A program made the translations under genes and the position numbers. Source: Bacillus sp. SJS (GTDB lineage Bacteria; Bacillota; Bacilli; Bacillales; Bacillaceae). From it: a DNA stretch of 64,000 nucleotides. Position 1 is the first letter of the stretch. Each line of letters starts with the position of its first letter. The notes under the pieces were generated by a model that did not search any database, was not told the DNA's origin, and worked only from the letters and a program-made list of their open reading frames with translations. The DNA lies in NCBI RefSeq assembly GCF_000732485.2, contig NZ_JAQV02000003.1:124001-188000 (forward strand), read 5' to 3'. Shown one piece after another: positions 1 through 64,000 of this stretch.

Positions 1-12
1 TTATGCCACCCC

Positions 13-294
13 TCACTTATAAATTCCAGCTAATATAAAAACGACTCCGAGACCGATGAAAATCATTTTCCCATAAGAAATCTCTCCAGCAATTTGAAAG
101 ATACCGATTGCCATCGTTCCAATAAAAATAGCCGGCCCGACAATAGCCAAAACGGAGTTAATCGCAATCGCCTTACGGACGTCATTTACAAGGAGCATAC
201 AAATTGCTGCAGTCAATTCAATACTTGCTGATAAAAAGCGGAGTCCTGCCATAGCAAGCACGGTTTGATCAAGCCCATTCCACCAATTCTTCAT
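13..294 (-). CDS. yqhV: YqhV-like small membrane protein (DUF2619)
   Basis: A 93-residue very hydrophobic protein with about three membrane segments (roughly residues 12-38, 43-65 and 72-92) and almost no soluble part. Length, sequence character and position match YqhV of Bacillus, which lies between efp and the spoIIIA operon. The spoIIIA genes would be just off the left edge on the same strand. A possible GGTGGAAGG ribosome site precedes the ATG. The function of the family is not known. Identification rests on synteny and overall similarity, not on a catalytic motif. Confidence 0.8.
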   Translation of the reverse strand: MKNWWNGLDQTVLAMAGLRFLSASIELTAAICMLLVNDVRKAIAINSVLAIVGPAIFIGTMAIGIFQIAGEISYGKMIFIGLGVVFILAGIYK

Positions 295-463
295 CCTTCC
301 ACCTCGGGTCCTTTTTGTACAGCCTATGCGCCTTGTCCATGAAATAGAAAGAAAAGCGTTTTTTTCTCAACTGATTCGAGTCATGATATAATGGAAATAT
401 AGGGAAATTTATTTTGGTAAAAGTTTTGCAGTCCGGTACTGCGGAATGAAGGAGGGGATGAAG

Positions 464-700
464 ATGGAAGGATTTTCTCAAGCTTATTTCATACTTCAAT
501 GGATTCTCGCTGCAGGCATTTTTCTGGTTATCCCAGTTATCATCATCATCAAGGCCTTGAAAAAGAAGAAGTACCCCAGAAGCAATTTCTACACCCCGTT
601 TGACAACATCATTGAAGGCAAGAGTTCGAGTGAGAAATTGGCTGTTGATCAGCTGCAGGAAGATGAAAGGCACCGTAACCGGTATGGAGAAATAGATTGA
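464..700 (+). CDS. Small membrane-anchored protein, DUF3951-like
   Basis: The protein has one N-terminal membrane segment (about residues 8-30), then a basic stretch KALKKKKYPRS, then a YTPFD motif and an acidic, polar tail. The tail and YTPFD motif resemble the DUF3951 family of Bacillaceae. Three in-frame ATGs occur at 446, 458 and 464. AAGGAGG at 449-455 is correctly spaced (8 nt) only from 464, so translation most likely starts there, giving 78 residues. It stands alone on the plus strand between minus-strand genes. Function unknown. Confidence 0.65.
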   Translation: MEGFSQAYFILQWILAAGIFLVIPVIIIIKALKKKKYPRSNFYTPFDNIIEGKSSSEKLAVDQLQEDERHRNRYGEID

Positions 701-786
701 CCGGTAAAAAAAATGTAAGCTATGTGCCTTGATTCTTTTTACATGCAAGAGAATTTAAACGGAGCGTTTCGTTAGCACTCCAATAG

Positions 787-816
787 AAAAACCCGGTTCA
801 TTTGAACCGGGTTTTT
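787..816 (-). terminator. Intrinsic terminator after the MurE-like gene
   Basis: A 14-bp perfect stem, AAAAACCCGGTTCA pairing with TGAACCGGGTTTTT around a 2-nt centre, lies just beyond the stop of the minus-strand Mur ligase gene. It is symmetric, so it may also stop transcripts from the plus-strand gene ending at 700. Confidence 0.9.
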
Positions 817-823
817 ACAGGGC

Positions 824-2401
824 TTATCCATTTTTTCTGCCGGCAAGAGGAAGCAGTTCCGCTCTTGTAAGAAGAATTTTTTTTGCAGAAACGCGTCGTG
901 TGACCGTTCCCCTTTTCTTTGATTTATAAAAAGTTTCAATAATTTTCTCATCAGAGTGCGGAATCGCTTCACCTTTGACCATTTGTGCCCCGTTAATACA
1001 GCCGCTGGTGAGTAGTATGATATCGTTAGAATGCCCCAGGCTAAGTGCCTTAATGACACCTTGTTTTCTGGTCAAGGTCGGATGGATTTCAGCTGCGCGG
1101 GGTTTACGGAATCCACTCATCACCTGCTCGACAATCACTCGCGGATCATGGTCTCCAGGATGATCGACTGTTACGACAATCTCATCCGCCTTGTTCTCAA
1201 TGACCTGTGCCATTTTTGGCATTTTTGCAAAGTCTCTAATGCCGATTCCAGCAATCATGACAATCAGCCGATTGTGCGGCAGCTTCTTTACTTCCTCTAA
1301 AAGACGAGTCAAAGCAACAGGCGTATGTGCGTAATCCAATATGATCTTTTGACTGTCAGGACCTTTTATAATCTGAAAACGCCCTTCAGGACTTTCCAGA
1401 TGGCGAAGTACTTTAACGATCTCCTCTATCCCGAACCCAAATAATAGAGCCGCTCCTATTGCTGAAAGAACGTTCGAAATGTTGTATTCCCCATATACCG
1501 GAACATCAATACTGAAAGTAGAACCCGCGTATAACAAAGTGAATTTCGAACCGGATTCACTGAACTCAATATTAACCGCCCTTAGATCCGCATGGTTATT
1601 TGAAGACAGGCTGTAAGTGATTCGCGGACCGGTGAAAGTACTTGCCAGCCTCTCTCCCATTCCTTCATCATCAACATTAATAACGGCCTGTTTAGCTTGC
1701 TTAAACAGTCTCAACTTGCACTCCATATAGTGAGCAAAAGTTTTATGGTATTCCAGGTGCTCTTCAGAAAGGTTCGTATGGATGGCTACATCAAACTTAA
1801 TATCATCTACACGGTTCTGATCCAGGGCAATGGACGATACCTCCATCGCCACAGCTTCATCTCCGAGAGATACTAAATCCTGAAACATACTTTGCAGATC
1901 TATAGATTCCGGAGTTGTTGGAGTACTTTTCTTGTAGGACAATTTTTCCTTAGAAGACCAAATACCTGTGGTGCCAATGGATCCCGATGGCATCCCAAGC
2001 AGCGTTAACAATGACCTAACATAAGCTGCAACCGTCGTTTTACCATTCGTTCCAGTTATTCCAACGGTTTTTATTTTTTCATCAGCAGAGCTGTAATACG
2101 TTCTTGCAAACTTCGCCATCGTTTCTCTTACATTATCAACCAATATAAAAGTACATAGGGGATGCTTCACGCTTAAGTCCTGAAGAAGAGGCAAGCTGGA
2201 GCCAAATACGGCAACTGCGCCTTGTGATAACGCATCTTCAATATATTGATGACCATCATGAGTGTACCCCTTCATACTAAAAAAAAGAGAAAAATCTTTT
2301 ACAAGCCGTGAATCATAAGCAAGATGAAGGATTTGCTGGGCTGGAGGACCTAATATCTTTTTTATTGGCAATTCGTTAAGCTGGTTAAATTTAATTAGCA
2401 T
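824..2401 (-). CDS. MurE-like Mur ligase paralogue with altered substrate motifs
   Basis: Three-domain Mur ligase fold of 525 residues, closest in layout to MurE (UDP-MurNAc-L-Ala-D-Glu:diamino acid ligase). Visible are the ATP loop GITGTNGKTT (114-123), TTPE (162-165), EVSS (187-190), the candidate carbamylated lysine near 229 in ECKLRLF, and the C-terminal domain. Several positions that define true MurE differ. The DAP-recognising DNPR motif reads DHPG (413-416), GDRD reads GIRD (387-390), and SSH reads SSI. It also lies outside a division/cell-wall cluster, between yqhV and efp. The substrate is therefore probably not the usual tripeptide reaction, although the ligase chemistry looks intact. 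ATG at 2401 is preferred over GTG at 2413 because GAGGT sits 6 nt before it. A TATACT -10-like hexamer lies about 20 bp upstream. Confidence 0.75.
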   Translation of the reverse strand: MLIKFNQLNELPIKKILGPPAQQILHLAYDSRLVKDFSLFFSMKGYTHDGHQYIEDALSQGAVAVFGSSLPLLQDLSVKHPLCTFILVDNVRETMAKFARTYYSSADEKIKTVGITGTNGKTTVAAYVRSLLTLLGMPSGSIGTTGIWSSKEKLSYKKSTPTTPESIDLQSMFQDLVSLGDEAVAMEVSSIALDQNRVDDIKFDVAIHTNLSEEHLEYHKTFAHYMECKLRLFKQAKQAVINVDDEGMGERLASTFTGPRITYSLSSNNHADLRAVNIEFSESGSKFTLLYAGSTFSIDVPVYGEYNISNVLSAIGAALLFGFGIEEIVKVLRHLESPEGRFQIIKGPDSQKIILDYAHTPVALTRLLEEVKKLPHNRLIVMIAGIGIRDFAKMPKMAQVIENKADEIVVTVDHPGDHDPRVIVEQVMSGFRKPRAAEIHPTLTRKQGVIKALSLGHSNDIILLTSGCINGAQMVKGEAIPHSDEKIIETFYKSKKRGTVTRRVSAKKILLTRAELLPLAGRKNG

Positions 2402-2749
2402 GATTGACCTCACAGGTGTTTAGTATAATTGCTTGTGCTGCAGTTTTATTTTTTGTATGAATATCACATTGTATTCAATTAGAAATTAGACTAATTCTTA
2501 TTAGGTCAGGGTTTTTTATACCCTGTGAATAAGTAAACCTATACAAATACCCTCATACTAACTACCCGTTTAATTGCAAATTAAAACCTGCACCTGCACT
2601 AATAAATGCGATATTTTTAACATCTCATTCAGGCTCGAAGAATAGATCGAACATTCCATAATAATCCCTGTGAATGACAAAAGGCATCCAGATAGACTTC
2701 CGAATGCCTTTATTCTAAAAGCTAAAACCCGCCGTAGGCGGGTTTCCTA
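2402..2749. other. Intergenic region with a hairpin upstream of the MurE-like gene
   Basis: About 350 bp without a convincing gene. It contains an inverted repeat AAAGGCAT (2680-2687) / ATGCCTTT (2704-2711) with a 16-nt loop, placed downstream of the efp terminator in the direction of efp transcription. The promoter of the MurE-like gene probably lies at about 2420-2460. Nothing else was recognised. Confidence 0.5.
2725..2745 (-). terminator. efp intrinsic terminator
   Basis: AAACCCGCC / GGCGGGTTT forms a 9-bp stem with a 3-nt GTA loop directly after the efp stop codon. The GC-rich stem is flanked by A/T runs. Confidence 0.85.
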
Positions 2750-3307
2750 TTACGCTCTTGAAACGTAAGAAGATTCTGTTGTGTTGATGATTAATACATC
2801 CCCTTCATTAATGAAGAAAGGAACGTTTACGGTAAGTCCAGTTTCAAGAGTAGCTGGTTTTGTTCCGCCTGAAGCCGTATCACCTTTGATTCCCGGCTCC
2901 GTTTCAGTTACCTTCAATTCAACCGTGTTTGGAAGCTCCACTCCAAGGGTTTCGGTCTGGAACATCATAATTTGCACTTCCATATTTTCTTTCAGGAATT
3001 TCAGCTCATACTCAATTGCGTTTGCTGGAAGCTCGATTTGCTCGTAAGATTCATTATCCATGAATACATGCATATCATCGCTTGCATACAAATATTGCAT
3101 TCTGCGCGTCTCAATCTGTGCTTTCGCTACTTTTTCACCTGCGCGGAACGTTTTTTCCTGAATGGCACCAGTCCGAAGGTTGCGAAGCTTTGAACGAACG
3201 AATGCTGCTCCTTTACCCGGCTTCACGTGCTGGAAATCAATTACGCGCCAAATTCCATTGTCCACCTCTATTGTTAAACCTGTACGAAAATCATTTACTG
3301 AAATCAT
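2750..3307 (-). CDS. efp: Translation elongation factor P
   Basis: EF-P relieves ribosomes stalled at polyproline. The 185-residue product has the usual three beta-barrel domains. The tip loop of domain I reads [10 protein letters not shown] with Lys32, the residue modified in Bacillus EF-P. The C-terminal domain carries [14 protein letters not shown] and ends in SYVSRA. AGGAGG lies 9 nt before ATG 3307. It follows yqhT on the same strand with a short gap, as in other Bacillaceae, so co-transcription from the aroQ-yqhT side is likely. Confidence 0.98.
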
Positions 3308-3383
3308 GAATGTGTTCCTCCTAGCAATCTTTTGCCCCGTTGTTGAAAACAGGGCTTATGTAAAAAAGCGAATGCGCCTTTTT

Positions 3384-4448
3384 TTAAAGGATAATCAATT
3401 CTTTTGGAGACGATGTTAGTGACTCGTTGCCGTTTTCCGTAACAACCGTGTCATCTTCAATTCTTACTCCGCCAAGTCCGGCGATATAAATACCAGGTTC
3501 TACCGTTACCACCATTCCGGACTCCAAAACCGTTTCAGATCGTGAGGATAATGCAGGTCCTTCATGCACTTCCAAGCCTAAGCCGTGACCTGTTGAATGA
3601 CCGAAATACTCTCCGTACCCTTTTTCTGTAATGTAATCACGTGTTAAGGCGTCTGCTTCCTTGCCTGTCATGCCCGCTTTAATTCCGTTCATGGCTTTAA
3701 GCTGAGATTCCAGCACGACCGAATAAATTTCCTTCAGCTTATCAGAAGGCTCGCCGACTGCAAACGTTCTCGTAATATCCGAGCAGTACCCTTTATAGTA
3801 AGCACCGAAATCAAGCGTTACAAAATCGCCTGTTTCAATTTCTTTTTCGCTTGCTGTTCCGTGCGGGAGAGCAGAGCGAAAGCCGGATGCAACAATAATA
3901 TCAAATGAAGATGAAGCAGCTCCATTTTTACGCATGAAAAACTCCAGTTCGTTGGAAACATCAATTTCTTTCAAACCTGGGCGAACGAAGTGCAGAATGT
4001 GAGAATAGGCGGCATCCGCAATCTCGGCCGCTTCCTTTAATATCTTAATCTCTGCCGGAGACTTAATCAAGCGTAACTTTTCCACGGCACCTGAAACCGG
4101 AACAAGAGAGATTCCGTTCATTGCTTTTTGGTACTGCTGATATGCAGCGAACGTAATATGGTCCTGCTCGAAGCCAAGCTTCGTAATGCCCATCTTTTTT
4201 GCCTGTTCAGCTGCTTCTTCAATGATTGAGCCTGTATGCTGAATAATCTCGTAGCCTTGTGCCTGCTTTCCTGCCTGTTCAACATAACGGAAATCTGTGA
4301 TGAATACCGCCTTTGATTCCGAAACAATCGCTAGTCCCGCAGAGCCGGTGAAGCCTGTCATATAACGGCGGTTGTATTCGCTTGTAATAAGCAGACCATC
4401 AATTTCAGAACTCTTAAATGAATTTCTTAATTTTTCAAGCATGTTCAT
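3384..4448 (-). CDS. yqhT: Xaa-Pro dipeptidase/aminopeptidase, M24 family
   Basis: A 354-residue M24 metallopeptidase that cleaves an N-terminal residue next to proline. After an N-terminal creatinase-like domain (about 1-130), the pita-bread catalytic domain shows the dinuclear metal ligands: two Asp in DFGAYYKGYCSD, His in HSTGHGLGLEVHEG, Glu in VEPGIY and Glu in RIEDD. The ATG overlaps the aroQ stop codon (ATGA), indicating translational coupling. A second ATG at 4442 is better spaced from the AGGGGG ribosome site, so the true start may be two codons later. Its neighbours aroQ and efp match the Bacillus order. Confidence 0.95.
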   Translation of the reverse strand: MNMLEKLRNSFKSSEIDGLLITSEYNRRYMTGFTGSAGLAIVSESKAVFITDFRYVEQAGKQAQGYEIIQHTGSIIEEAAEQAKKMGITKLGFEQDHITFAAYQQYQKAMNGISLVPVSGAVEKLRLIKSPAEIKILKEAAEIADAAYSHILHFVRPGLKEIDVSNELEFFMRKNGAASSSFDIIVASGFRSALPHGTASEKEIETGDFVTLDFGAYYKGYCSDITRTFAVGEPSDKLKEIYSVVLESQLKAMNGIKAGMTGKEADALTRDYITEKGYGEYFGHSTGHGLGLEVHEGPALSSRSETVLESGMVVTVEPGIYIAGLGGVRIEDDTVVTENGNESLTSSPKELIIL

Positions 4449-4885
4449 TTTCCCCCTGTTTGATTCATTAACGCCTGAAGCGCCAGTCTATATCCATAGA
4501 ATCCAAGCCCGGCGATTTGGCCAAGTGCTGCAGGAGCAATAACCGAATGGTGCCGGAATTCTTCTCTGGCATAAACATTTGATATATGTACTTCCATAAC
4601 CGGAACCGATACTCCTGCAACCGCATCCCGAATTGCATAGCTGTAATGGGTGAAAGCCCCGGGATTCATAACGATTCCATCGTACTGTTCATCCGCTTCA
4701 TGAATGGCATCAATTAAATCTCCCTCATGGTTGGACTGAAAGCACGTTACCTCGATTCCTGCGTCTTCCGCGAATTGAAGAAGCTCTCTTTCAAGATCTG
4801 TTAAAGTCTTACTGCCGTATACAGCCGGCTCGCGTTTCCCAAGCCGGTTTAAATTGGGGCCATTGAGGATTAAATACCGCTGCAT
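4445..4885 (-). CDS. aroQ: Type II 3-dehydroquinate dehydratase
   Basis: Converts 3-dehydroquinate to 3-dehydroshikimate in the shikimate pathway. The 146-residue length is normal for the dodecameric type II enzyme. Visible are NGPNLNRLG with the catalytic loop following (R18/Y24 region), FQSNHEG, MNPGAFTHYS, and EVHISN. The longer open frame to 4951 is rejected, because the family starts at MQRYLILNGPN and GGGAG precedes ATG 4885 by 6-7 nt. It is coupled to yqhT. Shikimate kinase (aroK) lies about 33 kb away in this window. Confidence 0.96.
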   Translation of the reverse strand: MQRYLILNGPNLNRLGKREPAVYGSKTLTDLERELLQFAEDAGIEVTCFQSNHEGDLIDAIHEADEQYDGIVMNPGAFTHYSYAIRDAVAGVSVPVMEVHISNVYAREEFRHHSVIAPAALGQIAGLGFYGYRLALQALMNQTGGK

Positions 4886-4985
4886 ATCTCTCTCTCCCGT
4901 CCTGAAAAACTGAAATGAAAAGCCAGGAATCACCCAAGCTTCATTCAGCAAAAGCTTCTATGAGTGCTTGTTTATTTTACCATAG

Positions 4986-5510
4986 TCAGCTATTTTCCTC
5001 TAATGATTTAGAAGGTTTGGATTTCGTCTCCTTCATTACTTCACTATAGTCATATGATATGGAATACCCAACGAACGTTCCATATAGGATATAAATACAT
5101 AATGTAGTTACAACCGTATTTGAATCCAAATCTGTAATCGGTTTTAGGACAGGAAACAGAGGAGTCAATAATACAAAGACGAACCCCCATAGTGCGATAC
5201 CGAATCCAATTCCAGCCCAAATCGTATGAATTCTTCTTAAAATAGCGTAATAAACAAAGGCAACTCCGATTGAAATAACACTGATTAAGCATATACTTAC
5301 AATATTTCCTGCTGTTCCATCTTTCCATGCTCCTGCCGATACCGGCTGCAAAATCATATTGGGACTTATTTCGGAAAGCTTAAAGTACGAAGCAATAAAA
5401 GCCATCACAGACCAGATCAGGCCACCAGCAAAGCCGCATGCAGCTACTCTTCCAAGAATTGAAGCGGCTGTCGGCCCCTTTTTAACCGTTCCAGAATTTT
5501 GATTGTCCAT
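4986..5510 (-). CDS. yqhR: YqhR-like integral membrane protein
   Basis: 174 residues with four predicted membrane helices (about 17-42, 63-90, 97-118 and 128-150) and charged tails. Position next to aroQ and divergent from yqhQ matches YqhR of Bacillus. No catalytic motif is visible and the function is unknown. GAGGTGAT precedes the ATG at normal spacing. Likely first gene of a yqhR-aroQ-yqhT-efp transcription unit. Confidence 0.85.
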   Translation of the reverse strand: MDNQNSGTVKKGPTAASILGRVAACGFAGGLIWSVMAFIASYFKLSEISPNMILQPVSAGAWKDGTAGNIVSICLISVISIGVAFVYYAILRRIHTIWAGIGFGIALWGFVFVLLTPLFPVLKPITDLDSNTVVTTLCIYILYGTFVGYSISYDYSEVMKETKSKPSKSLEENS

Positions 5511-5660
5511 TTACCATCACCTCACTTCTCAGTATGCCCCTACTTTTCCCTGTCAATGTCAGTGCGCTTCTCATGTGTAAGAAAAAAATGGATGGGTATA
5601 CTAATCCTACAACCTGTAAGGGTAAATAAATGTCAAAACAATGAAACATCAGCCTAGAGG

Positions 5661-5681
5661 TTTACCTGAATTTTAGGTAAA
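5661..5681. promoter_or_regulatory. Palindromic operator-like site between yqhR and yqhQ
   Basis: A perfect inverted repeat, TTTACCT (5661-5667) / AGGTAAA (5675-5681) with a 7-nt AT-rich centre, lies in the divergent intergenic region about 70 bp before the yqhQ start. Its symmetry and position suggest a dimeric regulator site or a promoter-proximal hairpin. I cannot assign a regulator. Confidence 0.4.
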
Positions 5682-5749
5682 ATAGAATAATAACACTTTT
5701 GACAGAAATTCTTAGCAGAAGTGACCAAGTTGAGATAGGTTGGTGTTTC

Positions 5750-6691
5750 ATGTCTACAGAGAAAAAACCCGCGTATGGCGGGCAGGCAGTGGTTGAAGGA
5801 GTTATGTTCGGAGGAAAGCATCATTACGTAACGGCAATTCGGAGAAAAGATGATTCAATTGAATTTTTTCATTTGCCGAGAAAAGGGAATCCTATTCTTG
5901 CAAAACTGAAAAAAATCCCTTTTTTAAGAGGCATTATTGCTATATTGGAAGCAAGTGCAAATGGTACCAAGCATTTGAATTTTTCTACTGACCGATTTGA
6001 TGTAGACCCTGGAGACGACAGCAAAGTGGCCTCCGAAAGAAAAGAATCAAAACTGACTATGATTCTTGGCGTAGCCGCTGCAGGTATTCTGTCGTTTTTG
6101 TTTGGGAAATTCATCTTCACCTTAATACCTGTTTTTCTGGCTGAGTCCACCCGCTTTATCTTTAAAAGTGATTTTTCACAAATCATGGTGGAGGGTGCTT
6201 TTAAACTCATTCTGCTGCTTGCCTACATTTATTTTATATCGTTAACCCCTCTTATTAAACGGGTATTCCAATACCACGGGGCAGAACATAAAGTCATTAA
6301 CTGCTATGAAAACGATATGCCTCTGACGGTAGAAAATGTACAAAAGCAATCCAGGCTCCATTACCGCTGCGGAAGCAGTTTTATCCTGTTTACAGTCATC
6401 GTAGGTGTTTTTGTTTATATGCTCGTTCCAACCGATCCTTTATGGTTACGTGTTGTAAATCGGGTAGCTTTAATACCAGTCGTACTTGGTATTTCTTTTG
6501 AGGTTTTGCAGCTTACAAATTCCCTCCGCAATGTACCAATCTTAAAAGCACTTGGTCTGCCCGGGTTATGGCTTCAGCTTTTAACCACGAAAGAACCTGA
6601 TAACAAACAGGTGGAAGTAGCAATTGAGAGCTTTGAAGAGCTAATGAGGATGGAAAAGGAAACCCAAATGTCTAAGGAGCAAATTGTTTAA
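5750..6691 (+). CDS. yqhQ: YqhQ, DUF1385 membrane protein
   Basis: A 313-residue DUF1385 protein. It starts with the family signature YGGQAVVEGVMFGG, has membrane segments around residues 98-130, 150-175 and 205-265, and carries the conserved HGAEHKVINCYE motif whose His/Glu/Cys suggest metal binding. The open frame extends to 5699, but the family begins at MSTEKKPAYGGQ, so the ATG at 5750 is chosen. Its ribosome site is weak. The biochemical role is not established. It is followed closely by yqhP on the same strand. Confidence 0.92.
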   Translation: MSTEKKPAYGGQAVVEGVMFGGKHHYVTAIRRKDDSIEFFHLPRKGNPILAKLKKIPFLRGIIAILEASANGTKHLNFSTDRFDVDPGDDSKVASERKESKLTMILGVAAAGILSFLFGKFIFTLIPVFLAESTRFIFKSDFSQIMVEGAFKLILLLAYIYFISLTPLIKRVFQYHGAEHKVINCYENDMPLTVENVQKQSRLHYRCGSSFILFTVIVGVFVYMLVPTDPLWLRVVNRVALIPVVLGISFEVLQLTNSLRNVPILKALGLPGLWLQLLTTKEPDNKQVEVAIESFEELMRMEKETQMSKEQIV

Positions 6692-6723
6692 CAATCTTGT
6701 CTAATTTAATGGGAGGTGGATTC

Positions 6724-7098
6724 ATGAAACGCGGATCGAACTGGTTTTTTCTGGCTATTGCGGGTCTTGCAGGTTTCTATTTGATTACTACCATGATCAC
6801 AAATCCTGCTGCTCTCCTGCAGCAGGCAGCAATCTTGGTCATTACCATTGCCATTATCTATCTTGTGTTCCGTTATTTTATGAAAAGGAAAATGGGGTCT
6901 GATTACTCGTCCTATTCAAAAGCGGTGAAGCAGTCGAAGCGTACCGCAAACGAAAAAACTTATTCCAGCTCCCCTTCCAAGACGGTCACTCCCATCAAAA
7001 AATACGTGAAAAGAAAACCTTTTAAGAAGAAAAGCTCCAGTCACTTGACAGTCATTGAAGGAAAAAAAGGAAAAAAGAAAAATAGGGCCCTTTTTTAA
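6724..7098 (+). CDS. yqhP: YqhP / SA1362-type small membrane protein
   Basis: 124 residues. Two hydrophobic segments (about 7-25 and 34-52) are followed by a long Lys/Ser/Arg-rich cytoplasmic tail ending in IEGKKGKKKNR. GGAGGTG lies 6-7 nt before ATG 6724, which excludes the upstream in-frame ATG at 6697. It is probably co-transcribed with yqhQ. Its stop overlaps the stop of convergent yqhO by 4 nt, leaving no room for a separate terminator. Function unknown. Confidence 0.8.
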   Translation: MKRGSNWFFLAIAGLAGFYLITTMITNPAALLQQAAILVITIAIIYLVFRYFMKRKMGSDYSSYSKAVKQSKRTANEKTYSSSPSKTVTPIKKYVKRKPFKKKSSSHLTVIEGKKGKKKNRALF

Positions 7099-7976
7099 TA
7101 GGCCCATGTCTGGAGAAAATGCTCCGTTTCACTTCTGCCTAGCTCAATTAGAGCTAGCTTTTTTTCTTCTGTTAAATTAAATTCTGTCGTCAAAATATGA
7201 TCAACCGGTAAAAACACAATATTCCGTTCATGCTTGCTTGATATGTGGCGGGCGTCATGGGCGTCCTTCATCGTCTCAAATAAGGCCCCGTACAATTCAA
7301 TGGCATTCGTAATTTTATTCTTGGGCCTTTCCTGTTCATTTGGTGTTAACCGGATGCCCAGTACCGGCCGTTTCGGAAATAGTTCCGCAGTAAAAAGCCA
7401 GATGGGAAAATTGCTAAGTACTCCTCCATCGACAATCACGCAGTTTCCCAAGCGGGATGTCAGCTTTACCGGTTCAAAAAAATAAGGCAGACTGCTGCTC
7501 ATTCTTACTGCCCTCGCAACCGAAAAGTTTTCAGGAACAAGGCCGTATTCAGGTAAATCATCGGGTAAAACGACAATCTTTCCGTTTGTCAGGTCGGATG
7601 CGATCACTTTTAACGATCCTGTCGGCAAATCACCGAAAGTTGAGATTCCCTTCGCTTTCAGTTTTTCAGCAATCCAATTCTCCAATTTTTGGCCTTTGTA
7701 TAACCCAAGGCGCCAATAAATCGAAATCCACTTTAAAAAACGGAGCGGAAAAAACGAGATCCGTTCATCCATAAAATCCTTTAAATTCGCTTCTTCCAGC
7801 AAGTCGATAATTTCATCACTTGTATACCCGGCTGCTATAAAGGCAGCAATAATCGATCCTGCGCTTGTTCCGGCTATACGGGCAAACCGCAGGCCCTTTT
7901 TCTCTATTGCCTGGTAGGCTCCAGCCATAGCCAGCCCCTTAATTCCTCCGCCTGAAAAAACACCGTCAATATACAC
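7095..7976 (-). CDS. yqhO: Patatin-like phospholipase/esterase
   Basis: A 293-residue patatin-family hydrolase with the Ser-Asp dyad. Visible are the oxyanion-hole motif GGGIKG (residues 9-14), the nucleophile elbow GTSAGS near residue 38, and the catalytic Asp in DGG (about 178-180). The start is GTG at 7976, supported by GAGGGGG 6 nt upstream. It has no signal peptide, so it is cytoplasmic or membrane-associated. It is convergent and slightly overlapping with yqhP. The substrate is not deducible. Confidence 0.93.
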   Translation of the reverse strand: MYIDGVFSGGGIKGLAMAGAYQAIEKKGLRFARIAGTSAGSIIAAFIAAGYTSDEIIDLLEEANLKDFMDERISFFPLRFLKWISIYWRLGLYKGQKLENWIAEKLKAKGISTFGDLPTGSLKVIASDLTNGKIVVLPDDLPEYGLVPENFSVARAVRMSSSLPYFFEPVKLTSRLGNCVIVDGGVLSNFPIWLFTAELFPKRPVLGIRLTPNEQERPKNKITNAIELYGALFETMKDAHDARHISSKHERNIVFLPVDHILTTEFNLTEEKKLALIELGRSETEHFLQTWAY

Positions 7977-8178
7977 AGGATTCCCCCTCTGTATGCTGTC
8001 TGTTAATCCTATTTCAACGTGCTGGTTTTTTAGAACTTAGGCATCCGGCTTGGGGTAAATCAGGAAACTTTTTAGTGAAGTGTTTAATAAGAGGGTTTAG
8101 AAAAGCAGGACAGTGTATGCAGAAGCCGATGCGTCCCAGGAAACAAATCCGGGGCGCTCATCTGCTGCTAATTGTCAA

Positions 8179-8607
8179 TTAAGAGGGATCCTGTTCACTC
8201 CGTTTCTGTACGCTTTTAAGATCTTCGGAGCGTTTCGGATCTTCCTCAAAATACTGGACAAGGTCACCAATCCGATCGATGGCATTCCAGCTTAAATGGT
8301 GTTCAATACCTTCTACATCATCGTATATAATATCTTCATCCACACCAATGATTCTCATAAATTGTTCGAGAAGTTCATGCCGGTAAACGAGACGTTTGCC
8401 AATTTTTTTCCCTTTTGGTGTAAGAATCAAGCCTCTATACTTCTCATAAACTAAATATTCATCTTTATCCAGCTTCTGCACCATTTTTGTAACAGAGGAG
8501 GGATGTACGCCTAGTGCTTCTGCGATATCGGACACTCTGGCGTAGCCTTTTTCTTCTATCAGGTTGTAAATTTGTTCTATGTAATCTTCCATACTGGGCG
8601 TTGGCAT
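8179..8607 (-). CDS. mntR: Manganese-responsive repressor MntR
   Basis: DtxR-family repressor of manganese uptake, 142 residues as in B. subtilis. The N-terminal winged helix (about 5-70) precedes the metal-binding/dimer domain. All six known manganese ligands are present: Asp8, Glu11, His77, Glu99, Glu102 and His103. The start at 8607 (MPTPSMEDY) fits GGAGGG upstream. Six extra codons to 8625 are not needed. In B. subtilis it represses mntH and mntABCD, and none of those is in the window. Confidence 0.97.
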
Positions 8608-8911
8608 AATTAAAAGTCCCTCCATTGCTTACCGATCATACTTCAAAAATAAATCATATCAAGTGTACACTTTTTTAGTTGCTGTGACAAGGAACGTTCC
8701 CGTCATATAAGGCTTTTGGCGGGGAAGGAGCAGGCCGAATGCAAAAAGAAAAAATGACTGATTCAGTAAGGACAAGCCATATGATTTCCGATTCTGATTC
8801 CTTTCTCCTCGTGGTACAGGCATTGTCCCCCGCTCCCTCAAAACCCGCTTTTCTTAGCAGCAATATTAAGCCGTCTCCAATCCTCATGGTGGCTGCACTA
8901 ATATTTTAACA
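8608..8911. other. Intergenic region between mntR and the nrdJ terminator
   Basis: No reliable gene. A 55-codon plus-strand frame at 8739-8906 has a GAAGGAG before it but no recognisable product, and two longer minus-strand frames overlap it. It probably contains the mntR promoter close to 8630-8660. Confidence 0.4.
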
Positions 8912-8912
8912 T

Positions 8913-8947
8913 TAAAAAAGCTGCCAGGATTCAGGATCCCTGGCAGC
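8913..8947 (-). terminator. nrdJ intrinsic terminator
   Basis: GCTGCCAGG (8920-8928) pairs with CCTGGCAGC (8939-8947). On the minus strand it is followed by a T6 run, just after the nrdJ stop. Confidence 0.9.
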
Positions 8948-8982
8948 CAGGAGCCGGATAAGTCATCCAGCTTCTAATGATA

Positions 8983-11541
8983 TTATAATCCGCATTTTAA
9001 CTGGGCACCGCAGCTTGTACATGTGTTGCAGCCGCCCAAATCTTCGACCGTACCTTCGCGGCATACCGGACAAGTGTTGCCTACTTCGTTTCCAATCGTT
9101 ACATCGGTTGAACGCAGGGCGTTGATTGTATCAACAAGAACCACTTTGCCCTTTTCTTTTGGTGCTTCTTCCGTTTCGTCATCAAACGTATTCTCTTCAG
9201 CCTTTAAAGTCAGAACCTGAGAGTCCCGGCTTCCATCGACATAAACCGTTCCGCCCTTAGCACCGCCTTTATAAAGACGCTCATACACGCCTTCAACCTG
9301 CTCAACAGAATAGCCTTTAGGGGCATTTACTGTTTTAGAGATCGAGCTGTCAATCCAGCGCTGAATGACACACTGTGCATCAGCGTGGGCTTCAGGGGAC
9401 AGTTCCATCGCTGAAATAAACCAGTGAGGAAGATTATTAGGATCTGCATCTGGGTTGCTGTCCAAATACTCCTGAACAATATCCGCTTTCACTTCTATAA
9501 ATTTACCGAGTCTTCCGCTTCTAAAGTAAGAGAAGGAGAAGTAAGGTTCGAGGCCAGTTGATACACCGACCATGGTACCCGTTGAACCTGTAGGGGCCAC
9601 TGTCAGCAAGTGAGAGTTGCGAATTCCGTACTTTTCAATCTCTTCCCGGATATCCTCAGGCATTTTCTTCATATAGCCTGTTTCCGTGAATTTTCTGCGC
9701 AGCTCCATCGTTTCTGCTTCTCTTGAACCTGTCAGGAATGGGAAGCTGCCTTTTTCTTTGGCAAGCTCTACAGAAGCACGGTAAGCCGTTGTTGCAATGG
9801 TTTCAAACACTTTATCAACAAGGGCATTTCCCTCTTCTGTTCCGTATTCCGTTTCACAGTAAATCAGCAGGTCATGAAGACCCATTACACCAAGTCCAAC
9901 ACGGCGTTCACCCAGTGCCTGCTTTTTATTCTCCTCAAGGAAATATGGAGTTGCATCGATAACGTTATCCTGCATGCGGACACCCGTTTCAACCGTCTGG
10001 CGAAGTTTTTCAAAGTTTACCGTTTTCGTTGTTTTGTCGGCCATTTCTGCCAGGTTTACAGCTGCAAGGTTACAGACTGAAAATGGCGCGAGAGGCTGTT
10101 CTCCGCACGGATTTGTTGCAACAACCTTTTGCCCATAGGCTTTAGCGTTTGTCATATCGTTGGCATTATCAATAAAGAAAATGCCAGGTTCCGCAGAGTA
10201 TGTTGCACAAATATTCACCAGGTTCCAAAGCTCTTTTGCTTTAATTTTGCGATACGTACGGACTTTGTAGCCTTTTGCTTCCCACTCGCGTACGTCCCCT
10301 GACTTGTGCCACTCTTCATTGTAGGCTTTCATGTCTTCCTTGCTGTAGCTCTCAACATCAGGGAACCTTAAATCATATTCCTCATCCATTTCTACAGCCT
10401 TCATGAAATCGTTCGTCAGGCAAATGGAGATATTTGCCCCTGTTAGGAATTCAGAGTTGTGTACACTGTACGTTCCGCCGGTTTTCAGCTTCGATTCTGC
10501 ATCTCTCATCACTTTGTCAGAAAAACCGCCGTTTCCAGGAATGGCTTTGTAATTTACAATGCCCTGATACATGTCCTGTTCCGCTTGTGTGAAAGGAGTG
10601 AATTTCAGTTTTTCCTGCGCTGCTCTTTTAATGGATTCATCGTTTGTATTTTCAATAAGATATCGAAGGATACGCGGATTTTGCATTTTGGATATAATGA
10701 ATTCCACGATGTCCGGGTGCCAGTCGGAAAGCATAATCATTTGGGCACCGCGTCTTGATCCGCCCTGTTCCACAAGATGCGTAAGTTTTGCGATATCATC
10801 AAGCCAGGAAACCGATCCTGACGATTTACCATTTACTCCGCGTGCAAGCGTGTTGCGCGGCCGGAGGGTTGATCCGTTCGTTCCCACTCCGCCTCCGCGG
10901 CTCATGATTTCCATTACCTGTTTACGGTGCTCAGAAATTCCTTCACGCGAATCCTGAACGAAAGGCATGACATAGCAGTTAAAGTACGTAACGTCTGTTC
11001 CAGCTCCTGCTCCATATAAAACACGGCCTGCAGGCACGAAGTTTGTGGCGACAAGCTCCTGATAGAACTTTGCAAACCACTCCTGGCGTTTTTCTTCGGT
11101 TTTTTCCACAGAAGCAAGGCCAGTCGCATTTCGTTTCGCAATTTGTTCGTAAAAGACTTCCAAAGGCTTTTCAATGACATCTAAAGATCTAACGATTAAT
11201 CCGCTTTCGATTTCCTCAGGCTTGTCCAGAGAATGACGGTATTCCTCATCTACTAAAACAGTAGCTGTTTTTGACGTCCAATCAAGCTCCGTTATGTAAC
11301 CCAGTCCCCTAGCCGGAAACTTCGGATCCTCTTTTATGGTCAGAACAACGAAATCACCTTTGGATAACGTTACTTTTTCCGTATCCTTAAATGTATACCT
11401 GTCAAGCATGACAAGACGGGAAACGCCTTTATGTGTAAGGTGCATGTCATCTGTCACCGGATGCACCTGCGGGAACAAGGAAATATCCTTATTCAGCTTG
11501 TCTACATCCATTTTCATCTTCTCCTCTAACGAAACGGGCAT
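8983..11541 (-). CDS. nrdJ: Adenosylcobalamin-dependent (class II) ribonucleotide reductase
   Basis: Reduces ribonucleotides to deoxyribonucleotides without oxygen dependence, using coenzyme B12. The 852-residue protein shows the RNR barrel motifs: FNCYV (first redox Cys), a glycine-rich GGGVGTNGS segment, NPCGEQPLAPFSVCNLAAVNL (radical-site Cys plus Asn/Glu), and APTGSTGTMVGVSTGLEP. The C-terminus carries a Cys-rich tail, CPVC...CNTCTSCG...LKCGL, for re-reduction or zinc binding. The ATG at 11541 is preceded by GAGGAG at 8 nt, so the upstream codons to 11583 are excluded. Two NrdR-type boxes lie upstream. It is not at this position in B. subtilis, so it is an insertion relative to that map. 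Confidence 0.95.
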   Translation of the reverse strand: MPVSLEEKMKMDVDKLNKDISLFPQVHPVTDDMHLTHKGVSRLVMLDRYTFKDTEKVTLSKGDFVVLTIKEDPKFPARGLGYITELDWTSKTATVLVDEEYRHSLDKPEEIESGLIVRSLDVIEKPLEVFYEQIAKRNATGLASVEKTEEKRQEWFAKFYQELVATNFVPAGRVLYGAGAGTDVTYFNCYVMPFVQDSREGISEHRKQVMEIMSRGGGVGTNGSTLRPRNTLARGVNGKSSGSVSWLDDIAKLTHLVEQGGSRRGAQMIMLSDWHPDIVEFIISKMQNPRILRYLIENTNDESIKRAAQEKLKFTPFTQAEQDMYQGIVNYKAIPGNGGFSDKVMRDAESKLKTGGTYSVHNSEFLTGANISICLTNDFMKAVEMDEEYDLRFPDVESYSKEDMKAYNEEWHKSGDVREWEAKGYKVRTYRKIKAKELWNLVNICATYSAEPGIFFIDNANDMTNAKAYGQKVVATNPCGEQPLAPFSVCNLAAVNLAEMADKTTKTVNFEKLRQTVETGVRMQDNVIDATPYFLEENKKQALGERRVGLGVMGLHDLLIYCETEYGTEEGNALVDKVFETIATTAYRASVELAKEKGSFPFLTGSREAETMELRRKFTETGYMKKMPEDIREEIEKYGIRNSHLLTVAPTGSTGTMVGVSTGLEPYFSFSYFRSGRLGKFIEVKADIVQEYLDSNPDADPNNLPHWFISAMELSPEAHADAQCVIQRWIDSSISKTVNAPKGYSVEQVEGVYERLYKGGAKGGTVYVDGSRDSQVLTLKAEENTFDDETEEAPKEKGKVVLVDTINALRSTDVTIGNEVGNTCPVCREGTVEDLGGCNTCTSCGAQLKCGL

Positions 11542-11597
11542 GTTAACAACTCCTCTTCCAATAGTACTAAGTAAAAATATCATACATCAGGCCCTAT

Positions 11598-11646
11598 AAT
11601 CAACATATAGTGCATTCATTATTAAGAACAATACTATATATTGATT
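11598..11646 (-). promoter_or_regulatory. Two NrdR-type boxes upstream of nrdJ
   Basis: Compared with the 16-bp NrdR box consensus acaCwAtATaTwGtgt, 11598-11613 matches at 12 positions (core ATATAGTG) and 11631-11646 at 13 (core CTATATATTG). The cores are 33 bp apart, about three helical turns, the usual arrangement for this nucleotide-sensing repressor of RNR genes. The nrdR gene itself is not in the window. Confidence 0.65.
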
Positions 11647-11903
11647 ATAGCTTGGTTTTTCCCTTATTTGTCAAATCGAAAACTAAACAAAAACGAGAGA
11701 AAAACAGAGAAAATAAGAGATTCTGCTGCATCTGCTATTTAAATTAAACCAATTTGTGATTTGCAATAATTCCTATTAAACCAACTTCTGATAAATAAAG
11801 GAAATAATTGAATTATTTTCTTGCTGCAGTAAAAATAATTTACGACTACATCCATTATAGAACAAATGTTCTTCGTGATCATAGAGTAATTTCTGGCAAA
11901 AGG
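11647..11903. other. AT-rich spacer between the nrdJ promoter and lipM
   Basis: With the nrdJ leader this makes about 390 gene-free bases. The middle part is AT-rich and contains no supportable ORF. Confidence 0.4.
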
Positions 11904-11926
11904 AAAAAGCGGCACAAATGCCGCCC
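11904..11926 (-). terminator. lipM intrinsic terminator
   Basis: GCGGCA (11909-11914) / TGCCGC (11919-11924) with a 4-nt loop is followed on the minus strand by T5, immediately after the lipM stop. Confidence 0.85.
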
Positions 11927-11934
11927 TATCCTTG

Positions 11935-12771
11935 CTACCTTTTAAAGTTCCAGTCACTGCTTTCATATTTACTTTTTGCGAGATTTTCTACATACATTTG
12001 TTCATCCTGCGAAAGTTCATAAGCTTCCAGTTCAATATTCAATCCGGTCTCAAATCCTTTTTTAAATGCCTTACGCGCCTCTTCCATTGTGACAGGCGTT
12101 TCTCTTAAAGCATTCGCTGCAACAGCTTTACTGCTAAAATTTCTGCGCATCCGTTCTTTTACCCGCTCACTGGGATACTTGAATAAATCAAACAGCTTAT
12201 CCTCATCCAAATCAAGCAGGATCGAGCCGTGCTGCAGGATGACACCCTTCTGGCGGGTTTGAGCACTCCCTGCAACTTTTCGCCCTTCAACTACGAGCTC
12301 ATACCAGGATGGTGCATCAAAGCAAACAGAAGATCGCGGATTTTTAAGGCCTTCTTTTTCCTCATCTGTTCTTGGAATTGCAAAGTACGCATCAAGACCA
12401 AGATTCCGAAAGCCTTCTAATATTCCTTCAGAAATAACCCGGTAGGCTTCTGTAACCGTGCGGGGCATCTCCGGGTGCTCCTCCGTTACAATGACACTAT
12501 ATGTAAGCTCTTGGTCATGAAGTACGCCCCTGCCTCCGGTCGGTCTTCTGACAAACCCCAGACCGTGCCGTTTAACCGCATCAAAATCTATTTCTTTTTC
12601 AGCCTTTTGAAAATAGCCGATGGATAAGGTTGCAGGATTCCATCCATAGAAACGGATAACCGGTGGAATTTTCCCTTCGCTATGCCAATCCAGCAGCGCT
12701 TCATCCAATGCCATGTTGAAGGAAGGTGAACAATTTCCTGAATCAATAAATCGCCATTTTTCTTTTATCAT
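11935..12771 (-). CDS. lipM: Octanoyl-[acyl-carrier protein]:GcvH octanoyltransferase
   Basis: Transfers octanoate from ACP to GcvH, the first step of lipoate assembly in Bacillus. 278 residues of the biotin/lipoate ligase fold. The nucleophile Cys150 is in [13 protein letters not shown], and the catalytic Lys is in [22 protein letters not shown] is the acyl-binding loop. The cysteine position equals that of B. subtilis LipM. The location beside the glycine-cleavage operon (gcvT/PA/PB) is meaningful, because the H protein of that system carries the lipoyl group. Confidence 0.96.
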
Positions 12772-12955
12772 ATGCTTCCCTCTTTTAGCGTTTTAATCAT
12801 TGCCTCAAAAGATACTTTATCAGTCTAACAAATCGCGGCAGACTTGAAAACAAATCTGACCTTATTTCAGTGACAATTAAGAGCCTGTCTTATATAATTA
12901 GAGGTATCGTTTAGAAGAGGTATTTTTTTATATTCACAGAAGGAGTCGAGATTCA

Positions 12956-13333
12956 TTGGAATGGATTATTTTAATCGTGCTTTTAGCAGGAATCGTTGCC
13001 TACAGTCTTTACACTTATTTTTATCAGCGGAAAATTCTTAAATCACTTACTGAGGAAGAATTCCGGGCTGGCTATCGCAAAGCCCAGCTTATTGATATAA
13101 GAGAACCGAACGAATTTGATGGCGGCCACATCTGGGGTGCACGCAATATCCCCCTTTCACAAATGCGCCACCGGTACAAAGAGATTCGCCAGGATCAGCC
13201 TGTTTATCTATATTGCCAAAACACTACAAGAAGCGGCCGTGCAGCCCAGCAGCTCAAGAAAAAGGGCTACAGCGAGCTATACATGCTAAAAGGCGGTTTC
13301 CGTTCATGGACCGGCAAAGTGAAAAAGAAGTAA
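12956..13333 (+). CDS. yqhL: Membrane-anchored rhodanese-like protein
   Basis: 125 residues. One N-terminal membrane helix (about 2-22) is followed by a rhodanese domain with the active-site loop YCQNTTRSGRAA, where Cys is the persulfide-carrying residue. The start is UUG at 12956, with AAGGAG about 10 nt upstream. It is divergent from lipM and followed by its own terminator. Sulfur transfer or signalling is likely, but the partner is unknown. Confidence 0.9.
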   Translation: MEWIILIVLLAGIVAYSLYTYFYQRKILKSLTEEEFRAGYRKAQLIDIREPNEFDGGHIWGARNIPLSQMRHRYKEIRQDQPVYLYCQNTTRSGRAAQQLKKKGYSELYMLKGGFRSWTGKVKKK

Positions 13334-13341
13334 TGAATGTC

Positions 13342-13372
13342 GCCCGCACTTACCTGCGGGCTCCTTTTTTTT
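13342..13372 (+). terminator. yqhL intrinsic terminator
   Basis: GCCCGC (13342-13347) / GCGGGC (13356-13361) is followed by a T8 run. Confidence 0.9.
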
Positions 13373-13436
13373 AGAGCACTCTTCCGTTTCGCTTCCTTCC
13401 TATTGAGGGTAAACTACCCAAAAGGAGGGCGCTTCA

Positions 13437-13883
13437 ATGTCTTTTAATTACGAGATGGATTTTAAGAATACCGATTTCAGGGAAGAGCCAGAGAAATACC
13501 GGGTTGGCCGAGGGGAGCAGGGGGTCTTGATGGTGGAACCATATAAAAGTGAAATACTCCCCCATTGGCGTTTTAAAACTCCCGATATTGCCAAAGAATC
13601 CTCTGAAAAAATTTATGAGCTTTTCCTTGAATATAAAAAGAAAAATGATTTTCCGGGCATGGATATGGCGCGTAAATTTTTACAAATGGGCTATACCCGG
13701 TCCAGAAGGTACGCAAATTATAAAGGCGGCCGGAAATACAAAAAGGATGGCGAAGTCAACGAACGGGAAATAGATGACCAGAAGGCTGAATCTGCCGCCA
13801 TCTTCGAGAAAAAGTGGAAGCTTGTCAGAGCGGATGAAGAGTACTTGAAACTAAAAAAAGAGCATCAGGAGAATTATGGCTAA
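13437..13883 (+). CDS. DUF4385 family protein
   Basis: 148 residues, soluble, rich in Lys/Arg/Tyr. The motifs YRVGRGEQGVL, VEPYKSEILPHWRFKTP and GMDMARKFLQMGYTRSRRYANY match what I know of DUF4385 proteins, small proteins of bacteria and phages. A strong AAAGGAGGG precedes the ATG. It lies between yqhL and gcvPB, where B. subtilis has no such gene as far as I recall. Function unknown. Confidence 0.8.
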   Translation: MSFNYEMDFKNTDFREEPEKYRVGRGEQGVLMVEPYKSEILPHWRFKTPDIAKESSEKIYELFLEYKKKNDFPGMDMARKFLQMGYTRSRRYANYKGGRKYKKDGEVNEREIDDQKAESAAIFEKKWKLVRADEEYLKLKKEHQENYG

Positions 13884-13900
13884 TCTCCTGATGCTCTTTT
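13853..13900. terminator. Bidirectional terminator between DUF4385 gene and gcvPB
   Basis: A long stem, AAAGAGCATCAGGAGA (ending at 13872) with TCTCCTGATGCTCTTT (from 13884), has A and T runs on both sides. Its left arm lies inside the end of the DUF4385 coding region. It serves both convergent units. Confidence 0.9.
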
Positions 13901-13903
13901 AAA

Positions 13904-15379
13904 TTAATTTGTTACAGGTTCTTTTTTCTCAAACTTTAAAACCGGTTTCCTGGCAGCAAGCGTTTCATCAAGTCGTTTAACAACGGTTGTATGAGGAGCT
14001 TCCTGTACGATTTCCGGATTCTCTTCCGCCTCTTTAGCGATTTGAATCATGGCATCGATAAACGCATCAAGCGTCTCCTTCGATTCTGTTTCGGTAGGCT
14101 CAATCATGATGCACTCCTCCACGTTAAGCGGGAAGTAAATGGTTGGCGGATGGTAGCCAAAGTCAAGAAGGCGCTTCGCAATATCCAGCGTGCGGACCCC
14201 AAGTTTCTTCTGGCGCTTCCCGGAGAGCACAAACTCATGCTTGCAATGCTTATCAAACGGCAGGTCAAAATGAGGCGCAAGTCTCCTCATCATGTAATTC
14301 GCGTTCAGCACAGCATATTCCGTTACAGCCTTCAGCCCATCCGGCCCCATTGTACGGATATACGTATAGGCACGAACATTGATGCCGAAGTTTCCATAAA
14401 ACGGCTTCACTCTTCCAATTGAGTCAGGACGGTCATAATCAAAATGGAACGCTCCATTCTCTTTTACCAGCACCGGTTTTGGAAGGAAGCGGATTAAGTC
14501 TTTCTTCACGCCGACAGGACCTGATCCCGGACCGCCGCCGCCATGCGGACCCGTAAAGGTTTTATGAAGATTCAAATGGACGACATCAAAGCCCATATCT
14601 CCTGGTCTCGCTTTACTTAGAACGGCATTCAGGTTCGCTCCGTCGTAATAAAGCTTGCCTCCTGCTTCATGAACAATTTCAGCCATTTCCAAAATGTTTT
14701 CCTCAAACAAACCGAGCGTATTCGGATTTGTCAGCATGAGCGCTGCTGTGTCGCGTCCAACGACTCTTCTTAAATCCTCCAGGTCCACTAGGCCCGTTTC
14801 ATCTGATTTCACTGTTACCGTCTCGAATCCGGCAACAGTGGCCGATGCAGGATTCGTACCGTGCGCTGAATCCGGTACCACTACTTTTGTCCTTTGCAAA
14901 TCTCCATTTGCTTCATGGAATGCACGGATCATCATCAGCCCTGTCCATTCGCCATGAGCTCCCGCTGCCGGCTGAAGCGTCACTTCGTCCATCCCGGTTA
15001 TTTCTCGTAAATGCTCCTGTAAATCATACAGCAGCTCCATAGCCCCCTGAACAGTCTCTTCTTCCTGCAGCGGATGAATATGAGCTAAGCCAGCGATCCG
15101 GGCTACATTCTCATTGATTTTCGGATTGTATTTCATTGTACAGGAACCGAGCGGATAAAAACCGGAATCCACTCCGTGGTTGCGCTTGGACAGGGCGGTA
15201 TAGTGACGCATAATATCAAGCTCTGATACCTCCGGCAGTTCAGGCTCCGTTTCCCTTAAGTAGCCCTCCGGAATCAGTTCATCGAGCTTCATCTCAGGAA
15301 TGTCCATTTCGGGCAGGCTATAGCCGGTTCTTCCAGGCTTCGTAAGTTCAAAAATAAGTGCTTGATCCTGATTATTCAT
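13904..15379 (-). CDS. gcvPB: Glycine dehydrogenase (decarboxylating) subunit 2
   Basis: C-terminal half of the split P protein of the glycine cleavage system, 491 residues. It decarboxylates glycine with pyridoxal phosphate and passes aminomethyl to lipoyl-GcvH. The PLP lysine is in HLNLHKTF (Lys273), followed by the glycine-rich loop [21 protein letters not shown] and [11 protein letters not shown] are family signatures. Its start overlaps gcvPA by 8 nt, so the two subunits are translationally coupled. Confidence 0.98.
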
Positions 15380-16724
15380 GGCGATCCCCCAATTCCTTAA
15401 CGAGCTGATCTATTTCTTCCTTTGTTCTTAATTCAGTCACAGCAACAAGCATATGATTCTTTAAACCCGGACTCGTTAAGCCTAAATCATAGCCTCCGAT
15501 AATTCCGGATTCAATCAGCTTAGCGTTCGCTTCTTTCACAGGCTGATTCAGCTTAACCGCAAACTCATTAAAAATCGGCCCATTAAATGCGATATCCATT
15601 CCGGCTTCTTTGAAACGATTTTTTGCGTAATTCGCTTTTTGAAGATTTTGTACAGCCATTTCCCTGACACCTTTTTTACCGAGAGCCGTCATGGCAACAG
15701 ATGCTGCAAGAGCATTCAATGCCTGATTGGAGCAAATATTGGACGTTGCCTTGTCACGGCGGATATGCTGCTCCCGCGCCTGAAGGGTTAAAACAAATCC
15801 CCGACGGCCGTCTTCATCCACGGTCTGGCCGACGAGCCTTCCAGGGACTTTTCTCATTAGTTTACTCGTTACGGCAAAGTATCCGCAGTGAGGACCGCCA
15901 AAAGCGGTTGGAATTCCAAACACTTGAGCGTCTCCAACTACAATATCTGCACCTAAAGATCCCGGCGGTGTCAGGATGCCAAGTGCCAGAGGATTGGAAG
16001 AGACAATCATCATACTCTTTCCTTGATGAGCAATCGGCTCAATCTCTTTCAGCGGTTCAATTTGCCCGAAAAAGTTCGGATATTGGACGATGACTGCTGC
16101 CACATCCTCACCCATTTCCTTTTCAAGCAAAGCAAGATCTGTCACTCCGTCTGATGCAGGAATTTCGATCACTTCAATGTATTGTCCTTTTGCATAAGTA
16201 CGCAAAACATCCTTGGATTCAGGATTGACAGCTTCTGATACCAGAATTTTCTTTTTCTTTGTATGCCCTGCTGCAAGCATAGCTGCTTCTGCAAGTGCCG
16301 TTCCGCCATCATACATAGATGAATTGGCAACATCCATGCCGGTCAATTCGCAGATCATCGTTTGAAATTCGAAGATTGCCTGCAGCTCCCCTTGAGAAAT
16401 TTCCGGCTGATACGGAGTATAGGCTGTATAGAACTCCGAACGGGAGATAACATGGTCTACGATAATCGGCATGTAATGATCGTAAACGCCCGCCCCGAGA
16501 AAAGAAGCGTTTTGGCGCAAATCTTTATTTTTCGCTGCAAGTCCGCTTAGCTCTCTTAAAAGCCCCGTTTCGGATTTGGCCGGTTTAATATCGTATTCAC
16601 CTTTAAAACGAACCTGTTCAGGGATATCCTCAAACAGTTCATCAATTGATTGAACGCCAATTGCGCTGAGCATGTCTTTTTGATCATGATCTGTCATCGG
16701 CAAATAACGGTGCTTCATATCCAT
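15372..16724 (-). CDS. gcvPA: Glycine dehydrogenase (decarboxylating) subunit 1
   Basis: N-terminal half of the split P protein, 450 residues, forming the heterotetramer with GcvPB. It shows [25 protein letters not shown] and [11 protein letters not shown]. There is no PLP lysine here, as expected for this subunit. It follows gcvT after 12 nt in the riboswitch-controlled operon. Confidence 0.98.
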
Positions 16725-16736
16725 ATCCCCTCTTCC

Positions 16737-17840
16737 TTATCCTTTTGGACGCTTATAAAATGGTGTTGGAACAACCTTTGCTTTTAATTGTTTGCCCCGA
16801 ATTTCAACGAACACTTCCGTTTCTAGTCCGCTATAATCAGATTTTAAAAGTGCAAGACCGATATTCTTCTTCAAGGTTGGTGATTGTGTTCCTGTTGTTA
16901 CTTCTCCAATGAGCTCTCCGTTTATATAAACCGGATAACCGTGTCTCGGAATTCCTTTATCAATCATTTCAAGACCAGCGAGTTTCCTGGGTGCTCCGGT
17001 CTCCTTTTGCTCTTTCAGAACATCCTTACCGATAAAAGCTTCCTCTTTATTCGGTTTTACTGCAAAACCGATACCTGCCTCAATCGGCGTAATATCCTTT
17101 GAAAGCTCCTGTCCGTATAAAGGAAGATTGGATTCGAAGCGCAGTGTATCCCTTGCTCCCAATCCGCATGGTACAGCACCGGACTCTTTTCCAGCTTCCA
17201 GGATTGCTGACCACAGCATCTCGGCATCGCTCGAAGTGCAATAAAGCTCAAAGCCATCTTCCCCGGTGTAGCCGGTTCTTGATACAAGCGCCTTCGCTCC
17301 TGCAATGGAAACTTCATCTTTGAATTTGAAAAATTTGATGCTGCTTAAGTCTTCTTCGGTCAGTGTTTGAAGAATTGCTTCTGCAAGGGGCCCTTGAAAT
17401 GCAAGGAGTGCGGTTTCATCTGAAAGGTTGGTCAGTTCAACCTCTCCATCTGCATGCTGCGTCATCCACTCTAAATCCTTTTCAATATTGGATGCATTGA
17501 TGACGACCATGTAGTCATCTTCCGCCTTTTTATAAATAAGCAAATCATCGACCGTGCCGCCATCCTCATAGCACATTGCCGAATATTGAGCACCACCGGC
17601 TTTTAAAACGGATACATCATTCGTCATCATTTTTTGAAGAAAAGGAAGACTGCCTTTCCCTTTGACTGAAACCTCTCCCATATGGGAAACGTCAAATAAA
17701 CCTGCTTTGGAGCGAACGGCCTGATGTTCCTCTTTAATAGAAGAAAACTGAACAGGCAGCTCCCAGCCCCCGAAGTCGATCGTCTTTCCTCCATACTGTT
17801 TATACAGTTCAAATAGCGGTGTTCTTTTTAGCTGTGACAA
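16737..17840 (-). CDS. gcvT: Aminomethyltransferase (T protein)
   Basis: Releases ammonia from aminomethyl-lipoyl GcvH and forms 5,10-methylene-THF. 367 residues with [13 protein letters not shown] near the N-terminus, VDDLLIYK with the catalytic Asp, and [12 protein letters not shown] for folate contact. The start is UUG at 17840, with GGGGAGG 7 nt before it. First gene of gcvT-gcvPA-gcvPB under the glycine riboswitch. Confidence 0.97.
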
Positions 17841-17867
17841 TGCTTTGCCTCCCCGGAATATGATGAT

Positions 17868-18085
17868 ACAAAAAAGGACAGACTCCTCCTGATTGAATCA
17901 GAAGGCTCTGTCCTTGGCACCTGAAAGTTTACCCTGTTCGGCAGGGCTTTCCCCTTTGGCGGTTTACTGTACGTAAACTCTCTCCAGAGCTGCGTCAAAT
18001 AAGAGTCTTTTTGCCTGAGAGATTCACAAATGTTTGCTCCTTCGGCGCCGCACACAGTCTTAGTCTGCTGCGGTCTCTCCCCTTA
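17868..18085 (-). ncRNA. Tandem glycine riboswitch with terminator
   Basis: The leader on the minus strand carries two glycine aptamers in series. The first runs from about 18085 to 18010 (GGGGAGAGACCGCAGC, GCGCCGAAGGAGCAAAC, AATCTCTCAGGC). The second runs from about 17990 to 17915 (CTCTGGAGAGAG, CCGCCAAAGGGGAAAGCC, TTTCAGGTGCCAAGGAC). The expression platform follows: GGACAGAGCC can pair with the downstream GTCTGTCC (about 17876-17913) ahead of a T6 run, a terminator that glycine binding should disrupt. This is the classic gcvT operon ON switch. Confidence 0.95.
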
Positions 18086-18089
18086 TCGT

Positions 18090-18391
18090 CATCCGCACAT
18101 ATTAATCCAAATAATGGTTAAACTAATAGTCAGCCTGTATTGGCTGCTCCAATGAACGGACATGGACATAGAAGCAGACATAGGATTAACAGAAAATGAA
18201 GCATTTTGTAAACTTTCTAACTACTTATCATCCTACCATCATCTTTAAAGGAGAGCAATCCTATTTTACCTGAATAATAATTGTTCAATCTCATTAATCA
18301 TTCGCTTTTCAAGCATATACCTTATTTTTTCTTACATTTAATCCTTCTTTTAACCTAAAAGGTGAACATTAGAGAGAGTTGGTGAATTTAG
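18090..18391. other. Divergent promoter region between the gcv leader and yqhH
   Basis: About 300 bp of AT-rich sequence without a gene. It must hold the gcv promoter on the minus strand and the yqhH promoter on the plus strand. I could not place either box securely. Confidence 0.4.
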
Positions 18392-20095
18392 TTGAAAAGG
18401 TTTACAAGTTTTAATGTCCCTATCCATTATGATGATCAGTGGCAGCAGGAAATCATTGAACTTATTGAAACAGACGGCCCCTGGGCAAACTGGGAGCTAT
18501 TTAAGCTATCCTGTGAAATACAGAACCATACTGCCGTACCTGATTTTGAAGGACTGCAGGCACCTAAATATCTGCCTGATTTTCAGCCCCTCCCCCATCA
18601 GCTTGAAGTTGCCAAAACAGTCGTTGAGAAAATGAACGGCAAAGCGATCCTTGCTGATGAAGTGGGACTTGGAAAAACAATTGAAGCAGGTCTGATTCTC
18701 AAAGAATATATGATTCGCGGACTGGTGAAAAAGGTGCTGATTCTCGTACCCGCTTCTTTAGTGTCGCAATGGGCGAGAGAATTGAATCAAAAATTTTACA
18801 TACCTGCTGTTGAGCAAAAGAAAAGCTATGTATGGGAGCAATGCGATGTCGTCGTTTCTTCTATTGATACAGCTAAACGGAATCCGCACAGAGACATTGT
18901 ATTGAATCAGCTTTATGATCTCGTCATTATTGACGAAGCTCACAAACTGAAAAACAGCAAAACCAAAAATTATGATTTTGTCCTGAATTTAAAAAAAAAA
19001 TATTGTCTGCTCCTTACAGCCACACCGATTCAAAACCGGATTGAAGAGATTTTCAATCTTGTTTCCCTCCTAAAGCCAGGCCACCTTGGGAACGAAGCTT
19101 ATTTTACAGAGGTCTTTTCTGCTAAAAACCGCTCTGTGGAATACCATGAACACTTAAGAGAGCTGATCAATAAAGTTATGCTCCGCAACAGGCGCGGCGA
19201 CACTGGAATCGACTGGCCAAAACGGATTGTGGAAACAATCCCGATTGTGTTTTCGGAAACCGAACAGCACCTTTATGACGAAATAACCCGAGTTAAAACA
19301 GCCATTCCCGGCGGAGTCAATACTTTTTCAATCATGACGCTGCAAAGAGAAGCATGCAGCAGCAGGGAGTCTGTATACATGACCCTGAAGAAAATGCTTG
19401 ACCGACAGGAAGAACATGGCACCCCCATTCCTCAGCCAGTCATCCATCAGCTCTTGACTGCAGTAGATCATGTAACCAGGAACAGCAAAGCTGAAAAGGT
19501 ACTGGAGCTGATTAAAAAAATTGATGACAAAGTGATCATTTTCACTGAGTACCGGGCTACGCAAATGTATTTGCAATGGTACTTAAAGCAGCATGGCATC
19601 TCCTCTGTACCTTTTCGCGGCGGTTTCAAGCGCGGAAAAAAAGATTGGATGAAGGATTTGTTTAAAGGCAACATCCAGGTGCTCATCGCGACAGAAGCAG
19701 GCGGCGAAGGAATTAATCTGCAATTCTGCAATCAGATTATTAATTATGATCTTCCCTGGAATCCAATGAGACTGGAACAAAGAATCGGCCGGATTCACAG
19801 GCTGGGCCAGGAGCGGGATGTTCATATTTACAACATGTCAACGAGAAATACGGTAGAGGAGCACATCTTAAAGCTCCTATATGAAAAAATCAATCTGTTT
19901 GAAAAAGTGATTGGGCAGCTTGATGAAATTTTAACGAGGATGGAAATTACGAACTTTGAAGAACATCTTCAGGATATCCTTTTCCATTCTGCATCTGATG
20001 GCGAAATGAAAATTAAAATGGAAAATCTTACTTCGATTCTTGATTTCGCACAGAATGATACAGAAGAAAAAAAAGCGGCCGGAGATATTATTTAG
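18392..20095 (+). CDS. yqhH: SNF2-family DEAD/DEAH helicase-like ATPase
   Basis: 567 residues, superfamily 2. Motif I is DEVGLGKTIEAG (about 89-100), motif II is IIDEAHKLKN, motif III is LLTATPIQN. The helicase C domain has IATEAGGEGINLQ and the arginine finger motif QRIGRIHRLGQ. This is the layout of SNF2 enzymes that translocate on DNA and remodel protein-DNA complexes. The start is UUG at 18392 with only a weak ribosome site. yqhG follows after 11 nt, so the pair likely functions together, as in B. subtilis. The substrate is unknown. Confidence 0.92.
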   Translation: MKRFTSFNVPIHYDDQWQQEIIELIETDGPWANWELFKLSCEIQNHTAVPDFEGLQAPKYLPDFQPLPHQLEVAKTVVEKMNGKAILADEVGLGKTIEAGLILKEYMIRGLVKKVLILVPASLVSQWARELNQKFYIPAVEQKKSYVWEQCDVVVSSIDTAKRNPHRDIVLNQLYDLVIIDEAHKLKNSKTKNYDFVLNLKKKYCLLLTATPIQNRIEEIFNLVSLLKPGHLGNEAYFTEVFSAKNRSVEYHEHLRELINKVMLRNRRGDTGIDWPKRIVETIPIVFSETEQHLYDEITRVKTAIPGGVNTFSIMTLQREACSSRESVYMTLKKMLDRQEEHGTPIPQPVIHQLLTAVDHVTRNSKAEKVLELIKKIDDKVIIFTEYRATQMYLQWYLKQHGISSVPFRGGFKRGKKDWMKDLFKGNIQVLIATEAGGEGINLQFCNQIINYDLPWNPMRLEQRIGRIHRLGQERDVHIYNMSTRNTVEEHILKLLYEKINLFEKVIGQLDEILTRMEITNFEEHLQDILFHSASDGEMKIKMENLTSILDFAQNDTEEKKAAGDII

Positions 20096-20106
20096 GAGGG
20101 TGACGA

Positions 20107-20901
20107 ATGAATCAACAAGAAATCCATACATTATTGGAAAGATTCTTTATAGCCAACCAATGCGAGATTACCGGAAAAACCGCCGGGGCGCTTGCCATAC
20201 AGCTGACGATTGAAATGGACAAGGAGCTTATGAATCGTCCGTTTTACTGGCATTACCTCGAAAAAACAGGCGGAGATCCAAATCCGATGAAGCTTACTCT
20301 ACTAACAGATAAAAATGAAGAAACAGACGAAGAGAAAACGGAATTTGTTCATTTAGGCTCTCCCAGATTGCATCAGATTTTCCAGTCTGCCCGCAAGCTC
20401 GGGTCTTTTGCCCGCATGTATGAAAGACCCAATTCAAACTCGGGACAGCAGCCGCTCCATCCTTGGCTTTGCATGAATATGACCGTCTCTTACCAATGTG
20501 ATATGAAAAAGGATTTCGTTTATTCCATTGGCCTCCATTTAATAAGCGGAACGATGGTTGAAAACTTTCAGGACCGTCTGAATCAGCTTCCCTTAACACC
20601 AAAGATCCCTGATTTTTGCTTCACTCTTTCCCCGCTGATTCTTCCAAAAAGCGGGATGCTGAGAATCCGCCAGCATATTGAAACTAAAATAGCAGAGGAT
20701 GACCACTCATGGGCGGATGAAGCAAGACAGAGATGGAATGCTGATTTAATGCTTCTTCAGCACTTTTATGAAGATATGGAAGAAAAGCCGGAGGTTTATG
20801 AGCTGGAGAAAGAAGCGTTAAAAGAGCTATACGAGCCGAATATCCATATTTCTGTTAATAACGGGGGTATTTTTTACCTAAATCAGCGCACAATTTTTTA
20901 A
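20107..20901 (+). CDS. yqhG: YqhG family protein
   Basis: A 264-residue soluble protein found next to yqhH in Bacillaceae. GGAGGGTGACG precedes the ATG. It has no recognisable catalytic motif. The N-terminal part (IHTLLERFFIANQC...) and the acidic helical C-terminal part are typical of the family. It is probably a partner of the YqhH ATPase, based on adjacency only. Confidence 0.85.
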   Translation: MNQQEIHTLLERFFIANQCEITGKTAGALAIQLTIEMDKELMNRPFYWHYLEKTGGDPNPMKLTLLTDKNEETDEEKTEFVHLGSPRLHQIFQSARKLGSFARMYERPNSNSGQQPLHPWLCMNMTVSYQCDMKKDFVYSIGLHLISGTMVENFQDRLNQLPLTPKIPDFCFTLSPLILPKSGMLRIRQHIETKIAEDDHSWADEARQRWNADLMLLQHFYEDMEEKPEVYELEKEALKELYEPNIHISVNNGGIFYLNQRTIF

Positions 20902-20944
20902 TTATATCGGCTGAAAAATCAAAAAATTTAATATTTTTTTCCAT

Positions 20945-20988
20945 TTCGACACAATTCAGCACCATTTTTTATTTTTCCATTCTATAAT
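20945..20988 (+). promoter_or_regulatory. sinI promoter with a Spo0A-box match
   Basis: A perfect -10 hexamer TATAAT (20983-20988) has no good -35. At 20945-20951 lies TTCGACA, the exact complement of the Spo0A recognition heptamer TGTCGAA, about 45 bp upstream of the expected transcription start. That is where Spo0A-P activates promoters with poor -35 boxes. In B. subtilis sinI is Spo0A-activated, so the call is consistent. Confidence 0.6.
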
Positions 20989-21050
20989 CATGGTACAAAG
21001 GTTTCACTGGTGAATAGAGACTATAGAATCACCTTTAACAGGGAAAAGCT

Positions 21051-21171
21051 TTTTGGTCAGACAAAGGCAAACCTGCTGAAAAGCAGGGACGCAAAGTCAC
21101 GGGTCTAAGGTTGCCGTATTGAGGCAATGATGATCGCCGGACTGCCTGAAATACATACGTATTTTAGGAGG
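21051..21171 (+). ncRNA. Cyclic di-GMP-I (GEMM) riboswitch in the sinI leader
   Basis: The conserved c-di-GMP-I blocks are in order: AAAGGCAAACC (21063-21073), a hairpin CCTGCT-GAAA-AGCAGG with the GNRA tetraloop, GGGACGCAAAG (21086-21096), CACGGGTCTAAGG, a second hairpin with stem TTGCC/GGCAA, and GATCGCCGGACTGCC at the 3' side. AGGCA (21065-21069) can pair with TGCCT (21143-21147), and TCAG (21057-21060) with CTGA (21146-21149), closing the aptamer. The same 3' strand can instead form a 10-bp hairpin (21145-21154 with 21159-21168, loop ATAC, one G-U) that covers AGG of the sinI ribosome site AGGAGG (21166-21171). There is no intrinsic terminator, so control is probably translational, with ligand predicted to turn sinI on. 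Confidence 0.88.
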
Positions 21172-21178
21172 AAATGGG

Positions 21179-21313
21179 ATGGAGAATGTAATGGTGAAAG
21201 AAGAAATGGATTTAGAATGGAAGGAGCTGATCCTGACAGCTCTCGAAATGGGAATCAGCAAAGAAGACATTCGGCATTTCCTTCAGTCTAAGCAGAATGA
21301 AAGCAGCAATTGA
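21179..21313 (+). CDS. sinI: SinI-type antirepressor (short ORF)
   Basis: A 44-residue protein, starting MENVMVKEEM and ending QNESSN. The segment from DLEWKELIL through GISKEDIRHFL matches the SinI helix-hook-helix that binds the C-terminal dimerisation region of SinR and frees its operators. Similarity to the C-termini of both SinR proteins in this window (for example DQDW...GVTKDQFREFL) supports this. AGGAGG lies 7 nt before ATG 21179. It sits between yqhG and sinR as in B. subtilis, and is preceded by a c-di-GMP riboswitch and a Spo0A-type promoter. Confidence 0.88.
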   Translation: MENVMVKEEMDLEWKELILTALEMGISKEDIRHFLQSKQNESSN

Positions 21314-21319
21314 CCTAAT

Positions 21320-21384
21320 TGTCGAAAAAATTTTGTCGATTCTGTTCGATTTACCGAAATATTCCCTTCGTTATATGCTATAAT
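21320..21384 (+). promoter_or_regulatory. sinR promoter with Spo0A-like boxes
   Basis: Extended -10 TGCTATAAT (TATAAT at 21379-21384) lies 20 bp before the sinR start. Upstream are TGTCGAA (21320-21326), an exact Spo0A heptamer, and TGTCGAT (21334-21340), a one-mismatch copy 14 bp further. This gives sinR its own promoter, separate from the sinI transcript. Confidence 0.55.
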
Positions 21385-21404
21385 ATCCGAGGGAAGGTGA
21401 TGTC

Positions 21405-21740
21405 ATGATTGGTGAACGCATACGCAAATATCGCAAAGAAAAAAATCTCTCTTTATCTGAACTAGCAGACCGGGCAGGCGTAGCAAAATCCTACCTAAGT
21501 TCAATCGAACGGAATCTTCAATCAAATCCATCGGTTCAATTTTTGGAAAAGGTTTCATCTGTGCTTGGCATTTCCGTTAATACGCTTTTGAATGGCAATA
21601 CTGAGGATGCTTATGCAAATCAGCTCGATCAGGACTGGACATCACTTGTAAAAGAAGCTATGCAGTCAGGTGTCACCAAAGATCAATTTAGGGAATTTTT
21701 GGAATTTAATAAATGGCGGATGGATCAGCCAAAAAAATAA
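21405..21740 (+). CDS. sinR: Master biofilm repressor SinR
   Basis: 111 residues. The N-terminal XRE/lambda-type HTH (about 1-65) shows RIRKYRKEK, LSELADRAGVAKSYLSSIERN and NPSVQFLEKV, nearly the same as B. subtilis SinR. The C-terminal helical region (about 75-108) for oligomerisation and SinI binding reads DQDWTSLVKEAMQSGVTKDQFREFLEF. AAGGTGATG precedes the ATG. In B. subtilis it represses the eps and tapA operons through GTTCTYT boxes. Such boxes appear at 25.8-26.1 kb in this window. Confidence 0.96.
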   Translation: MIGERIRKYRKEKNLSLSELADRAGVAKSYLSSIERNLQSNPSVQFLEKVSSVLGISVNTLLNGNTEDAYANQLDQDWTSLVKEAMQSGVTKDQFREFLEFNKWRMDQPKK

Positions 21741-21776
21741 ACGGTCAGGACTCATGTCCCGGCCGTTTATTTTTTT
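21731..21776. terminator. Bidirectional terminator between sinR and sipW
   Basis: AAATAAACGG / CCGTTTATTT (outer arms 21731-21744 and 21763-21776) encloses an inner stem GGAC / GTCC. Long A and T runs lie on both sides. It serves the convergent sinR and tasA-tapA-sipW units. Confidence 0.85.
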
Positions 21777-22308
21777 GAATATGATTCTCTTCTATACTAA
21801 GTATGGCTTGCCAGATTGTCGAAATGGAATAAATGATCATGATCAGACCGGGTATGATTGCCATTAGCGCACCGCCCTCTTTTGTTCGCGCAAAATGGCT
21901 AATGTACCCAGCATAGGGCACCGTAAATCCTGAATATTGGGCGACTACATTATCCGATTGAACCGGTGCAGAATCCTCATACTTGTTGTTATCACCTTTA
22001 GTGCGATATACAGCTTGACCCCCGCTCATCGTTTTTTGTGTGATTCTATGTGTCGCCAAATCATATTCATCCATCCAAAATGTAATGACATCACCCTTTT
22101 TAAATCTCGTCATATCCCCGCCCGTTTTTACAGCGATCACTGAGCCGGTTTGAATGCCCGGCTCCATCGAACCTGATAGGACCGTTTTTAATTGATAGCC
22201 GAAAACCTCTGGCTCTCCACCGGATGCCTTCGATGAAAAAACGGCTAAAGCAAGTCCAATTAAAATGAAAAAGAGTAAAATTGTAAACCCCCGGCTTATC
22301 AGCTTCAC
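21745..22308 (-). CDS. sipW: ER-type signal peptidase I SipW
   Basis: Processes the TasA/CalY and TapA precursors. 187 residues with an N-terminal membrane helix (about 5-25), the catalytic Ser47 in SGSMEP and His87 in ATHRIT (His replaces the Lys of prokaryotic-type peptidases), KGDVITFWMD, and a C-terminal membrane helix (about 148-172). The start overlaps the tapA stop (ATGA). It is the last gene of the tasA-tapA-sipW cluster, whereas in B. subtilis the order is tapA-sipW-tasA. Confidence 0.95.
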   Translation of the reverse strand: MKLISRGFTILLFFILIGLALAVFSSKASGGEPEVFGYQLKTVLSGSMEPGIQTGSVIAVKTGGDMTRFKKGDVITFWMDEYDLATHRITQKTMSGGQAVYRTKGDNNKYEDSAPVQSDNVVAQYSGFTVPYAGYISHFARTKEGGALMAIIPGLIMIIYSISTIWQAILSIEENHIQKNKRPGHES

Positions 22309-22994
22309 TCGGAATCCCCCTTATCAGCTGCCAGTTCTTCAGGGGTTCTTCCCGGCTCAGGATCCTCCTCAGGTATTCCAGCACTACTTGACTTATCATC
22401 TTCAACCTGGTCGATCATTTCAGAATCTTTTGCAGGATTCTTTCCCTCTTCTTCCATGTTTTTTGAGTTTGTCTCTTTTTTCTCTGCTCTCTTTTTATTC
22501 TCTTTTTTCGGAGGAGGAGGGCATTCTGCCACGGTTATAATGGAACTTGCAGTCCGAACCGTCTCGTTTTCATTTCCTTCATAACCCGGCCGCTGATCCA
22601 CTTCCGCATAATAGATGCCGGGTTCATCCGTTTGAATAGAAAGATGCCCTGTATGATTCTCCCCGATTTGACCAAGAGTCCCTTCTGCCAGTACCTTATC
22701 ATCTTTATAGATGCGATAGCCTGTGGGTCCAATCATACCGAATCCGCTATTACGAATGGAAAAAGGCAGATTCACTGAACTGCATGCAGTAAAAGGCTTT
22801 TCAATATCCGCTTGCTCAAAACCCAGTCTGCTCCCATCCCACCATGAGCCCATTTGAATCCCAATTTCCTGATCCGCTTTTTTGTTAAAATAAGCTTGAA
22901 CGGGTGATGACGAAGTAGCTGAAACAATCAGAATGGTCAAAGAAATTACCGTTGTCTGAAAGATGCGTCCTCTCTTACTTCTGCTGCTCCCCAT
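22305..22994 (-). CDS. tapA: TapA-like matrix fibre anchoring/assembly protein
   Basis: 229 residues. The N-terminal hydrophobic signal (about 13-33, ...SSPVQA-Y) is followed by a beta-rich domain with FTACSSVNLPFSIRN and EPGIYYAEVDQRPGYEG...ITVAECPPP, where the Cys positions and the PGIY...GY motif parallel B. subtilis TapA. The C-terminal 75 residues form a low-complexity Lys/Glu/Asp/Pro tail, also as in TapA. It lacks the longer N-terminal Cys segment of the B. subtilis protein. GGGGG precedes the ATG. Its coupling to sipW supports the assignment. Confidence 0.8.
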   Translation of the reverse strand: MGSSRSKRGRIFQTTVISLTILIVSATSSSPVQAYFNKKADQEIGIQMGSWWDGSRLGFEQADIEKPFTACSSVNLPFSIRNSGFGMIGPTGYRIYKDDKVLAEGTLGQIGENHTGHLSIQTDEPGIYYAEVDQRPGYEGNENETVRTASSIITVAECPPPPKKENKKRAEKKETNSKNMEEEGKNPAKDSEMIDQVEDDKSSSAGIPEEDPEPGRTPEELAADKGDSE

Positions 22995-23091
22995 TCTTTA
23001 TCCCCCGTCCGTTATGTAGAATCTGATCTTCATAAGTCATGAACCTTTAACGTCTTCATCCTGAAAAAAACTTCAATTAAAAAGGTAAAGG

Positions 23092-23129
23092 CGGAGGCAG
23101 AACAGCTGAAATCTGCTGTTCTGCCTCCG
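23092..23129 (-). terminator. Strong hairpin between tasA and tapA
   Basis: A perfect 14-bp stem, CGGAGGCAGAACAG (23092-23105) / CTGTTCTGCCTCCG (23116-23129). On the minus strand it is followed by CCTTTACCTTTTT, an imperfect U tract. It could be a partial terminator or a 3' stabiliser that sets tasA far above tapA-sipW expression. Confidence 0.7.
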
Positions 23130-23176
23130 TCCTGATACCTTGTTTTATGTAAAACTTCTATGATGAAAGCGGGAAA

Positions 23177-23773
23177 TTATAGCTCCTGACCGTCGCCTTG
23201 ACGTCCGTCAAATGTCCATTTAAGCTGGAGAGAATCTCCTTGGAATTGGTTTTGATCTTCGCCATTATCAACAAATTCAAATTGAACAAACAGATCATCC
23301 GTTGTACCAGCTTTTAGTCCCTTTTTCTTTTCAAAAAGCGGGGTAAAGACATTGCTTGCAACTGCGTTTGGATCCATATCCTTCAGCTCAGCAAGTGTCG
23401 TGCTGTAAATAACATCGTTAAGCTTGTCCGCATTATAAAGAAAGTTCACTTTGATATGGCTTCCTAAATCCTCAGTATTTGAAGGCTCGCCCTCTTTGTT
23501 CGTTATCGTGTATTCAGTCGTCAGCAATACTTTTTTAATATCCACTGTCCCGTCATTTTGAAGCTTAAACGTGCGGTTCATCCAATCACCAGGCTTCATA
23601 TCCTTCACATTCACAATCTCAGTCGGAACCGCGTTTAAATCAAGCGTTCCTGCTGCAAAAGAGCTTGCCGCTTCTGCTTTATCATTGAAATATGCATACG
23701 TACCCCCGCCGACCAATGATAATCCAAGTGCCGCAGATGCAATACCCAATCCTAATTTTGTCTTGATCCCCAT
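23177..23773 (-). CDS. tasA: TasA/CalY-family major matrix fibre protein (copy 1)
   Basis: 198-residue precursor of the TasA/camelysin (M73) family. The signal peptide MGIKTKLGLGIASAALGLSL continues into VGGGTYAYFND, the family hallmark recognised by SipW, with cleavage probably after KAEA. The mature beta-sandwich has FAAGTLDLN, MKPGDWMNRTFKLQNDG, LLTTEYTI, and DDLFVQFEFVDNGEDQNQFQGDSLQLKWTF in parts. AGGAGG lies 8 nt before ATG 23773, and upstream codons to 23833 are excluded. It forms amyloid-like fibres in related bacteria. About 1.3 kb upstream lies a close paralogue. Confidence 0.93.
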   Translation of the reverse strand: MGIKTKLGLGIASAALGLSLVGGGTYAYFNDKAEAASSFAAGTLDLNAVPTEIVNVKDMKPGDWMNRTFKLQNDGTVDIKKVLLTTEYTITNKEGEPSNTEDLGSHIKVNFLYNADKLNDVIYSTTLAELKDMDPNAVASNVFTPLFEKKKGLKAGTTDDLFVQFEFVDNGEDQNQFQGDSLQLKWTFDGRQGDGQEL

Positions 23774-24191
23774 TTTACATTCCTCCTGATTTTTCTGTGT
23801 GTATGTGAACTCTTTATGAATAAAGAGGCTCAACCATTCTGTTTTGCATCATTATAATTTTAAATATTCCGACAAATTTAAATCCAGGAAGGACTTTTTC
23901 CATAGGTAACAGATTATGTACAAATTGTTATAAACTTCTTCCTGCCTGCCTCCTTTAGTTTAGCAGTCGCCTAAATTCGGCAAAAGGTTCTTTGTACCAA
24001 TATATCGACCCATCCCTTTGTACGATTTTTCCAGAAAAAGCATCTGGATCCACATAAGAAGTCCTTGCAAACCGGGCTTTTCCCAAATCTCCTCCTTTTC
24101 ACCCTGCACCTTTCTATCCGGGACATTAGACACTTCTTGCAGCCTGAGCCAAAATATACAAAAAAACCTCGAGCAAGCTCCAGGTTGGCTG
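23774..24191 (-). promoter_or_regulatory. tasA upstream region
   Basis: About 420 bp without a gene. On the minus strand a TATAAT lies about 75 bp before the tasA start. An inverted repeat CTCTTTA (23810-23816) / TAAAGAG (23821-23827) lies in the leader. It resembles half of a SinR-type element but has no exact GTTCTYT box. No other structure was recognised. Confidence 0.4.
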
Positions 24192-24395
24192 TTAGGCATA
24201 TAAAGAAATGATAGGCTTAGGATCGTACCCTTTTTCACTGTACTTCGATTTTATTGGTGTAATTTTCATCTGTGCATGTTCGAAAAGAGAACGCTGAAAG
24301 GTTAAATCATTGGAGCATACCGGACAAATCCATTCCCCGCCATTATAGCTGCTATATGAAGACTTTGCGCAGCGCGGACATACTTTTTTAAACAT
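24192..24395 (-). CDS. Small zinc-ribbon-like protein
   Basis: 67 residues with two CxxC pairs (CPRC and CPVC) separated by SSYNGGEWI, a probable zinc ribbon, then a helical and polar C-terminus. AGGAGA precedes three consecutive ATGs. The third (24395) has the best spacing (8 nt). It starts 11 nt after the DUF5658-like gene and probably shares its transcript. No function is recognised. Its place between two TasA paralogues suggests accessory status. Confidence 0.65.
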   Translation of the reverse strand: MFKKVCPRCAKSSYSSYNGGEWICPVCSNDLTFQRSLFEHAQMKITPIKSKYSEKGYDPKPIISLYA

Positions 24396-24406
24396 CATCA
24401 TCTCTC

Positions 24407-24706
24407 CTAATTTGTTGCATGAAAAATCCAAGTCGAATGAAGCACCATCACAAACGTATATAAAATGCAGGCAGAAAATGTAACGCCCTTTAAAATTTTC
24501 GTTGTTTTAAGCGGAATTAAAAACACCATACAAAGAAGAAGCACAGAGAACATCAGCTTCACACCCATAAACGCTACCGGCGTCCACTCATACAGGCTTT
24601 TCATAATCGGGTTTGCTTCCCTTATAAAACCGAGTTCAAGACCGGCTAATGTAACAAACAAATCAATTGCATTGACAATCGCCAGGTAAATGAATGCAGT
24701 TTTCAT
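24407..24706 (-). CDS. Four-helix membrane protein, DUF5658-like
   Basis: 99 residues, nearly all membrane: helices at about 4-24, 43-62, 64-80 and 82-97. The motif AIVNAIDLFVTLAGLELG...REANPIM resembles DUF5658 proteins. AGGAG precedes ATG 24706, so ten upstream codons to 24736 are excluded. It forms a two-gene unit with the zinc-ribbon gene. Function unknown. Confidence 0.65.
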   Translation of the reverse strand: MKTAFIYLAIVNAIDLFVTLAGLELGFIREANPIMKSLYEWTPVAFMGVKLMFSVLLLCMVFLIPLKTTKILKGVTFSACILYTFVMVLHSTWIFHATN

Positions 24707-24763
24707 TGGAAACCGCTCCTTTGGCATACAGGCCATTATTTATGCTATGAATGAAATAGCAGA

Positions 24764-24945
24764 TTATGCACCCTTCGGTTCTTCCAGCCTGGAAAACACC
24801 CGCCAAATAGTCATAACGGAGTACCCGATCAGCAGCAAACCAGGAATAATGAACAGGAGTGCATTTCCTTCTTTAGACTTAGCATATTCAATAAAATAGC
24901 CTATATACGGAATGGTGAAACCTGTGTAATGGGCTGCTGCGTCTT
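24764..24945 (-). pseudogene. Remnant of a second sipW (3' end only)
   Basis: Reading the minus strand from about 24945 to the stop at 24764-24766 gives AAHYTGFTIPYIGYF, then SKEGNALLFIIPGLLLIGYS, then TIWRVFSRLEE. These align with QYSGFTVPYAGYI, TKEGGALMAIIPGLIMIIYS and TIWQAILSIEE at the C-terminus of the intact SipW (21745-22308). In-frame stops lie directly upstream and there is no start or catalytic Ser/His part. It is a 5'-truncated sipW copy lying just downstream of the second TasA/CalY gene. Confidence 0.85.
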
Positions 24946-25002
24946 ATCAAATGTGATTCAAAGTACTTGTATACCTGCTTTAATGGTTTCTCATAAACAG
25001 GT

Positions 25003-25033
25003 GAAAAGGAAGACAGGAAAGCTCCCGTCTTCC
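25003..25033 (-). terminator. Terminator after the second TasA/CalY gene
   Basis: GGAAGAC (25008-25014) / GTCTTCC (25027-25033), with further inner pairing, is followed on the minus strand by TTTTC. It separates calY from the sipW remnant. Confidence 0.7.
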
Positions 25034-25042
25034 CGGGCTGTC

Positions 25043-25636
25043 TTACAGCTCTTCGCCTTTACCGTGACGTCCTTCAAATTTCCATTTAAGAGTAACTGAA
25101 TCACCCTGAAACTCATTTTGCTCTTCATTGTTATCAACAAACTCAAATTGAACAAATAGATCATCCGTTGTTCCTGCTTTTAGACCCTTTCTTTCCATTA
25201 GAGGTGTAAATACATTTTTATCAATCACATTAGGGTCCTCGTCCTTTAATTCATCAAGGGTTGTGCTATAAATAACATCATTTAGTTTGTCTGCATTCCA
25301 TAAGAAATTAACTCTGATGGATTTGCCCAAATCATTTACATTTACGGCAGCACCAGCTTTGTTTGTCACCGTATACTCAGTAGTCAGTAATACCTTTTTA
25401 ATATCTAAAGTACCGCTGTTTACCAATTTAAAAGCACGATCCATTGTGTCACCCGGCTTGATGTTCTTCACATCAATAATCGTTTCAGGATTTACATTTA
25501 AATCAAGCGTACCTGCTGCAAACGATGATGCTGCCTCTGCAGTATCATTAAAATAGGCATATGTACCGCCGCCAATTAAGGAAAAACCAAGCGCTGCTGA
25601 TGCCAGCCCTAAACCTAATTTTTTCTTTACTCCCAT
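25043..25636 (-). CDS. calY: TasA/CalY-family matrix protein (copy 2)
   Basis: 197 residues, plainly paralogous to the protein at 23177-23773 over its whole length, including signal region GLGLASAALGFSLIGGGTYAYF and the tail DDLFVQFEFVDNNEEQNEF. It has an AGGGGGC ribosome site. It is transcribed away from the sinR-like/eps operon, sharing an upstream region with several SinR-type boxes. It likely is a second fibre or camelysin-type protein processed by the intact SipW, since its own sipW neighbour is a remnant. Confidence 0.92.
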   Translation of the reverse strand: MGVKKKLGLGLASAALGFSLIGGGTYAYFNDTAEAASSFAAGTLDLNVNPETIIDVKNIKPGDTMDRAFKLVNSGTLDIKKVLLTTEYTVTNKAGAAVNVNDLGKSIRVNFLWNADKLNDVIYSTTLDELKDEDPNVIDKNVFTPLMERKGLKAGTTDDLFVQFEFVDNNEEQNEFQGDSVTLKWKFEGRHGKGEEL

Positions 25637-26182
25637 TCTAAAAGCCCCCTAGATTTTAATTTATATTGAACTTTTCTTAATAGAAAAGAATCAACCGCCA
25701 GCAATCTTTCTTCAAGCACATTTTTCAATAGAGTCTAACCGGAAATGGGGCGTACAGTCGTTCTTAATAAAGAATACCTATATCTGATTATATATTAAGT
25801 CCTAATTAATTGAAAAATCTCGAAAATTGCCATAATATTCACTTTAACGAACATTTTCGTTCTTTTTCTCGAATTATCTAACAATAGCTAACTATTTTAT
25901 AAAGAACATCCTTTATTAAAAGACGGGCTCAGGCTAGTTATGAAGTTTAGTCTCATATACAAGCTGCCTACTGACACCTCGTTCTCAATTTAAGCTTCAG
26001 ATTCTCAGATATTCTTTCATAATCAGGTAAAATTTGTGATATATTGTCATTTAATTCTTTTTAAAGAACTAAATCGTTCTTTTTCTCGATATTTCTAAGG
26101 ATTTCACTCCACTATTGTATTTTATTAAGAATCTACTGTACTATATAATGAACATAGATACTGATAGATAAGGAGTAACCAT
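25637..26182. promoter_or_regulatory. Divergent regulatory region with multiple SinR-type boxes
   Basis: 546 bp of AT-rich sequence between calY (minus) and the second sinR gene (plus). Exact GTTCTTT boxes occur at 25859-25865 and 26076-26082, and exact complements AAAGAAC at 25901-25907 and 26063-26069. The last two form an inverted pair with 6-nt spacing. A further TTCTT/AAGAA dyad is at 25761-25774. The 16-mer TCGTTCTTTTTCTCGA occurs twice (25857-25872, 26074-26089). GTTCTYT is the B. subtilis SinR box. A TATAAT -10 is at 26144-26149, 34 bp before the plus-strand start. Confidence 0.75.
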
Positions 26183-26521
26183 ATGACTTTTGCAGGAAAA
26201 AAAATAAGGGAGATTAGAAGGCAAAGGGGCTTTTCCCTGACTGAGCTCGCGGATCAGGCAGGTGTATCCAAATCTTATTTAAGCTACATAGAACGAGATG
26301 TACAAAAGAACCCCAGCTTGCATTTCCTAACAAAAATTGCTGAAAATCTTGGTGTTGAGGTTAAGGACCTAATAGGGGAACAGAATAACCAAACCAGGCT
26401 TGAACAGCTTGATCCAGAATGGGAAGATCTTTTAAAAACAGCGATAAGGAATGGATTAAGCAAAGAGGATTTTAAGCTTTTTACCGACTATATCCAGTTC
26501 AGTAAAAAGCACAGCAAATAA
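26183..26521 (+). CDS. SinR-like repressor paralogue
   Basis: 112 residues. The XRE HTH (about 1-65) has GFSLTELADQAGVSKSYLSYIERD and NPSLHFLTKIAENLGV, close to SinR at 21405. The C-terminal region DPEWEDLLKTAIRNGLSKEDFKLFTDYI matches the SinR/SinI interaction helices. It is shorter than B. subtilis SlrR and lacks that protein's extra C-terminal domain. AAGGAG precedes the ATG. No terminator separates it from the exopolysaccharide genes 63 bp downstream, so it is probably the first gene of that operon and autoregulated through the upstream boxes. Confidence 0.88.
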   Translation: MTFAGKKIREIRRQRGFSLTELADQAGVSKSYLSYIERDVQKNPSLHFLTKIAENLGVEVKDLIGEQNNQTRLEQLDPEWEDLLKTAIRNGLSKEDFKLFTDYIQFSKKHSK

Positions 26522-26584
26522 GAAATCTCCTTATTTATTTAACAAGATCATACAAGTATTGATACTTAGGAGAAGAGGATTACT

Positions 26585-27958
26585 ATGGAAAAAACGTTTG
26601 AGATTAAAGATCTGCTTAACATCCTCAGGAAGAATAAAATTCTAATAACGTCCATACCGTTTGTATGCCTGCTGATTGGATTTATTTATACGTATTTCAT
26701 TGCAAGTCCAATATACGAATCGAAAACGGATTTGCTCGTAAATACCACCCCAACAGCAAACACTGCCGAACCTGTATCACCTCTGGAAATAGACGCAAGT
26801 CTAAAACTCATTGAAACTTATCAATATATATTAAAGAGCCAAAGAATGGCCGATCTGGTTATTAAGGATCTGGATGGACTTCTTACGGAAGATGAATTTT
26901 TAGACAATGTAAAGGCAGAAAGTAACGGAAATTCTCAAATCATCTCTATTATTGTTGAAAACAAAAACCCAGATGATGCAGCCTTAATTGCGAACAAAAC
27001 AGCGGTCATTTTTCAATCAGAAATAAAAAAACTGATGAAGATTGAGAACGTAAACATTTTAACAATAGCAACCCCTTATTCATCTACTTCTAAACCCATT
27101 TTGCTCTTTAATCTATTGCTATCTTTTGCAGCAGGTTTAATTTTGGCCACCATATTTGTGCTTATTAAAGAACTTAAGAACAAAAAATTCGAAAGCAAAA
27201 AAGGCATCACTGATTTATTAGGAATCCCTTACCTGGGAGAGATTCCAGCCATTATTCCACAAGGCCCGACAAATAAATATTTAGATGAGCGTTACAATAA
27301 ATTAGTTGCCCATACTGAACCTCATTCATCTTCTTCTGAAGCATACCGGTCCGTAAGGGCTAATTTAGATATTCTGCGGCAGTCTAAGCAGCCAGTCACC
27401 ATTCTTGTAACAAGTACCTCTGCAGGAGATGGTAAGTCATTGACCTGTGGAAATCTTGCGGTCACATTGGCTAAGGACAATAAAAAAGTGGTTTTTGTAG
27501 ATTCAGATATGCGAAAGCCTAATGGACATTCACTTTTTAACTTGCATAACCGATGCGGACTAACAAATTATTTAACAGGGTTTTCAAGTTCAGATGAGAT
27601 TATTCAGTCTACCGCAATCCCAAAATTAAGTTTTATATCTGCTGGTCCAATTTCACCTAACCCACACGAGCTGATCATATCAAAGAAGATGGATCTACTC
27701 ATAGATAGATTAAAACAAAAGTTTGACGTTATTTTATTCGACAGCTCCCCCCTTCTGGTATCAGATTCAATCTTACTCTCTGGAAAAATGGATGGCTGCA
27801 TCTATGTTCTTAATGCCCGTAAAACAAATAGGGATGATGCAAACGAAAAAATAGAGCTTCTGAAAAGAAGTTCAAATGAACTAATAGGGGCTATTTTAAA
27901 CGAAAAGAAAACTCATAAAAGCAATCCCCACTATTATTACGGAGGTTATATGGGATGA
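26585..27958 (+). CDS. Polysaccharide co-polymerase/BY-kinase fusion
   Basis: 457 residues joining two usually separate proteins. Residues about 1-200 are a Wzz-type chain-length regulator with membrane helices near 20-40 and 175-195. Residues about 240-457 are a bacterial tyrosine kinase with Walker A AGDGKS (about 280), Walker A' VVFVDSDMRKP (about 302), Walker B VILFDSSP (about 380) and a C-terminal tyrosine cluster YYYGGYMG, the autophosphorylation site. It controls export and length of the polysaccharide. In B. subtilis the two parts are separate (EpsA/EpsB). Overlaps the next gene by 4 nt. Confidence 0.93.
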   Translation: MEKTFEIKDLLNILRKNKILITSIPFVCLLIGFIYTYFIASPIYESKTDLLVNTTPTANTAEPVSPLEIDASLKLIETYQYILKSQRMADLVIKDLDGLLTEDEFLDNVKAESNGNSQIISIIVENKNPDDAALIANKTAVIFQSEIKKLMKIENVNILTIATPYSSTSKPILLFNLLLSFAAGLILATIFVLIKELKNKKFESKKGITDLLGIPYLGEIPAIIPQGPTNKYLDERYNKLVAHTEPHSSSSEAYRSVRANLDILRQSKQPVTILVTSTSAGDGKSLTCGNLAVTLAKDNKKVVFVDSDMRKPNGHSLFNLHNRCGLTNYLTGFSSSDEIIQSTAIPKLSFISAGPISPNPHELIISKKMDLLIDRLKQKFDVILFDSSPLLVSDSILLSGKMDGCIYVLNARKTNRDDANEKIELLKRSSNELIGAILNEKKTHKSNPHYYYGGYMG

Positions 27959-28767
27959 TGATCGATTTGAGCTCCAGCATTCTCTCATCAGAAGATGAAT
28001 CCTTGGTGGATTTTCAACAAGCTTTTACTCTCGCCAAACAGGCTTATAAACAGGAAATTAACCATATTCTTATCATTCAAAATATCAGTGGAAAAGCAAA
28101 CATTGAAAACTATAACCAATTAGTAAAAAATATTAAACTCTTTAATAACAAGCTTCTTGAAGAAAAAATGGAGATTACTATTCGTCCAGGAATCAAATTG
28201 ATTTATTCCGATCAGTTAGATAAAGCGTTCAATTTTAGAGTTGAATCCTTAACCATTAATAAAGCCAGCAAATACTTATTAGTTGAAATTCCAGCTGTTT
28301 TTAATGTGAGTTCTTTGGAGAGTTTTTTCTATAAACTACAAATTAGAGGGATTGTCCCTATTATTTCCAATGCTGAGAAAGTGAAAACGTTCCAAATGCA
28401 GCCAGAAATTTTATATGAATTAGTTCAGAAATCCGGTGCCCTGATTCAAATTTCAGCAAATAACATATTTGAGGGTTCAGATCCGCTTACTTCAGAAACA
28501 GCAAAAATTATCATTCAAAGCAGATTGGTCCATCTGCTCGCGTCAAGCGCACAGCATCCAGAAATGAGACCATACAGAATGACTGAAGGATACACTCAAA
28601 TTGAAAAATGGACATCTCCAGAATATGTTGAGTATCTCAAACAAAATGCACACTCCGTTTGGTTTGGCCATTATTTTCCAATCTATCAGCCATTACCTTT
28701 CAACAAGAAACCTCTTAATCATTTAATAAAATTCAAAACATTAAAAAGAACATCAAGCAGGGTATGA
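27955..28767 (+). CDS. CapC/CpsB-like PHP phosphatase homologue lacking all metal ligands
   Basis: 270 residues that align along their length with the PHP-fold tyrosine phosphatases partnering BY-kinases. Family positions are recognisable by flanking sequence, but every metal ligand I can place is replaced: DxHxH reads DLSSS (4-8), TPHH reads QNIS (42-45), Glu in PGQE is Lys81, HPER reads NAEK (139-142), and SDAH reads SSAQ (197-200). The fold-conserving hydrophobic positions are kept and the frame is intact, so it is likely a catalytically dead regulatory homologue rather than a decaying gene. ATGA overlaps with both neighbours indicate tight co-translation with the kinase and flippase. Confidence 0.8.
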   Translation: MMIDLSSSILSSEDESLVDFQQAFTLAKQAYKQEINHILIIQNISGKANIENYNQLVKNIKLFNNKLLEEKMEITIRPGIKLIYSDQLDKAFNFRVESLTINKASKYLLVEIPAVFNVSSLESFFYKLQIRGIVPIISNAEKVKTFQMQPEILYELVQKSGALIQISANNIFEGSDPLTSETAKIIIQSRLVHLLASSAQHPEMRPYRMTEGYTQIEKWTSPEYVEYLKQNAHSVWFGHYFPIYQPLPFNKKPLNHLIKFKTLKRTSSRV

Positions 28768-30062
28768 TGATTAAGAGCATTTTCAGAGATGATTTTATTA
28801 GAAGTGTAAGTATTCTTGCAGCAGGTACAGGGTTAGCTCAAATGATTTACATGGTGTCTACGCCAATATTAACCAGACTTTATACTCCAGAGGAATTTGG
28901 TATCTTTTCCATTTATCTCTCGATATTATACAGCATCTCATCATTAGGATCGTTATCATATGAACAAGCAATTCCTCTACCTGAGAAAGATCGGGATGCT
29001 TACCTTATCTTTTCCCTTTCCATTATCATTAACACATTTATGGCGATTGTTATGATCCTGCTAATGACAATGTTTTGGGCACCAATTACGGAATTATTGC
29101 ATATCAGAAGTAATATTCTGTTCATGCTATTGCCATTGAGCTTCTTAGGATTTGGAATATTCCAGTCCCTCACATTGTGGGAACTAAGAAAACGAAATTA
29201 TACAAATGTATCTAAATCAAAACTTACAATGAATGGATCTCAAGCAATTGTGCAAAGCGGACTTGGCTTTTTCTCTGCTGGAGGATTAGGTCTTGTGGCC
29301 GGGGAGGTTCTAGCCCGCGCAGCAGGCAGTTTAATCATGATTCGAACATTCAAATGGACCATGTTCCGAGAGATTTCTTTAAAAGAGATTTATACCGTTT
29401 TTGTTCGTTATAAGAGATTCCCTCTTCTAACAACTCCTGCGGGGCTGATAAACGCATTCACTTTTCATCTGCCCGCCTTTCTCATTGCATTTAAATTTGG
29501 GGCGGCAGAGGCTGGATTTTTATTAATGGCTCAAAGGCTGCTCTCGGTGCCAGAAGCATTAATCGGCAATTCGGCTACACAGGTGTTTACTGGACAGGCA
29601 GCCTTCCTTAGAAAAGATAACCCGGGCATGGTACTAAAGTTATTTAGGAGCACTCTTTTAAAACTGGGTAAAGTAAGTATTCCCCTTTTCCTTTTAGGAT
29701 ACGTTGCAGCTCCTGCTTTGCTTCCCGCACTGCTTGGTGCTGAATGGTCTCAGGCGTCGTTTTATTTTCAATGGCTTTCTATATTTTATTTATTGCAGGT
29801 ACTGGTAAATCCTATATCTAGAATATTCCAAATCTATGAACAGCAAAAACTTCAGCTTCTTTCTGAAATTATTAGGAGCACATTTATCGCTGTTAGCAGT
29901 TTGGTCATTTTTTATTCAGATATGAGTCCCTTAAATGCTATTGCAATTCTGAGCGTTACCGGAACCGCTGGTTATGTACTTCATGGGTTTCTTTCTTGGA
30001 TTGCCATTCAGAAAGGCACAGATGATGATTCTTTGAATGCAATGAACGGACAGGAGGTTTGA
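28764..30062 (+). CDS. Wzx-type polysaccharide flippase
   Basis: 432 residues with about 12 membrane helices, MATE/MOP superfamily polysaccharide exporter. The N-terminus has TGLAQMIYMVSTPILTRLYTPEEFGIFSIY, a typical Wzx start (quoted in the family as TRLYxPEEFG). It moves lipid-linked repeat units across the membrane. It overlaps the upstream gene by 4 nt and is 3 nt from the polymerase gene. Confidence 0.9.
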   Translation: MMIKSIFRDDFIRSVSILAAGTGLAQMIYMVSTPILTRLYTPEEFGIFSIYLSILYSISSLGSLSYEQAIPLPEKDRDAYLIFSLSIIINTFMAIVMILLMTMFWAPITELLHIRSNILFMLLPLSFLGFGIFQSLTLWELRKRNYTNVSKSKLTMNGSQAIVQSGLGFFSAGGLGLVAGEVLARAAGSLIMIRTFKWTMFREISLKEIYTVFVRYKRFPLLTTPAGLINAFTFHLPAFLIAFKFGAAEAGFLLMAQRLLSVPEALIGNSATQVFTGQAAFLRKDNPGMVLKLFRSTLLKLGKVSIPLFLLGYVAAPALLPALLGAEWSQASFYFQWLSIFYLLQVLVNPISRIFQIYEQQKLQLLSEIIRSTFIAVSSLVIFYSDMSPLNAIAILSVTGTAGYVLHGFLSWIAIQKGTDDDSLNAMNGQEV

Positions 30063-30065
30063 AGG

Positions 30066-31259
30066 ATGGATTATAGCATTCAATCCAGAAACTCTGCATT
30101 AATCATAACCGGGGTCATCATGTGCTTCAGCTCATTTGTGCTGCTTGAGCCTTCCCCCTTTGACTTAATGGTTATTGCTTTTATTGGATATGCATGTTTA
30201 TCAGGAAATCTGACTTTCTCAGATGAACTAGTACTTCCTTTATTTTTCCTGCTTCTTTTTTTACTAATCAATATTCTCTCTTCATTTGGTACTGAAGATT
30301 TTTCTAGAGGATTGTTCTATGGACTAATAACTGTTTACCTTGCTTTTTCCTGGATGGGTTTGGTCGGGCTGATCGGCAGGTTTGGGGCAAATTTGTACAA
30401 GTATGTATTTACTGGCTATACAATTGCAGCCGTTTTATCTGCAATGGCTGGAATAGCCTCCTATTTTGGCTTCTTGCCGCTGGAAGATTCTGTTTTGAGT
30501 TTTGGGAGAGTTAAAGGGTTCTTTAAAGATCCCAATGTGTTTGGCCCTTTCTTAATACCGCCGATTTTATTTTGTTTAAGCAGACTCTTTGAAAACAAAA
30601 ACAGCTATAAACGAACAAATCTCATTACGCTCTTAATATTGGTTGGCGGTGTATTTCTCAGTTTTTCAAGAGCAGCATGGGGGCACATGTTAATTTCTGC
30701 TTTCATTTTCTATCTCATAATGCCAGGGCAGTCATCTAGTAAAAAAATAAAATCTATTCTTCAAATTCTGCTGGTTGCATTGCCATTTGCTATCGTACTT
30801 TTCTTATTTACAGATGCAAACTCTATGCTTGAGTCCAGAACTTCTTTGCAGGGGTATGATTCGGATCGTTTTGAAACTCAAAACGAAGCATTCAATGTTG
30901 GATTTTCCAAAATCCTTGGAATTGGTCCAGGACAGTCTGAAGGCTATTTCAATTATTCCACCCACAGTCTATACGCAAGAATCATTTCAGAAAACGGTGC
31001 AATTGGATTACTAGCGTTTTTATTATTTTATTTACTTAGTATTGCTGCAGCATCAATAAAAATTAAGAGTGCCGGTTATCAGTCCGGTGTTTATCTCTCA
31101 ATCGTTTCCGCTGCCCTAATCGGTCTTCTATTTAATAGTTTTTTTATAGATACACTCCACTGGAGGCACTTATGGCTATTGCTTGCACTTTCATGGCTGC
31201 CTCTTACAAATAATTTAAAGGCGGTGCACAAAAGTGAAAATAGTCCAATTAATAACTAG
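30066..31259 (+). CDS. Wzy/O-antigen ligase-type polymerase
   Basis: 397 residues with about 11-12 membrane helices. A Wzy_C-like region shows GRVKGFFKDPNVFG, FLSFSRAAW and a large extracellular loop with GIGPGQSEGYF...THSLYARIISENG. These motifs are typical of O-antigen ligases and polymerases that join repeat units outside the membrane. AGGAGG precedes the ATG. Within a Wzx/Wzy-type operon, polymerase is the likelier role. Confidence 0.85.
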   Translation: MDYSIQSRNSALIITGVIMCFSSFVLLEPSPFDLMVIAFIGYACLSGNLTFSDELVLPLFFLLLFLLINILSSFGTEDFSRGLFYGLITVYLAFSWMGLVGLIGRFGANLYKYVFTGYTIAAVLSAMAGIASYFGFLPLEDSVLSFGRVKGFFKDPNVFGPFLIPPILFCLSRLFENKNSYKRTNLITLLILVGGVFLSFSRAAWGHMLISAFIFYLIMPGQSSSKKIKSILQILLVALPFAIVLFLFTDANSMLESRTSLQGYDSDRFETQNEAFNVGFSKILGIGPGQSEGYFNYSTHSLYARIISENGAIGLLAFLLFYLLSIAAASIKIKSAGYQSGVYLSIVSAALIGLLFNSFFIDTLHWRHLWLLLALSWLPLTNNLKAVHKSENSPINN

Positions 31260-32484
31260 ATTAGATGATTTAGGCGGCGCGCAGATGCACCTTAGAGATC
31301 TGGTTGTTGAACTAAAGGCAGAGGGTCATGACGTAAGTGTTATAACAGGCAAGATTGGACCTGTTTCAGAATATTTAGTTAAGCATGGGGTGAACGTGAT
31401 TCATCTTCATTCGCTTGTAAGAGAAATTCATCCTTTTTTTGACTTAAAGGCCGCCTTAACTTTAAGAGACTTGCTTATTGTCCTTAAACCCGATTTAATA
31501 GCCACTCATTCTTCAAAAGCAGGCCTGATTGGGAGAATAATAGGAGCAAACCTAGGTATCCCAACGATTTTCACTGCTCATGGATGGGCATTTACTGAAG
31601 GGGTTTCTTATAGAAAGAGAAAAACCTATCAATTGCTTGAAAGATTAGCCGCTCCCTTCTCTTCAAGGGTGATTACAGTTTCAAACTATGATTATGAACT
31701 GGCTCTTAAACATCAAGTAATTCAGGATAATAAACTAAGTATGGTATGGAACGGTGTAAAAGACTTTCCTAACATAGCTCTCTCAACAGTCTCCTCACCC
31801 ATACCCAAAATTGTGATGGTTGCCCGTTTTGCAGAGCCTAAAGATCATCTATCGCTTGTTAAGGCCCTAAATGAGCTTAGGACAATTAATTGGGAACTGC
31901 AGCTTATTGGAGACGGCCCAATGAAAGCGTCCATCGAACATTATGTCGATTCTCTTCAGTTAGGAGACAAAATTAAGTTTTTGGGCTCAAGAAATGATGT
32001 CGAAAGCTTGCTGTCTCAAGCAGATATTTTTGTGCTCCTATCAAAATATGAAGGCCTCCCTCTCAGTCTTATAGAGGCATTAAGAGCGGGATTACCTGTT
32101 ATTGCCTCAAATGTTGGCGGTGTTAAAGAGATTATCTTAAATAATAAAAATGGATACTTAGTGAACCCAGAGGACAAGTCAGACTTGATTCTTAAACTTA
32201 TGCAGCTCATCCTATCCAGTGAAACCCGATCACGCATGGGGAAATTAGGGCGCAGAATTTATGAGGAATCATTTACGTTTGAAAAGATGATGAACCAGAC
32301 CTTATCCATTTATAAAACTGCGCTGAATGATCATCACAATCTGGTATCATTTCAAGAAAAAAAACGCATTCTTAATAGAAAAAAGCCAAATTTAAGGAGG
32401 ACTATCCGTGAACGTGAAGAAGAACAAAATCCTTCATCTAATAGCATCAACCAGTATAGGAGGAGCACCGGAAATCGTCCATAA
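31234..32484 (+). CDS. GT4-family glycosyltransferase
   Basis: 416 residues, GT-B fold. The N-terminal LGGAQMHLRDL binds the acceptor side, THSSKAG and TAHGWAF follow, and the C-terminal nucleotide-sugar site reads KYEGLPLSLIEALRAGLPVIAS with the E-x7-E pair. It starts at GTG 31234, 26 bp inside the polymerase gene. The last ~25 codons run 77 bp into the next gene with a basic, low-quality tail, suggesting that an original stop was lost. Sugar specificity is not deducible. Confidence 0.88.
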   Translation: MKIVQLITRLDDLGGAQMHLRDLVVELKAEGHDVSVITGKIGPVSEYLVKHGVNVIHLHSLVREIHPFFDLKAALTLRDLLIVLKPDLIATHSSKAGLIGRIIGANLGIPTIFTAHGWAFTEGVSYRKRKTYQLLERLAAPFSSRVITVSNYDYELALKHQVIQDNKLSMVWNGVKDFPNIALSTVSSPIPKIVMVARFAEPKDHLSLVKALNELRTINWELQLIGDGPMKASIEHYVDSLQLGDKIKFLGSRNDVESLLSQADIFVLLSKYEGLPLSLIEALRAGLPVIASNVGGVKEIILNNKNGYLVNPEDKSDLILKLMQLILSSETRSRMGKLGRRIYEESFTFEKMMNQTLSIYKTALNDHHNLVSFQEKKRILNRKKPNLRRTIREREEEQNPSSNSINQYRRSTGNRP

Positions 32485-33574
32485 TTTAGTGAAATACGGG
32501 AATAAGACTGATTTTAATATCCACATCGGGACAACAGATGATGGACCTTACTTTGAAAAATTTATGAAGGATGGCGCTACTGTAAAGGATTTACATCTAT
32601 TTGGCTCTAAATTCAGTTTAATCACGATATTTCGTTTAATTTCTTATTTAAGAAAAGAGAAGTTTGATCTTGTTCATACACATGGGGCCAGAGCAGGATT
32701 TTTCTTTACGATTGCCTCTCTATTTTCAAGAGTACCTTCTATTCATACCAGTCATGGTTATTCTTATGAAAACAAAGATCAATTTGCTGCGAAAAGATTT
32801 TATGTATTCATTGAAAAATTAATTTCTCTAAAGTCAAATAAAATCGGATGTGTCTCTCATAGCGATAAAAATATTGCGCTTTCGGAAAAAGTGGCCAGAA
32901 AGGAAAAATTGGTTGTTGTCCAAAATGGGATCGATTTTATCAACTCTTTACCTGATTCCGATTTAAAATTACGAGAATTTTATAATATTGGCAGCAATCC
33001 TCTAGTCGGTACAGTTGGGAGGATTACCAAACAAAAAGGCCCCTTTTTATTTTTAGATGTGGTTGAATTATTATTAAAAGAATACCCGACTGTAAAAGCT
33101 GTATGGATCGGTGATGGTGATTTAAAAGAGGCTATGACGAAAGAAATAGCTAACCGGAAGTTAAACGACTTTGTGTATTTGTATGGTTCAAAGAGTGATG
33201 CATCAAGAGTGATGAAACAATTCGATGTGTTTCTTATGACATCACTATTCGAACCCTTTGGTCTGACTGCTCTAGAAGCAATGTATAGCAAAGTGCCAAT
33301 TGTCGCCTCCAAAGCCGGAGCCCTTCCATCTATTATTACACACGATGTAACAGGCAGGCTGTTCGACCTGGATCATCCGAAACAGGCGGTAATTTCTATT
33401 ATGCAGGCATTAGAGGAAAAAAAATCTTCCATGATTACTTCAGCCTTCCATCATGTGACAGCAGCCTATGATGCAAGAAAAATGGTAAAAGAATATGAAG
33501 CACTATATCATGAAATTCTGCAAACAGGCAATTCTGAAGGATCTAAAGACAGGCTCGTTAATTATGGAGCTTAA
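32408..33574 (+). CDS. GT4-family glycosyltransferase
   Basis: 388 residues, GT-B fold, with TSIGGAPEIVHNL at the N-terminus, THGARAG, TSHGYSY, and the C-terminal donor site SLFEPFGLTALEAMYSKVPIVAS. The GTG start at 32408 is strongly supported by AAGGAGG at 32394-32400, although the upstream gene reads through it. It assembles the repeat unit together with the preceding enzyme. The acceptor and sugar are unknown. Confidence 0.88.
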   Translation: MNVKKNKILHLIASTSIGGAPEIVHNLVKYGNKTDFNIHIGTTDDGPYFEKFMKDGATVKDLHLFGSKFSLITIFRLISYLRKEKFDLVHTHGARAGFFFTIASLFSRVPSIHTSHGYSYENKDQFAAKRFYVFIEKLISLKSNKIGCVSHSDKNIALSEKVARKEKLVVVQNGIDFINSLPDSDLKLREFYNIGSNPLVGTVGRITKQKGPFLFLDVVELLLKEYPTVKAVWIGDGDLKEAMTKEIANRKLNDFVYLYGSKSDASRVMKQFDVFLMTSLFEPFGLTALEAMYSKVPIVASKAGALPSIITHDVTGRLFDLDHPKQAVISIMQALEEKKSSMITSAFHHVTAAYDARKMVKEYEALYHEILQTGNSEGSKDRLVNYGA

Positions 33575-35120
33575 TGTCATTACTTCTTTTAAGGATTTAC
33601 AGTTACAACGTGACAGCTGGACTAGTATTCTTGCTGAAAAAGGAAATACAATCCCCTTTATTGAATGGGATTGGATCAATTGCTGGTGGAAACATTACGG
33701 TCATAACTTTGACCTCCGTGTTCTCCAGATCATAAGAGAAGAAAAAATAATCGGTTACGTTCCCTTGATTAAAGAAAAAAAGAGATTCTATTCAAGCTAT
33801 TCATTTATGGGTAAAGATAAAGCGAATTACATGGATATTATTGCGAGCTCTTCTGATTATGAAATTGTATTTACTGAAGGTATAAATTGGCTGAAAGATC
33901 AAAAAGAAAACATCATTATTGAAATCAACGGAATCTACGCTGGCCCATTGAAGCAGCAACTAATAAATGATGTCATCAAGGAAGCTGGCTTGCACTTTTT
34001 TCATGAAAACACACCTGCTCCCGCTATTGAGTTTGCTGGCCTGGAAGCCGAATTATTCGTAAAAAAACGAAGCAGAAAACATGGGATGGACCGCAAGGAA
34101 AAAAAACTGCGAAAACATGGAAAGCTTTATCTTAAAGAAATCTTTTTAAAAGATATGGATTCCATCTTTTACCTCCATAAGAAGCGCTGGAAGGACAGAA
34201 GAGATACAAGCGGTTTTTCATCGGAAACAAATATAAATTTTTTTAAGGAATTAGTTCAATTAAAATCCAATACTGTCGTTACATGTGTAGATGGACTGTA
34301 TTTTGAAGACAAATTAATAGCTTTCTACTACGGATTCCAAACGAGAGGAAGGTATTTATACTATTTACCGGCCCATGATGACGATTTTGGTGTATACAGT
34401 CCTGGAAGGCTTTTAATGAAAGAAAAAGTTATAAATTGTATGGATCAGGAAACAAAAACCTTTGATTTAAGTATTGGCTATGAATCTTATAAGATGGACT
34501 GGGCGAACTCCGTATCGTATGTCAGCTCTTTCACATTAGTAAACGGAAGAATGTTTATCAAACTTGGATTCTCAATGTTGAAATTGAAGCAAATAATAAA
34601 AGGAAGAATGAAAAAGAATAAAAAGCTTGTTATGTTCATTCGAAATAAAACGTATAAATTACGCCCTATTTCGCTGTTAAACAAGATTTTTCAAATGGAA
34701 ATGTTTTATCAATATGTTTGGCAGGAAAATCGCGATAAAAGAATTGTCCCAGAACAAAAAACAATGAAGGATTTAGACTTCATCTGCCAAGCTACCGGAA
34801 AACACAAGGCAGAAATTATCAATCGTTTTTACAAAAATGATCAGTGCTATATGGATAACGATAAAATAGTCTGCTGGATAAAAAATATTAATTCTAATCC
34901 AATCATTTATGACTGCAATCTTAAGGAAATTGGGACATACAGCCTTCCAGTTACCAAACTTCCCTATCAAATCTATTCATCCTATAAGTCAAATGATGAT
35001 CATTCTACCTATACCGGATTCCATTTGGAAGTAAGATTTGCCGGAAAATCCTTTATCATTTCAAGAAAAAGAAAGGAGAACCATAATGATCTCCATAATT
35101 CGGAACAATTGGACTCTTAA
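33564..35120 (+). CDS. Large GNAT-type acyltransferase (CelD/BcsL-like)
   Basis: 518 residues. The N-terminal two thirds carry an acetyltransferase-6 (CelD/BcsL-like) layout: FIEWDWINCWWKHYG, a basic linker KKRSRKHGMDRKEKKLRKHG, LHKKRWKDR, AFYYGFQTRGRYLYYLPAHD and SIGYESYKMDW. The last ~150 residues are an extra region without a recognised domain. The ATG at 33564 overlaps the upstream gene by 11 nt. The frame to 33495 is not needed. It probably adds an acyl group to the polysaccharide or its precursor. Substrate unknown. Confidence 0.75.
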   Translation: MELNVITSFKDLQLQRDSWTSILAEKGNTIPFIEWDWINCWWKHYGHNFDLRVLQIIREEKIIGYVPLIKEKKRFYSSYSFMGKDKANYMDIIASSSDYEIVFTEGINWLKDQKENIIIEINGIYAGPLKQQLINDVIKEAGLHFFHENTPAPAIEFAGLEAELFVKKRSRKHGMDRKEKKLRKHGKLYLKEIFLKDMDSIFYLHKKRWKDRRDTSGFSSETNINFFKELVQLKSNTVVTCVDGLYFEDKLIAFYYGFQTRGRYLYYLPAHDDDFGVYSPGRLLMKEKVINCMDQETKTFDLSIGYESYKMDWANSVSYVSSFTLVNGRMFIKLGFSMLKLKQIIKGRMKKNKKLVMFIRNKTYKLRPISLLNKIFQMEMFYQYVWQENRDKRIVPEQKTMKDLDFICQATGKHKAEIINRFYKNDQCYMDNDKIVCWIKNINSNPIIYDCNLKEIGTYSLPVTKLPYQIYSSYKSNDDHSTYTGFHLEVRFAGKSFIISRKRKENHNDLHNSEQLDS

Positions 35121-35883
35121 AATATGTACCATTTATTTCAATGACGAACAAAAACCTATACCATCAAATACAGACATAATTGGTTATGTGCAGCAAACAC
35201 CGGCCGATGGAAAATTAGATCCTTTTATCACCTTTCATGTCGATTTATCAAAAGAAGAAAATGAATTATTTGCTAATATGAATAGATCCACAAAAAATCA
35301 AGTGAATAGGGCTTTACAAAAAGATGGTTTTTTATTTGAAGGTAATTCTTGTCCTAGTGATAGTGATTTACTAACATTCCAAAACTTTTACAATAAATTT
35401 GCCATTGGTAAAAAAACGAATCTTTGCAGCAGCTATCATATGGAAACCATGAAACGATTCAGAGAAAATTCCGGACTTTACTTAACAAAAGCTTTGGATA
35501 AAAACGGAAAAATACTATGCATGCATATCTATATTTCGGATAATAAGAGAGCAGCAATGCTTTATTCAGCATCCCACTTTCGAAGCATGCAAGAACGTGA
35601 CAGCCGGAAAGAAATAGCCCGAGCCAATCGTTTTTTGCACTGGGAAGGGATACGTTTTTTTAAGAATCTCAGAATGCAAATATACGACTTAGGCGGCATT
35701 ACAGACCAGCCCAGCATAGAAAACTTTAAGAGAGGCTTTGGGGGAATGAAAGTTATCGAGTATTCAGGTTATATACCTCTCTCATGGAAAGGCAGTCTGA
35801 TTCTATATTTAAGGAAGATAAAAACCAGGAAAGGTGGGAGGAAATTTGTCAAACCAGAAAGGCACCTTCGTCATCTCACTTGA
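35086..35883 (+). CDS. FemAB/GNAT-like acyltransferase
   Basis: 265 residues of the peptidoglycan FemAB-like GNAT group: RSTKNQVNRALQKD, RANRFLHWEGIRFFK and the C-terminal hallmark YDLGGITDQPSIENFKRGFGG in two parts. AAGGAG precedes ATG 35086, which lies 35 bp inside the previous gene. FemAB-like members transfer amino-acyl or acyl groups to cell-wall or capsule precursors. It may be aminoacylation or acylation of the exopolysaccharide. Confidence 0.78.
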   Translation: MISIIRNNWTLKICTIYFNDEQKPIPSNTDIIGYVQQTPADGKLDPFITFHVDLSKEENELFANMNRSTKNQVNRALQKDGFLFEGNSCPSDSDLLTFQNFYNKFAIGKKTNLCSSYHMETMKRFRENSGLYLTKALDKNGKILCMHIYISDNKRAAMLYSASHFRSMQERDSRKEIARANRFLHWEGIRFFKNLRMQIYDLGGITDQPSIENFKRGFGGMKVIEYSGYIPLSWKGSLILYLRKIKTRKGGRKFVKPERHLRHLT

Positions 35884-36844
35884 CTTTGAAATGCATTGGG
35901 GAGTAGCTGATCTGTTCACCAGTGATGAATATCGGGATCGGCTTATGGGGGCAAGAAGAGGAATCCCAAAAATATTAAACAAGTTTAATCAATACGATAT
36001 TCATGCTACATGGGCAACTGTTGGATTCCTTTTCGCTTCATCAAAGAAAGAGCTTCAATCCTATACACCAGATTTGAAACCAATGTATCGAAACGAAAAA
36101 TTGTCTCCATATCGACTTTTCAATGAGATTGGAAATAATGAGCAGGAAGATCCACTTCATTATGCACCATCTATCATTGAACACATAAAAGAATATAAAA
36201 ATCAAGAAATTGGAACTCACACATTTTCACACTATTACTGCTTAGAGAAAGGCCAATCACGGGAATCGTTTGAGGCTGATTTAATGGCCGCTGCTAAAAT
36301 AGCCAGTGATAAGAATGTTACTTTAAAAAGTATCGTATTTCCTAGGAATCAATTTAATGAAGAATACCTGATGCAGTGTGAAAAAGCAGGAATTTCATCT
36401 ATTAGAGGCACAGAAGACTCTTGGATTTACAAACCAGGTACACGCTGCAGTGAATCAAGTTTAAAAAGAGCAATCAGGCTCGCTGATGCCTATATAAATT
36501 TAACTGGTTCTAATACATATTTAATTGAACCGTTTAATGGAACCGATATTCTAAATATTAAAGCAAGCAGGTTTTTAAGGCCATGGAACAAAAAGTTTTC
36601 ATTTCTTGAACCATTGAAAATTAATCGCATCAAGCGCAGTATGACATATGCCGCCAAAAAGAAAGAGGTCTTTCATCTATGGTGGCATCCACATAATTTT
36701 GGATTTAATCAGAAAGAAAATCTTCAGAACTTGGAATCTATTCTTGATCATTTCAAAAAGTTAAATAAAGAGTATGGCATGCAAAGTTCGAATATGGGTG
36801 AATTAGCAGAGCTAATTTCGAAACGATATGAAAAAGCTGTTTAA
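35834..36844 (+). CDS. Polysaccharide deacetylase (CE4/NodB family)
   Basis: 336 residues. The NodB core has SLDFEMHWG (first catalytic Asp region), THTFSHYY with the metal His pair, FPRNQF and, near the end, WWHPHNFG. It probably removes N-acetyl groups from the exported polymer, which alters charge and surface retention. No signal peptide is evident. The start is GTG at 35834 or TTG at 35846. Both have G-rich sequence upstream and the first overlaps the preceding gene by 50 bp. Last gene of the operon, followed by a strong terminator. Confidence 0.85.
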   Translation: MGGNLSNQKGTFVISLDFEMHWGVADLFTSDEYRDRLMGARRGIPKILNKFNQYDIHATWATVGFLFASSKKELQSYTPDLKPMYRNEKLSPYRLFNEIGNNEQEDPLHYAPSIIEHIKEYKNQEIGTHTFSHYYCLEKGQSRESFEADLMAAAKIASDKNVTLKSIVFPRNQFNEEYLMQCEKAGISSIRGTEDSWIYKPGTRCSESSLKRAIRLADAYINLTGSNTYLIEPFNGTDILNIKASRFLRPWNKKFSFLEPLKINRIKRSMTYAAKKKEVFHLWWHPHNFGFNQKENLQNLESILDHFKKLNKEYGMQSSNMGELAELISKRYEKAV

Positions 36845-36850
36845 CAAGCA

Positions 36851-36895
36851 GAAAAAGATAAAAACCTAGATACTATACAGGTTTTTATCTTTTTC
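36851..36895. terminator. Bidirectional terminator ending the eps operon
   Basis: A perfect 17-bp stem: GAAAAAGATAAAAACCT (36851-36867) pairs with the complementary arm at 36879-36895. It runs into the 3' end of convergent yqzE. Confidence 0.9.
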
Positions 36896-37067
36896 TCTTC
36901 TTCATCCAAAGCATTACTGAAATCGGCAGAACACCAAACCAGCGACTCCAAAATGGCGTTCTCGTTTCCTTTTTAAATTCCTTCTGCTGCTGTCTCTGTT
37001 CCTTTGGAGTATCCATATATTTTACGACTTGCTGGGTTACATATTTTACATAATCATTGGAAGACAT
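36885..37067 (-). CDS. yqzE: YqzE-like small protein
   Basis: 60 residues: MSSNDYVKYVTQQVVKYMD, then a basic Gln/Lys-rich stretch, then WSRWFGVLPISVMLWM as a short C-terminal hydrophobic segment. AGGAGG is well placed (7 nt) for ATG 37067 and too close to the ATG at 37073. It lies beside comGG/aroK as in B. subtilis. Function unknown. Confidence 0.85.
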   Translation of the reverse strand: MSSNDYVKYVTQQVVKYMDTPKEQRQQQKEFKKETRTPFWSRWFGVLPISVMLWMKKRKR

Positions 37068-37113
37068 GCTCATTCCTCCTGTCCTTACAATCAGTATGGA
37101 CAGAATGGAGGAT

Positions 37114-37605
37114 TTATAATCTGGAAATGATGTCGTCCGCTATGTCATGAGGGGTTTTGCCGGTTGTATTAATTTTTACAGATCCGTCCAGGTAGCAGGA
37201 CAGCCTGCTCTCATACAATTTTTCAATTTGGTCTTTTGATTTTTCTTTTAGCAAGGGACGTGCTGTATCTTCTTTAAGCCGGTCATAAAGAACATCAAAA
37301 TCACAATGCAGAAAGAAAATTTGACCCTTCGTTTTTAAAACATGGCGGTTTTCTTCTTTTAGCACAGCCCCGCCTCCGGTTGTGACGACAGCTGGGGCTT
37401 CTGAAAGATGCTGGAGCATTTCTGTTTCGAACTCCCGGAACTTCTCTTCCCCATATGCAGCGAACATTTCTTTAACCGACATCCTGTATTTTTTCTCTAA
37501 AAGCTGATCCGTATCGTAGACTGGGAGGTTTAATTTTTTCCCAAGCTCCATGCCTGCTGTTGTTTTTCCGGCTCCCATAAATCCGGTTAATATAACTAAT
37601 CCCAT
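37114..37605 (-). CDS. aroK: Shikimate kinase
   Basis: Phosphorylates shikimate at O-3. 163 residues, P-loop GFMGAGKTT (9-17), substrate Asp in YDTDQLLE, FREFE, TTGGGAVL and the lid arginine region TARPLL. GGAGTGAT precedes ATG 37605. The open frame upstream to 37668 overlaps comGG and is excluded. It lies just downstream of comGG on the same strand. Confidence 0.95.
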   Translation of the reverse strand: MGLVILTGFMGAGKTTAGMELGKKLNLPVYDTDQLLEKKYRMSVKEMFAAYGEEKFREFETEMLQHLSEAPAVVTTGGGAVLKEENRHVLKTKGQIFFLHCDFDVLYDRLKEDTARPLLKEKSKDQIEKLYESRLSCYLDGSVKINTTGKTPHDIADDIISRL

Positions 37606-37661
37606 CTGTATCACTCCGTTAATTCGATGGTTACTATCATACATCGAACCGCAGATTGAGT

Positions 37662-38042
37662 CTACCATTCATACCATTTCGATATTAATTGTTTAGCTAT
37701 GCTGTATTCATAATAGGCATAATACTTCGTCTCTTTATTAAGAGTCATTTCCATGGAAACACTTTTCGTGTCCGGAGATACCGGCATAATTGTAAAATGA
37801 ATTGTTCCAAGTGTATCTTTAATGTCAAACTCTCCTGTAAAACCTTCTTTGATCATTTTTGTGGATTGAGCTGCACCTGTATAGGTCAGGTGCTGAAGAA
37901 AATAAAATTTTTTCGTGTCTGCATAATATTTTTTCTCTATTACGAGAAGATTTGTTAAATGGATTGCTGTCATGAAAAACAGCAGAACCAGCATGACGGT
38001 AAAAGGATAGATAAAACCGTTTCTGATGTTATCCCGCTTCAT
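37662..38042 (-). CDS. comGG: Competence pseudopilus protein ComGG
   Basis: 126 residues with one N-terminal membrane segment (about 13-33) and a polar C-terminal domain. It lacks a standard prepilin cleavage motif, as in B. subtilis ComGG. Last gene of the comG operon, starting 14 nt inside comGF. Needed for the DNA-uptake pseudopilus. Confidence 0.85.
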   Translation of the reverse strand: MKRDNIRNGFIYPFTVMLVLLFFMTAIHLTNLLVIEKKYYADTKKFYFLQHLTYTGAAQSTKMIKEGFTGEFDIKDTLGTIHFTIMPVSPDTKSVSMEMTLNKETKYYAYYEYSIAKQLISKWYEW

Positions 38043-38499
38043 TGTTCACACTTCTGATTGAAAGAGTGCGGGACTTGCCGACTTTACTTATTACATGAAT
38101 TATTATTCGGTTCTTTATGACCTGTATTTCAGCTTTATCAACCTTTTGCAGAACAATCTCATTTCCAGTCTGATTTACCTGTCTTCTTATATAGCTTCCG
38201 TATCTTTGATAGCTCACCTTCTGCCCTAACCGATTGGCAAAAGTGAGAGTTTCTCCAGAAATAACAGGGGATTCTGCCCCCTTTAATTCCAAAATCGCCT
38301 GCTCGCTGAAAAACTCCCATTCCAAATTGCTGATATCGCGGTACCCTTCCATTGATGTGTGAAAAAATGAAATAAGCGGAAAAAGAGACGTTACAATCAA
38401 ACTGAAAATCCCCAGTGAAAGAAGCATATTCAGAAAGGAAAAGCCTCCTGAATCAGTGATTTTGAAAGCAAAACTCTCTTTTCTTACCACTGGCTTCAT
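38029..38499 (-). CDS. comGF: Competence minor pseudopilin ComGF
   Basis: 156 residues. The prepilin-like segment GGFSFLNMLLSLGIFSLIVTSLFPL is followed by a C-terminal globular part with KGAESPVISG and YGSYIRRQVN. The start overlaps comGE by 47 nt, and a later start is possible. Acts in pseudopilus priming or assembly. Confidence 0.85.
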   Translation of the reverse strand: MKPVVRKESFAFKITDSGGFSFLNMLLSLGIFSLIVTSLFPLISFFHTSMEGYRDISNLEWEFFSEQAILELKGAESPVISGETLTFANRLGQKVSYQRYGSYIRRQVNQTGNEIVLQKVDKAEIQVIKNRIIIHVISKVGKSRTLSIRSVNNEAG

Positions 38500-38773
38500 T
38501 CCAATGTATACAGGATTGATCCAACTTATTGAGAATTTTATACTGGATTCCTCCTTCTTTGAACAACTCTGCTTCCTTAAAATCCTGCTCCATGACCCGA
38601 TCCGTCATACGGTTTTGCAGAAGTTTAATAGCCTGAATCTCCAGTGATGAGCTTTCACGTTCCTGCATCATAGAGACGATGCTGGGCAATAAAGTCAATA
38701 CAGCTAAACACCAAAGGGAGAAGGCCGCGATGGATTCAAGAAGTGAAAAACCTTTATTGTTTGCTGACAACAA
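38453..38773 (-). CDS. comGE: Competence minor pseudopilin ComGE
   Basis: 106 residues, N-terminal prepilin motif KGFSLLESIAAFSLW with Glu at +5 relative to the processed Phe, then a small domain. It overlaps comGD by 20 nt. Position and size match ComGE. Confidence 0.87.
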   Translation of the reverse strand: MLSANNKGFSLLESIAAFSLWCLAVLTLLPSIVSMMQERESSSLEIQAIKLLQNRMTDRVMEQDFKEAELFKEGGIQYKILNKLDQSCIHWNEASGKKREFCFQNH

Positions 38774-39218
38774 ACCGCCCCTTTCCCAGATAGAATGTTA
38801 TCTTAAAGGTTTGCTGTCTATATACCACCCGTATTTTGCCGCTTGCCGAGATATTACCGTTTGCGAGAAAAGAAACTTTTAAACCTAATGTGTCCGTGAT
38901 GAGCTTCATTCCTTCAGGCAGCTTCCTCTTTATCAAATCTTCTGTCACATCTGCACGTCCCAGTCTAATTCTGTAGCCGGTTTCTTCTTCATCGAACATC
39001 AGTGTACAAGGAACACGGATCATGACGGCGTGCTGCTGTGCAAAAAGGATGTCCTTTTGAAGCTGATCAAAAAACTGCTCCGCAATCAGCTCTTCCTGAA
39101 CCGGTTTGAAGGAAACAATAGCTGTTAGTGAAAGCACGGAAAAGATAGTAAGAACGATGAGGGTTTCTATTAATGTAAAACCATTCCTTTTATTTTGCTG
39201 CTTCAATAACCGCTCCAT
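38754..39218 (-). CDS. comGD: Competence minor pseudopilin ComGD
   Basis: 154 residues. The class III signal NGFTLIETLIVLTIFSVLSLTAIV precedes a beta-rich domain. Processing by ComC after Gly is expected. It overlaps comGC by 29 nt. Confidence 0.93.
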   Translation of the reverse strand: MERLLKQQNKRNGFTLIETLIVLTIFSVLSLTAIVSFKPVQEELIAEQFFDQLQKDILFAQQHAVMIRVPCTLMFDEEETGYRIRLGRADVTEDLIKRKLPEGMKLITDTLGLKVSFLANGNISASGKIRVVYRQQTFKITFYLGKGRFVVSKQ

Positions 39219-39489
39219 TTGAATCTAAAGTCACTTCTGTTCCATCCGGGCACTTATTTGACTTAATGTATCCTTCTGTTTTTAGTACAGCAATAGTCGG
39301 TACTGCCTCCTTATTCATTCTATATGCTTCCGCTTGAGCTGAAATCATATTGCGCAAACCGGAGCAGCCCTTGTTTTGGATATTGCTGCTGTGATTCGCA
39401 ATGTTAGGAATGGTAACCAGCAAAAGGATCGTAATGACGAGCAGAACAATCAGCATCTCAATCAGTGTGAACCCTTTTTGATTTTTCAT
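39190..39489 (-). CDS. comGC: Major competence pseudopilin ComGC
   Basis: 99 residues with the textbook prepilin start KGFTLIEMLIVLLVITILLL and two cysteines (GCSGL, NKCPDG) for the intramolecular disulfide of ComGC. AGGAGG-like sequence precedes the ATG. It is the main subunit of the DNA-uptake fibre. Confidence 0.96.
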   Translation of the reverse strand: MKNQKGFTLIEMLIVLLVITILLLVTIPNIANHSSNIQNKGCSGLRNMISAQAEAYRMNKEAVPTIAVLKTEGYIKSNKCPDGTEVTLDSNGAVIEAAK

Positions 39490-39500
39490 ATCATTTCCTC

Positions 39501-40526
39501 CTATATTTGATCGATCATTTGATACATGGGGAGAATCATCGACAGGTAAACAAGCAGAACAATGAGGCCGACTGCACTGAAAACGGCTGGCTGGATGAAG
39601 GATGCGGCGGATGACAGTTTGGATTCGAGTCTTGTAAGCGTGTACTGACTGTATGTGTACAATTCTCGATGCAGCAATCCGTTTTTTTGTCCATATGCTA
39701 CGATTTCCGGGAGCTGCTTGTCGTAATAATTCTTGTCGAATACTTTTTCAAAATGCTCACCGTTCCTTAATCGATTGATCATTTCTTTTGCTTCCTCACA
39801 AAAAAACGGATGCAGAGTCTGCTCACTGAAAACCAGTAAGCTTTCGTAGTAAGATAACCCGCCCTTAAGAAGCGTGCTTAGCTGAAGGCTGATATAATAA
39901 CTGTTAAACAGCTTGAACCCCTCTCTTAGGATTGGAATTTTCATTAGCAGCCTCATTTGAGAGGAAGGCTTGATTCGTCTGAAATAAAGGAAATAATACC
40001 CAATGCATAAGCCTGTTGTCGAAGGAATAATGACTGCAGCTGCTGACAGGATTTGAAAGCTTGCAAGCAAGGCTGCATTAAAAGGAGAGGGTTTCATGTT
40101 CATAGAATCGTATACTGAAAGGAATTGCGGGGCGATCACTTGCTGGACGATATATAAAACTCCTATCATGATAAAAATCAGCAACACAGGGTAGCGAAGC
40201 ATTTTGCTGATTTTTTTGTATTGCTCCTGCTTTCGATAGAGCAGCTCTGCACTTTCATTTAAGGAAAAGGCTAAATCTCCATGCTGTTCAGCAAAATACA
40301 AATAGGTAACCACATCACGGTGAAATTTCAATTGCTGCATGATTTGGAAAAACGGGGTGCCGCGTTTCAGCTCCTCCAAACAATAGAGGAGATCTGTCCT
40401 CTTTTTCTTATCCGTTTGAAGCGATAAAAAACGGAGCGCTTCATCCAATGAATAGCCTTTTCGTACAAGGCTGTTTAAACGGGTGATAAACAGGGACTGG
40501 TCACTGCTCTTCCAGTTAGTCTTCAT
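39501..40526 (-). CDS. comGB: Competence pilus assembly membrane protein ComGB
   Basis: 341 residues, GspF/PilC fold: two similar halves with membrane helices near residues 110-130, 155-185 and 310-335, and the GxxYxEAL-type start GYSLDEALRFL. It anchors the ComGA ATPase at the membrane and overlaps comGA by 11 nt. Confidence 0.95.
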   Translation of the reverse strand: MKTNWKSSDQSLFITRLNSLVRKGYSLDEALRFLSLQTDKKKRTDLLYCLEELKRGTPFFQIMQQLKFHRDVVTYLYFAEQHGDLAFSLNESAELLYRKQEQYKKISKMLRYPVLLIFIMIGVLYIVQQVIAPQFLSVYDSMNMKPSPFNAALLASFQILSAAAVIIPSTTGLCIGYYFLYFRRIKPSSQMRLLMKIPILREGFKLFNSYYISLQLSTLLKGGLSYYESLLVFSEQTLHPFFCEEAKEMINRLRNGEHFEKVFDKNYYDKQLPEIVAYGQKNGLLHRELYTYSQYTLTRLESKLSSAASFIQPAVFSAVGLIVLLVYLSMILPMYQMIDQI

Positions 40527-41583
40527 TTGAAAAAATCCATCTGTGATAGGCTGAACTGGATAAAAACCCTAGGGCAATCCCCTTTTTAATCACATCTTTT
40601 AAGGTTGGATACTCTTCTATTTCTTCTTCCCCCCTTGTTTCCTTAAAAGCAGCAGCAAGATTTTTTCCATAAAGAAGTTCAAAAACGGCCGCTTTCCTCA
40701 CCTTCCTCATTTTTTTGCAAAATGGCGAACATTTTCCAGTACAGAAAGGACACTTTATTTCCACAAGTCTTTGCGCAGAAACCGCAATAAGCGTCTGTTC
40801 TATTTCTGCCTGTGGAACCCCAAATTCAAGCAACCTGTATAGCGCACCCTTTGCATTCCTCGTGTGCATTGTGCTTAATACCAGATGCCCAGTTAATGAA
40901 GCCCGAATTGCTATTTTCGCTGTTTCTGAATCCCTGATCTCACCAACCATAATAATATCCGGATCATGTCTTAAAATAGCCCTCAAACCGGATGCATAGG
41001 TAATACCTGCCTTTTCATTCACCTGTACCTGCATCATTTCCTGATTTCGCGCTTCCACCGGATCTTCAAGGGTAATAATGTTCCGGTTAAAATGTTTTTT
41101 TGCATGGTTAAGCAGTGAATACAGGGTCGTTGTCTTGCCTGAGCCGGTCGGGCCAGTAAAAATCATTAAACCGTGAGAATGATAAAAGAAGGATAGGAGC
41201 TTTTTCGTTGCAGAGGGAAACAGAGAAATCCGGGATGATCGAGGAACTTTATCACTGGACAGGAGGCGGATAACCATACTTTCTTCATAGATTGTTGGAA
41301 GAGTAGAAAGACGGATTGGGATTTCCAAGTCTTTTAATGCAATTGATAATGCTCCGCTTTGCGGCTTTCTTCGTTCCCCAATGTCCATTGATGCCTCAAA
41401 TTTCAAATGAGATATGAGACGCTGAGACACATCCCTGGGGAGCTGCTGCTGTTTGAGGAGATCATCATCAATTCTGTACAGAACCTCTGTGTAATGTTCT
41501 TTTGGAACGATATGAATATCGGAAGCATGAAGCTCGACTGCCTGATTGACTACATTAGCACATAATGCTTCAATTTCCTGCAA
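40516..41583 (-). CDS. comGA: Competence pilus assembly ATPase ComGA
   Basis: 355 residues of the GspE/PilB secretion ATPase family: Asp box region, Walker A TGPTGSGKTTT, ITLEDPVE, Walker B RHDPDIIMVGEIRD, and His box SLTGHLVLSTMHT. The start is UUG at 41583 with GGGGAGGG upstream. First gene of comG. A promoter with spacing 17 lies 33-61 bp upstream. Confidence 0.96.
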   Translation of the reverse strand: MQEIEALCANVVNQAVELHASDIHIVPKEHYTEVLYRIDDDLLKQQQLPRDVSQRLISHLKFEASMDIGERRKPQSGALSIALKDLEIPIRLSTLPTIYEESMVIRLLSSDKVPRSSRISLFPSATKKLLSFFYHSHGLMIFTGPTGSGKTTTLYSLLNHAKKHFNRNIITLEDPVEARNQEMMQVQVNEKAGITYASGLRAILRHDPDIIMVGEIRDSETAKIAIRASLTGHLVLSTMHTRNAKGALYRLLEFGVPQAEIEQTLIAVSAQRLVEIKCPFCTGKCSPFCKKMRKVRKAAVFELLYGKNLAAAFKETRGEEEIEEYPTLKDVIKKGIALGFLSSSAYHRWIFSNED

Positions 41584-41615
41584 TGAATCCCTCCCCTTTC
41601 ACCTATTTGATTTGA

Positions 41616-41644
41616 AGTATAGACCGTATTAACAAATCCGTCAT
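41616..41644 (-). promoter_or_regulatory. Candidate comG promoter
   Basis: On the minus strand ATGACG (41644-41639) and TATACT (41621-41616) are separated by 17 bp, a plausible SigA promoter 33 bp before comGA. A-run/T-run blocks lie upstream, as ComK sites require, but I cannot define a convincing pair of ComK boxes. Confidence 0.5.
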
Positions 41645-41701
41645 ATTCCTGTTTCCGCTTTTTAACACAGGATATTGGGGAAAATATTAAAAATCGCCAA
41701 T

Positions 41702-41730
41702 AAAAAAAACCGTTTTTTCATTAAAACGGT
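41702..41730 (-). terminator. Terminator orphaned from the 43.2-43.4 kb gene by an insertion
   Basis: On the minus strand CCGTTTT pairs with AAAACGG followed by T8. It points toward comGA and would end a minus-strand gene from the right. The only candidate is the small gene at 43202-43444, now separated from it by the inserted TnpB element. Confidence 0.75.
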
Positions 41731-41891
41731 CAAAAAGCTAAGAATTTATCATCACAGCGAGAAGACCCCCACTTCAAGCTGGCTAAGTGGGGAGTGAATC
41801 GCGGTTTTAAATGGGTTAACTCTTGAAAAATCCCCTATACCTGGCATATAATAGAAGGAGCAAACCGAACGTACGTTCAGGAGGGGAAGCG

Positions 41892-43088
41892 ATGGCTAAA
41901 AAACCGAGCGATTGGAATCATATTTCGTTTGTGTTCAAAATCCATCCAAACCACGCCCAGCAACAGCTCATCCATCAGACGTTTGGATGTGTCCGGTTCG
42001 TCTATAACATGATCCTCCATCATAATTTGAATGAGTCCAAACTACAACGAGACCACGCTATCAAAAAGCTGCCCCTCTTAAAGAAAACCTGCGAATGGCT
42101 AAAGTCCGTGGATGCGATTGCTCTTCAAGCCGCGGTGGAGCATCTATATAACGGGTACGAACGCTACGATAAGGAGAAAACCAAAACCTACCGGAAGAAC
42201 GTGCTGCGAAAAATGGCTTCAGAAGGGTATGTACCGACCGATTATGACCATATTAAGCATCCCAAATTTAAAACGCGAAAAAACCCCGTTCAGAGCTACA
42301 CAACGAAGCAAACGAATGGGAATATTGCAGTGAAAGAGAAGGCCATCAAACTTCCGAAGCTCGGATGGATCCGAATGAGTCAGTCTCGAGAAATCAACGG
42401 AATACTCAAACGGGTCACCGTGTCGCGAGACTCGGTTGGAAGGTACTTTGTCTCGATTCTTTGCCAAAAGAATGACAGCCCTTATCTGCGTGCCAAACAG
42501 GCTTCCGTCGGAATAGACCTCGGGTTGAAATCGTTTGCCGTCCTGAGTCATGGAGCAAAGGTCAACCATCCCAAATCGTATGCGACATACGAAAAACGCC
42601 TGGCCTTTTTGCAGCGGTCGCTATCCCGTAAGGAGCCAAGATCCAAAAGCTTCGAACGGAATAAAAAAGCCATTGCGAAGCTCCATTTAAAAATCAAAAA
42701 CACCCGCCATGATTTCCTTCACAAGCTAACCACCCGCCTGATTCACGATAACCAAGTGATCGGGTTGGAAACGCTGAAGGTAAAAAACATGGTCCAAAAT
42801 AAAAAATGGTCAAAACCCATTCATGATGCAAGCTGGAGCACACTGAAAGCCATGCTCACCTATAAAGCGAAGTGGTATGGACGGAAAATCGTGTTCATCG
42901 ATTCGTTCTTCCCGTCGAGCCAACTTTGCAGCCAGTGCGGGTACAAGCATCGTGAGGTGAAAAACCTAGAGCTTAGAAAATGGGAGTGTCATGCCTGCGG
43001 AAGTTATCATGACCGCGACCACAATGCGGCCAAAAACATTGAAAAAGAAGCCCTGATGCTGTCTTTGGAAATTCAGCCATCTGTTTAG
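41892..43088 (+). CDS. tnpB: RNA-guided endonuclease TnpB (OrfB)
   Basis: 398 residues. An N-terminal helix-turn-helix and beta-barrel part is followed by a RuvC domain with all three acidic residues: Asp209 in VGIDLGLKSFAV, Glu293 in VIGLETLKVKNM and Asp376 in DRDHNAAKN. The zinc finger has Cys346, Cys349, Cys366 and Cys369. It therefore looks active. GGAGGGGA precedes ATG 41892, and 23 upstream codons to 41823 are excluded. In this family TnpB uses an omega RNA from the element's 3' end to cut DNA next to the TAM and so preserve the element. Confidence 0.93.
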   Translation: MAKKPSDWNHISFVFKIHPNHAQQQLIHQTFGCVRFVYNMILHHNLNESKLQRDHAIKKLPLLKKTCEWLKSVDAIALQAAVEHLYNGYERYDKEKTKTYRKNVLRKMASEGYVPTDYDHIKHPKFKTRKNPVQSYTTKQTNGNIAVKEKAIKLPKLGWIRMSQSREINGILKRVTVSRDSVGRYFVSILCQKNDSPYLRAKQASVGIDLGLKSFAVLSHGAKVNHPKSYATYEKRLAFLQRSLSRKEPRSKSFERNKKAIAKLHLKIKNTRHDFLHKLTTRLIHDNQVIGLETLKVKNMVQNKKWSKPIHDASWSTLKAMLTYKAKWYGRKIVFIDSFFPSSQLCSQCGYKHREVKNLELRKWECHACGSYHDRDHNAAKNIEKEALMLSLEIQPSV

Positions 43089-43206
43089 CGTTTTTAAAAC
43101 CGTTGGGACACGGGGTTAGCCAGGTTACTTGATGCCGAAGGGGTCATTGCCCTGGAATCCCTCACTTCAAAATTTCGCCAGAAAATGAAGTGGTGGGTAG
43201 TTCAAT
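43050..43206 (+). ncRNA. Putative omega RNA (reRNA) of the TnpB element
   Basis: The 3' end of tnpB and the 118 bp after it are GC-richer and highly structured (GACACGGGGTTAGCC, GATGCCGAAGGGGTCA, then the terminal CACTTCA/TGAAGTG hairpin), ending GGGTAGTTCAAT. This is where omega RNA scaffolds of IS605-type elements lie. The guide would be the flank starting at 43206/43207, CAGTTACGTAATATAT. The 5' end of the RNA is only estimated. Confidence 0.6.
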
Positions 43207-43444
43207 CAGTTACGTAATATATGTATGTTTTATTTTTACGGTTTAGTAATGTTGATTTTTCATAGTAGATTCTATATCCGTTTTGCAGGGATTCATGCCC
43301 TGTGTATTTAAGTTTGCTCACCTTGGCAAACTCCTTGGTTGCATCAATAATACTTGAAACTCTTGAGATAAACACAGGGTTATCATAACTTGTTGCGATT
43401 GTTTGCATATTTACCCCTTCTAGGAAAAATTTATATTCAGCCAT
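43202..43444 (-). CDS. Small unknown protein with 3' end altered by the insertion
   Basis: 80 codons, no recognised family. It has a mixed alpha/beta look with a Tyr-rich end, YIYYVTD. Two starts are possible: 43444 (GGAGTGG about 10 nt upstream) or 43408 (GAAGGGG 5 nt upstream, MQTIATSYD). The stop codon lies inside the right end of the TnpB element. Joining the flanks across the element gives either five more codons (KFLAF) and a stop, or a stop after one changed residue, then the orphaned terminator at 41702-41730. Thus the original protein was about the same length and may still work. Confidence 0.55.
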   Translation of the reverse strand: MAEYKFFLEGVNMQTIATSYDNPVFISRVSSIIDATKEFAKVSKLKYTGHESLQNGYRIYYEKSTLLNRKNKTYIYYVTD

Positions 43445-43590
43445 ACTGTTTATCCACTCCGTTTCTTCTTTATAAAGAACTTTACAGGTCTAATATATCA
43501 CTTGTTTTTCTAGAAAAACAAGGAATTTCATCATATTTATCTCCTTAATTTTCCTTTATATGCTAGTTTTAGTTTCTTTGAGAGAACATA

Positions 43591-43616
43591 AAAAATCACC
43601 CGCCCGGGTGATTTTT
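43591..43616 (-). terminator. mgsR intrinsic terminator
   Basis: AAAAATCACCCG / CGGGTGATTTTT with a 2-nt loop centre directly at the mgsR stop codon. Confidence 0.88.
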
Positions 43617-43996
43617 TAAGAGACTGATATATGAAGCTGGCTATTTTTTGTTAATTTGTTTAAGGCTTGCGGGTTATATCCGACGACTAACTTTTTTCCA
43701 TCAGTCAAAATGGGACGGCGGAGAAGCTTCGGTTCATCGGATAACAGCTTCAGCAATGATGAGAGATTCATATCTTCAATATTCAAGTTTAATTCCTTGA
43801 AGGTTTGGCTTCTGGTGGCAAGTATTTCATCAATGCCATCTGTTGTCAGCTGGAGAATTTTTTTAAGTTCATCCTCATTAGGAGTCTCGCGGAACATATG
43901 CCTTTCTTCAAAATCGACCTCGTTTGCTTTCAGCCAATGTTTTGTTTTTCTGCAGGAAGTGCAGCTCGGGTACGTGAAAAAAGTCAAATCGCTCAT
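43616..43996 (-). CDS. mgsR: Spx/ArsC-family regulator MgsR (YqgZ)
   Basis: 126 residues, Spx-type thioredoxin fold with the redox switch Cys12-x-x-Cys15 in YPSCTSCRK and RRPIL near residue 93. Spx relatives bind the RNA polymerase alpha C-terminal domain. MgsR in B. subtilis modulates part of the SigB stress regulon. Position between comG and yqgY agrees with yqgZ. Confidence 0.92.
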   Translation of the reverse strand: MSDLTFFTYPSCTSCRKTKHWLKANEVDFEERHMFRETPNEDELKKILQLTTDGIDEILATRSQTFKELNLNIEDMNLSSLLKLLSDEPKLLRRPILTDGKKLVVGYNPQALNKLTKNSQLHISVS

Positions 43997-44221
43997 TTTA
44001 TCGTTCCTCCTTCATCATATTCAAAGACTTATATGGGCAAGTTACGTTTATTTTTATCTGTATTTGTATTGTACATTAGTTGTACATAGTTTGTACACTG
44101 ATATGCACTGAAGATTCAAACCTTTTGCAGACACTCAAATGTAAACGCTTATTTACAATGAAAGGAAATGTCCTATATAATATAAGTGGATGGACTAGAG
44201 GGGTAAGGGAGGAATTTGCAT

Positions 44222-44467
44222 ATGGATCGGATGTTTCGTGTGCTGGGATTCTGGACTGGAATCTTTGCGGTCATGTTTTATTTAGGGGAAATGGAAGAAA
44301 CGTCACTGTTATTCTTTGCTCAAACGGTATTTTTTGTTTTTTTATCCTATCTTAAATTATCTGAACGAATGTACATTTATATCTTTGGAGCCTATTTAAC
44401 GGTTTTCTTTGTCGGCTTCACGTACTGGACTACTTTTATGATGGTTCCTGGCCAAGGAGGCCATTAA
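44222..44467 (+). CDS. yqgY: YqgY-like membrane protein (DUF2626)
   Basis: 81 residues with three membrane helices (about 4-20, 24-42 and 46-66), ending WTTFMMVPGQGGH. GGGAGG stands 9 nt before ATG 44222, so the in-frame TTG at 44216 is less likely. The family is small and restricted to Bacillaceae. Function unknown. Confidence 0.85.
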   Translation: MDRMFRVLGFWTGIFAVMFYLGEMEETSLLFFAQTVFFVFLSYLKLSERMYIYIFGAYLTVFFVGFTYWTTFMMVPGQGGH

Positions 44468-44492
44468 CCCCCAATCAAAATTTTTCCATAGT

Positions 44493-44523
44493 AAAAAAGA
44501 GGCTGATTGTTCAGCCTCTTTTT
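44493..44523. terminator. Bidirectional terminator between yqgY and the MidA-type gene
   Basis: AAAAAAGAGGCTGA / TCAGCCTCTTTTT with a 4-nt loop. The right arm includes the stop codon of the minus-strand gene. Confidence 0.9.
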
Positions 44524-45560
44524 CTATGAATGAGAACATAAAAAGATTCACTCATTCCTTCATGTGATAAAAGGGATCGGATTGCCCGATTATCTTTTGA
44601 TGCTTTAGAGAATGGATTTGGGTCATGGTTTTCCTGTAGAAAACCCGCAAGATTATTCTTCCAAAAAAATTCAGTTTTCTTTTGAACAGCTATTTCCTGC
44701 CAGCCGAATTCCGCTGCTTTTATATTATAGGCCGTTAAGGGAATATCATAGGTTAGATCCATCTTAAATGGATGACTTAGGGGATTGGAAATAAGAATAT
44801 GATTTTTGTAGCCTCGGATTGTCCCTTGTTTCCGTAATTGCAGCTGTTCTGAAAAATGGCCATAGTCCGCTGTAACTAAGTATGCATCTCCGAGCTTTTT
44901 GTCCAGATTATCCAGCAGCCCAAGCATTGCGCTGGGAACCTCGGCTCTATAGCCTTCCTGGAGGCTGATTTCAGCCCATTTCAAATAATCTGACAGAGTG
45001 TTGCTCTCGTCTTTTCTCGCTGTTAACATGAGATCTTCTTCATTCACTCCTACACCTAACTCTACAATTCGTCCACACCTGTTTTGAGCGATTTGGACGG
45101 GCAGAGCATCGAGCAATTCATTGGAATAGAAAACGCCTGAGAAGGCATCTGGGAGGTCCTCTAAGGAAGCTAGACGGGTCACTTCGAGAGTTTCAAGCGA
45201 CGCTGCATGATAGGGGCTGGACTCGATGCAATAAACTGTTCCCTGACTATAAAGGGAAGGAGAGCGCTTTTTCCATTCGTTTAGAAAGGACCGGATGAAT
45301 GCTCCTGTCCCGCTTCCCATTTCACAAAAGACCGGGGGAATATCCCCTGCTTCCACTCTTTTTATAAACCATCTGGCCATAACTGCCCCATAAAAATCAG
45401 AAATGGAACTGGACGTATAAAAATCGCCTTTCTTGCCGATTTTTTGGCCTTCGGTCATATAATAGCCGTGAATCGGATGGTACAGACATTGTTCCATATA
45501 GTCCGCAAAAGAAAGAAAACCTCCGCTTTCTTCTATTTGCTGAATGATCACGCTTTTCAC
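44511..45560 (-). CDS. MidA/NDUFAF7-family SAM-dependent methyltransferase
   Basis: 349 residues of the SAM_MT_MidA (DUF185) family. N-terminal FADYMEQCLYHPIHGYYMT, GKKGDFYTSSSISDFYG, the SAM glycine motif CEMGSGTGAFIR, YCIESSPYH, and FYSNELLDALPVQ are all family signatures. Mitochondrial members methylate an arginine of a complex I subunit. The bacterial substrate is not known. It starts 1 nt after yqgX, so the two are co-transcribed. It is not part of the B. subtilis arrangement as I know it. Confidence 0.9.
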   Translation of the reverse strand: MKSVIIQQIEESGGFLSFADYMEQCLYHPIHGYYMTEGQKIGKKGDFYTSSSISDFYGAVMARWFIKRVEAGDIPPVFCEMGSGTGAFIRSFLNEWKKRSPSLYSQGTVYCIESSPYHAASLETLEVTRLASLEDLPDAFSGVFYSNELLDALPVQIAQNRCGRIVELGVGVNEEDLMLTARKDESNTLSDYLKWAEISLQEGYRAEVPSAMLGLLDNLDKKLGDAYLVTADYGHFSEQLQLRKQGTIRGYKNHILISNPLSHPFKMDLTYDIPLTAYNIKAAEFGWQEIAVQKKTEFFWKNNLAGFLQENHDPNPFSKASKDNRAIRSLLSHEGMSESFYVLIHRKRG

Positions 45561-45561
45561 C

Positions 45562-46194
45562 TTAAAATCCGTTCAAAAAAGGATTTCGATCCATTTCATC
45601 CTGTATGGTTGTCTCCGGACCGTGACCGGACAGCACAAATGTATCTTCAGGGAGAGTCAGTAAATGGTCATGGATACTCTTAATTAGGAGCTGATGGTCT
45701 CCGCCAGGCAGGTCGGTCCTTCCGACTCCCTCCTTGAACAGGACATCTCCGCTGAATACTGACTGGGTTTCTTTGTGGTAATAAGAAACACTGCCGGGAG
45801 AGTGTCCTGGAGTATATAGCACTTGAAATGTAAAATCTTTAAAAGTAAGCGGTTCTCCCGGCTGGACAAATTCATCAGCCGGTCTTGCGTGAATCGGTCC
45901 TGCTTGAAAGAAATGAGAACCATTCAGCTCTGGTGATGGAAGCCAGTCCTTCTCCTTTTTATGTACGTATACCGGCACGTTCCAGCGGGCGCGCACTTCG
46001 TCGACAGCACCTATGTGATCAAAATGAGCGTGAGTAAGCAGCACAGCTAATGGCTTTAAGCCTCTTGCCTGAAGGAGCTGATTTAATTTGTTTCCTTCAC
46101 TTCCCGGATCAAAAATAATGCATTCCTTCTCTTTATTGCTTAATACATAACAGTTTGTTTGCAGGGGACCTAGCGGAATCCGTTCCCAATTCAT
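45562..46194 (-). CDS. yqgX: Metallo-beta-lactamase-fold hydrolase YqgX
   Basis: 210 residues, glyoxalase-II-like. The metal motif THAHFDHIG gives His55, His57, Asp59 and His60. Further ligands are His in YTPGHSPGS, Asp in FSGDVLF and His in LSGHGPET. YqgX-type enzymes resemble hydroxyacylglutathione/thioester hydrolases. B. subtilis uses bacillithiol rather than glutathione, so a related thioester is plausible. A structured leader lies upstream. Confidence 0.92.
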   Translation of the reverse strand: MNWERIPLGPLQTNCYVLSNKEKECIIFDPGSEGNKLNQLLQARGLKPLAVLLTHAHFDHIGAVDEVRARWNVPVYVHKKEKDWLPSPELNGSHFFQAGPIHARPADEFVQPGEPLTFKDFTFQVLYTPGHSPGSVSYYHKETQSVFSGDVLFKEGVGRTDLPGGDHQLLIKSIHDHLLTLPEDTFVLSGHGPETTIQDEMDRNPFLNGF

Positions 46195-46240
46195 ATTAGC
46201 ACCTCGTTTATTCTGTGAAATTTACGGCTCATTTAAGCAT

Positions 46241-46325
46241 GCCTGATAATCTTTGGCTTCAGGCGTCACCTTTCATGGAGGTTTCTCGCCTTCATGTGCA
46301 ATCACCATGATGCCAGAATCAGCTT
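46241..46325 (-). promoter_or_regulatory. Structured leader upstream of yqgX
   Basis: Two hairpins are possible but exclude each other, because they share 46262-46264. One is GCCTGA (46241-46246) with TCAGGC (46259-46264). The other is GGCG (46262-46265) with CGCC (46287-46290), enclosing ACCT (46268-46271) with AGGT (46279-46282). A dyad ATCA-CCA-TGAT follows at about 46301-46311. I recognise no known riboswitch. It is in the right place for a cis-regulatory leader of yqgX, although the plus-strand yqgW leader is also possible. Confidence 0.35.
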
Positions 46326-46536
46326 TTAACTTTAAGAAAGTTAAATTTATATAACTATATCACCTATTATTAAGGAAAATCCGGAAAGTTTCAACGATTT
46401 GGGGTTATGCTAAAATTCCTTGCTGCTGAAGGAGTTTAAGGAAAATTTTAACTCGACTTTCATTTTGAAAACGTTTAAAATTGTAAATAGAACTTGTTTC
46501 ATTTTTTTCCAGAAGCGATTGCAAGGGGGATTGGCA

Positions 46537-46710
46537 ATGGGGTTAGTCATCATCTTTTCGTTAATTTCGCTGTTAGCCGTATTTGGTGTATATCGTGCCT
46601 TTAAAGAGAAAAACATGCTGGGAATTATGTTTTGTTTAGCAACAGTTGGTGTATTTGGCTGGTTCACCATTATGACCGTAATCAGTCATGGTTATCCGAC
46701 ACATCACTAG
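46537..46710 (+). CDS. yqgW: YqgW-like small membrane protein (DUF2759)
   Basis: 57 residues: MGLVIIFSLISLLAVFG, YRAFKEKN and a second hydrophobic segment ending ISHGYPTHH. AAGGGGGA lies before ATG 46537, so the longer frame to 46420 is rejected. It matches the small two-helix YqgW/DUF2759 family at the same position in Bacillus. Function unknown. Confidence 0.8.
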   Translation: MGLVIIFSLISLLAVFGVYRAFKEKNMLGIMFCLATVGVFGWFTIMTVISHGYPTHH

Positions 46711-46887
46711 AAAAAACAGCGCTTCAAACTGCCCTTTCAGGCAAAAGACAACTTCCATAATCCAGGATGAGAGGGCTTGAATGCACTAGGGAAACGATGA
46801 ATATGAAGTCTCCATCATTATGGAAAGAATTTTTCATGAATGATGTTTCCGAATCGTTCCTTCTTTTTAACTGCCCGAAGATTACAG

Positions 46888-46919
46888 AAAAAGCCGGCCA
46901 TAATTTAGCCGGCTTTTTT
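46888..46919. terminator. Terminator between yqgW and yqgV
   Basis: AAAAAGCCGGC (46888-46898) / GCCGGCTTTTTT (46908-46919). Symmetric, serving the convergent units. Confidence 0.9.
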
Positions 46920-46931
46920 ATGTAGAATTAT

Positions 46932-47249
46932 TTAGGTTTGCCTCATATGCTTCTGAACACTTTCAAGCTTGCTCTGCATCGTTGATTTCTTATCTCTTCT
47001 GTCGTCGATCCGGATGTTGGTCGCTACTCTTGATATGCCTTCCTGAAAGGGTGCTTCATGGATTGCTTGAATGACTTCAAATAGGATTGGAAGCTCGCCT
47101 TCTATTAACGTGTTCATCGGTGTCAAACGAAATTCTATTTTTCCCTCTGATCTGTATTCTTCTAAAATGGCTTGGATACCGGCTACATGTGCGCTTACAC
47201 TTGGGGTAGCCGTTCCAATTGGTATGATCGTAACATCTGCTATTGGCAT
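46932..47249 (-). CDS. yqgV: Thiamine-binding protein, MTH1187/YkoF-like
   Basis: 105 residues of the DUF77 ferredoxin-like family: PIADVTIIPIGTATPSVSAHV, RLTPMNTLIEG and RVATNIRIDDRRDK. Members bind thiamine or related pyrimidines. Located as yqgV in Bacillus. No TPP riboswitch is visible upstream. Confidence 0.88.
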   Translation of the reverse strand: MPIADVTIIPIGTATPSVSAHVAGIQAILEEYRSEGKIEFRLTPMNTLIEGELPILFEVIQAIHEAPFQEGISRVATNIRIDDRRDKKSTMQSKLESVQKHMRQT

Positions 47250-47298
47250 GAATTTTTCCCGCCCTTCTTTTATAAAAATTATATCATAGACATAGAAG

Positions 47299-48375
47299 CT
47301 AAAACTTAATTAGGGTTTTAAGACTTCCCGTTACCATGTTAAACACTTTTTCAAGCTGAAAACCGTACAATACTTTTGTTCCATCTGGGGAGAACTGCAA
47401 AGGAACGTTTAATGCATCCTCAAGCCGGACATTTTTTTTCTCCTTCGAAAAGGAAAAAGAAACTAAATCCAGTTTGTCTGTTTCCTTGTTGTATTCATAA
47501 GTTAGAAACTCTTTTCCATTGGGACTGATTTCCGCTTTTGGAAGTTCAGCCAGTCCTTCTGTCTGTTTTATGGAAGCAGCAAAGCGGCGGGTTTTCGCCC
47601 CATCATGGATATGGAAGAAAGCCTCACCATTTTCCTGGCTCAACGTAACCCATACATTTTTTTTCGCGTAGAAAGCAAGCACCTTTTCTGCCGCCAGTTT
47701 TTCCTCATTTTTTTCGGGATCATACTGATAGATATCGGACACCTGATTTGTATTATCTTTTGCAAAGAGCAGGTTGCCCTCTCCGGTCCATTCTGCAAAT
47801 GGAGCATCTATTGGGTTTGATTTTTCAAATCCGCTTAGAGGATAGTATATAACGGTCTTGTAGGTCCAATCCTCGTTAAATGATGTCACAAACAGCCGGT
47901 CAGAATTGCTTTTACTCCATGAAAAAGCAAGATCGTGTGATGAAAATTTCTTTTCAAACCGTTCCTCTCCCTTTGCGTCAATCAACAGTAAAACAATTTG
48001 TTTTGACGAAGGACTGCCCTGCAGCAGGATGTAATCACCACTAGGTGATGTTTCAAAGTCGGTAACAGGCATATTGACGCTGTAGAGCTGCAATTTTTGG
48101 CCTGTTGTGAAGTTGTACGTGTACAGAACGGTTTGCCGGTCCTTATATTCAGCGAAAACAACCGTGTCATTACCCATCCATCCTCCAACCATTTGAAAGG
48201 TCTCCTCATTCGCCTGGTAGGATACGATCGAATCCTTTTGTTTCTGCTGTTTTTTTTCCATATTTATCTTCGCTTCTGCAGCCGGAATATTTTGCTGCTC
48301 AGCACTCGTACAGCCCGCAGTCACCACTGCAAGGGCAAAAGCTGCCGTCATCACACGGAATCGATTGCTTCTCAT
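47299..48375 (-). CDS. yqgU: YqgU-like lipoprotein
   Basis: 358 residues. A lipoprotein signal ends in the lipobox VTAGC (lipidated Cys about residue 22), then a charged linker KKQQKQKD and a repetitive beta-rich domain resembling a propeller (repeated segments such as PSGDYILLQG, SPNGKEFLTYEY, SPDGTKVLYGF). Anchored on the outer face of the membrane. Function unknown. Confidence 0.85.
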   Translation of the reverse strand: MRSNRFRVMTAAFALAVVTAGCTSAEQQNIPAAEAKINMEKKQQKQKDSIVSYQANEETFQMVGGWMGNDTVVFAEYKDRQTVLYTYNFTTGQKLQLYSVNMPVTDFETSPSGDYILLQGSPSSKQIVLLLIDAKGEERFEKKFSSHDLAFSWSKSNSDRLFVTSFNEDWTYKTVIYYPLSGFEKSNPIDAPFAEWTGEGNLLFAKDNTNQVSDIYQYDPEKNEEKLAAEKVLAFYAKKNVWVTLSQENGEAFFHIHDGAKTRRFAASIKQTEGLAELPKAEISPNGKEFLTYEYNKETDKLDLVSFSFSKEKKNVRLEDALNVPLQFSPDGTKVLYGFQLEKVFNMVTGSLKTLIKF

Positions 48376-48402
48376 ACCTTCTTCACCTTTCTTTGTACTT
48401 GC

Positions 48403-49524
48403 TTACATATATAAGGCCGCCCAAAAGATGCCTTCCCCTTTTTCCCGAATGCTTTCATATTGATCAAGCGGGAGAGGATTTACTCCTAAGCCAAGTTCAA
48501 TGGTATAGCCAGAACGGCCCCATTCATGAATAAACCAATCCCGGTAGCCGGCATGGCTGTCAATATTCCTAACTTCTGTATAGCCGCTTAATATCGAAAA
48601 TTCCTTTACAATTAATGCAGCTTCTTCAGGCTCCCGATTTAAATATCCCCAGTAAATTTCTTCCCCCTGAGTGTGAAAACATAAAAGCCGGTCGAACCTC
48701 TTCTCTTCAGATAAACGTGCCATTGTAATGGCTTCAGGTTCTGATAGAGGGCGGTCTCCAGGATAATCTCTGGAAGATGGAGTTTTCGGAAGCTTTCTTT
48801 CCTTTTCAATTTCCCAATAAGCAGGAAATTGATTATTTAAATCTACACCGCGAATATTCGCTTTCCATTGTGAAAAATCATGGGATTGCTGATTAATCTG
48901 GAGAACAAGTTTCCTTAAATCGCTATCATCCGGGAGGCCTTCAAGGACAAGATCTACACCATCCGGATTGACCATAGGAACAATCGAAAGGGAGTTATGC
49001 GAATAAAGCTGAAGAGAAGAATGGCTGAATCTGGTTTTTCCATGAACAAGATCATTCGCAAATTGTTCAAGCCAATCCATTAATACAGCAGAAGTTATCC
49101 ATTCGTTTGCGTGGAAGGAGGCATTCATATGAACGTTTCTTTTTCCTGTACCAATCGTTATCTCTATTATAGGCTGATTCCGTATACTATTTCCAATTAT
49201 ATGTGTCTGAATAAACGGGTACTTTAGAACCATTTTTTCTATATCACGATAGAAACACGCTGAAGAATATTTTTTTTGCCTAGGGACAATGCGATCTGAG
49301 ACTTTCACAGCTTTATTGAACCCTTCCATTGCATCCTCGGGTTTACAGGCTGACGGCAGTGACAATCCGGACGCCGCCCACTCATATCCGGGAATGCTGA
49401 TAACTGTTGCTGCTGGAATCGGATCCATTAGCGGCTGATTGGATTGCTCAATTAAAAGAGCGGGAAGATCAAAGTACTCTGCCAGTGTGCTAATTCGAAC
49501 AGTTTCAATTAGTTTGATTTTCAT
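48403..49524 (-). CDS. yqgT: M14-family gamma-D-glutamyl-diamino acid peptidase-like protein
   Basis: 373 residues. An N-terminal LysM-like region (about 1-45, with two similar segments to ~95) precedes a zinc carboxypeptidase domain. Zinc ligands are in ASFHANEWITS (His, Glu) and FHTQGEEIYW (His), and the catalytic Glu is in YTIELGLG. B. subtilis YqgT and spore peptidase ENP1 cut peptidoglycan stem peptides. No signal peptide is evident. Confidence 0.88.
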   Translation of the reverse strand: MKIKLIETVRISTLAEYFDLPALLIEQSNQPLMDPIPAATVISIPGYEWAASGLSLPSACKPEDAMEGFNKAVKVSDRIVPRQKKYSSACFYRDIEKMVLKYPFIQTHIIGNSIRNQPIIEITIGTGKRNVHMNASFHANEWITSAVLMDWLEQFANDLVHGKTRFSHSSLQLYSHNSLSIVPMVNPDGVDLVLEGLPDDSDLRKLVLQINQQSHDFSQWKANIRGVDLNNQFPAYWEIEKERKLPKTPSSRDYPGDRPLSEPEAITMARLSEEKRFDRLLCFHTQGEEIYWGYLNREPEEAALIVKEFSILSGYTEVRNIDSHAGYRDWFIHEWGRSGYTIELGLGVNPLPLDQYESIREKGEGIFWAALYM

Positions 49525-49640
49525 AGAAATATCCCCCTTTCGTACAATTCATTTTATGAGAGAGATACTCCTTTCTGAACCAGTGAAAATGAGCCAATTG
49601 GCTTTGAGAAAAATTGGCTATCCGGTAAAATTTACCTAAA

Positions 49641-49676
49641 AAAAAGAACTTTGGCCAATTGACCAAAGCTCTTTTT
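49641..49676 (-). terminator. ltaS-family gene terminator
   Basis: AAAAAGA-x-CTTTGG / CCAAAG-x-TCTTTTT pairs across a short loop, immediately after the stop of the 49682 gene. Its arms also suit convergent readthrough from the left. Confidence 0.8.
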
Positions 49677-49681
49677 GCTTG

Positions 49682-51565
49682 CTATTTATTTTCTGCCGGT
49701 TTTTGATCTTCTTTGTTATAGAACCTTAACAAATCACTATAGATAATTTTGTCTGAGTAGTCGAGTTCTTTCTTCGCTTTATCTACGTAAGGTTCACATA
49801 CTTTTTTGTCTTCTGCAGGCTGTCCGGTACTCTTATCGTAGCAGATATTGTCGGTGTAAACATATTTATCTGTTACAAAGCTTCCGTCACGCATGACAGT
49901 GAATGGAAGACGGTCTTTAGAGAACAAGTCATTCCCGAACTCAACTTGGTCTTTTGTATCGATACCAAGCAGATTCATTATGGTAGGACGGATATCAATC
50001 TGTCCGCCGACTGTGTCAATTTCCTTAGGGTTCTTATCTGTTACACCCGGAATATGAACGATAAACGGTACACGCTGAAGCTGTTCAGATTCAAAAGGTG
50101 TAATTTCTTTGCCTAAGAACTTCGCCATCGCTTCATTGTGGTTTTCGGAAATACCGTAATGGTCTCCGTAGAAAACAATGATGGAGTTATCATAAAGCCC
50201 ATCTTCTTTTAGCTTTTCAATAAAACGTTTAATGGCATCATCCTGATACTTTACGGTTGTAAAATAATTGTTCAGGGTTTTACTGTTTGAATCGAATTTA
50301 TCGATGGTTTGATCTTCCTCGCTTAGTTCAAACGGGAAATGGTTCGTAAGCGTAATGGACTTAGAATAGAATGGCTTTTTCATTTCTTTCATATGGTCAG
50401 CCGTTTGCTCAAAGAATTCCTTATCCTTAAGTCCCCAGCCTACTGAAGTTTCTGGTGTAACATTATAGCTATTCACATCATAGAATTTTTCATAACCAAA
50501 TGAATTGTACATGAGATCGCGGTTCCAGAAGGATTTGTTATTTGCATGAAATGCAGCTGTTGTATAGCCGTTTTGCTTCATGATTTCCGGAGCAGCGTTG
50601 AATTCATTATCAGGGTTTGTAAAGAATACAGCTCCCCTGCCGAGCGGGTATAACGAATTTTCCACAAGGAACTCTGCATCAGAGGTTTTCCCCTGTCCTG
50701 TCTGATGATAAAAATTAGTGAAATTGTAGCTTTGTTTTGATAAATCATTCAGATATGGAGTAATCTCCTGTCCATTCAATTTTTCATTCATGACGAATGA
50801 CTGAGTAGATTCAAGAGAAACCACTATGACGTTTCGGCCTTTAGCAATTCCCTTCATATCCTGATTCGGTTCTTTTTTATTTGCTTTAATATAGTTTTGA
50901 ATTTCCGTTAAATTCGTGCTGTCTGCCATCGCACGCTGTGCAGACGTTTTGGACTGGATAATTCCATCATACACATGGAAGTTATAAACACTGATGTTTT
51001 TAACAAGCATTTCACGGTCGAAAGATCTTGTTAAAAGCTGAGGGCGTTCCGTTTCAGCAAGCCCAAGGTTAAAGAAGAAGATAGCTGCTACCATTAAATA
51101 ATAGGCTGAGCGCTCTTTTCTTGTTGCTCTCGATTCAGAGCGAAAAGCAGGTTTGCGAAGCAGCCAGAACATGATGATCAGATCTACAAACAGAAGAACG
51201 TCAACAGGCTGGAATAAGGAAGAAATACTGCTTCCCAAGTCGCCCATGTTACTTGACTGGAACAGCACCGGAATGGTAAGGAAATCATTAAAGAATCGGA
51301 AGAAGACCATGTTTGCCAGCAATACGACCGTTAACAGGATGCTGACGATAAACACATATCGGTTCCTGTTCTTTTCCTTCATAAACAATCCGATTCCATA
51401 AATAAAGAGCAGGAAGCTGAGTGGATTGATAAAAAGAATGAATTCCTGTTTCCAGTTTTCAATTTTAATGTCAAAGCTAGTTTTATAGACAATGTAAGTT
51501 TTAAGCCACATGAACAATGTAGCTATGAGCAAAAAAGAAATTTTTGATATTGAATTTTTACGCAT
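49682..51565 (-). CDS. yqgS: Lipoteichoic acid synthase family protein (YqgS type)
   Basis: Polymerises glycerol phosphate from phosphatidylglycerol onto the LTA anchor outside the membrane. 627 residues: five N-terminal membrane helices (to about 170), a linker with a plausible signal peptidase site AMA-D near 214, then the sulfatase-fold domain. The catalytic Thr254 is in SLESTQSF, the [10 protein letters not shown] segment follows, and metal ligands are in YGDHYG. B. subtilis has several LtaS paralogues. This one corresponds to YqgS by position. Confidence 0.93.
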
Positions 51566-51941
51566 TCATTTACCTCCTCGTCCGGCAGAACTGCGCATTG
51601 CTTTTATCTATTTTTTTCCCAAATAAAGTAAAGGATTTATTAACAAGCTAAATCATATCTTAATACTTCGTTTACAAAAAATCAATGCTTTTAATACGTA
51701 CATTACATTGTAATGGTAGAATTATATTTTGACTGTAATCTTTACCCCTTGCAGAATAAGGGCAAACCAGTTTGTATGACAGCTTGTTAAAAACTTTTTG
51801 TTTTTTATTACATATTCATTAAGGAGACTATTTTCATTGCTTTACTAAGCAGCAGGCAGAGGATTAGTTTGAACGTTTCTTTCATTCATAAAACTGTATA
51901 TTAGAATGAAGTCTCTTGAGAAAAGCCTTTTTCTCTCTCAC
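51566..51941. other. Upstream region of the ltaS-family gene
   Basis: About 375 bp of AT-rich sequence without an ORF. It should contain the minus-strand promoter of the LTA synthase gene. No operator or RNA structure stood out. Confidence 0.4.
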
Positions 51942-51973
51942 AAAAGAGGAGCCTTATGCAAGGCTCCTCTTTA
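51942..51973 (-). terminator. glcK terminator
   Basis: AAAAGAGGAGCCT (51942-51954) / AGGCTCCTCTTTA (51961-51973). Confidence 0.88.
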
Positions 51974-51998
51974 ATATGCACATATGCGCTTTTCCCCA

Positions 51999-52967
51999 TT
52001 AATATTCAGTGAGTAAAGTTTTTGCAAGCCACGCTCCGCCGATTACACCAGCATCATTTCCAAGAGTGGCAATTTCAATAGCTGCACCTTCGGCTACTCT
52101 TGGGAAAGCATATTTCTTAAAGTACTTCTCTACATGCACCCTCAAGTATTCCCCAGCTTTTGATACTCCGCCTCCAATGACGATTTTCTCCGGGTTCAGC
52201 CCGTTAGCAAGACTGGAAAGCGCGAGTCCAAGATGAAAGGTCACAAATTCCACAGTTTCCTGAGCGATTGCGTCCCCTTTAGCTGCAAACTCAAAAACGT
52301 CTTTAGAAGTAATTTCTCCTGTTTCCTTCCAGGCATTCCTTAACAGGCTCTCCTGATCAGACTCACCCAGCTTTTCTTTGGCAATTCTGACAATCCCCGT
52401 TGCCGAAGCTACAGTCTCAAGACAGCCTGTTTTACCGCAGTTGCAAGGGGCTCCACCCTCAGGGATAGACGTAATGTGCCCAATTTCTCCGCCTGCACCA
52501 TTTACGCCATGGATGACATTTCCATTTGAGATAATACCGCCGCCGACTCCCGTTCCTAGAGTCACTAAAATGACATCCTTCGCTCCGTCGCCTGCACCTC
52601 TCCACATTTCTCCAATTGCTGCAATGTTCGCATCATTATCGATAACAGCCGGTAGGCCTGTTTCCACCTCTAGATGATCTTTAAGCGGATAGTTCAGCCA
52701 GCCTAGATTGACCGTTTGATAAACAAGTCCTGATGCAAGATCAACAGGTCCAGGAGCGCCCATTCCAATTCCCGCCAATCTGGATTTTGTTTCTCCAAGT
52801 TCCTGCAATTTTGCATCAATCGCTTTCGCAATATCCATTGTAATCGTTTTTCCAGTTTTATCAGTAGGGATTTCCCATTTGCTAACCATTTCTCCGTATA
52901 GAGAAATAAAAGCCATTTTAATTGTGGTTCCTCCCAAATCTACACCAACCAGCCACTTCTCGCTCAT
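51999..52967 (-). CDS. glcK: Glucokinase (ROK family)
   Basis: 322 residues. ATP phosphate motif VDLGGTTIK near the N-terminus, [11 protein letters not shown] with the catalytic Asp, GTGVGGGII, ExGH in GEIGHI, and the ROK zinc motif [10 protein letters not shown]. Phosphorylates free glucose. Follows yqgQ on the same strand, as in B. subtilis where it is yqgR/glcK. Confidence 0.96.
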
Positions 52968-53024
52968 GTCTCTCAGTCCTTTGTCTTATAAGTTAAGGAA
53001 ACCGCTTGCACAAATTTTCATTGA

Positions 53025-53231
53025 TTACCTTTCTCTTTTCTCCCGCTCGATCTGTGCTTCATGGCGAAGGATTAAAAGAGCCATCTGAAAAACCTGTGTT
53101 TCAATCAGTTTTGATTCATAAAGCTGCCTGACCTCATCTTCCATAAGTTCGAGATCAGCAACCCGGTCCCCGATATAAATAATTGTCCCGTACTTCTTTA
53201 AAAGCTGTCGGACATCATAAACTGTATTCAA
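53025..53231 (-). CDS. yqgQ: YqgQ family protein
   Basis: 68 residues, helical, with NTVYDVRQLLKKYG, IYIGDR and LYESKLIE, matching YqgQ. The start is UUG at 53231 with GAGGTGA upstream. The ATG at 53255 gives an N-terminal extension not found in the family. A three-helix DNA-binding-like fold is known for YqgQ, but its role is not. Followed by glcK. Confidence 0.88.
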   Translation of the reverse strand: MNTVYDVRQLLKKYGTIIYIGDRVADLELMEDEVRQLYESKLIETQVFQMALLILRHEAQIEREKRER

Positions 53232-53336
53232 GCCTTCACCTCGTTTAATGCACAAGTACGTCCATATATAAGGTATCGGAGAATGTTTGTGTAGTCAAGA
53301 AAAAAAAGCTTGAATTTATGCAGATACAAACCGTTC

Positions 53337-53365
53337 AAAAGGCTGCAGGAATCCCCGGCAGCCTT
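53337..53365 (-). terminator. gluP terminator
   Basis: AAGGCTGC (53339-53346) / GCAGCCTT (53358-53365), followed by TTT on the minus strand, just after the rhomboid gene stop. Confidence 0.8.
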
Positions 53366-53379
53366 ACAACTATAGCATG

Positions 53380-54543
53380 TTACCATCTTGAGTATCCGAA
53401 CGCAGCAAGAGAAACAGCGAGAACCAGTCCTGCTGCGGCAGCCAAGCCCTGTCTTGCCGATTTAGACTGGGAAGGCAGCTGCACAGCAAATGCTGCAGCC
53501 ATGCCGCCGATAAGTCCGCCTATGTGTCCTGCATTATCAATATTGGAGATTGTGAAACCTAAAGCAAGGTTGATGCCAATCACCACCAGGATGTTTGGTC
53601 CGATCGTACGCAAAAATAAATCGCGCTGAACGACGCCAAGATAAAGCAGAGCACCAAAGCAGCCGAAAATGGCTCCCGAAGCACCAGCTGAAATCGACGT
53701 ATTAAATGCAAAGCTTGCTAGAGTCCCCATAATTCCAGAAAAGAAATAAATCATTAAAAACCTGGCAGAGCCGAACATTTTCTCAACTGCTTCTCCAATG
53801 AAATAAAGCGCCATTGAGTTCATTAAAAGATGAATAAAGCCAATGTGAAGGAACATGGGCGTAATAAGCCTCCACCATTCACCTTCCATAATATAAGGAT
53901 TAAATTTAGCACCAAAGTTAACCAGCGTCTGATTATTTTGGCTCCCCCCTGCCAGCTCCATAAGAATAAACACAACGATTTGGATCGCAAGGAGTAATTT
54001 AGTAAATCTTGGTTTTCCATACTCAAACAGCTTTCTTTCCTGAGTTACCCGCGTGTTTTCTTTTTCTAACACCTTAAGCCTATACGAATGGAGCTCCTCG
54101 TAATCTGTAATTTCCGGGAGTTCTTTTTCCAGGCGGACAGAAAGCATATCCTCCATTGAAATCATTCCTTCAGACCTTTTTTCATCAGAAATAACCACAT
54201 TTTTAAGTACAATATTTCCACGGGAATAAGGCTTTTCGACAAGATGCTCCCACTCATCTACCGGAGCGTAAGCAGAAATATAGATGTTAAGAATGTTCAT
54301 GGATTTTCTTCCGGCATTTTTCCGGATTTCCTCAAACAAGTGCGCAGCGCGCTCCATATCCTGCTCCAGCCTATTTCCCCAATCTGCATCCATTCTTACA
54401 AATCGGACAAGCTGGAAATCAGCACTGCGCTGGCTCTCCAGCCACACTTCATTATGATCCTCTGCCATCGTCACAATGCGGTACTTACCGTCCAGCAGCT
54501 GACCGATGATACTCCAATAAAAAACATCCTGCTCTAGCGCCAT
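53380..54543 (-). CDS. gluP: Rhomboid intramembrane serine protease GluP/YqgP, without TPR tail
   Basis: 387 residues: an N-terminal cytoplasmic domain (about 1-175), then six to seven membrane helices of the rhomboid core with the catalytic Ser in GASGAIFG and His in NAGHIGGLIGG, plus WWRLITPMFLHIG. GGAGAGG precedes ATG 54543, so the frame to 54702 is excluded. B. subtilis YqgP is about 507 residues and ends with TPR repeats. Here the protein stops right after the last membrane helix (AAFGYSRW). In B. subtilis it cleaves the magnesium transporter MgtE. Confidence 0.93.
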   Translation of the reverse strand: MALEQDVFYWSIIGQLLDGKYRIVTMAEDHNEVWLESQRSADFQLVRFVRMDADWGNRLEQDMERAAHLFEEIRKNAGRKSMNILNIYISAYAPVDEWEHLVEKPYSRGNIVLKNVVISDEKRSEGMISMEDMLSVRLEKELPEITDYEELHSYRLKVLEKENTRVTQERKLFEYGKPRFTKLLLAIQIVVFILMELAGGSQNNQTLVNFGAKFNPYIMEGEWWRLITPMFLHIGFIHLLMNSMALYFIGEAVEKMFGSARFLMIYFFSGIMGTLASFAFNTSISAGASGAIFGCFGALLYLGVVQRDLFLRTIGPNILVVIGINLALGFTISNIDNAGHIGGLIGGMAAAFAVQLPSQSKSARQGLAAAAGLVLAVSLAAFGYSRW

Positions 54544-54883
54544 TGCAACCTCTCCAGATCCCATTTTTGTTATGGATATTATATCAGGACATTCCTTCAA
54601 ATAGAAAGGGTTAACACTTGTTTTCAAGCAAAGTACGAAGATCAGCCGAATCAAACGAATCCATAGCGAGTCATTTTTTAATTCCTTAAATAAAAAAAGC
54701 ATCAGATGAAATTCTGATACCGATTCTTTGTGCTATGAATGTGGTTGATTTACGTTTCAAAATACTTGCTTCCAGGGCATTGCAGGCAAATGCGGACCCT
54801 TCCCATGCACACCGCCTGGGGGGTCTCGCACTTAATTGCACTAAAGTGCCTAAACCTTCTTTATAATAACAGTCTCAAACATT
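54544..54883. other. Gap between yqgO and gluP
   Basis: 340 bp without a gene. It contains the yqgO-side terminator at 54692-54720 and, at about 54832-54853, a hairpin GCACTT / AAGTGC next to a run of G. The gluP promoter should lie between 54570 and 54690 on the minus strand. Confidence 0.4.
54692..54720 (-). terminator. Terminator downstream of yqgO
   Basis: On the minus strand GTATCAG pairs imperfectly with CTGATGC, followed by T7 (54698-54692). Confidence 0.7.
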
Positions 54884-55060
54884 TTAAAAGAATGCTTTGT
54901 GCAGAAACTTATCTCTTACAAATGGAATTCTTAAGGAAAGCCGGATGAAAAATGCGCGCATTGCCTGGTTTCCGAGAATGAGGTTCAGTATACGGTATCT
55001 GGATTGAAATAAAAGATAACCTCCAAACAAAACAAGCAGGTAGCCTATTAATCGGTTCAT
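54884..55060 (-). CDS. yqgO: YqgO-like small protein
   Basis: 58 residues starting MNRLIGYLLVLFGGYLLFQS and ending VRDKFLHKAFF: one N-terminal membrane helix and a basic amphipathic C-terminus. AGGAGGG lies 7 nt before ATG 55060. A B. subtilis gene of this size and position, yqgO, lies next to yqgP. The ORF is short but has an excellent ribosome site and typical membrane-protein composition. Function unknown. Confidence 0.75.
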   Translation of the reverse strand: MNRLIGYLLVLFGGYLLFQSRYRILNLILGNQAMRAFFIRLSLRIPFVRDKFLHKAFF

Positions 55061-55139
55061 AAAAATCCCTCCTGCTCATACTGTTTGCCACGATTCCTAA
55101 TTTTATCCGCATCTGGGGTTTTTTTAGCCAGGCTGTCGT

Positions 55140-55931
55140 TTAGAGCAGGATAACTACTCCTGCTGACAAAGCAGCTGCCATACATATGGAGATCATATTC
55201 ACCACATCATTATTAAAAAATGAGTATCCTTGAACGACACGGCCTTTTACTCCGCAATGGATTTTCTTTTCCGTTACCTCTTTGCATACAGGACATTCGT
55301 ACTTTACTTGTACAGTCCCTCCCAGCAGCGTATCCGCAAGGTTTCCACCAAAACCAATCAGCGCAATCATTACTCCCCACTGCCAGTCCAGATTAAAAAC
55401 AAAAACAGAAAGAATAGCGATAAAACCAGCGCCTGCTGCTGCTGCTGCGGTACCTAATAATGAGACTGCTCCGGACGTTCCCCGAACTGTCTTCTTTAGA
55501 GACAGCAGCATGCGGGGAGCTTTTTTGCTAAGTGTGCCAATTTCAGATGCCCATGTATCTGAATTTGCTGCAGCAATCGATGTACAAAAAACAGCCGTCC
55601 ATAGATCTGCTCCGGTCAGCCAGAACAAAAAACTGGCAATCGAGGAAATGCCTCCATTTGCAATTACCTGGACAGAATCCCGGCGATCACCCTTTTCCAG
55701 CATTTCATCCAGCACTTTCTTCTTATTCCGCTTATATTTACTTAGCAGACTGGAACTGGCGAAAAATGCTCCAAGCAAAAAAAGTCCATGAAAGCCATAC
55801 CCAAGATAAATTAACAGTCCAGTCAGACCTGCAGCCGCTGCTCCGCTTAAAGTCAAAGACTTGATTTTCCATCCTGCCAGTGAAATCAATCCAATTAATA
55901 AAAGTCCTAGAATATGTATGGGATTACTCAC
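55140..55931 (-). CDS. DUF92 family integral membrane protein
   Basis: 263 residues with six to seven membrane helices and DUF92 signatures: KRGDRRDSVQVIANGG-type motif (here EKGDRRDSVQVIANGG), AAANSDTWASEIG, VRGTSGAVSLLGT and FGGNLADTLLGG. A CPVC...HC loop near 215 may bind zinc. Plant and cyanobacterial members include phytol/phytyl-phosphate kinases, so a prenyl-alcohol phosphate substrate is possible. It overlaps yqgN by 8 nt. Confidence 0.85.
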   Translation of the reverse strand: MSNPIHILGLLLIGLISLAGWKIKSLTLSGAAAAGLTGLLIYLGYGFHGLFLLGAFFASSSLLSKYKRNKKKVLDEMLEKGDRRDSVQVIANGGISSIASFLFWLTGADLWTAVFCTSIAAANSDTWASEIGTLSKKAPRMLLSLKKTVRGTSGAVSLLGTAAAAAGAGFIAILSVFVFNLDWQWGVMIALIGFGGNLADTLLGGTVQVKYECPVCKEVTEKKIHCGVKGRVVQGYSFFNNDVVNMISICMAAALSAGVVILL

Positions 55932-56499
55932 GGCAATGAAGCACCTCTTTTTCAGTTATGATCCATTTAACTGGAACATCAAAAATTTCGGAAGGAACCA
56001 AAGGTAGAACCTGACAGGAAAAGGCAAGCGACACTGTGTCGCTGGTGAAATTTTGCAAGTAACGGTCATAATATCCTCCGCCGTAGCCAATTCGATAGCC
56101 TCTGCTGTCAAAGCATAGACCTGGTACGACCATCACATCCACGTCACATTTCTCTACTGGATCCGTCATACTCGGAATAGGCTCTTGCAGCCCGTAATAG
56201 ACCGTTTCAAGCTGGTTAAATGATGTAATCACCCTGAATTCCATCTCTTTTTCCAGCGGAAAACATTTTGGAACCGCCATTCGTTTTCCCTCTTTCCAGC
56301 CTTTTTCAATGATGCTCCTTGTATTCGCTTCCCTATTTTGTGAAATCGTTAACCCGATTGTTTTGGCTTTTTTCCATAGGGGGGATTGCAGTAATTGCTG
56401 TTCGATTAATTGAGAGTACTCATGGTACTGAACATCGTCCATTTTCTGAAGCTGGATTTTCATCTGCTCCCGCAAATTTGTTTTCTTCATTCTACTCAC
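55924..56499 (-). CDS. yqgN: 5-formyltetrahydrofolate cyclo-ligase
   Basis: 191 residues. Converts 5-formyl-THF to 5,10-methenyl-THF with ATP. Signatures are VPGLCFDSRGYRIGYGGGYYDRYL in two parts (GYGGGYYDR is the nucleotide loop) and an N-terminal basic region. It fits with the folate-linked glycine cleavage system elsewhere in the window. Located between rpmG and yqgO/gluP as in B. subtilis. Confidence 0.94.
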   Translation of the reverse strand: MSRMKKTNLREQMKIQLQKMDDVQYHEYSQLIEQQLLQSPLWKKAKTIGLTISQNREANTRSIIEKGWKEGKRMAVPKCFPLEKEMEFRVITSFNQLETVYYGLQEPIPSMTDPVEKCDVDVMVVPGLCFDSRGYRIGYGGGYYDRYLQNFTSDTVSLAFSCQVLPLVPSEIFDVPVKWIITEKEVLHCRE

Positions 56500-56569
56500 C
56501 GCTTTTATATGTACTTATTCTATTATATATTCAAGCTTTTACATTCACAGTAAAAATCCAATAAAAAAA

Positions 56570-56592
56570 CAGCAGGAATTAATCCCCTGCTG
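56570..56592 (-). terminator. rpmG terminator
   Basis: CAGCAGG (56570-56576) / CCTGCTG (56586-56592) followed on the minus strand by T7, next to the rpmG stop. Confidence 0.85.
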
Positions 56593-56593
56593 C

Positions 56594-56743
56594 TTACTTT
56601 GTTTCGCGGTGCACTGTCATTTTTTTCTCTCTGGAGCAATATTTTTTAAGCTCCATACGATCCGGGTTATTACGTTTATTCTTTTTAGAGATATAGTTAC
56701 GCTCACCACAGTCAGTGCAAGCAAGTGTAATATTCACACGCAT
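56594..56743 (-). CDS. rpmGA: Ribosomal protein bL33
   Basis: 49 residues: [20 protein letters not shown] through [11 protein letters not shown] to TVHRETK. Three cysteines are visible (9, 12, 36), and the fourth zinc position is Glu39, so zinc binding is uncertain. GGAGGGATAATC precedes the ATG. Position beside yqgN is conserved in Bacillus. A short gene but unmistakable. Confidence 0.96.
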
Positions 56744-56828
56744 GATTATCCCTCCAAACTGTTCAATCGTTAAATCTAATCAGACTTTAACATCATACCA
56801 CTGAAGATCAAAAAATTCCACTTAATTT

Positions 56829-59036
56829 TTATTTTTGAAAGTGTTTTATTTTTTTTGAATAAACCTCATTTGTTTTCAATGCTTCTTCAGGCCGCTGATC
56901 CATTGTAATGATAGATAAAACAGATTCATTCTTCAAGGAAGCGATTCTGGTCCAATTGCCTTCGCCGTGGTGAATATTAATTCCTTCAGATAGTCTGATC
57001 CGGTCAAACTCTTCATCTGAAATTAAACGGCTCAGTACCCTGCTTTCATGCCCGGAGCGGCAGGATACATGCTGGCAGGCGGCTTTAGAATAAAGGCATA
57101 GCTTTTCTTTGTGCAAGGAGTCCTCTTCTATTTCTTTTAGCAGGGATGCGAGCAGCTGTATCGGGGTCTCCACTTCAGACAGCTTAAAGCGGTGATTAAA
57201 GATTTCGCTTATGATTGAGGGAGTGATCGGCAAATCTCCATGTGCTCCTTTTAATTCCAATGTTTGTTCCCGCTCATTCAGCCGAAAAATCAAAGCCGGC
57301 CCTTTACTAAAATCTGCAGGTTCTAATTTTACAATGAAAGATTCCTCCATCAAATCCCGGTAGAACCGATAGGAAAGGGAATCCATTTCTAAACCGTAAC
57401 TCGGCCCCGAACTTGAGCCCTCCCCAATTCCCTCAGACCGAAGAGAGTGATCATGTTCTTTTGCCAAGCCGGAGATTCTTGTTTTCGTGCCGGTGATTTT
57501 ACTTGAAACGAGTGTAGCTTTGGAATAATGCGATTCAATCGACTTTTCCATTTCTGCAGGCAGGACCTGCCCTGCTCCATCGAATAGCAAAATGCTGCAT
57601 ACTTGACCTGCAGAGAATGCATATGCACCCATGCGGTGAAATTTATAGCATCCATACCTAAGCGCAGATGGTGGAACCGGATCTTCTTCTAAGTATATCG
57701 GGCAGCCAAACGATCGTAAGGAATCAGTAAAGAGATTGGTTACTAAAGCAGAAAGGGCACTGCCGTCACTTGCTGCAATTACACCGGTTTTTCCGCATGC
57801 AGCTGAGAACGCCTGTGCCAGTTTAACTGCTTTTATCGTCCCGCCTTCTTCCATGGAAAAATCAATGCGTCCTTTTGAGCAAAAAACCTCTTTTTCCGGA
57901 AAGTATTTCGCAGAAAAGGTATCTTCTAGATGTGTTCCTTTAGCAACCCTGGTTGCCGGCCACACCCTCACGTGCTCCTTGACCACATTTTCCCCCTCCA
58001 TCACTACATTTTCCCCTAAAACCGAGCCGTTATTGAGTACACTAAAAGCTTTTATTTCACAAAAGCTTCCCAAAACAGAACCGATGACATGAGTACAGGA
58101 GTGAATTTTCTGATGACTCCAGCAAATGGATCCTTCAATGCGGGAACCTGCTGCAATATGAGAACCCTCGCCTATCGCTGTATATGGACCGATTTTACAT
58201 CCCTTCTCTATAATCGTGCCTTTTCCAATTAATAAAGGCCCTTCTAAAACCGTACCTTTCTCAATGACGGCTCCCTCTCCTATACAAATTTTATTCTTTG
58301 AATCAGTATTCAGGAGACATTTAGGAGACAGATCAACAATCCCGTCGAGCAAGTCAAACTGAGCTGCCTTGTAATCGGAGTGAGATCCAATGTCAGACCA
58401 ATACCCTTTCGCTTTGAACATGTGAATTCCTCTTTCAAGGAGAAGAGGAAGAATATCTTTACAAATGTCCTGTGGTTCATCACTTGAGATGTAATGAAAG
58501 ACATCAGGTTCAAATATATACATTCCAGCATTGATGTATTCGCTATACACCTCTGTTCGATATGGCTTTTCCATGAAATTTAGAATACGTCCGGAGGAAT
58601 GGGTAATCATGCTTCCATATTCACCTGTCTGACTTTTGCAGACGCCAAAAACCGTGCCGATGCAGTCTGAACTTTTATGTGATTGGATGGCAGCATGCAA
58701 ATCAAAATTTGAAATTGTATCCCCGCTCACAACTAAAAAGGCTTCATTCAGCAAATGCTCTCCTAATTGCAAACAGCCTGCCGTACCTAACGGAGTTTTT
58801 TCCTTTAAATAAGTAATTTTGACTCCAAATTCTTCCCCATCTCCAAAATGCTCTTCTATGACACTGCTTTTCCAGCATAAAGCCATTAAAATATCGGTTA
58901 CTCCATACTGTTGCAAATACTCAACAACATATTCGAGAACAGGTTTATTCAGTAAAGGAACCATCGGTTTAGGCAATCTTGATGTCAGGGGCTGCAGCCT
59001 TGTGCCCATTCCGCCTGCCAGAATAACTGCTTTCAT
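56829..59036 (-). CDS. Sugar-1-phosphate nucleotidyltransferase fused to a degenerate phosphomannomutase domain
   Basis: 735 residues. Residues 1-235 are a nucleotidyltransferase with LAGGMGTRLQPLT, LPKPMVP, VVSGDTISNF and INAGMYIFE, all intact. Residues about 250-375 are a left-handed beta-helix of hexapeptide repeats. The rest follows the phosphohexomutase layout, but its hallmarks are missing: TASHNP reads as an FSAG region, DGDADR as RLNEREQ, and the phosphate loop SGTEP as SLKNES. AAGGAGG is 5 nt before ATG 59036. It probably makes GDP-mannose or a similar sugar nucleotide for the adjacent glycosyltransferase, with the mutase-like part regulatory. Confidence 0.85.
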   Translation of the reverse strand: MKAVILAGGMGTRLQPLTSRLPKPMVPLLNKPVLEYVVEYLQQYGVTDILMALCWKSSVIEEHFGDGEEFGVKITYLKEKTPLGTAGCLQLGEHLLNEAFLVVSGDTISNFDLHAAIQSHKSSDCIGTVFGVCKSQTGEYGSMITHSSGRILNFMEKPYRTEVYSEYINAGMYIFEPDVFHYISSDEPQDICKDILPLLLERGIHMFKAKGYWSDIGSHSDYKAAQFDLLDGIVDLSPKCLLNTDSKNKICIGEGAVIEKGTVLEGPLLIGKGTIIEKGCKIGPYTAIGEGSHIAAGSRIEGSICWSHQKIHSCTHVIGSVLGSFCEIKAFSVLNNGSVLGENVVMEGENVVKEHVRVWPATRVAKGTHLEDTFSAKYFPEKEVFCSKGRIDFSMEEGGTIKAVKLAQAFSAACGKTGVIAASDGSALSALVTNLFTDSLRSFGCPIYLEEDPVPPSALRYGCYKFHRMGAYAFSAGQVCSILLFDGAGQVLPAEMEKSIESHYSKATLVSSKITGTKTRISGLAKEHDHSLRSEGIGEGSSSGPSYGLEMDSLSYRFYRDLMEESFIVKLEPADFSKGPALIFRLNEREQTLELKGAHGDLPITPSIISEIFNHRFKLSEVETPIQLLASLLKEIEEDSLHKEKLCLYSKAACQHVSCRSGHESRVLSRLISDEEFDRIRLSEGINIHHGEGNWTRIASLKNESVLSIITMDQRPEEALKTNEVYSKKIKHFQK

Positions 59037-59052
59037 ATGAACCTCCTTCCTT

Positions 59053-60207
59053 TCACATGTGCTGCATTGATTTCTTATATATGTGGATTGTCTTTTCAGC
59101 TGCAGAGCTCCAGCTATATTTTTTTGATTCATTGTGTGCTTTTACACTAATGGCTGCTGCTTTTTCTGGAAATTTTAATAGTTCCAGAAGCGAACGCGTT
59201 AAATCTTCAATATGGGAGCTTTTATATATCAAACCGCTCTCATTGTGCACAACCATCTCAGGAAGCCCTCCCGCATCGGAAACGACTAGAGGCTTCCCTG
59301 CCGACATAAGTTCCAGGGCGGCCAAGCCAAAGGGTTCATAAAGGCTTGGTATGCATGCTGCAGCTGCATATTGTATATATCTATTCCGTTCCTCCCCCTT
59401 TATAAAACCCGGAAATATGACATCCTTTTGAATACCCAAAGATTCTGCGAGTGCTTCGTACTTTTCTTTACCCGGACCTTCCCCGGCAATGACCAGCTTT
59501 AAAGCGGGGAGCTCGCTTTTTATCATTGAAAAAGCCACGAGTAAGTCCTCAAATCCTTTTTCAGGCACGAAGCGGCCCATGGAAAAGATGTATGGATATG
59601 CAGCAGGATTTCCCAATGAACTTTTTGAAAATGGTGCCGCCCCGTTATGGATTACAGTTATTTTTTCGGCATCTGCTTTTTGAGAAAGAATTTCTCGCTT
59701 CATATAATTACTGCAGACAATTAGCTCATCAGCTTCTTGTAAAAGCTTCTTTTCCATTTCATGGATCATTTTTTCAGCGGGAGTTTTCAAGCTCTTTTTT
59801 CTGCCGGTTTCCATGGAGTGGATGGTAGCAATTAGAGGGATTCTGTACATTTTTTTAGCATAAATAGCCGCTCCGGCTGTCAGCCAGTCATGGGCATGTA
59901 CAAGGCTGAATGATTGATGAAGGGATTGGATCGCTTTAATCCAGGTTAAGTTAATATTCATCATCCATTCGTAGGAATTATCGTATGCCTCATTCTGTAA
60001 CTGTGGACGGTATATCGTAAAGGAGTCTTGCCTTTCGTATTCTGGCTCATGCATTCCTTCAGGTATCGTAACTAACAATCCATGAATCTCAGCGGAGGAA
60101 AGCTCTTGTGTTAAATGGGATACATGCGTTCCCAGTCCTCCCCATATTTTTGGAGGGTATTCTGTTGAAAACATCAGGATGGGTGAATTTTCTGCGAGTG
60201 GTTTCAT
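59053..60207 (-). CDS. GT4-family glycosyltransferase (glycogen-synthase-like N-terminus)
   Basis: 384 residues, GT-B fold. N-terminal FSTEYPPKIWGGLGTHVSHLTQEL resembles starch/glycogen-synthase-type GT4 enzymes. VHAHDWLTAGA and TIHSMETGR follow. The donor site is GRFVPEKGFEDLL and SLYEPFGLAALELMSAGKPLVVS. The ATG at 60207 lies 4 nt after the stop of the preceding gene, so translation is coupled. In B. subtilis yqgM, a glycosyltransferase gene, is at this place. Confidence 0.85.
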   Translation of the reverse strand: MKPLAENSPILMFSTEYPPKIWGGLGTHVSHLTQELSSAEIHGLLVTIPEGMHEPEYERQDSFTIYRPQLQNEAYDNSYEWMMNINLTWIKAIQSLHQSFSLVHAHDWLTAGAAIYAKKMYRIPLIATIHSMETGRKKSLKTPAEKMIHEMEKKLLQEADELIVCSNYMKREILSQKADAEKITVIHNGAAPFSKSSLGNPAAYPYIFSMGRFVPEKGFEDLLVAFSMIKSELPALKLVIAGEGPGKEKYEALAESLGIQKDVIFPGFIKGEERNRYIQYAAAACIPSLYEPFGLAALELMSAGKPLVVSDAGGLPEMVVHNESGLIYKSSHIEDLTRSLLELLKFPEKAAAISVKAHNESKKYSWSSAAEKTIHIYKKSMQHM

Positions 60208-60211
60208 TGCG

Positions 60212-60628
60212 TTATTTCCATTCTCCATAATCAGTATAGGCGGAAAAATAAGTCTGAAACGAATCAATCGTCTTTTTAGAAAGATCGAAGGAGAGATCTG
60301 GTGTTTTAGCTGCAGCCAGCATCATGTTGGAGGAATTAAAAAACAGTAATTTTAATTGAAAAGCATGGAAGCCAGACTTTGTATAAAGCTTCATCTTCCC
60401 TGATGAGGAATAAATCGGATAGTCATAGCAGACAGGCTCAATAGAACCATTAGCATATAAAGAAAGTCTCATTATTTTGTATAGGCTCTCATAATCCTCA
60501 TGCATAAGAATGGGAGAGGCTCGTTGTGTGACCTCCGAAACATGCCATTCGGTGATCAGCAGGGCTGATATTTGTTTTGCCTTTATCCAATCTGTATCTG
60601 AAGAATCTTGAGCCCGTTCGAAATACAA
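60212..60628 (-). CDS. Hypothetical protein upstream of the glycosyltransferase
   Basis: 138 residues from a UUG start at 60628, with GAGGAA 8 nt upstream. No family recognised. It looks like a compact alpha/beta protein: DWIKAKQISALLITEWHVSE, then SLYKIMRLSLYANG, KMKLYTKSGFHAFQLKLLFFN, ending TDYGEWK. It is adjacent to and coupled with the glycosyltransferase gene, so a role in the same glycan pathway is likely. It might be truncated at the N-terminus. Confidence 0.6.
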   Translation of the reverse strand: MYFERAQDSSDTDWIKAKQISALLITEWHVSEVTQRASPILMHEDYESLYKIMRLSLYANGSIEPVCYDYPIYSSSGKMKLYTKSGFHAFQLKLLFFNSSNMMLAAAKTPDLSFDLSKKTIDSFQTYFSAYTDYGEWK

Positions 60629-60813
60629 TCCGTTTCTTCCTCATTTCTTTATTTTTCTTTATCATAATGTAAATTTCACTATGGTACAACTCTAGGAAGG
60701 AGAACATGTGAAATTTAACGAAAATCCTATAATTTATAGGAAAAACCATTAAAAAATTCGACAAACTATGATATAAAGAATAAGTGAAAACTTTAATAGA
60801 AGGTGAAAATTAA

Positions 60814-61164
60814 ATGGAAATAGTCATCGTGGTATTGCTGGTCGCAGCGATTGCCTTATTGGTGTATTCGTTTACGAAGAAGGATAAGGTTCAGGAAATC
60901 GAAAAGGATCTGGATCAGCTTCAGCTATCAGCCATGCAGGAGATTTACAAGCTTAAGAAGAAAATTAAAGTCTTGGAAGAGGAAATTTTACAGGATGACA
61001 TTCAGTCGCTGTCTCAGGAAGAGCAGCTAGACTATCATATTGAGAAAAAGGTCGTAGCGAAGTATAAGCATGGGATGACGGTTGATGCCATTGCAAAATC
61101 AGAAAATATTTCTGTTAAACAGGTTCAGGCCATCATCAAGCGAAACGAGAGGATCCTAACATGA
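60814..61164 (+). CDS. yqzD: YqzD-like membrane-anchored protein
   Basis: 116 residues: an N-terminal membrane helix (about 2-20), a coiled-coil (about 25-75, KDLDQLQLSAMQEIYKLKKK...) and a C-terminal helix-turn-helix-like motif HGMTVDAIAKSENISVKQVQAIIKR. It overlaps yqzC by 4 nt and lies beside the pst genes, as in B. subtilis. Function unknown. Confidence 0.85.
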   Translation: MEIVIVVLLVAAIALLVYSFTKKDKVQEIEKDLDQLQLSAMQEIYKLKKKIKVLEEEILQDDIQSLSQEEQLDYHIEKKVVAKYKHGMTVDAIAKSENISVKQVQAIIKRNERILT

Positions 61165-61634
61165 GCAGAAAAGGCATCCAAGCATTCTCCGCCGGAATCA
61201 TCACTGCTACCGTTATCCTTTCCATTTCTTATTTTCTTACACCTAAAGAGTCAGCCGAATCTGAAAAAGCAACAGAAGAGCAAGTAACTGCCTATCTGGC
61301 AAGTGAAGGCCAGGTATCTGTTCCAAGGGATACATACGAAACCCTTGTCAAAACGAAAGAGGAATCTGTATCGGCATCCAGCAAAAAGGAAGAGACACCA
61401 CCAAAAAAGGAAAGCCCTTTAAAACAGGAAACTTTCCGATTCTTTATTTATGAAGGAACAAGTACTGCTGAAATTGCCCAAGAGCTGGAACGAGGAAAAG
61501 TGGTCAAATCTGCTAATGAATTTGCGGATTACCTGATAAAAACAGATCTGCATACAAAGGTTCGTCAGGGCGGATATAAACTCCCTACTGGGTTAAGCAA
61601 CGAAGAGGCAGCAAAATATCTCATTAAGCAATAA
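61161..61634 (+). CDS. yqzC: YqzC-like protein with MltG-type N-domain similarity
   Basis: 157 residues: a membrane anchor (about 7-26), a low-complexity Glu/Lys/Ser/Pro linker (to about 90), then FFIYEGTSTAEIAQELERGKVV...LPTGLSNEEAAKYLI, which resembles the LysM-like N-terminal subdomain of MltG/YceG but without the catalytic domain. Co-translated with yqzD. An extracytoplasmic cell-wall role is possible. Confidence 0.85.
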   Translation: MSRKGIQAFSAGIITATVILSISYFLTPKESAESEKATEEQVTAYLASEGQVSVPRDTYETLVKTKEESVSASSKKEETPPKKESPLKQETFRFFIYEGTSTAEIAQELERGKVVKSANEFADYLIKTDLHTKVRQGGYKLPTGLSNEEAAKYLIKQ

Positions 61635-61669
61635 CAAAAACTCCGCTGACAATCAGCGGAGTTTTTGTT
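61633..61669. terminator. Bidirectional terminator between yqzC and phoU
   Basis: A perfect 17-bp stem, AACAAAAACTCCGCTGA (61633-61649) with its complement at 61653-61669 around a 3-nt loop. Confidence 0.92.
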
Positions 61670-62327
61670 AATTATTCAAATCGTAGTGTCTGCCTTTTAC
61701 GAGGTAAAAAATGTTTTCAGATATATTTGTTGCATGATCCGCAAATCTCTCTAAATAGCGGCTTACAAAGAGCAGCTGAGTGACCTGCGGCATGGACTCC
61801 TGGCTGTGCTGCGTCAATTCTAGCAGCTCCCTGATTGTCTGCCCGTAAAGATTGTCTACCGCATCATCCATATCAGCGACTTTTTTAGCAAGAACAACAT
61901 CTTCCTCGTTAAAAGCTTTAATGGATAATGAAAGCATCTCAGTTGCGATGGCATGCATTTTTTTAATGGTCTCTATCGGTTTGATAAGAGGATCATCCCC
62001 GATTCGAATAGCAGATTTCGCAATATTTACAGCAAAATCAGCCATACGCTCCATTTCATTCGATATTTTAATGGTGACCATAATCCTGCGCAAATCTGTC
62101 GCAACCGGCTGCTGCTTCGCAATAAGCAAAATGGAAAGATCATTAATTTCCTCATCCAGATTGTCGACAGCTTCATCCTCTTCCATAATCTCTAAGGCCT
62201 TCTCAATATTTTGATTTTCGAGCGCATCGATTGATTTAGCTAAAGCAATCTCAGTAAGACTTCCCATTTCAATTAATTTTTCTCTAAGCGTATTTAAATC
62301 AAATTCAAATTTTCCACGTACGACCAT
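61668..62327 (-). CDS. phoU: Phosphate signalling protein PhoU
   Basis: 219 residues of two PhoU three-helix bundles, each with the metal-cluster motif: EEDEAVDNLDEEIND (first) and DMDDAVDNLYGQTIREL (second). ATDLRRIM and ISNEMERMADFAVNIA are conserved. GGAGG precedes ATG 62327, so five upstream codons to 62342 are excluded. PhoU links the Pst transporter to the phosphate two-component system. It is separated from pstB by a terminator hairpin, which would lower its expression relative to the transporter. Confidence 0.95.
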   Translation of the reverse strand: MVVRGKFEFDLNTLREKLIEMGSLTEIALAKSIDALENQNIEKALEIMEEDEAVDNLDEEINDLSILLIAKQQPVATDLRRIMVTIKISNEMERMADFAVNIAKSAIRIGDDPLIKPIETIKKMHAIATEMLSLSIKAFNEEDVVLAKKVADMDDAVDNLYGQTIRELLELTQHSQESMPQVTQLLFVSRYLERFADHATNISENIFYLVKGRHYDLNN

Positions 62328-62414
62328 GTTGTCAACCTCCAACTATTTCTTTTATTTCAATAGTTTACTCTTTTTCCTTAGAAAATGCATGAAAGATTCA
62401 AATCTCATACGTTC

Positions 62415-62449
62415 AAAAAAAGCCGCGCTGAACAAGCACGGCTTTTTTT
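62415..62449 (-). terminator. Terminator between pstB and phoU
   Basis: AAAAAAAGCCG / CGGCTTTTTTT with inner pairing, directly after the pstB stop. Confidence 0.85.
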
Positions 62450-62452
62450 CTA

Positions 62453-63277
62453 TTAGCCGAAACGGCCAGTAATATAATCTTCAGTTCTTTTATCTGCAGG
62501 TGTAGAAAAGAGCTTATTCGTATTCGAGTACTCTACCACTTCTCCATTCAAGAAGAAAGCTGTACGGTCGGAGATACGTGCGGCCTGCTGCATATTGTGT
62601 GTAACGATGATGATGCTATAGTTTTGCTTCAATTCCTGAACAAGTTCTTCTACTTTTAATGTTGAAATCGGATCAAGGGCAGATGTTGGCTCATCCATAA
62701 GAATAACATCCGGCTCGATTGCAAGGCAGCGTGCAATACAAAGACGCTGCTGCTGGCCGCCGGAAAGTCCATATGCATTTTCTTTTAGACGGTCCTTAAC
62801 TTCATCCCAAATTGCTGCACCCTTTAAACTCTGTTCAACAATCTGATCCAAGACCTTTTTATCGCGGATTCCGTGAATTCTCGGTCCGTATGCAACATTG
62901 TCATAGATGGATTTAGGGAACGGATTTGGCTTTTGGAAAACCATACCTACTTGTGTTCTCAACTCTTCAACACGGTAAGATTTATCGAAAATGTTTTGTC
63001 CGCGGTAGATGATTTTTCCGGATGTGCGTACAATCGGAACCAATTCGACCATGCGGTTTAAAGTTTTAATATAAGTAGATTTACCGCAACCGGATGGTCC
63101 GATAATCGCTGTTACTTCATTTTCATATACATCAAGGTCGATGTTCTTCAAAGCTTGATTGTTGCCGTACCAAAGATTTAGGTTATCTGTTTTATAAACA
63201 ACGCTTTTATTAACATTTGCTGTATCTGTACTAATACCTGATGTTTGTTTATCTTTCACAACTGTTTTAACTTCCAT
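62453..63277 (-). CDS. pstB: Phosphate ABC transporter ATPase PstB
   Basis: 274 residues. Walker [11 protein letters not shown]-loop FQKPNPFP, signature LSGGQQQR, Walker [14 protein letters not shown] and switch His in THNM. The first ~27 residues are an unconserved extension. AGGAGG precedes the ATG at 9 nt. Energises phosphate import with PstA and PstC. Confidence 0.97.
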
Positions 63278-63317
63278 TGCGAAAATCCTCCTTCACCTAT
63301 AGAACCATTAAATTGTA

Positions 63318-64000
63318 TTAATATCTTTTTGAAAATTTATTTCGAATCAGCACAGCAACTGTATTCATTACAATCAGGATAATAAACAATATTATTATAC
63401 CAGCTGCAGCGAGATCATGGAAATCCGTCTGCGGTCTGGAAGCCCAATTGTAAATTTGAATAGGCATAACAGTAAACGTACTTAACAGTCCGTCTGGCAA
63501 GTAGTTGACGTATGCAAATGCGCCTACAACGATAAGCGGAGCAGTTTCCCCTACTGCACGGGAGAATGCAAGGATACTTCCCGTTAAGATACCCGGGATC
63601 GCAGTCGGAAGAACGACACGATAGATTGTTTGCCATTTTGTAGCACCCATACCAAATGATGCTTCTCTAAGCTGTCCAGGGACAGCGCGAATTGACTCCT
63701 GAGATGCAACAACGATAACCGGAAGAATGAGCAAAGCCATTGTGAAACCAGCTGCCATAATGCTTCTTCCAAGTTCAAAATAACGGACGAAAATGGTTAA
63801 TCCCAGAAGACCGAATACGATGGATGGAACGCCTGCAAGGTTTGAAATATTCATCTGAATAAATCTGGTAAATTTATTCTTCTTTGCGTATTCTTCAAGA
63901 TAAATTGCAGTCCCTACTCCAAAAATCAGAGCAACAGGGATCGTAACGCCCATTACCCAAAGTGTTCCGATAAAAGCTGCCTTAATCCCTGCGTTAGAGG
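63318..64000 (-). CDS. pstA: Phosphate ABC transporter permease PstA (5' part beyond the window)
   Basis: The visible 227 codons are open to the right edge, so the start lies outside the window. Four to five membrane helices and the permease EAA-like motif REASFGMGATKWQTIYRVVLPTAIPGI are visible, with VGETAPLIVVGAF near the end, typical of PstA. The in-frame ATG at 63953 is internal, because conserved sequence continues upstream (AFIGTLWV). pstB follows after 40 nt. Confidence 0.95.
   Translation of the reverse strand, partial: SNAGIKAAFIGTLWVMGVTIPVALIFGVGTAIYLEEYAKKNKFTRFIQMNISNLAGVPSIVFGLLGLTIFVRYFELGRSIMAAGFTMALLILPVIVVASQESIRAVPGQLREASFGMGATKWQTIYRVVLPTAIPGILTGSILAFSRAVGETAPLIVVGAFAYVNYLPDGLLSTFTVMPIQIYNWASRPQTDFHDLAAAGIIILFIILIVMNTVAVLIRNKFSKRY

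Follow-up and report, generated by a model that had tools for sequence, protein, structure and literature searches.

A putative translational c-di-GMP riboswitch in the leader of the anti-repressor gene sinI in Bacillaceae

The sinI leader and its aptamer

The stretch of DNA analysed here (the window; 64,000 nucleotides from Bacillus sp. SJS) carries along positions 20945-21740 of its plus strand, in this order, a TTCGACA box, a TATAAT hexamer, a c-di-GMP-I aptamer, a hairpin over a ribosome site, sinI and sinR. The product of sinI (21179-21313, 44 amino acids) is identified as the SinI anti-repressor, as it matches the SinI domain above cut-off (Pfam PF08671, 46.6 versus 31.4 bits), has no DNA-binding domain and is encoded next to sinR. 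The latter (21405-21740) encodes a protein of 111 amino acids with HTH_3 and SinI domains, which matches the solved SinR structure 1b0n_A with an E-value of 5.4e-44. The ribosome site of sinI reads AGGAGG (21166-21171), and 28 nt lie between the end of the aptamer and the sinI start. A gene with a Pfam YqhG match is located directly upstream of the leader, giving the order yqhG-sinI-sinR that we take to be that of B. subtilis. The TATAAT (20983-20988), read from the sequence, is the probable -10 element of the sinI promoter and is not among the promoter-like sites returned by a consensus promoter scan; the TTCGACA (20945-20951), found by regular expression, resembles what we take to be the Spo0A-box consensus.

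The first-pass annotation had placed a c-di-GMP-I aptamer directly before the 44-codon sinI gene, and the covariance search that it proposed bears this out, with a cmscan score for RF01051 of 78.3 bits against a cut-off of 35. The model of the c-di-GMP-I-GGC variant, RF03167, also scores above its cut-off (73.3 versus 59 bits, E 1.8e-15) with a match at 21057-21150, from which the RF01051 match is offset by one base. However, the residue that we presume to be meant by the name -GGC, a G after the conserved GC, is absent: the window has GACGCAAA where the consensus has GACGCGAA. The variant was rejected for this reason and the aptamer is therefore filed under RF01051. The window likewise has G21066 in place of the A at position 20 that we take to be the mark of GEMM-Ib, the 3',3'-cGAMP riboswitch group.

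The aptamer is built from three helices, P1 (21057-21060 with 21146-21149), P2 (21072-21077 with 21082-21087) and P3 (21095-21105 with 21132-21143). The closing strand had initially been given as 21143-21149; its overlap with the downstream hairpin stands, whereas the P1 3' strand proper is confined to 21146-21149, position 21143 being part of P3 and 21144-21145 the joint between P3 and P1. In an alignment of 40 leaders of relatives, two-sided base changes are found in five of the six P2 pairs and in four of ten P3 pairs; covariation of P1 was left uncounted, since the varying length of the P1-P2 joint puts some of its rows out of register. On the cmscan alignment, G21066, A21093 and C21145 stand at the positions of G20, A47 and C92 (Vc2 numbering), which we take to be ligand-site residues. 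C21145 is invariant across all 40 rows, and its equivalent C92 presumably contacts the ligand in the solved aptamer.

Aptamers before sinI elsewhere show some variation. One (L269, 349-463) has an A at the G20 position, which might change its choice of ligand, and six others (L171, L198, L202, L236, L250 and L278) contain long insertions, apparently in P3. Further c-di-GMP-I copies in the family (L005, L006, L010, L011, L014, L019 and L020) precede secreted-looking proteins that contain STWLWDT. The genome of the window itself (4.15 Mb in 36 contigs) contains three RF01051 matches over cut-off, together with 12 GGDEF and seven EAL domain matches.

Other features of the window touch on the same subject. 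A second SinR-like protein is encoded at 26183-26521, with an HTH domain and a SinI domain just above cut-off, and is followed directly by a Wzz/AAA gene at 26585; this region is probably an eps cluster. Two camelysin-family genes recognised by Pfam lie on the minus strand (23177-23833 and 25043-25636), whose products we take to be TasA-like, and a nearby protein without Pfam match (21745-22308) is presumably SipW-like. A glycine riboswitch (RF00504, 68.6 bits) is found at 17993-18092 of the minus strand, 5' of a gene that we take to be gcvT-like.

The ribosome-site hairpin

A hairpin of ten base pairs, including one G-U pair (G21148-U21165), can form between 21145-21154 and 21159-21168, exactly as the first-pass annotation had described it, and would mask the first AGG (21166-21168) of the ribosome site. 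The segment 21145-21181 folds at -11.1 kcal/mol as compared to a mean of -3.0 for shuffled sequences (z -5.2), none of 200 shuffles being as stable. Folded without constraint, 21050-21181 is predicted to form P2, P3 and the hairpin and to leave P1 open. C21145 is the first base of the hairpin, and it and the next four bases, which form the P1 3' strand, all lie inside the 5' arm. Since the AGG thus pairs with the P1 3' strand and C21145, ligand binding and masking would compete. The predicted folds hence display the hallmark of a translational ON switch, in which opening of P1 frees the aptamer-closing strand to pair with the ribosome site, and the competition fits such a switch.

If the fold is barred from pairs incompatible with the aptamer, the predicted probability of 21166-21168 being unpaired rises from 0.00-0.01 to 0.60-0.99; in this fold positions 21166-21170 are all open at 0.60-0.99 and 21171 at 0.43. 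The ensemble with the aptamer imposed is about 9.5 kcal/mol weaker before any ligand energy is added, and binding would therefore have to precede synthesis of the 3' arm. RNA synthesis finishes the aptamer at 21149, before it reaches the 3' arm (21159-21168), and the choice between the two states thus probably falls during transcription.

The same link between P1 and the ribosome site recurs in the leaders of relatives described below. At least 2 bp connect the P1 3' strand to the site in all 34 leaders of the family and in 32 of 35 leaders from the wider order (the exceptions being L342, L376 and L378), with the C92 position set by hand in ten leaders for this test and for that of openness. 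The minimum free energy is better than that of at least 95% of shuffles in 34/34 family and 24/35 order-level leaders. In contrast, the mean openness of the whole ribosome site in the OFF fold (0.48 and 0.50) hardly differs from that of shuffles (0.53 and 0.54) and falls into the lowest tenth of shuffles in only 4 of 35 and 0 of 34 leaders, because only half of the site is masked; it was rejected as proof of masking, and helix stability and the P1-to-site link are the better evidence. One leader (L132), whose ribosome site reads GGGGGA, was omitted from the alignment and the folding tests. The hairpin shows no two-sided base change in the 40-row alignment, 7 of its 10 pairs being invariant and 3 changed on one side, in a set of which 21 rows came from a search with the hairpin pattern and the other 19 were excised from loci by a hairpin regular expression.

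Distribution of aptamer and hairpin

YqhG is encoded in all but one of the family's 80 genomes, and the 79 loci downstream of it were all examined. Outside a genus labelled g2, a c-di-GMP-I match above cut-off precedes sinI in 34 of 35 loci, which include the genome of the window and a second genome of its species. Both hairpin arms are present in all 34 aptamer-bearing leaders, so that the predicted alternation between aptamer and hairpin is conserved in the relatives; the sole exception, L121, has neither aptamer nor hairpin. Among 31 aptamer loci of the family that were inspected, 13 precede sinI, and the other 18 all lack this hairpin sequence.

Beyond the family, a search of the order with a SinI alignment gave SinI-domain matches in 304 of 397 genomes, a count to which SinR can contribute too. 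From the best-scoring matches 60 loci in 58 genomes were picked by hand, one of which (L340) is a SinR-like fragment; the sample leans to hairpin bearers because the alignment was built from hairpin-bearing genes. A c-di-GMP-I match above cut-off lies on the sinI strand in 35 of these 60 loci, from 19 families, one of them (L359), weak at 38.7 bits and located some 150 nt 5' of the hairpin, being perhaps misplaced. Counting the family of the window and a further one (f32; L138 and L155, identified by regular expression and by eye), sinI aptamers occur in 21 families. The long hairpin is present in 21 of the 35 order-level leaders and not in the other 14, and among the 25 loci without c-di-GMP-I its 3' arm is found in one (L384). 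In diverged families shorter hairpins replace the long form (CUCC-GGAG in L374 and L377, CCUC-GGGG in L346 and L364) and, judged by eye, appear to follow the same masking logic. One genome (G381) has a c-di-GMP-II aptamer, of unrelated fold, 5' of a SinI open reading frame (L353, 305-388), which suggests independent recruitment of c-di-GMP sensing to SinI; this leader does not fold stably by itself (z 0.94).

Two further searches extend this picture. Of 40 loci just after YqhG in other families, three have SinI and SinR matches (phmmer), and all three contain the aptamer core. The hairpin pattern alone, searched in a collection of 84,980 genomes, gave at least 118 stretches, and in all 118 matches listed a SinI-like open reading frame begins 2-12 nt beyond the hairpin (117 called by the motif D.[ED]W, L280 by eye). 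A loose regular expression recovers the aptamer core from 97 of the 118 matches listed; the other 21 comprise ten with an aptamer recognised by eye, nine from the pumilus group without one, and two ambiguous ones (L178 and L244). Taken together, the arrangement of aptamer and hairpin before sinI is conserved in the family and in many relatives.

The exception is g2, which we take to include the subtilis and pumilus groups. A SinI of g2 is nearly identical to the solved SinI 1b0n_B, whose source organism is our basis for placing the subtilis group here, and the names subtilis-, pumilus- and licheniformis-like are used for its leaders in the same sense. No c-di-GMP match was detected in any of the 44 g2 leaders (0/5 at cut-off and 0/39 down to E 0.5). 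Yet the 3' arm of the hairpin, GTATTTT[AG]GG, is kept in 43 of them and both arms in 42; in L125 neither arm and no separate sinI open reading frame was found. This suggests that the sensor was lost in g2 and the lock retained. The spacing from box to TATAAT is 38 nt in the window and 37-38 nt in those g2 leaders in which TATAAT was found, and the proposed link of sinI to Spo0A rests on the box and this spacing. TCGACA stands at the promoter position in 34/34 aptamer leaders of the family, the full TTCGACA in only five. The 43 hairpin-bearing g2 leaders include 26 with TTCGACA and 17 without, all of these pumilus-like. The pumilus-like leaders (L126 and L311-L326) show neither box nor TATAAT where searched and have a conserved leader of their own of about 100 nt 5' of the retained hairpin.

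Box and hairpin are 193-227 nt apart (median 216.5) in leaders with the aptamer, compared with 104-161 nt in g2 leaders with the box. In subtilis-like leaders the 18 nt 5' of the hairpin resemble the 3' end of the aptamer and match an aptamer leader at 11-14 positions, a match reached by 0-34 of 2000 shuffles, uncorrected for several tests. As the corresponding matches are low in pumilus-like (9-10/18) and licheniformis-like leaders (8-11/18), we claim a relic only for the subtilis clade. A SinR tree was built from 29 of 32 chosen rows (L094, L103 and L120 yielded no SinR by regular expression); in it the 14 g2 rows fall on one side of a branch (support 100/99) and the aptamer labels require two changes. 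The tree is short, with long outgroup branches and a rooting that is not firm, which leaves room for gain of the aptamer instead of loss; given an aptamer in 20 further families, two losses, one in g2 and one in L121, make the simpler reading. We give about even odds to the view that SinI translation was already under c-di-GMP control in the ancestor of the order and that the subtilis group lost the sensor and kept promoter and lock.

Proposed control of SinI translation

Aptamer, hairpin, their overlap, the gene order and the conservation of the arrangement are observed, and from them we read the sinI leader as a translational ON riboswitch for c-di-GMP (probability about 0.8), the binding, its direction and strength and the effect on biofilm formation being inferred. 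In the absence of ligand, the ribosome site would be held in the ten-pair hairpin by C21145 and the P1 3' strand, and sinI would be poorly translated. If c-di-GMP bound during RNA synthesis, C21145 would hold the ligand and P1 would close, upon which the hairpin would lose its lower half and the ribosome site would open. SinI would then rise and the SinR targets, eps and matrix genes, would be freed. The leader would thereby act as an AND gate, with transcription probably set by phosphorylated Spo0A and translation by c-di-GMP.

But could the hairpin not be a constitutive brake, or one worked by another factor, with the aptamer mainly affecting transcription or RNA stability? The 42 of 44 g2 leaders that keep both arms with no detected aptamer indicate that the hairpin may indeed have a use of its own. 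The reading is nevertheless unlikely, as C21145 and the P1 strand lie within the hairpin and as, among the 60 order-level loci, the long hairpin accompanies 21 of 35 aptamers and its 3' arm only one of 25 leaders without c-di-GMP-I. Moreover, no terminator-like site was found on the plus strand of 20900-21420, the single site there being on the minus strand; this speaks against an aptamer acting on transcription, and attenuation was rejected accordingly. It is also rather improbable that c-di-GMP is sensed by an OFF switch in which the start codon becomes hidden by another structure once ligand is bound. The AUG (21179-21181) is predicted to be paired (0.04-0.08 unpaired) when the aptamer is imposed, but this pairing uses sequence after AGGAGG that varies among relatives, whereas the hairpin whose opening we propose is conserved, and the P1-to-site link in 66 of 69 leaders fits an ON switch. 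Finally, we consider it very improbable that the ligand is 3',3'-cGAMP or another cyclic dinucleotide, for the better E-value of the -GGC model in cmscan is set against the G, A and C at the positions of G20, A47 and C92, the higher bit score of canonical RF01051 (78.3 versus 73.3) and the numerous GGDEF and EAL domains of the genome, even if the accessible part of PMC9262584 describes G20 as contributing to selectivity without being a hard filter.

The first-pass annotation had supposed the arrangement to be undescribed for sinI, which is wrong in part: the riboswitches that a 2015 article (PMC4342826) lists for RNA-seq-mapped 5' leaders of Bacillus methanolicus MGA3 include an entry (c-di-GMP)-sinI, BMMGA3_08510. 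Like the window, MGA3 has, by this description, a putative c-di-GMP riboswitch in its mapped sinI leader; in the accessible part of that article the entry is a bare listing without platform, mechanism, conservation or loss. Masking mechanism, breadth and probable loss in relatives of B. subtilis were not found in the literature searched, which covered few subscription papers. Thus, a c-di-GMP riboswitch before sinI has already been listed, and its reach and evolutionary history look new. With the ON and OFF types of RF01051 riboswitches, as far as the accessible part of PMC9262584 describes them, the window shares the P1-P2-P3 fold, the GAAA loop and the expected contact residues; it differs in that C92 and the 3' strand of P1 are also the strand opposite the ribosome site in a conserved sinI hairpin. 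The c-di-GMP 'on' riboswitch of Bacillus thuringiensis cbpA is likewise tied to a sessile trait in Bacillus, but acts, according to the accessible parts of PMC7793685 and PMC7423583, on one adhesin, whereas the riboswitch of the window has as its target an anti-repressor that stands over the matrix regulon. In B. thuringiensis, sinI and spo0A transcripts rose on an array when the cyclase CdgF was overexpressed, an account that, in its accessible part, invokes no sinI riboswitch (PMC7793685). According to the accessible part of PMC5422440, c-di-GMP does affect B. subtilis biofilms: it works on an exopolymer by way of YdaK, and maturation was disturbed when cyclase activity was excessive.

SinI is the point at which signals enter the SinR biofilm switch. 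Should many Bacillaceae depend on c-di-GMP to translate sinI, a single short transcript would bring together the Spo0A pathway and the second messenger of sessility, with the model organism B. subtilis as the exception. The Spo0A-SinI-SinR switch of B. subtilis, the system for comparison, has the same genes, the same order and a Spo0A-like promoter, and differs in that no aptamer was detected in the leaders of its group. In B. subtilis c-di-GMP is only loosely tied to the SinR-controlled matrix, a known puzzle that the sinI leader makes directly testable. If the loss reading is true, the best-studied biofilm model would carry a fossil riboswitch in its sinI leader. This could account for the limited hold of c-di-GMP on the SinR-controlled matrix there, and loss of the sensor may have left the hairpin of the subtilis group open to another input.
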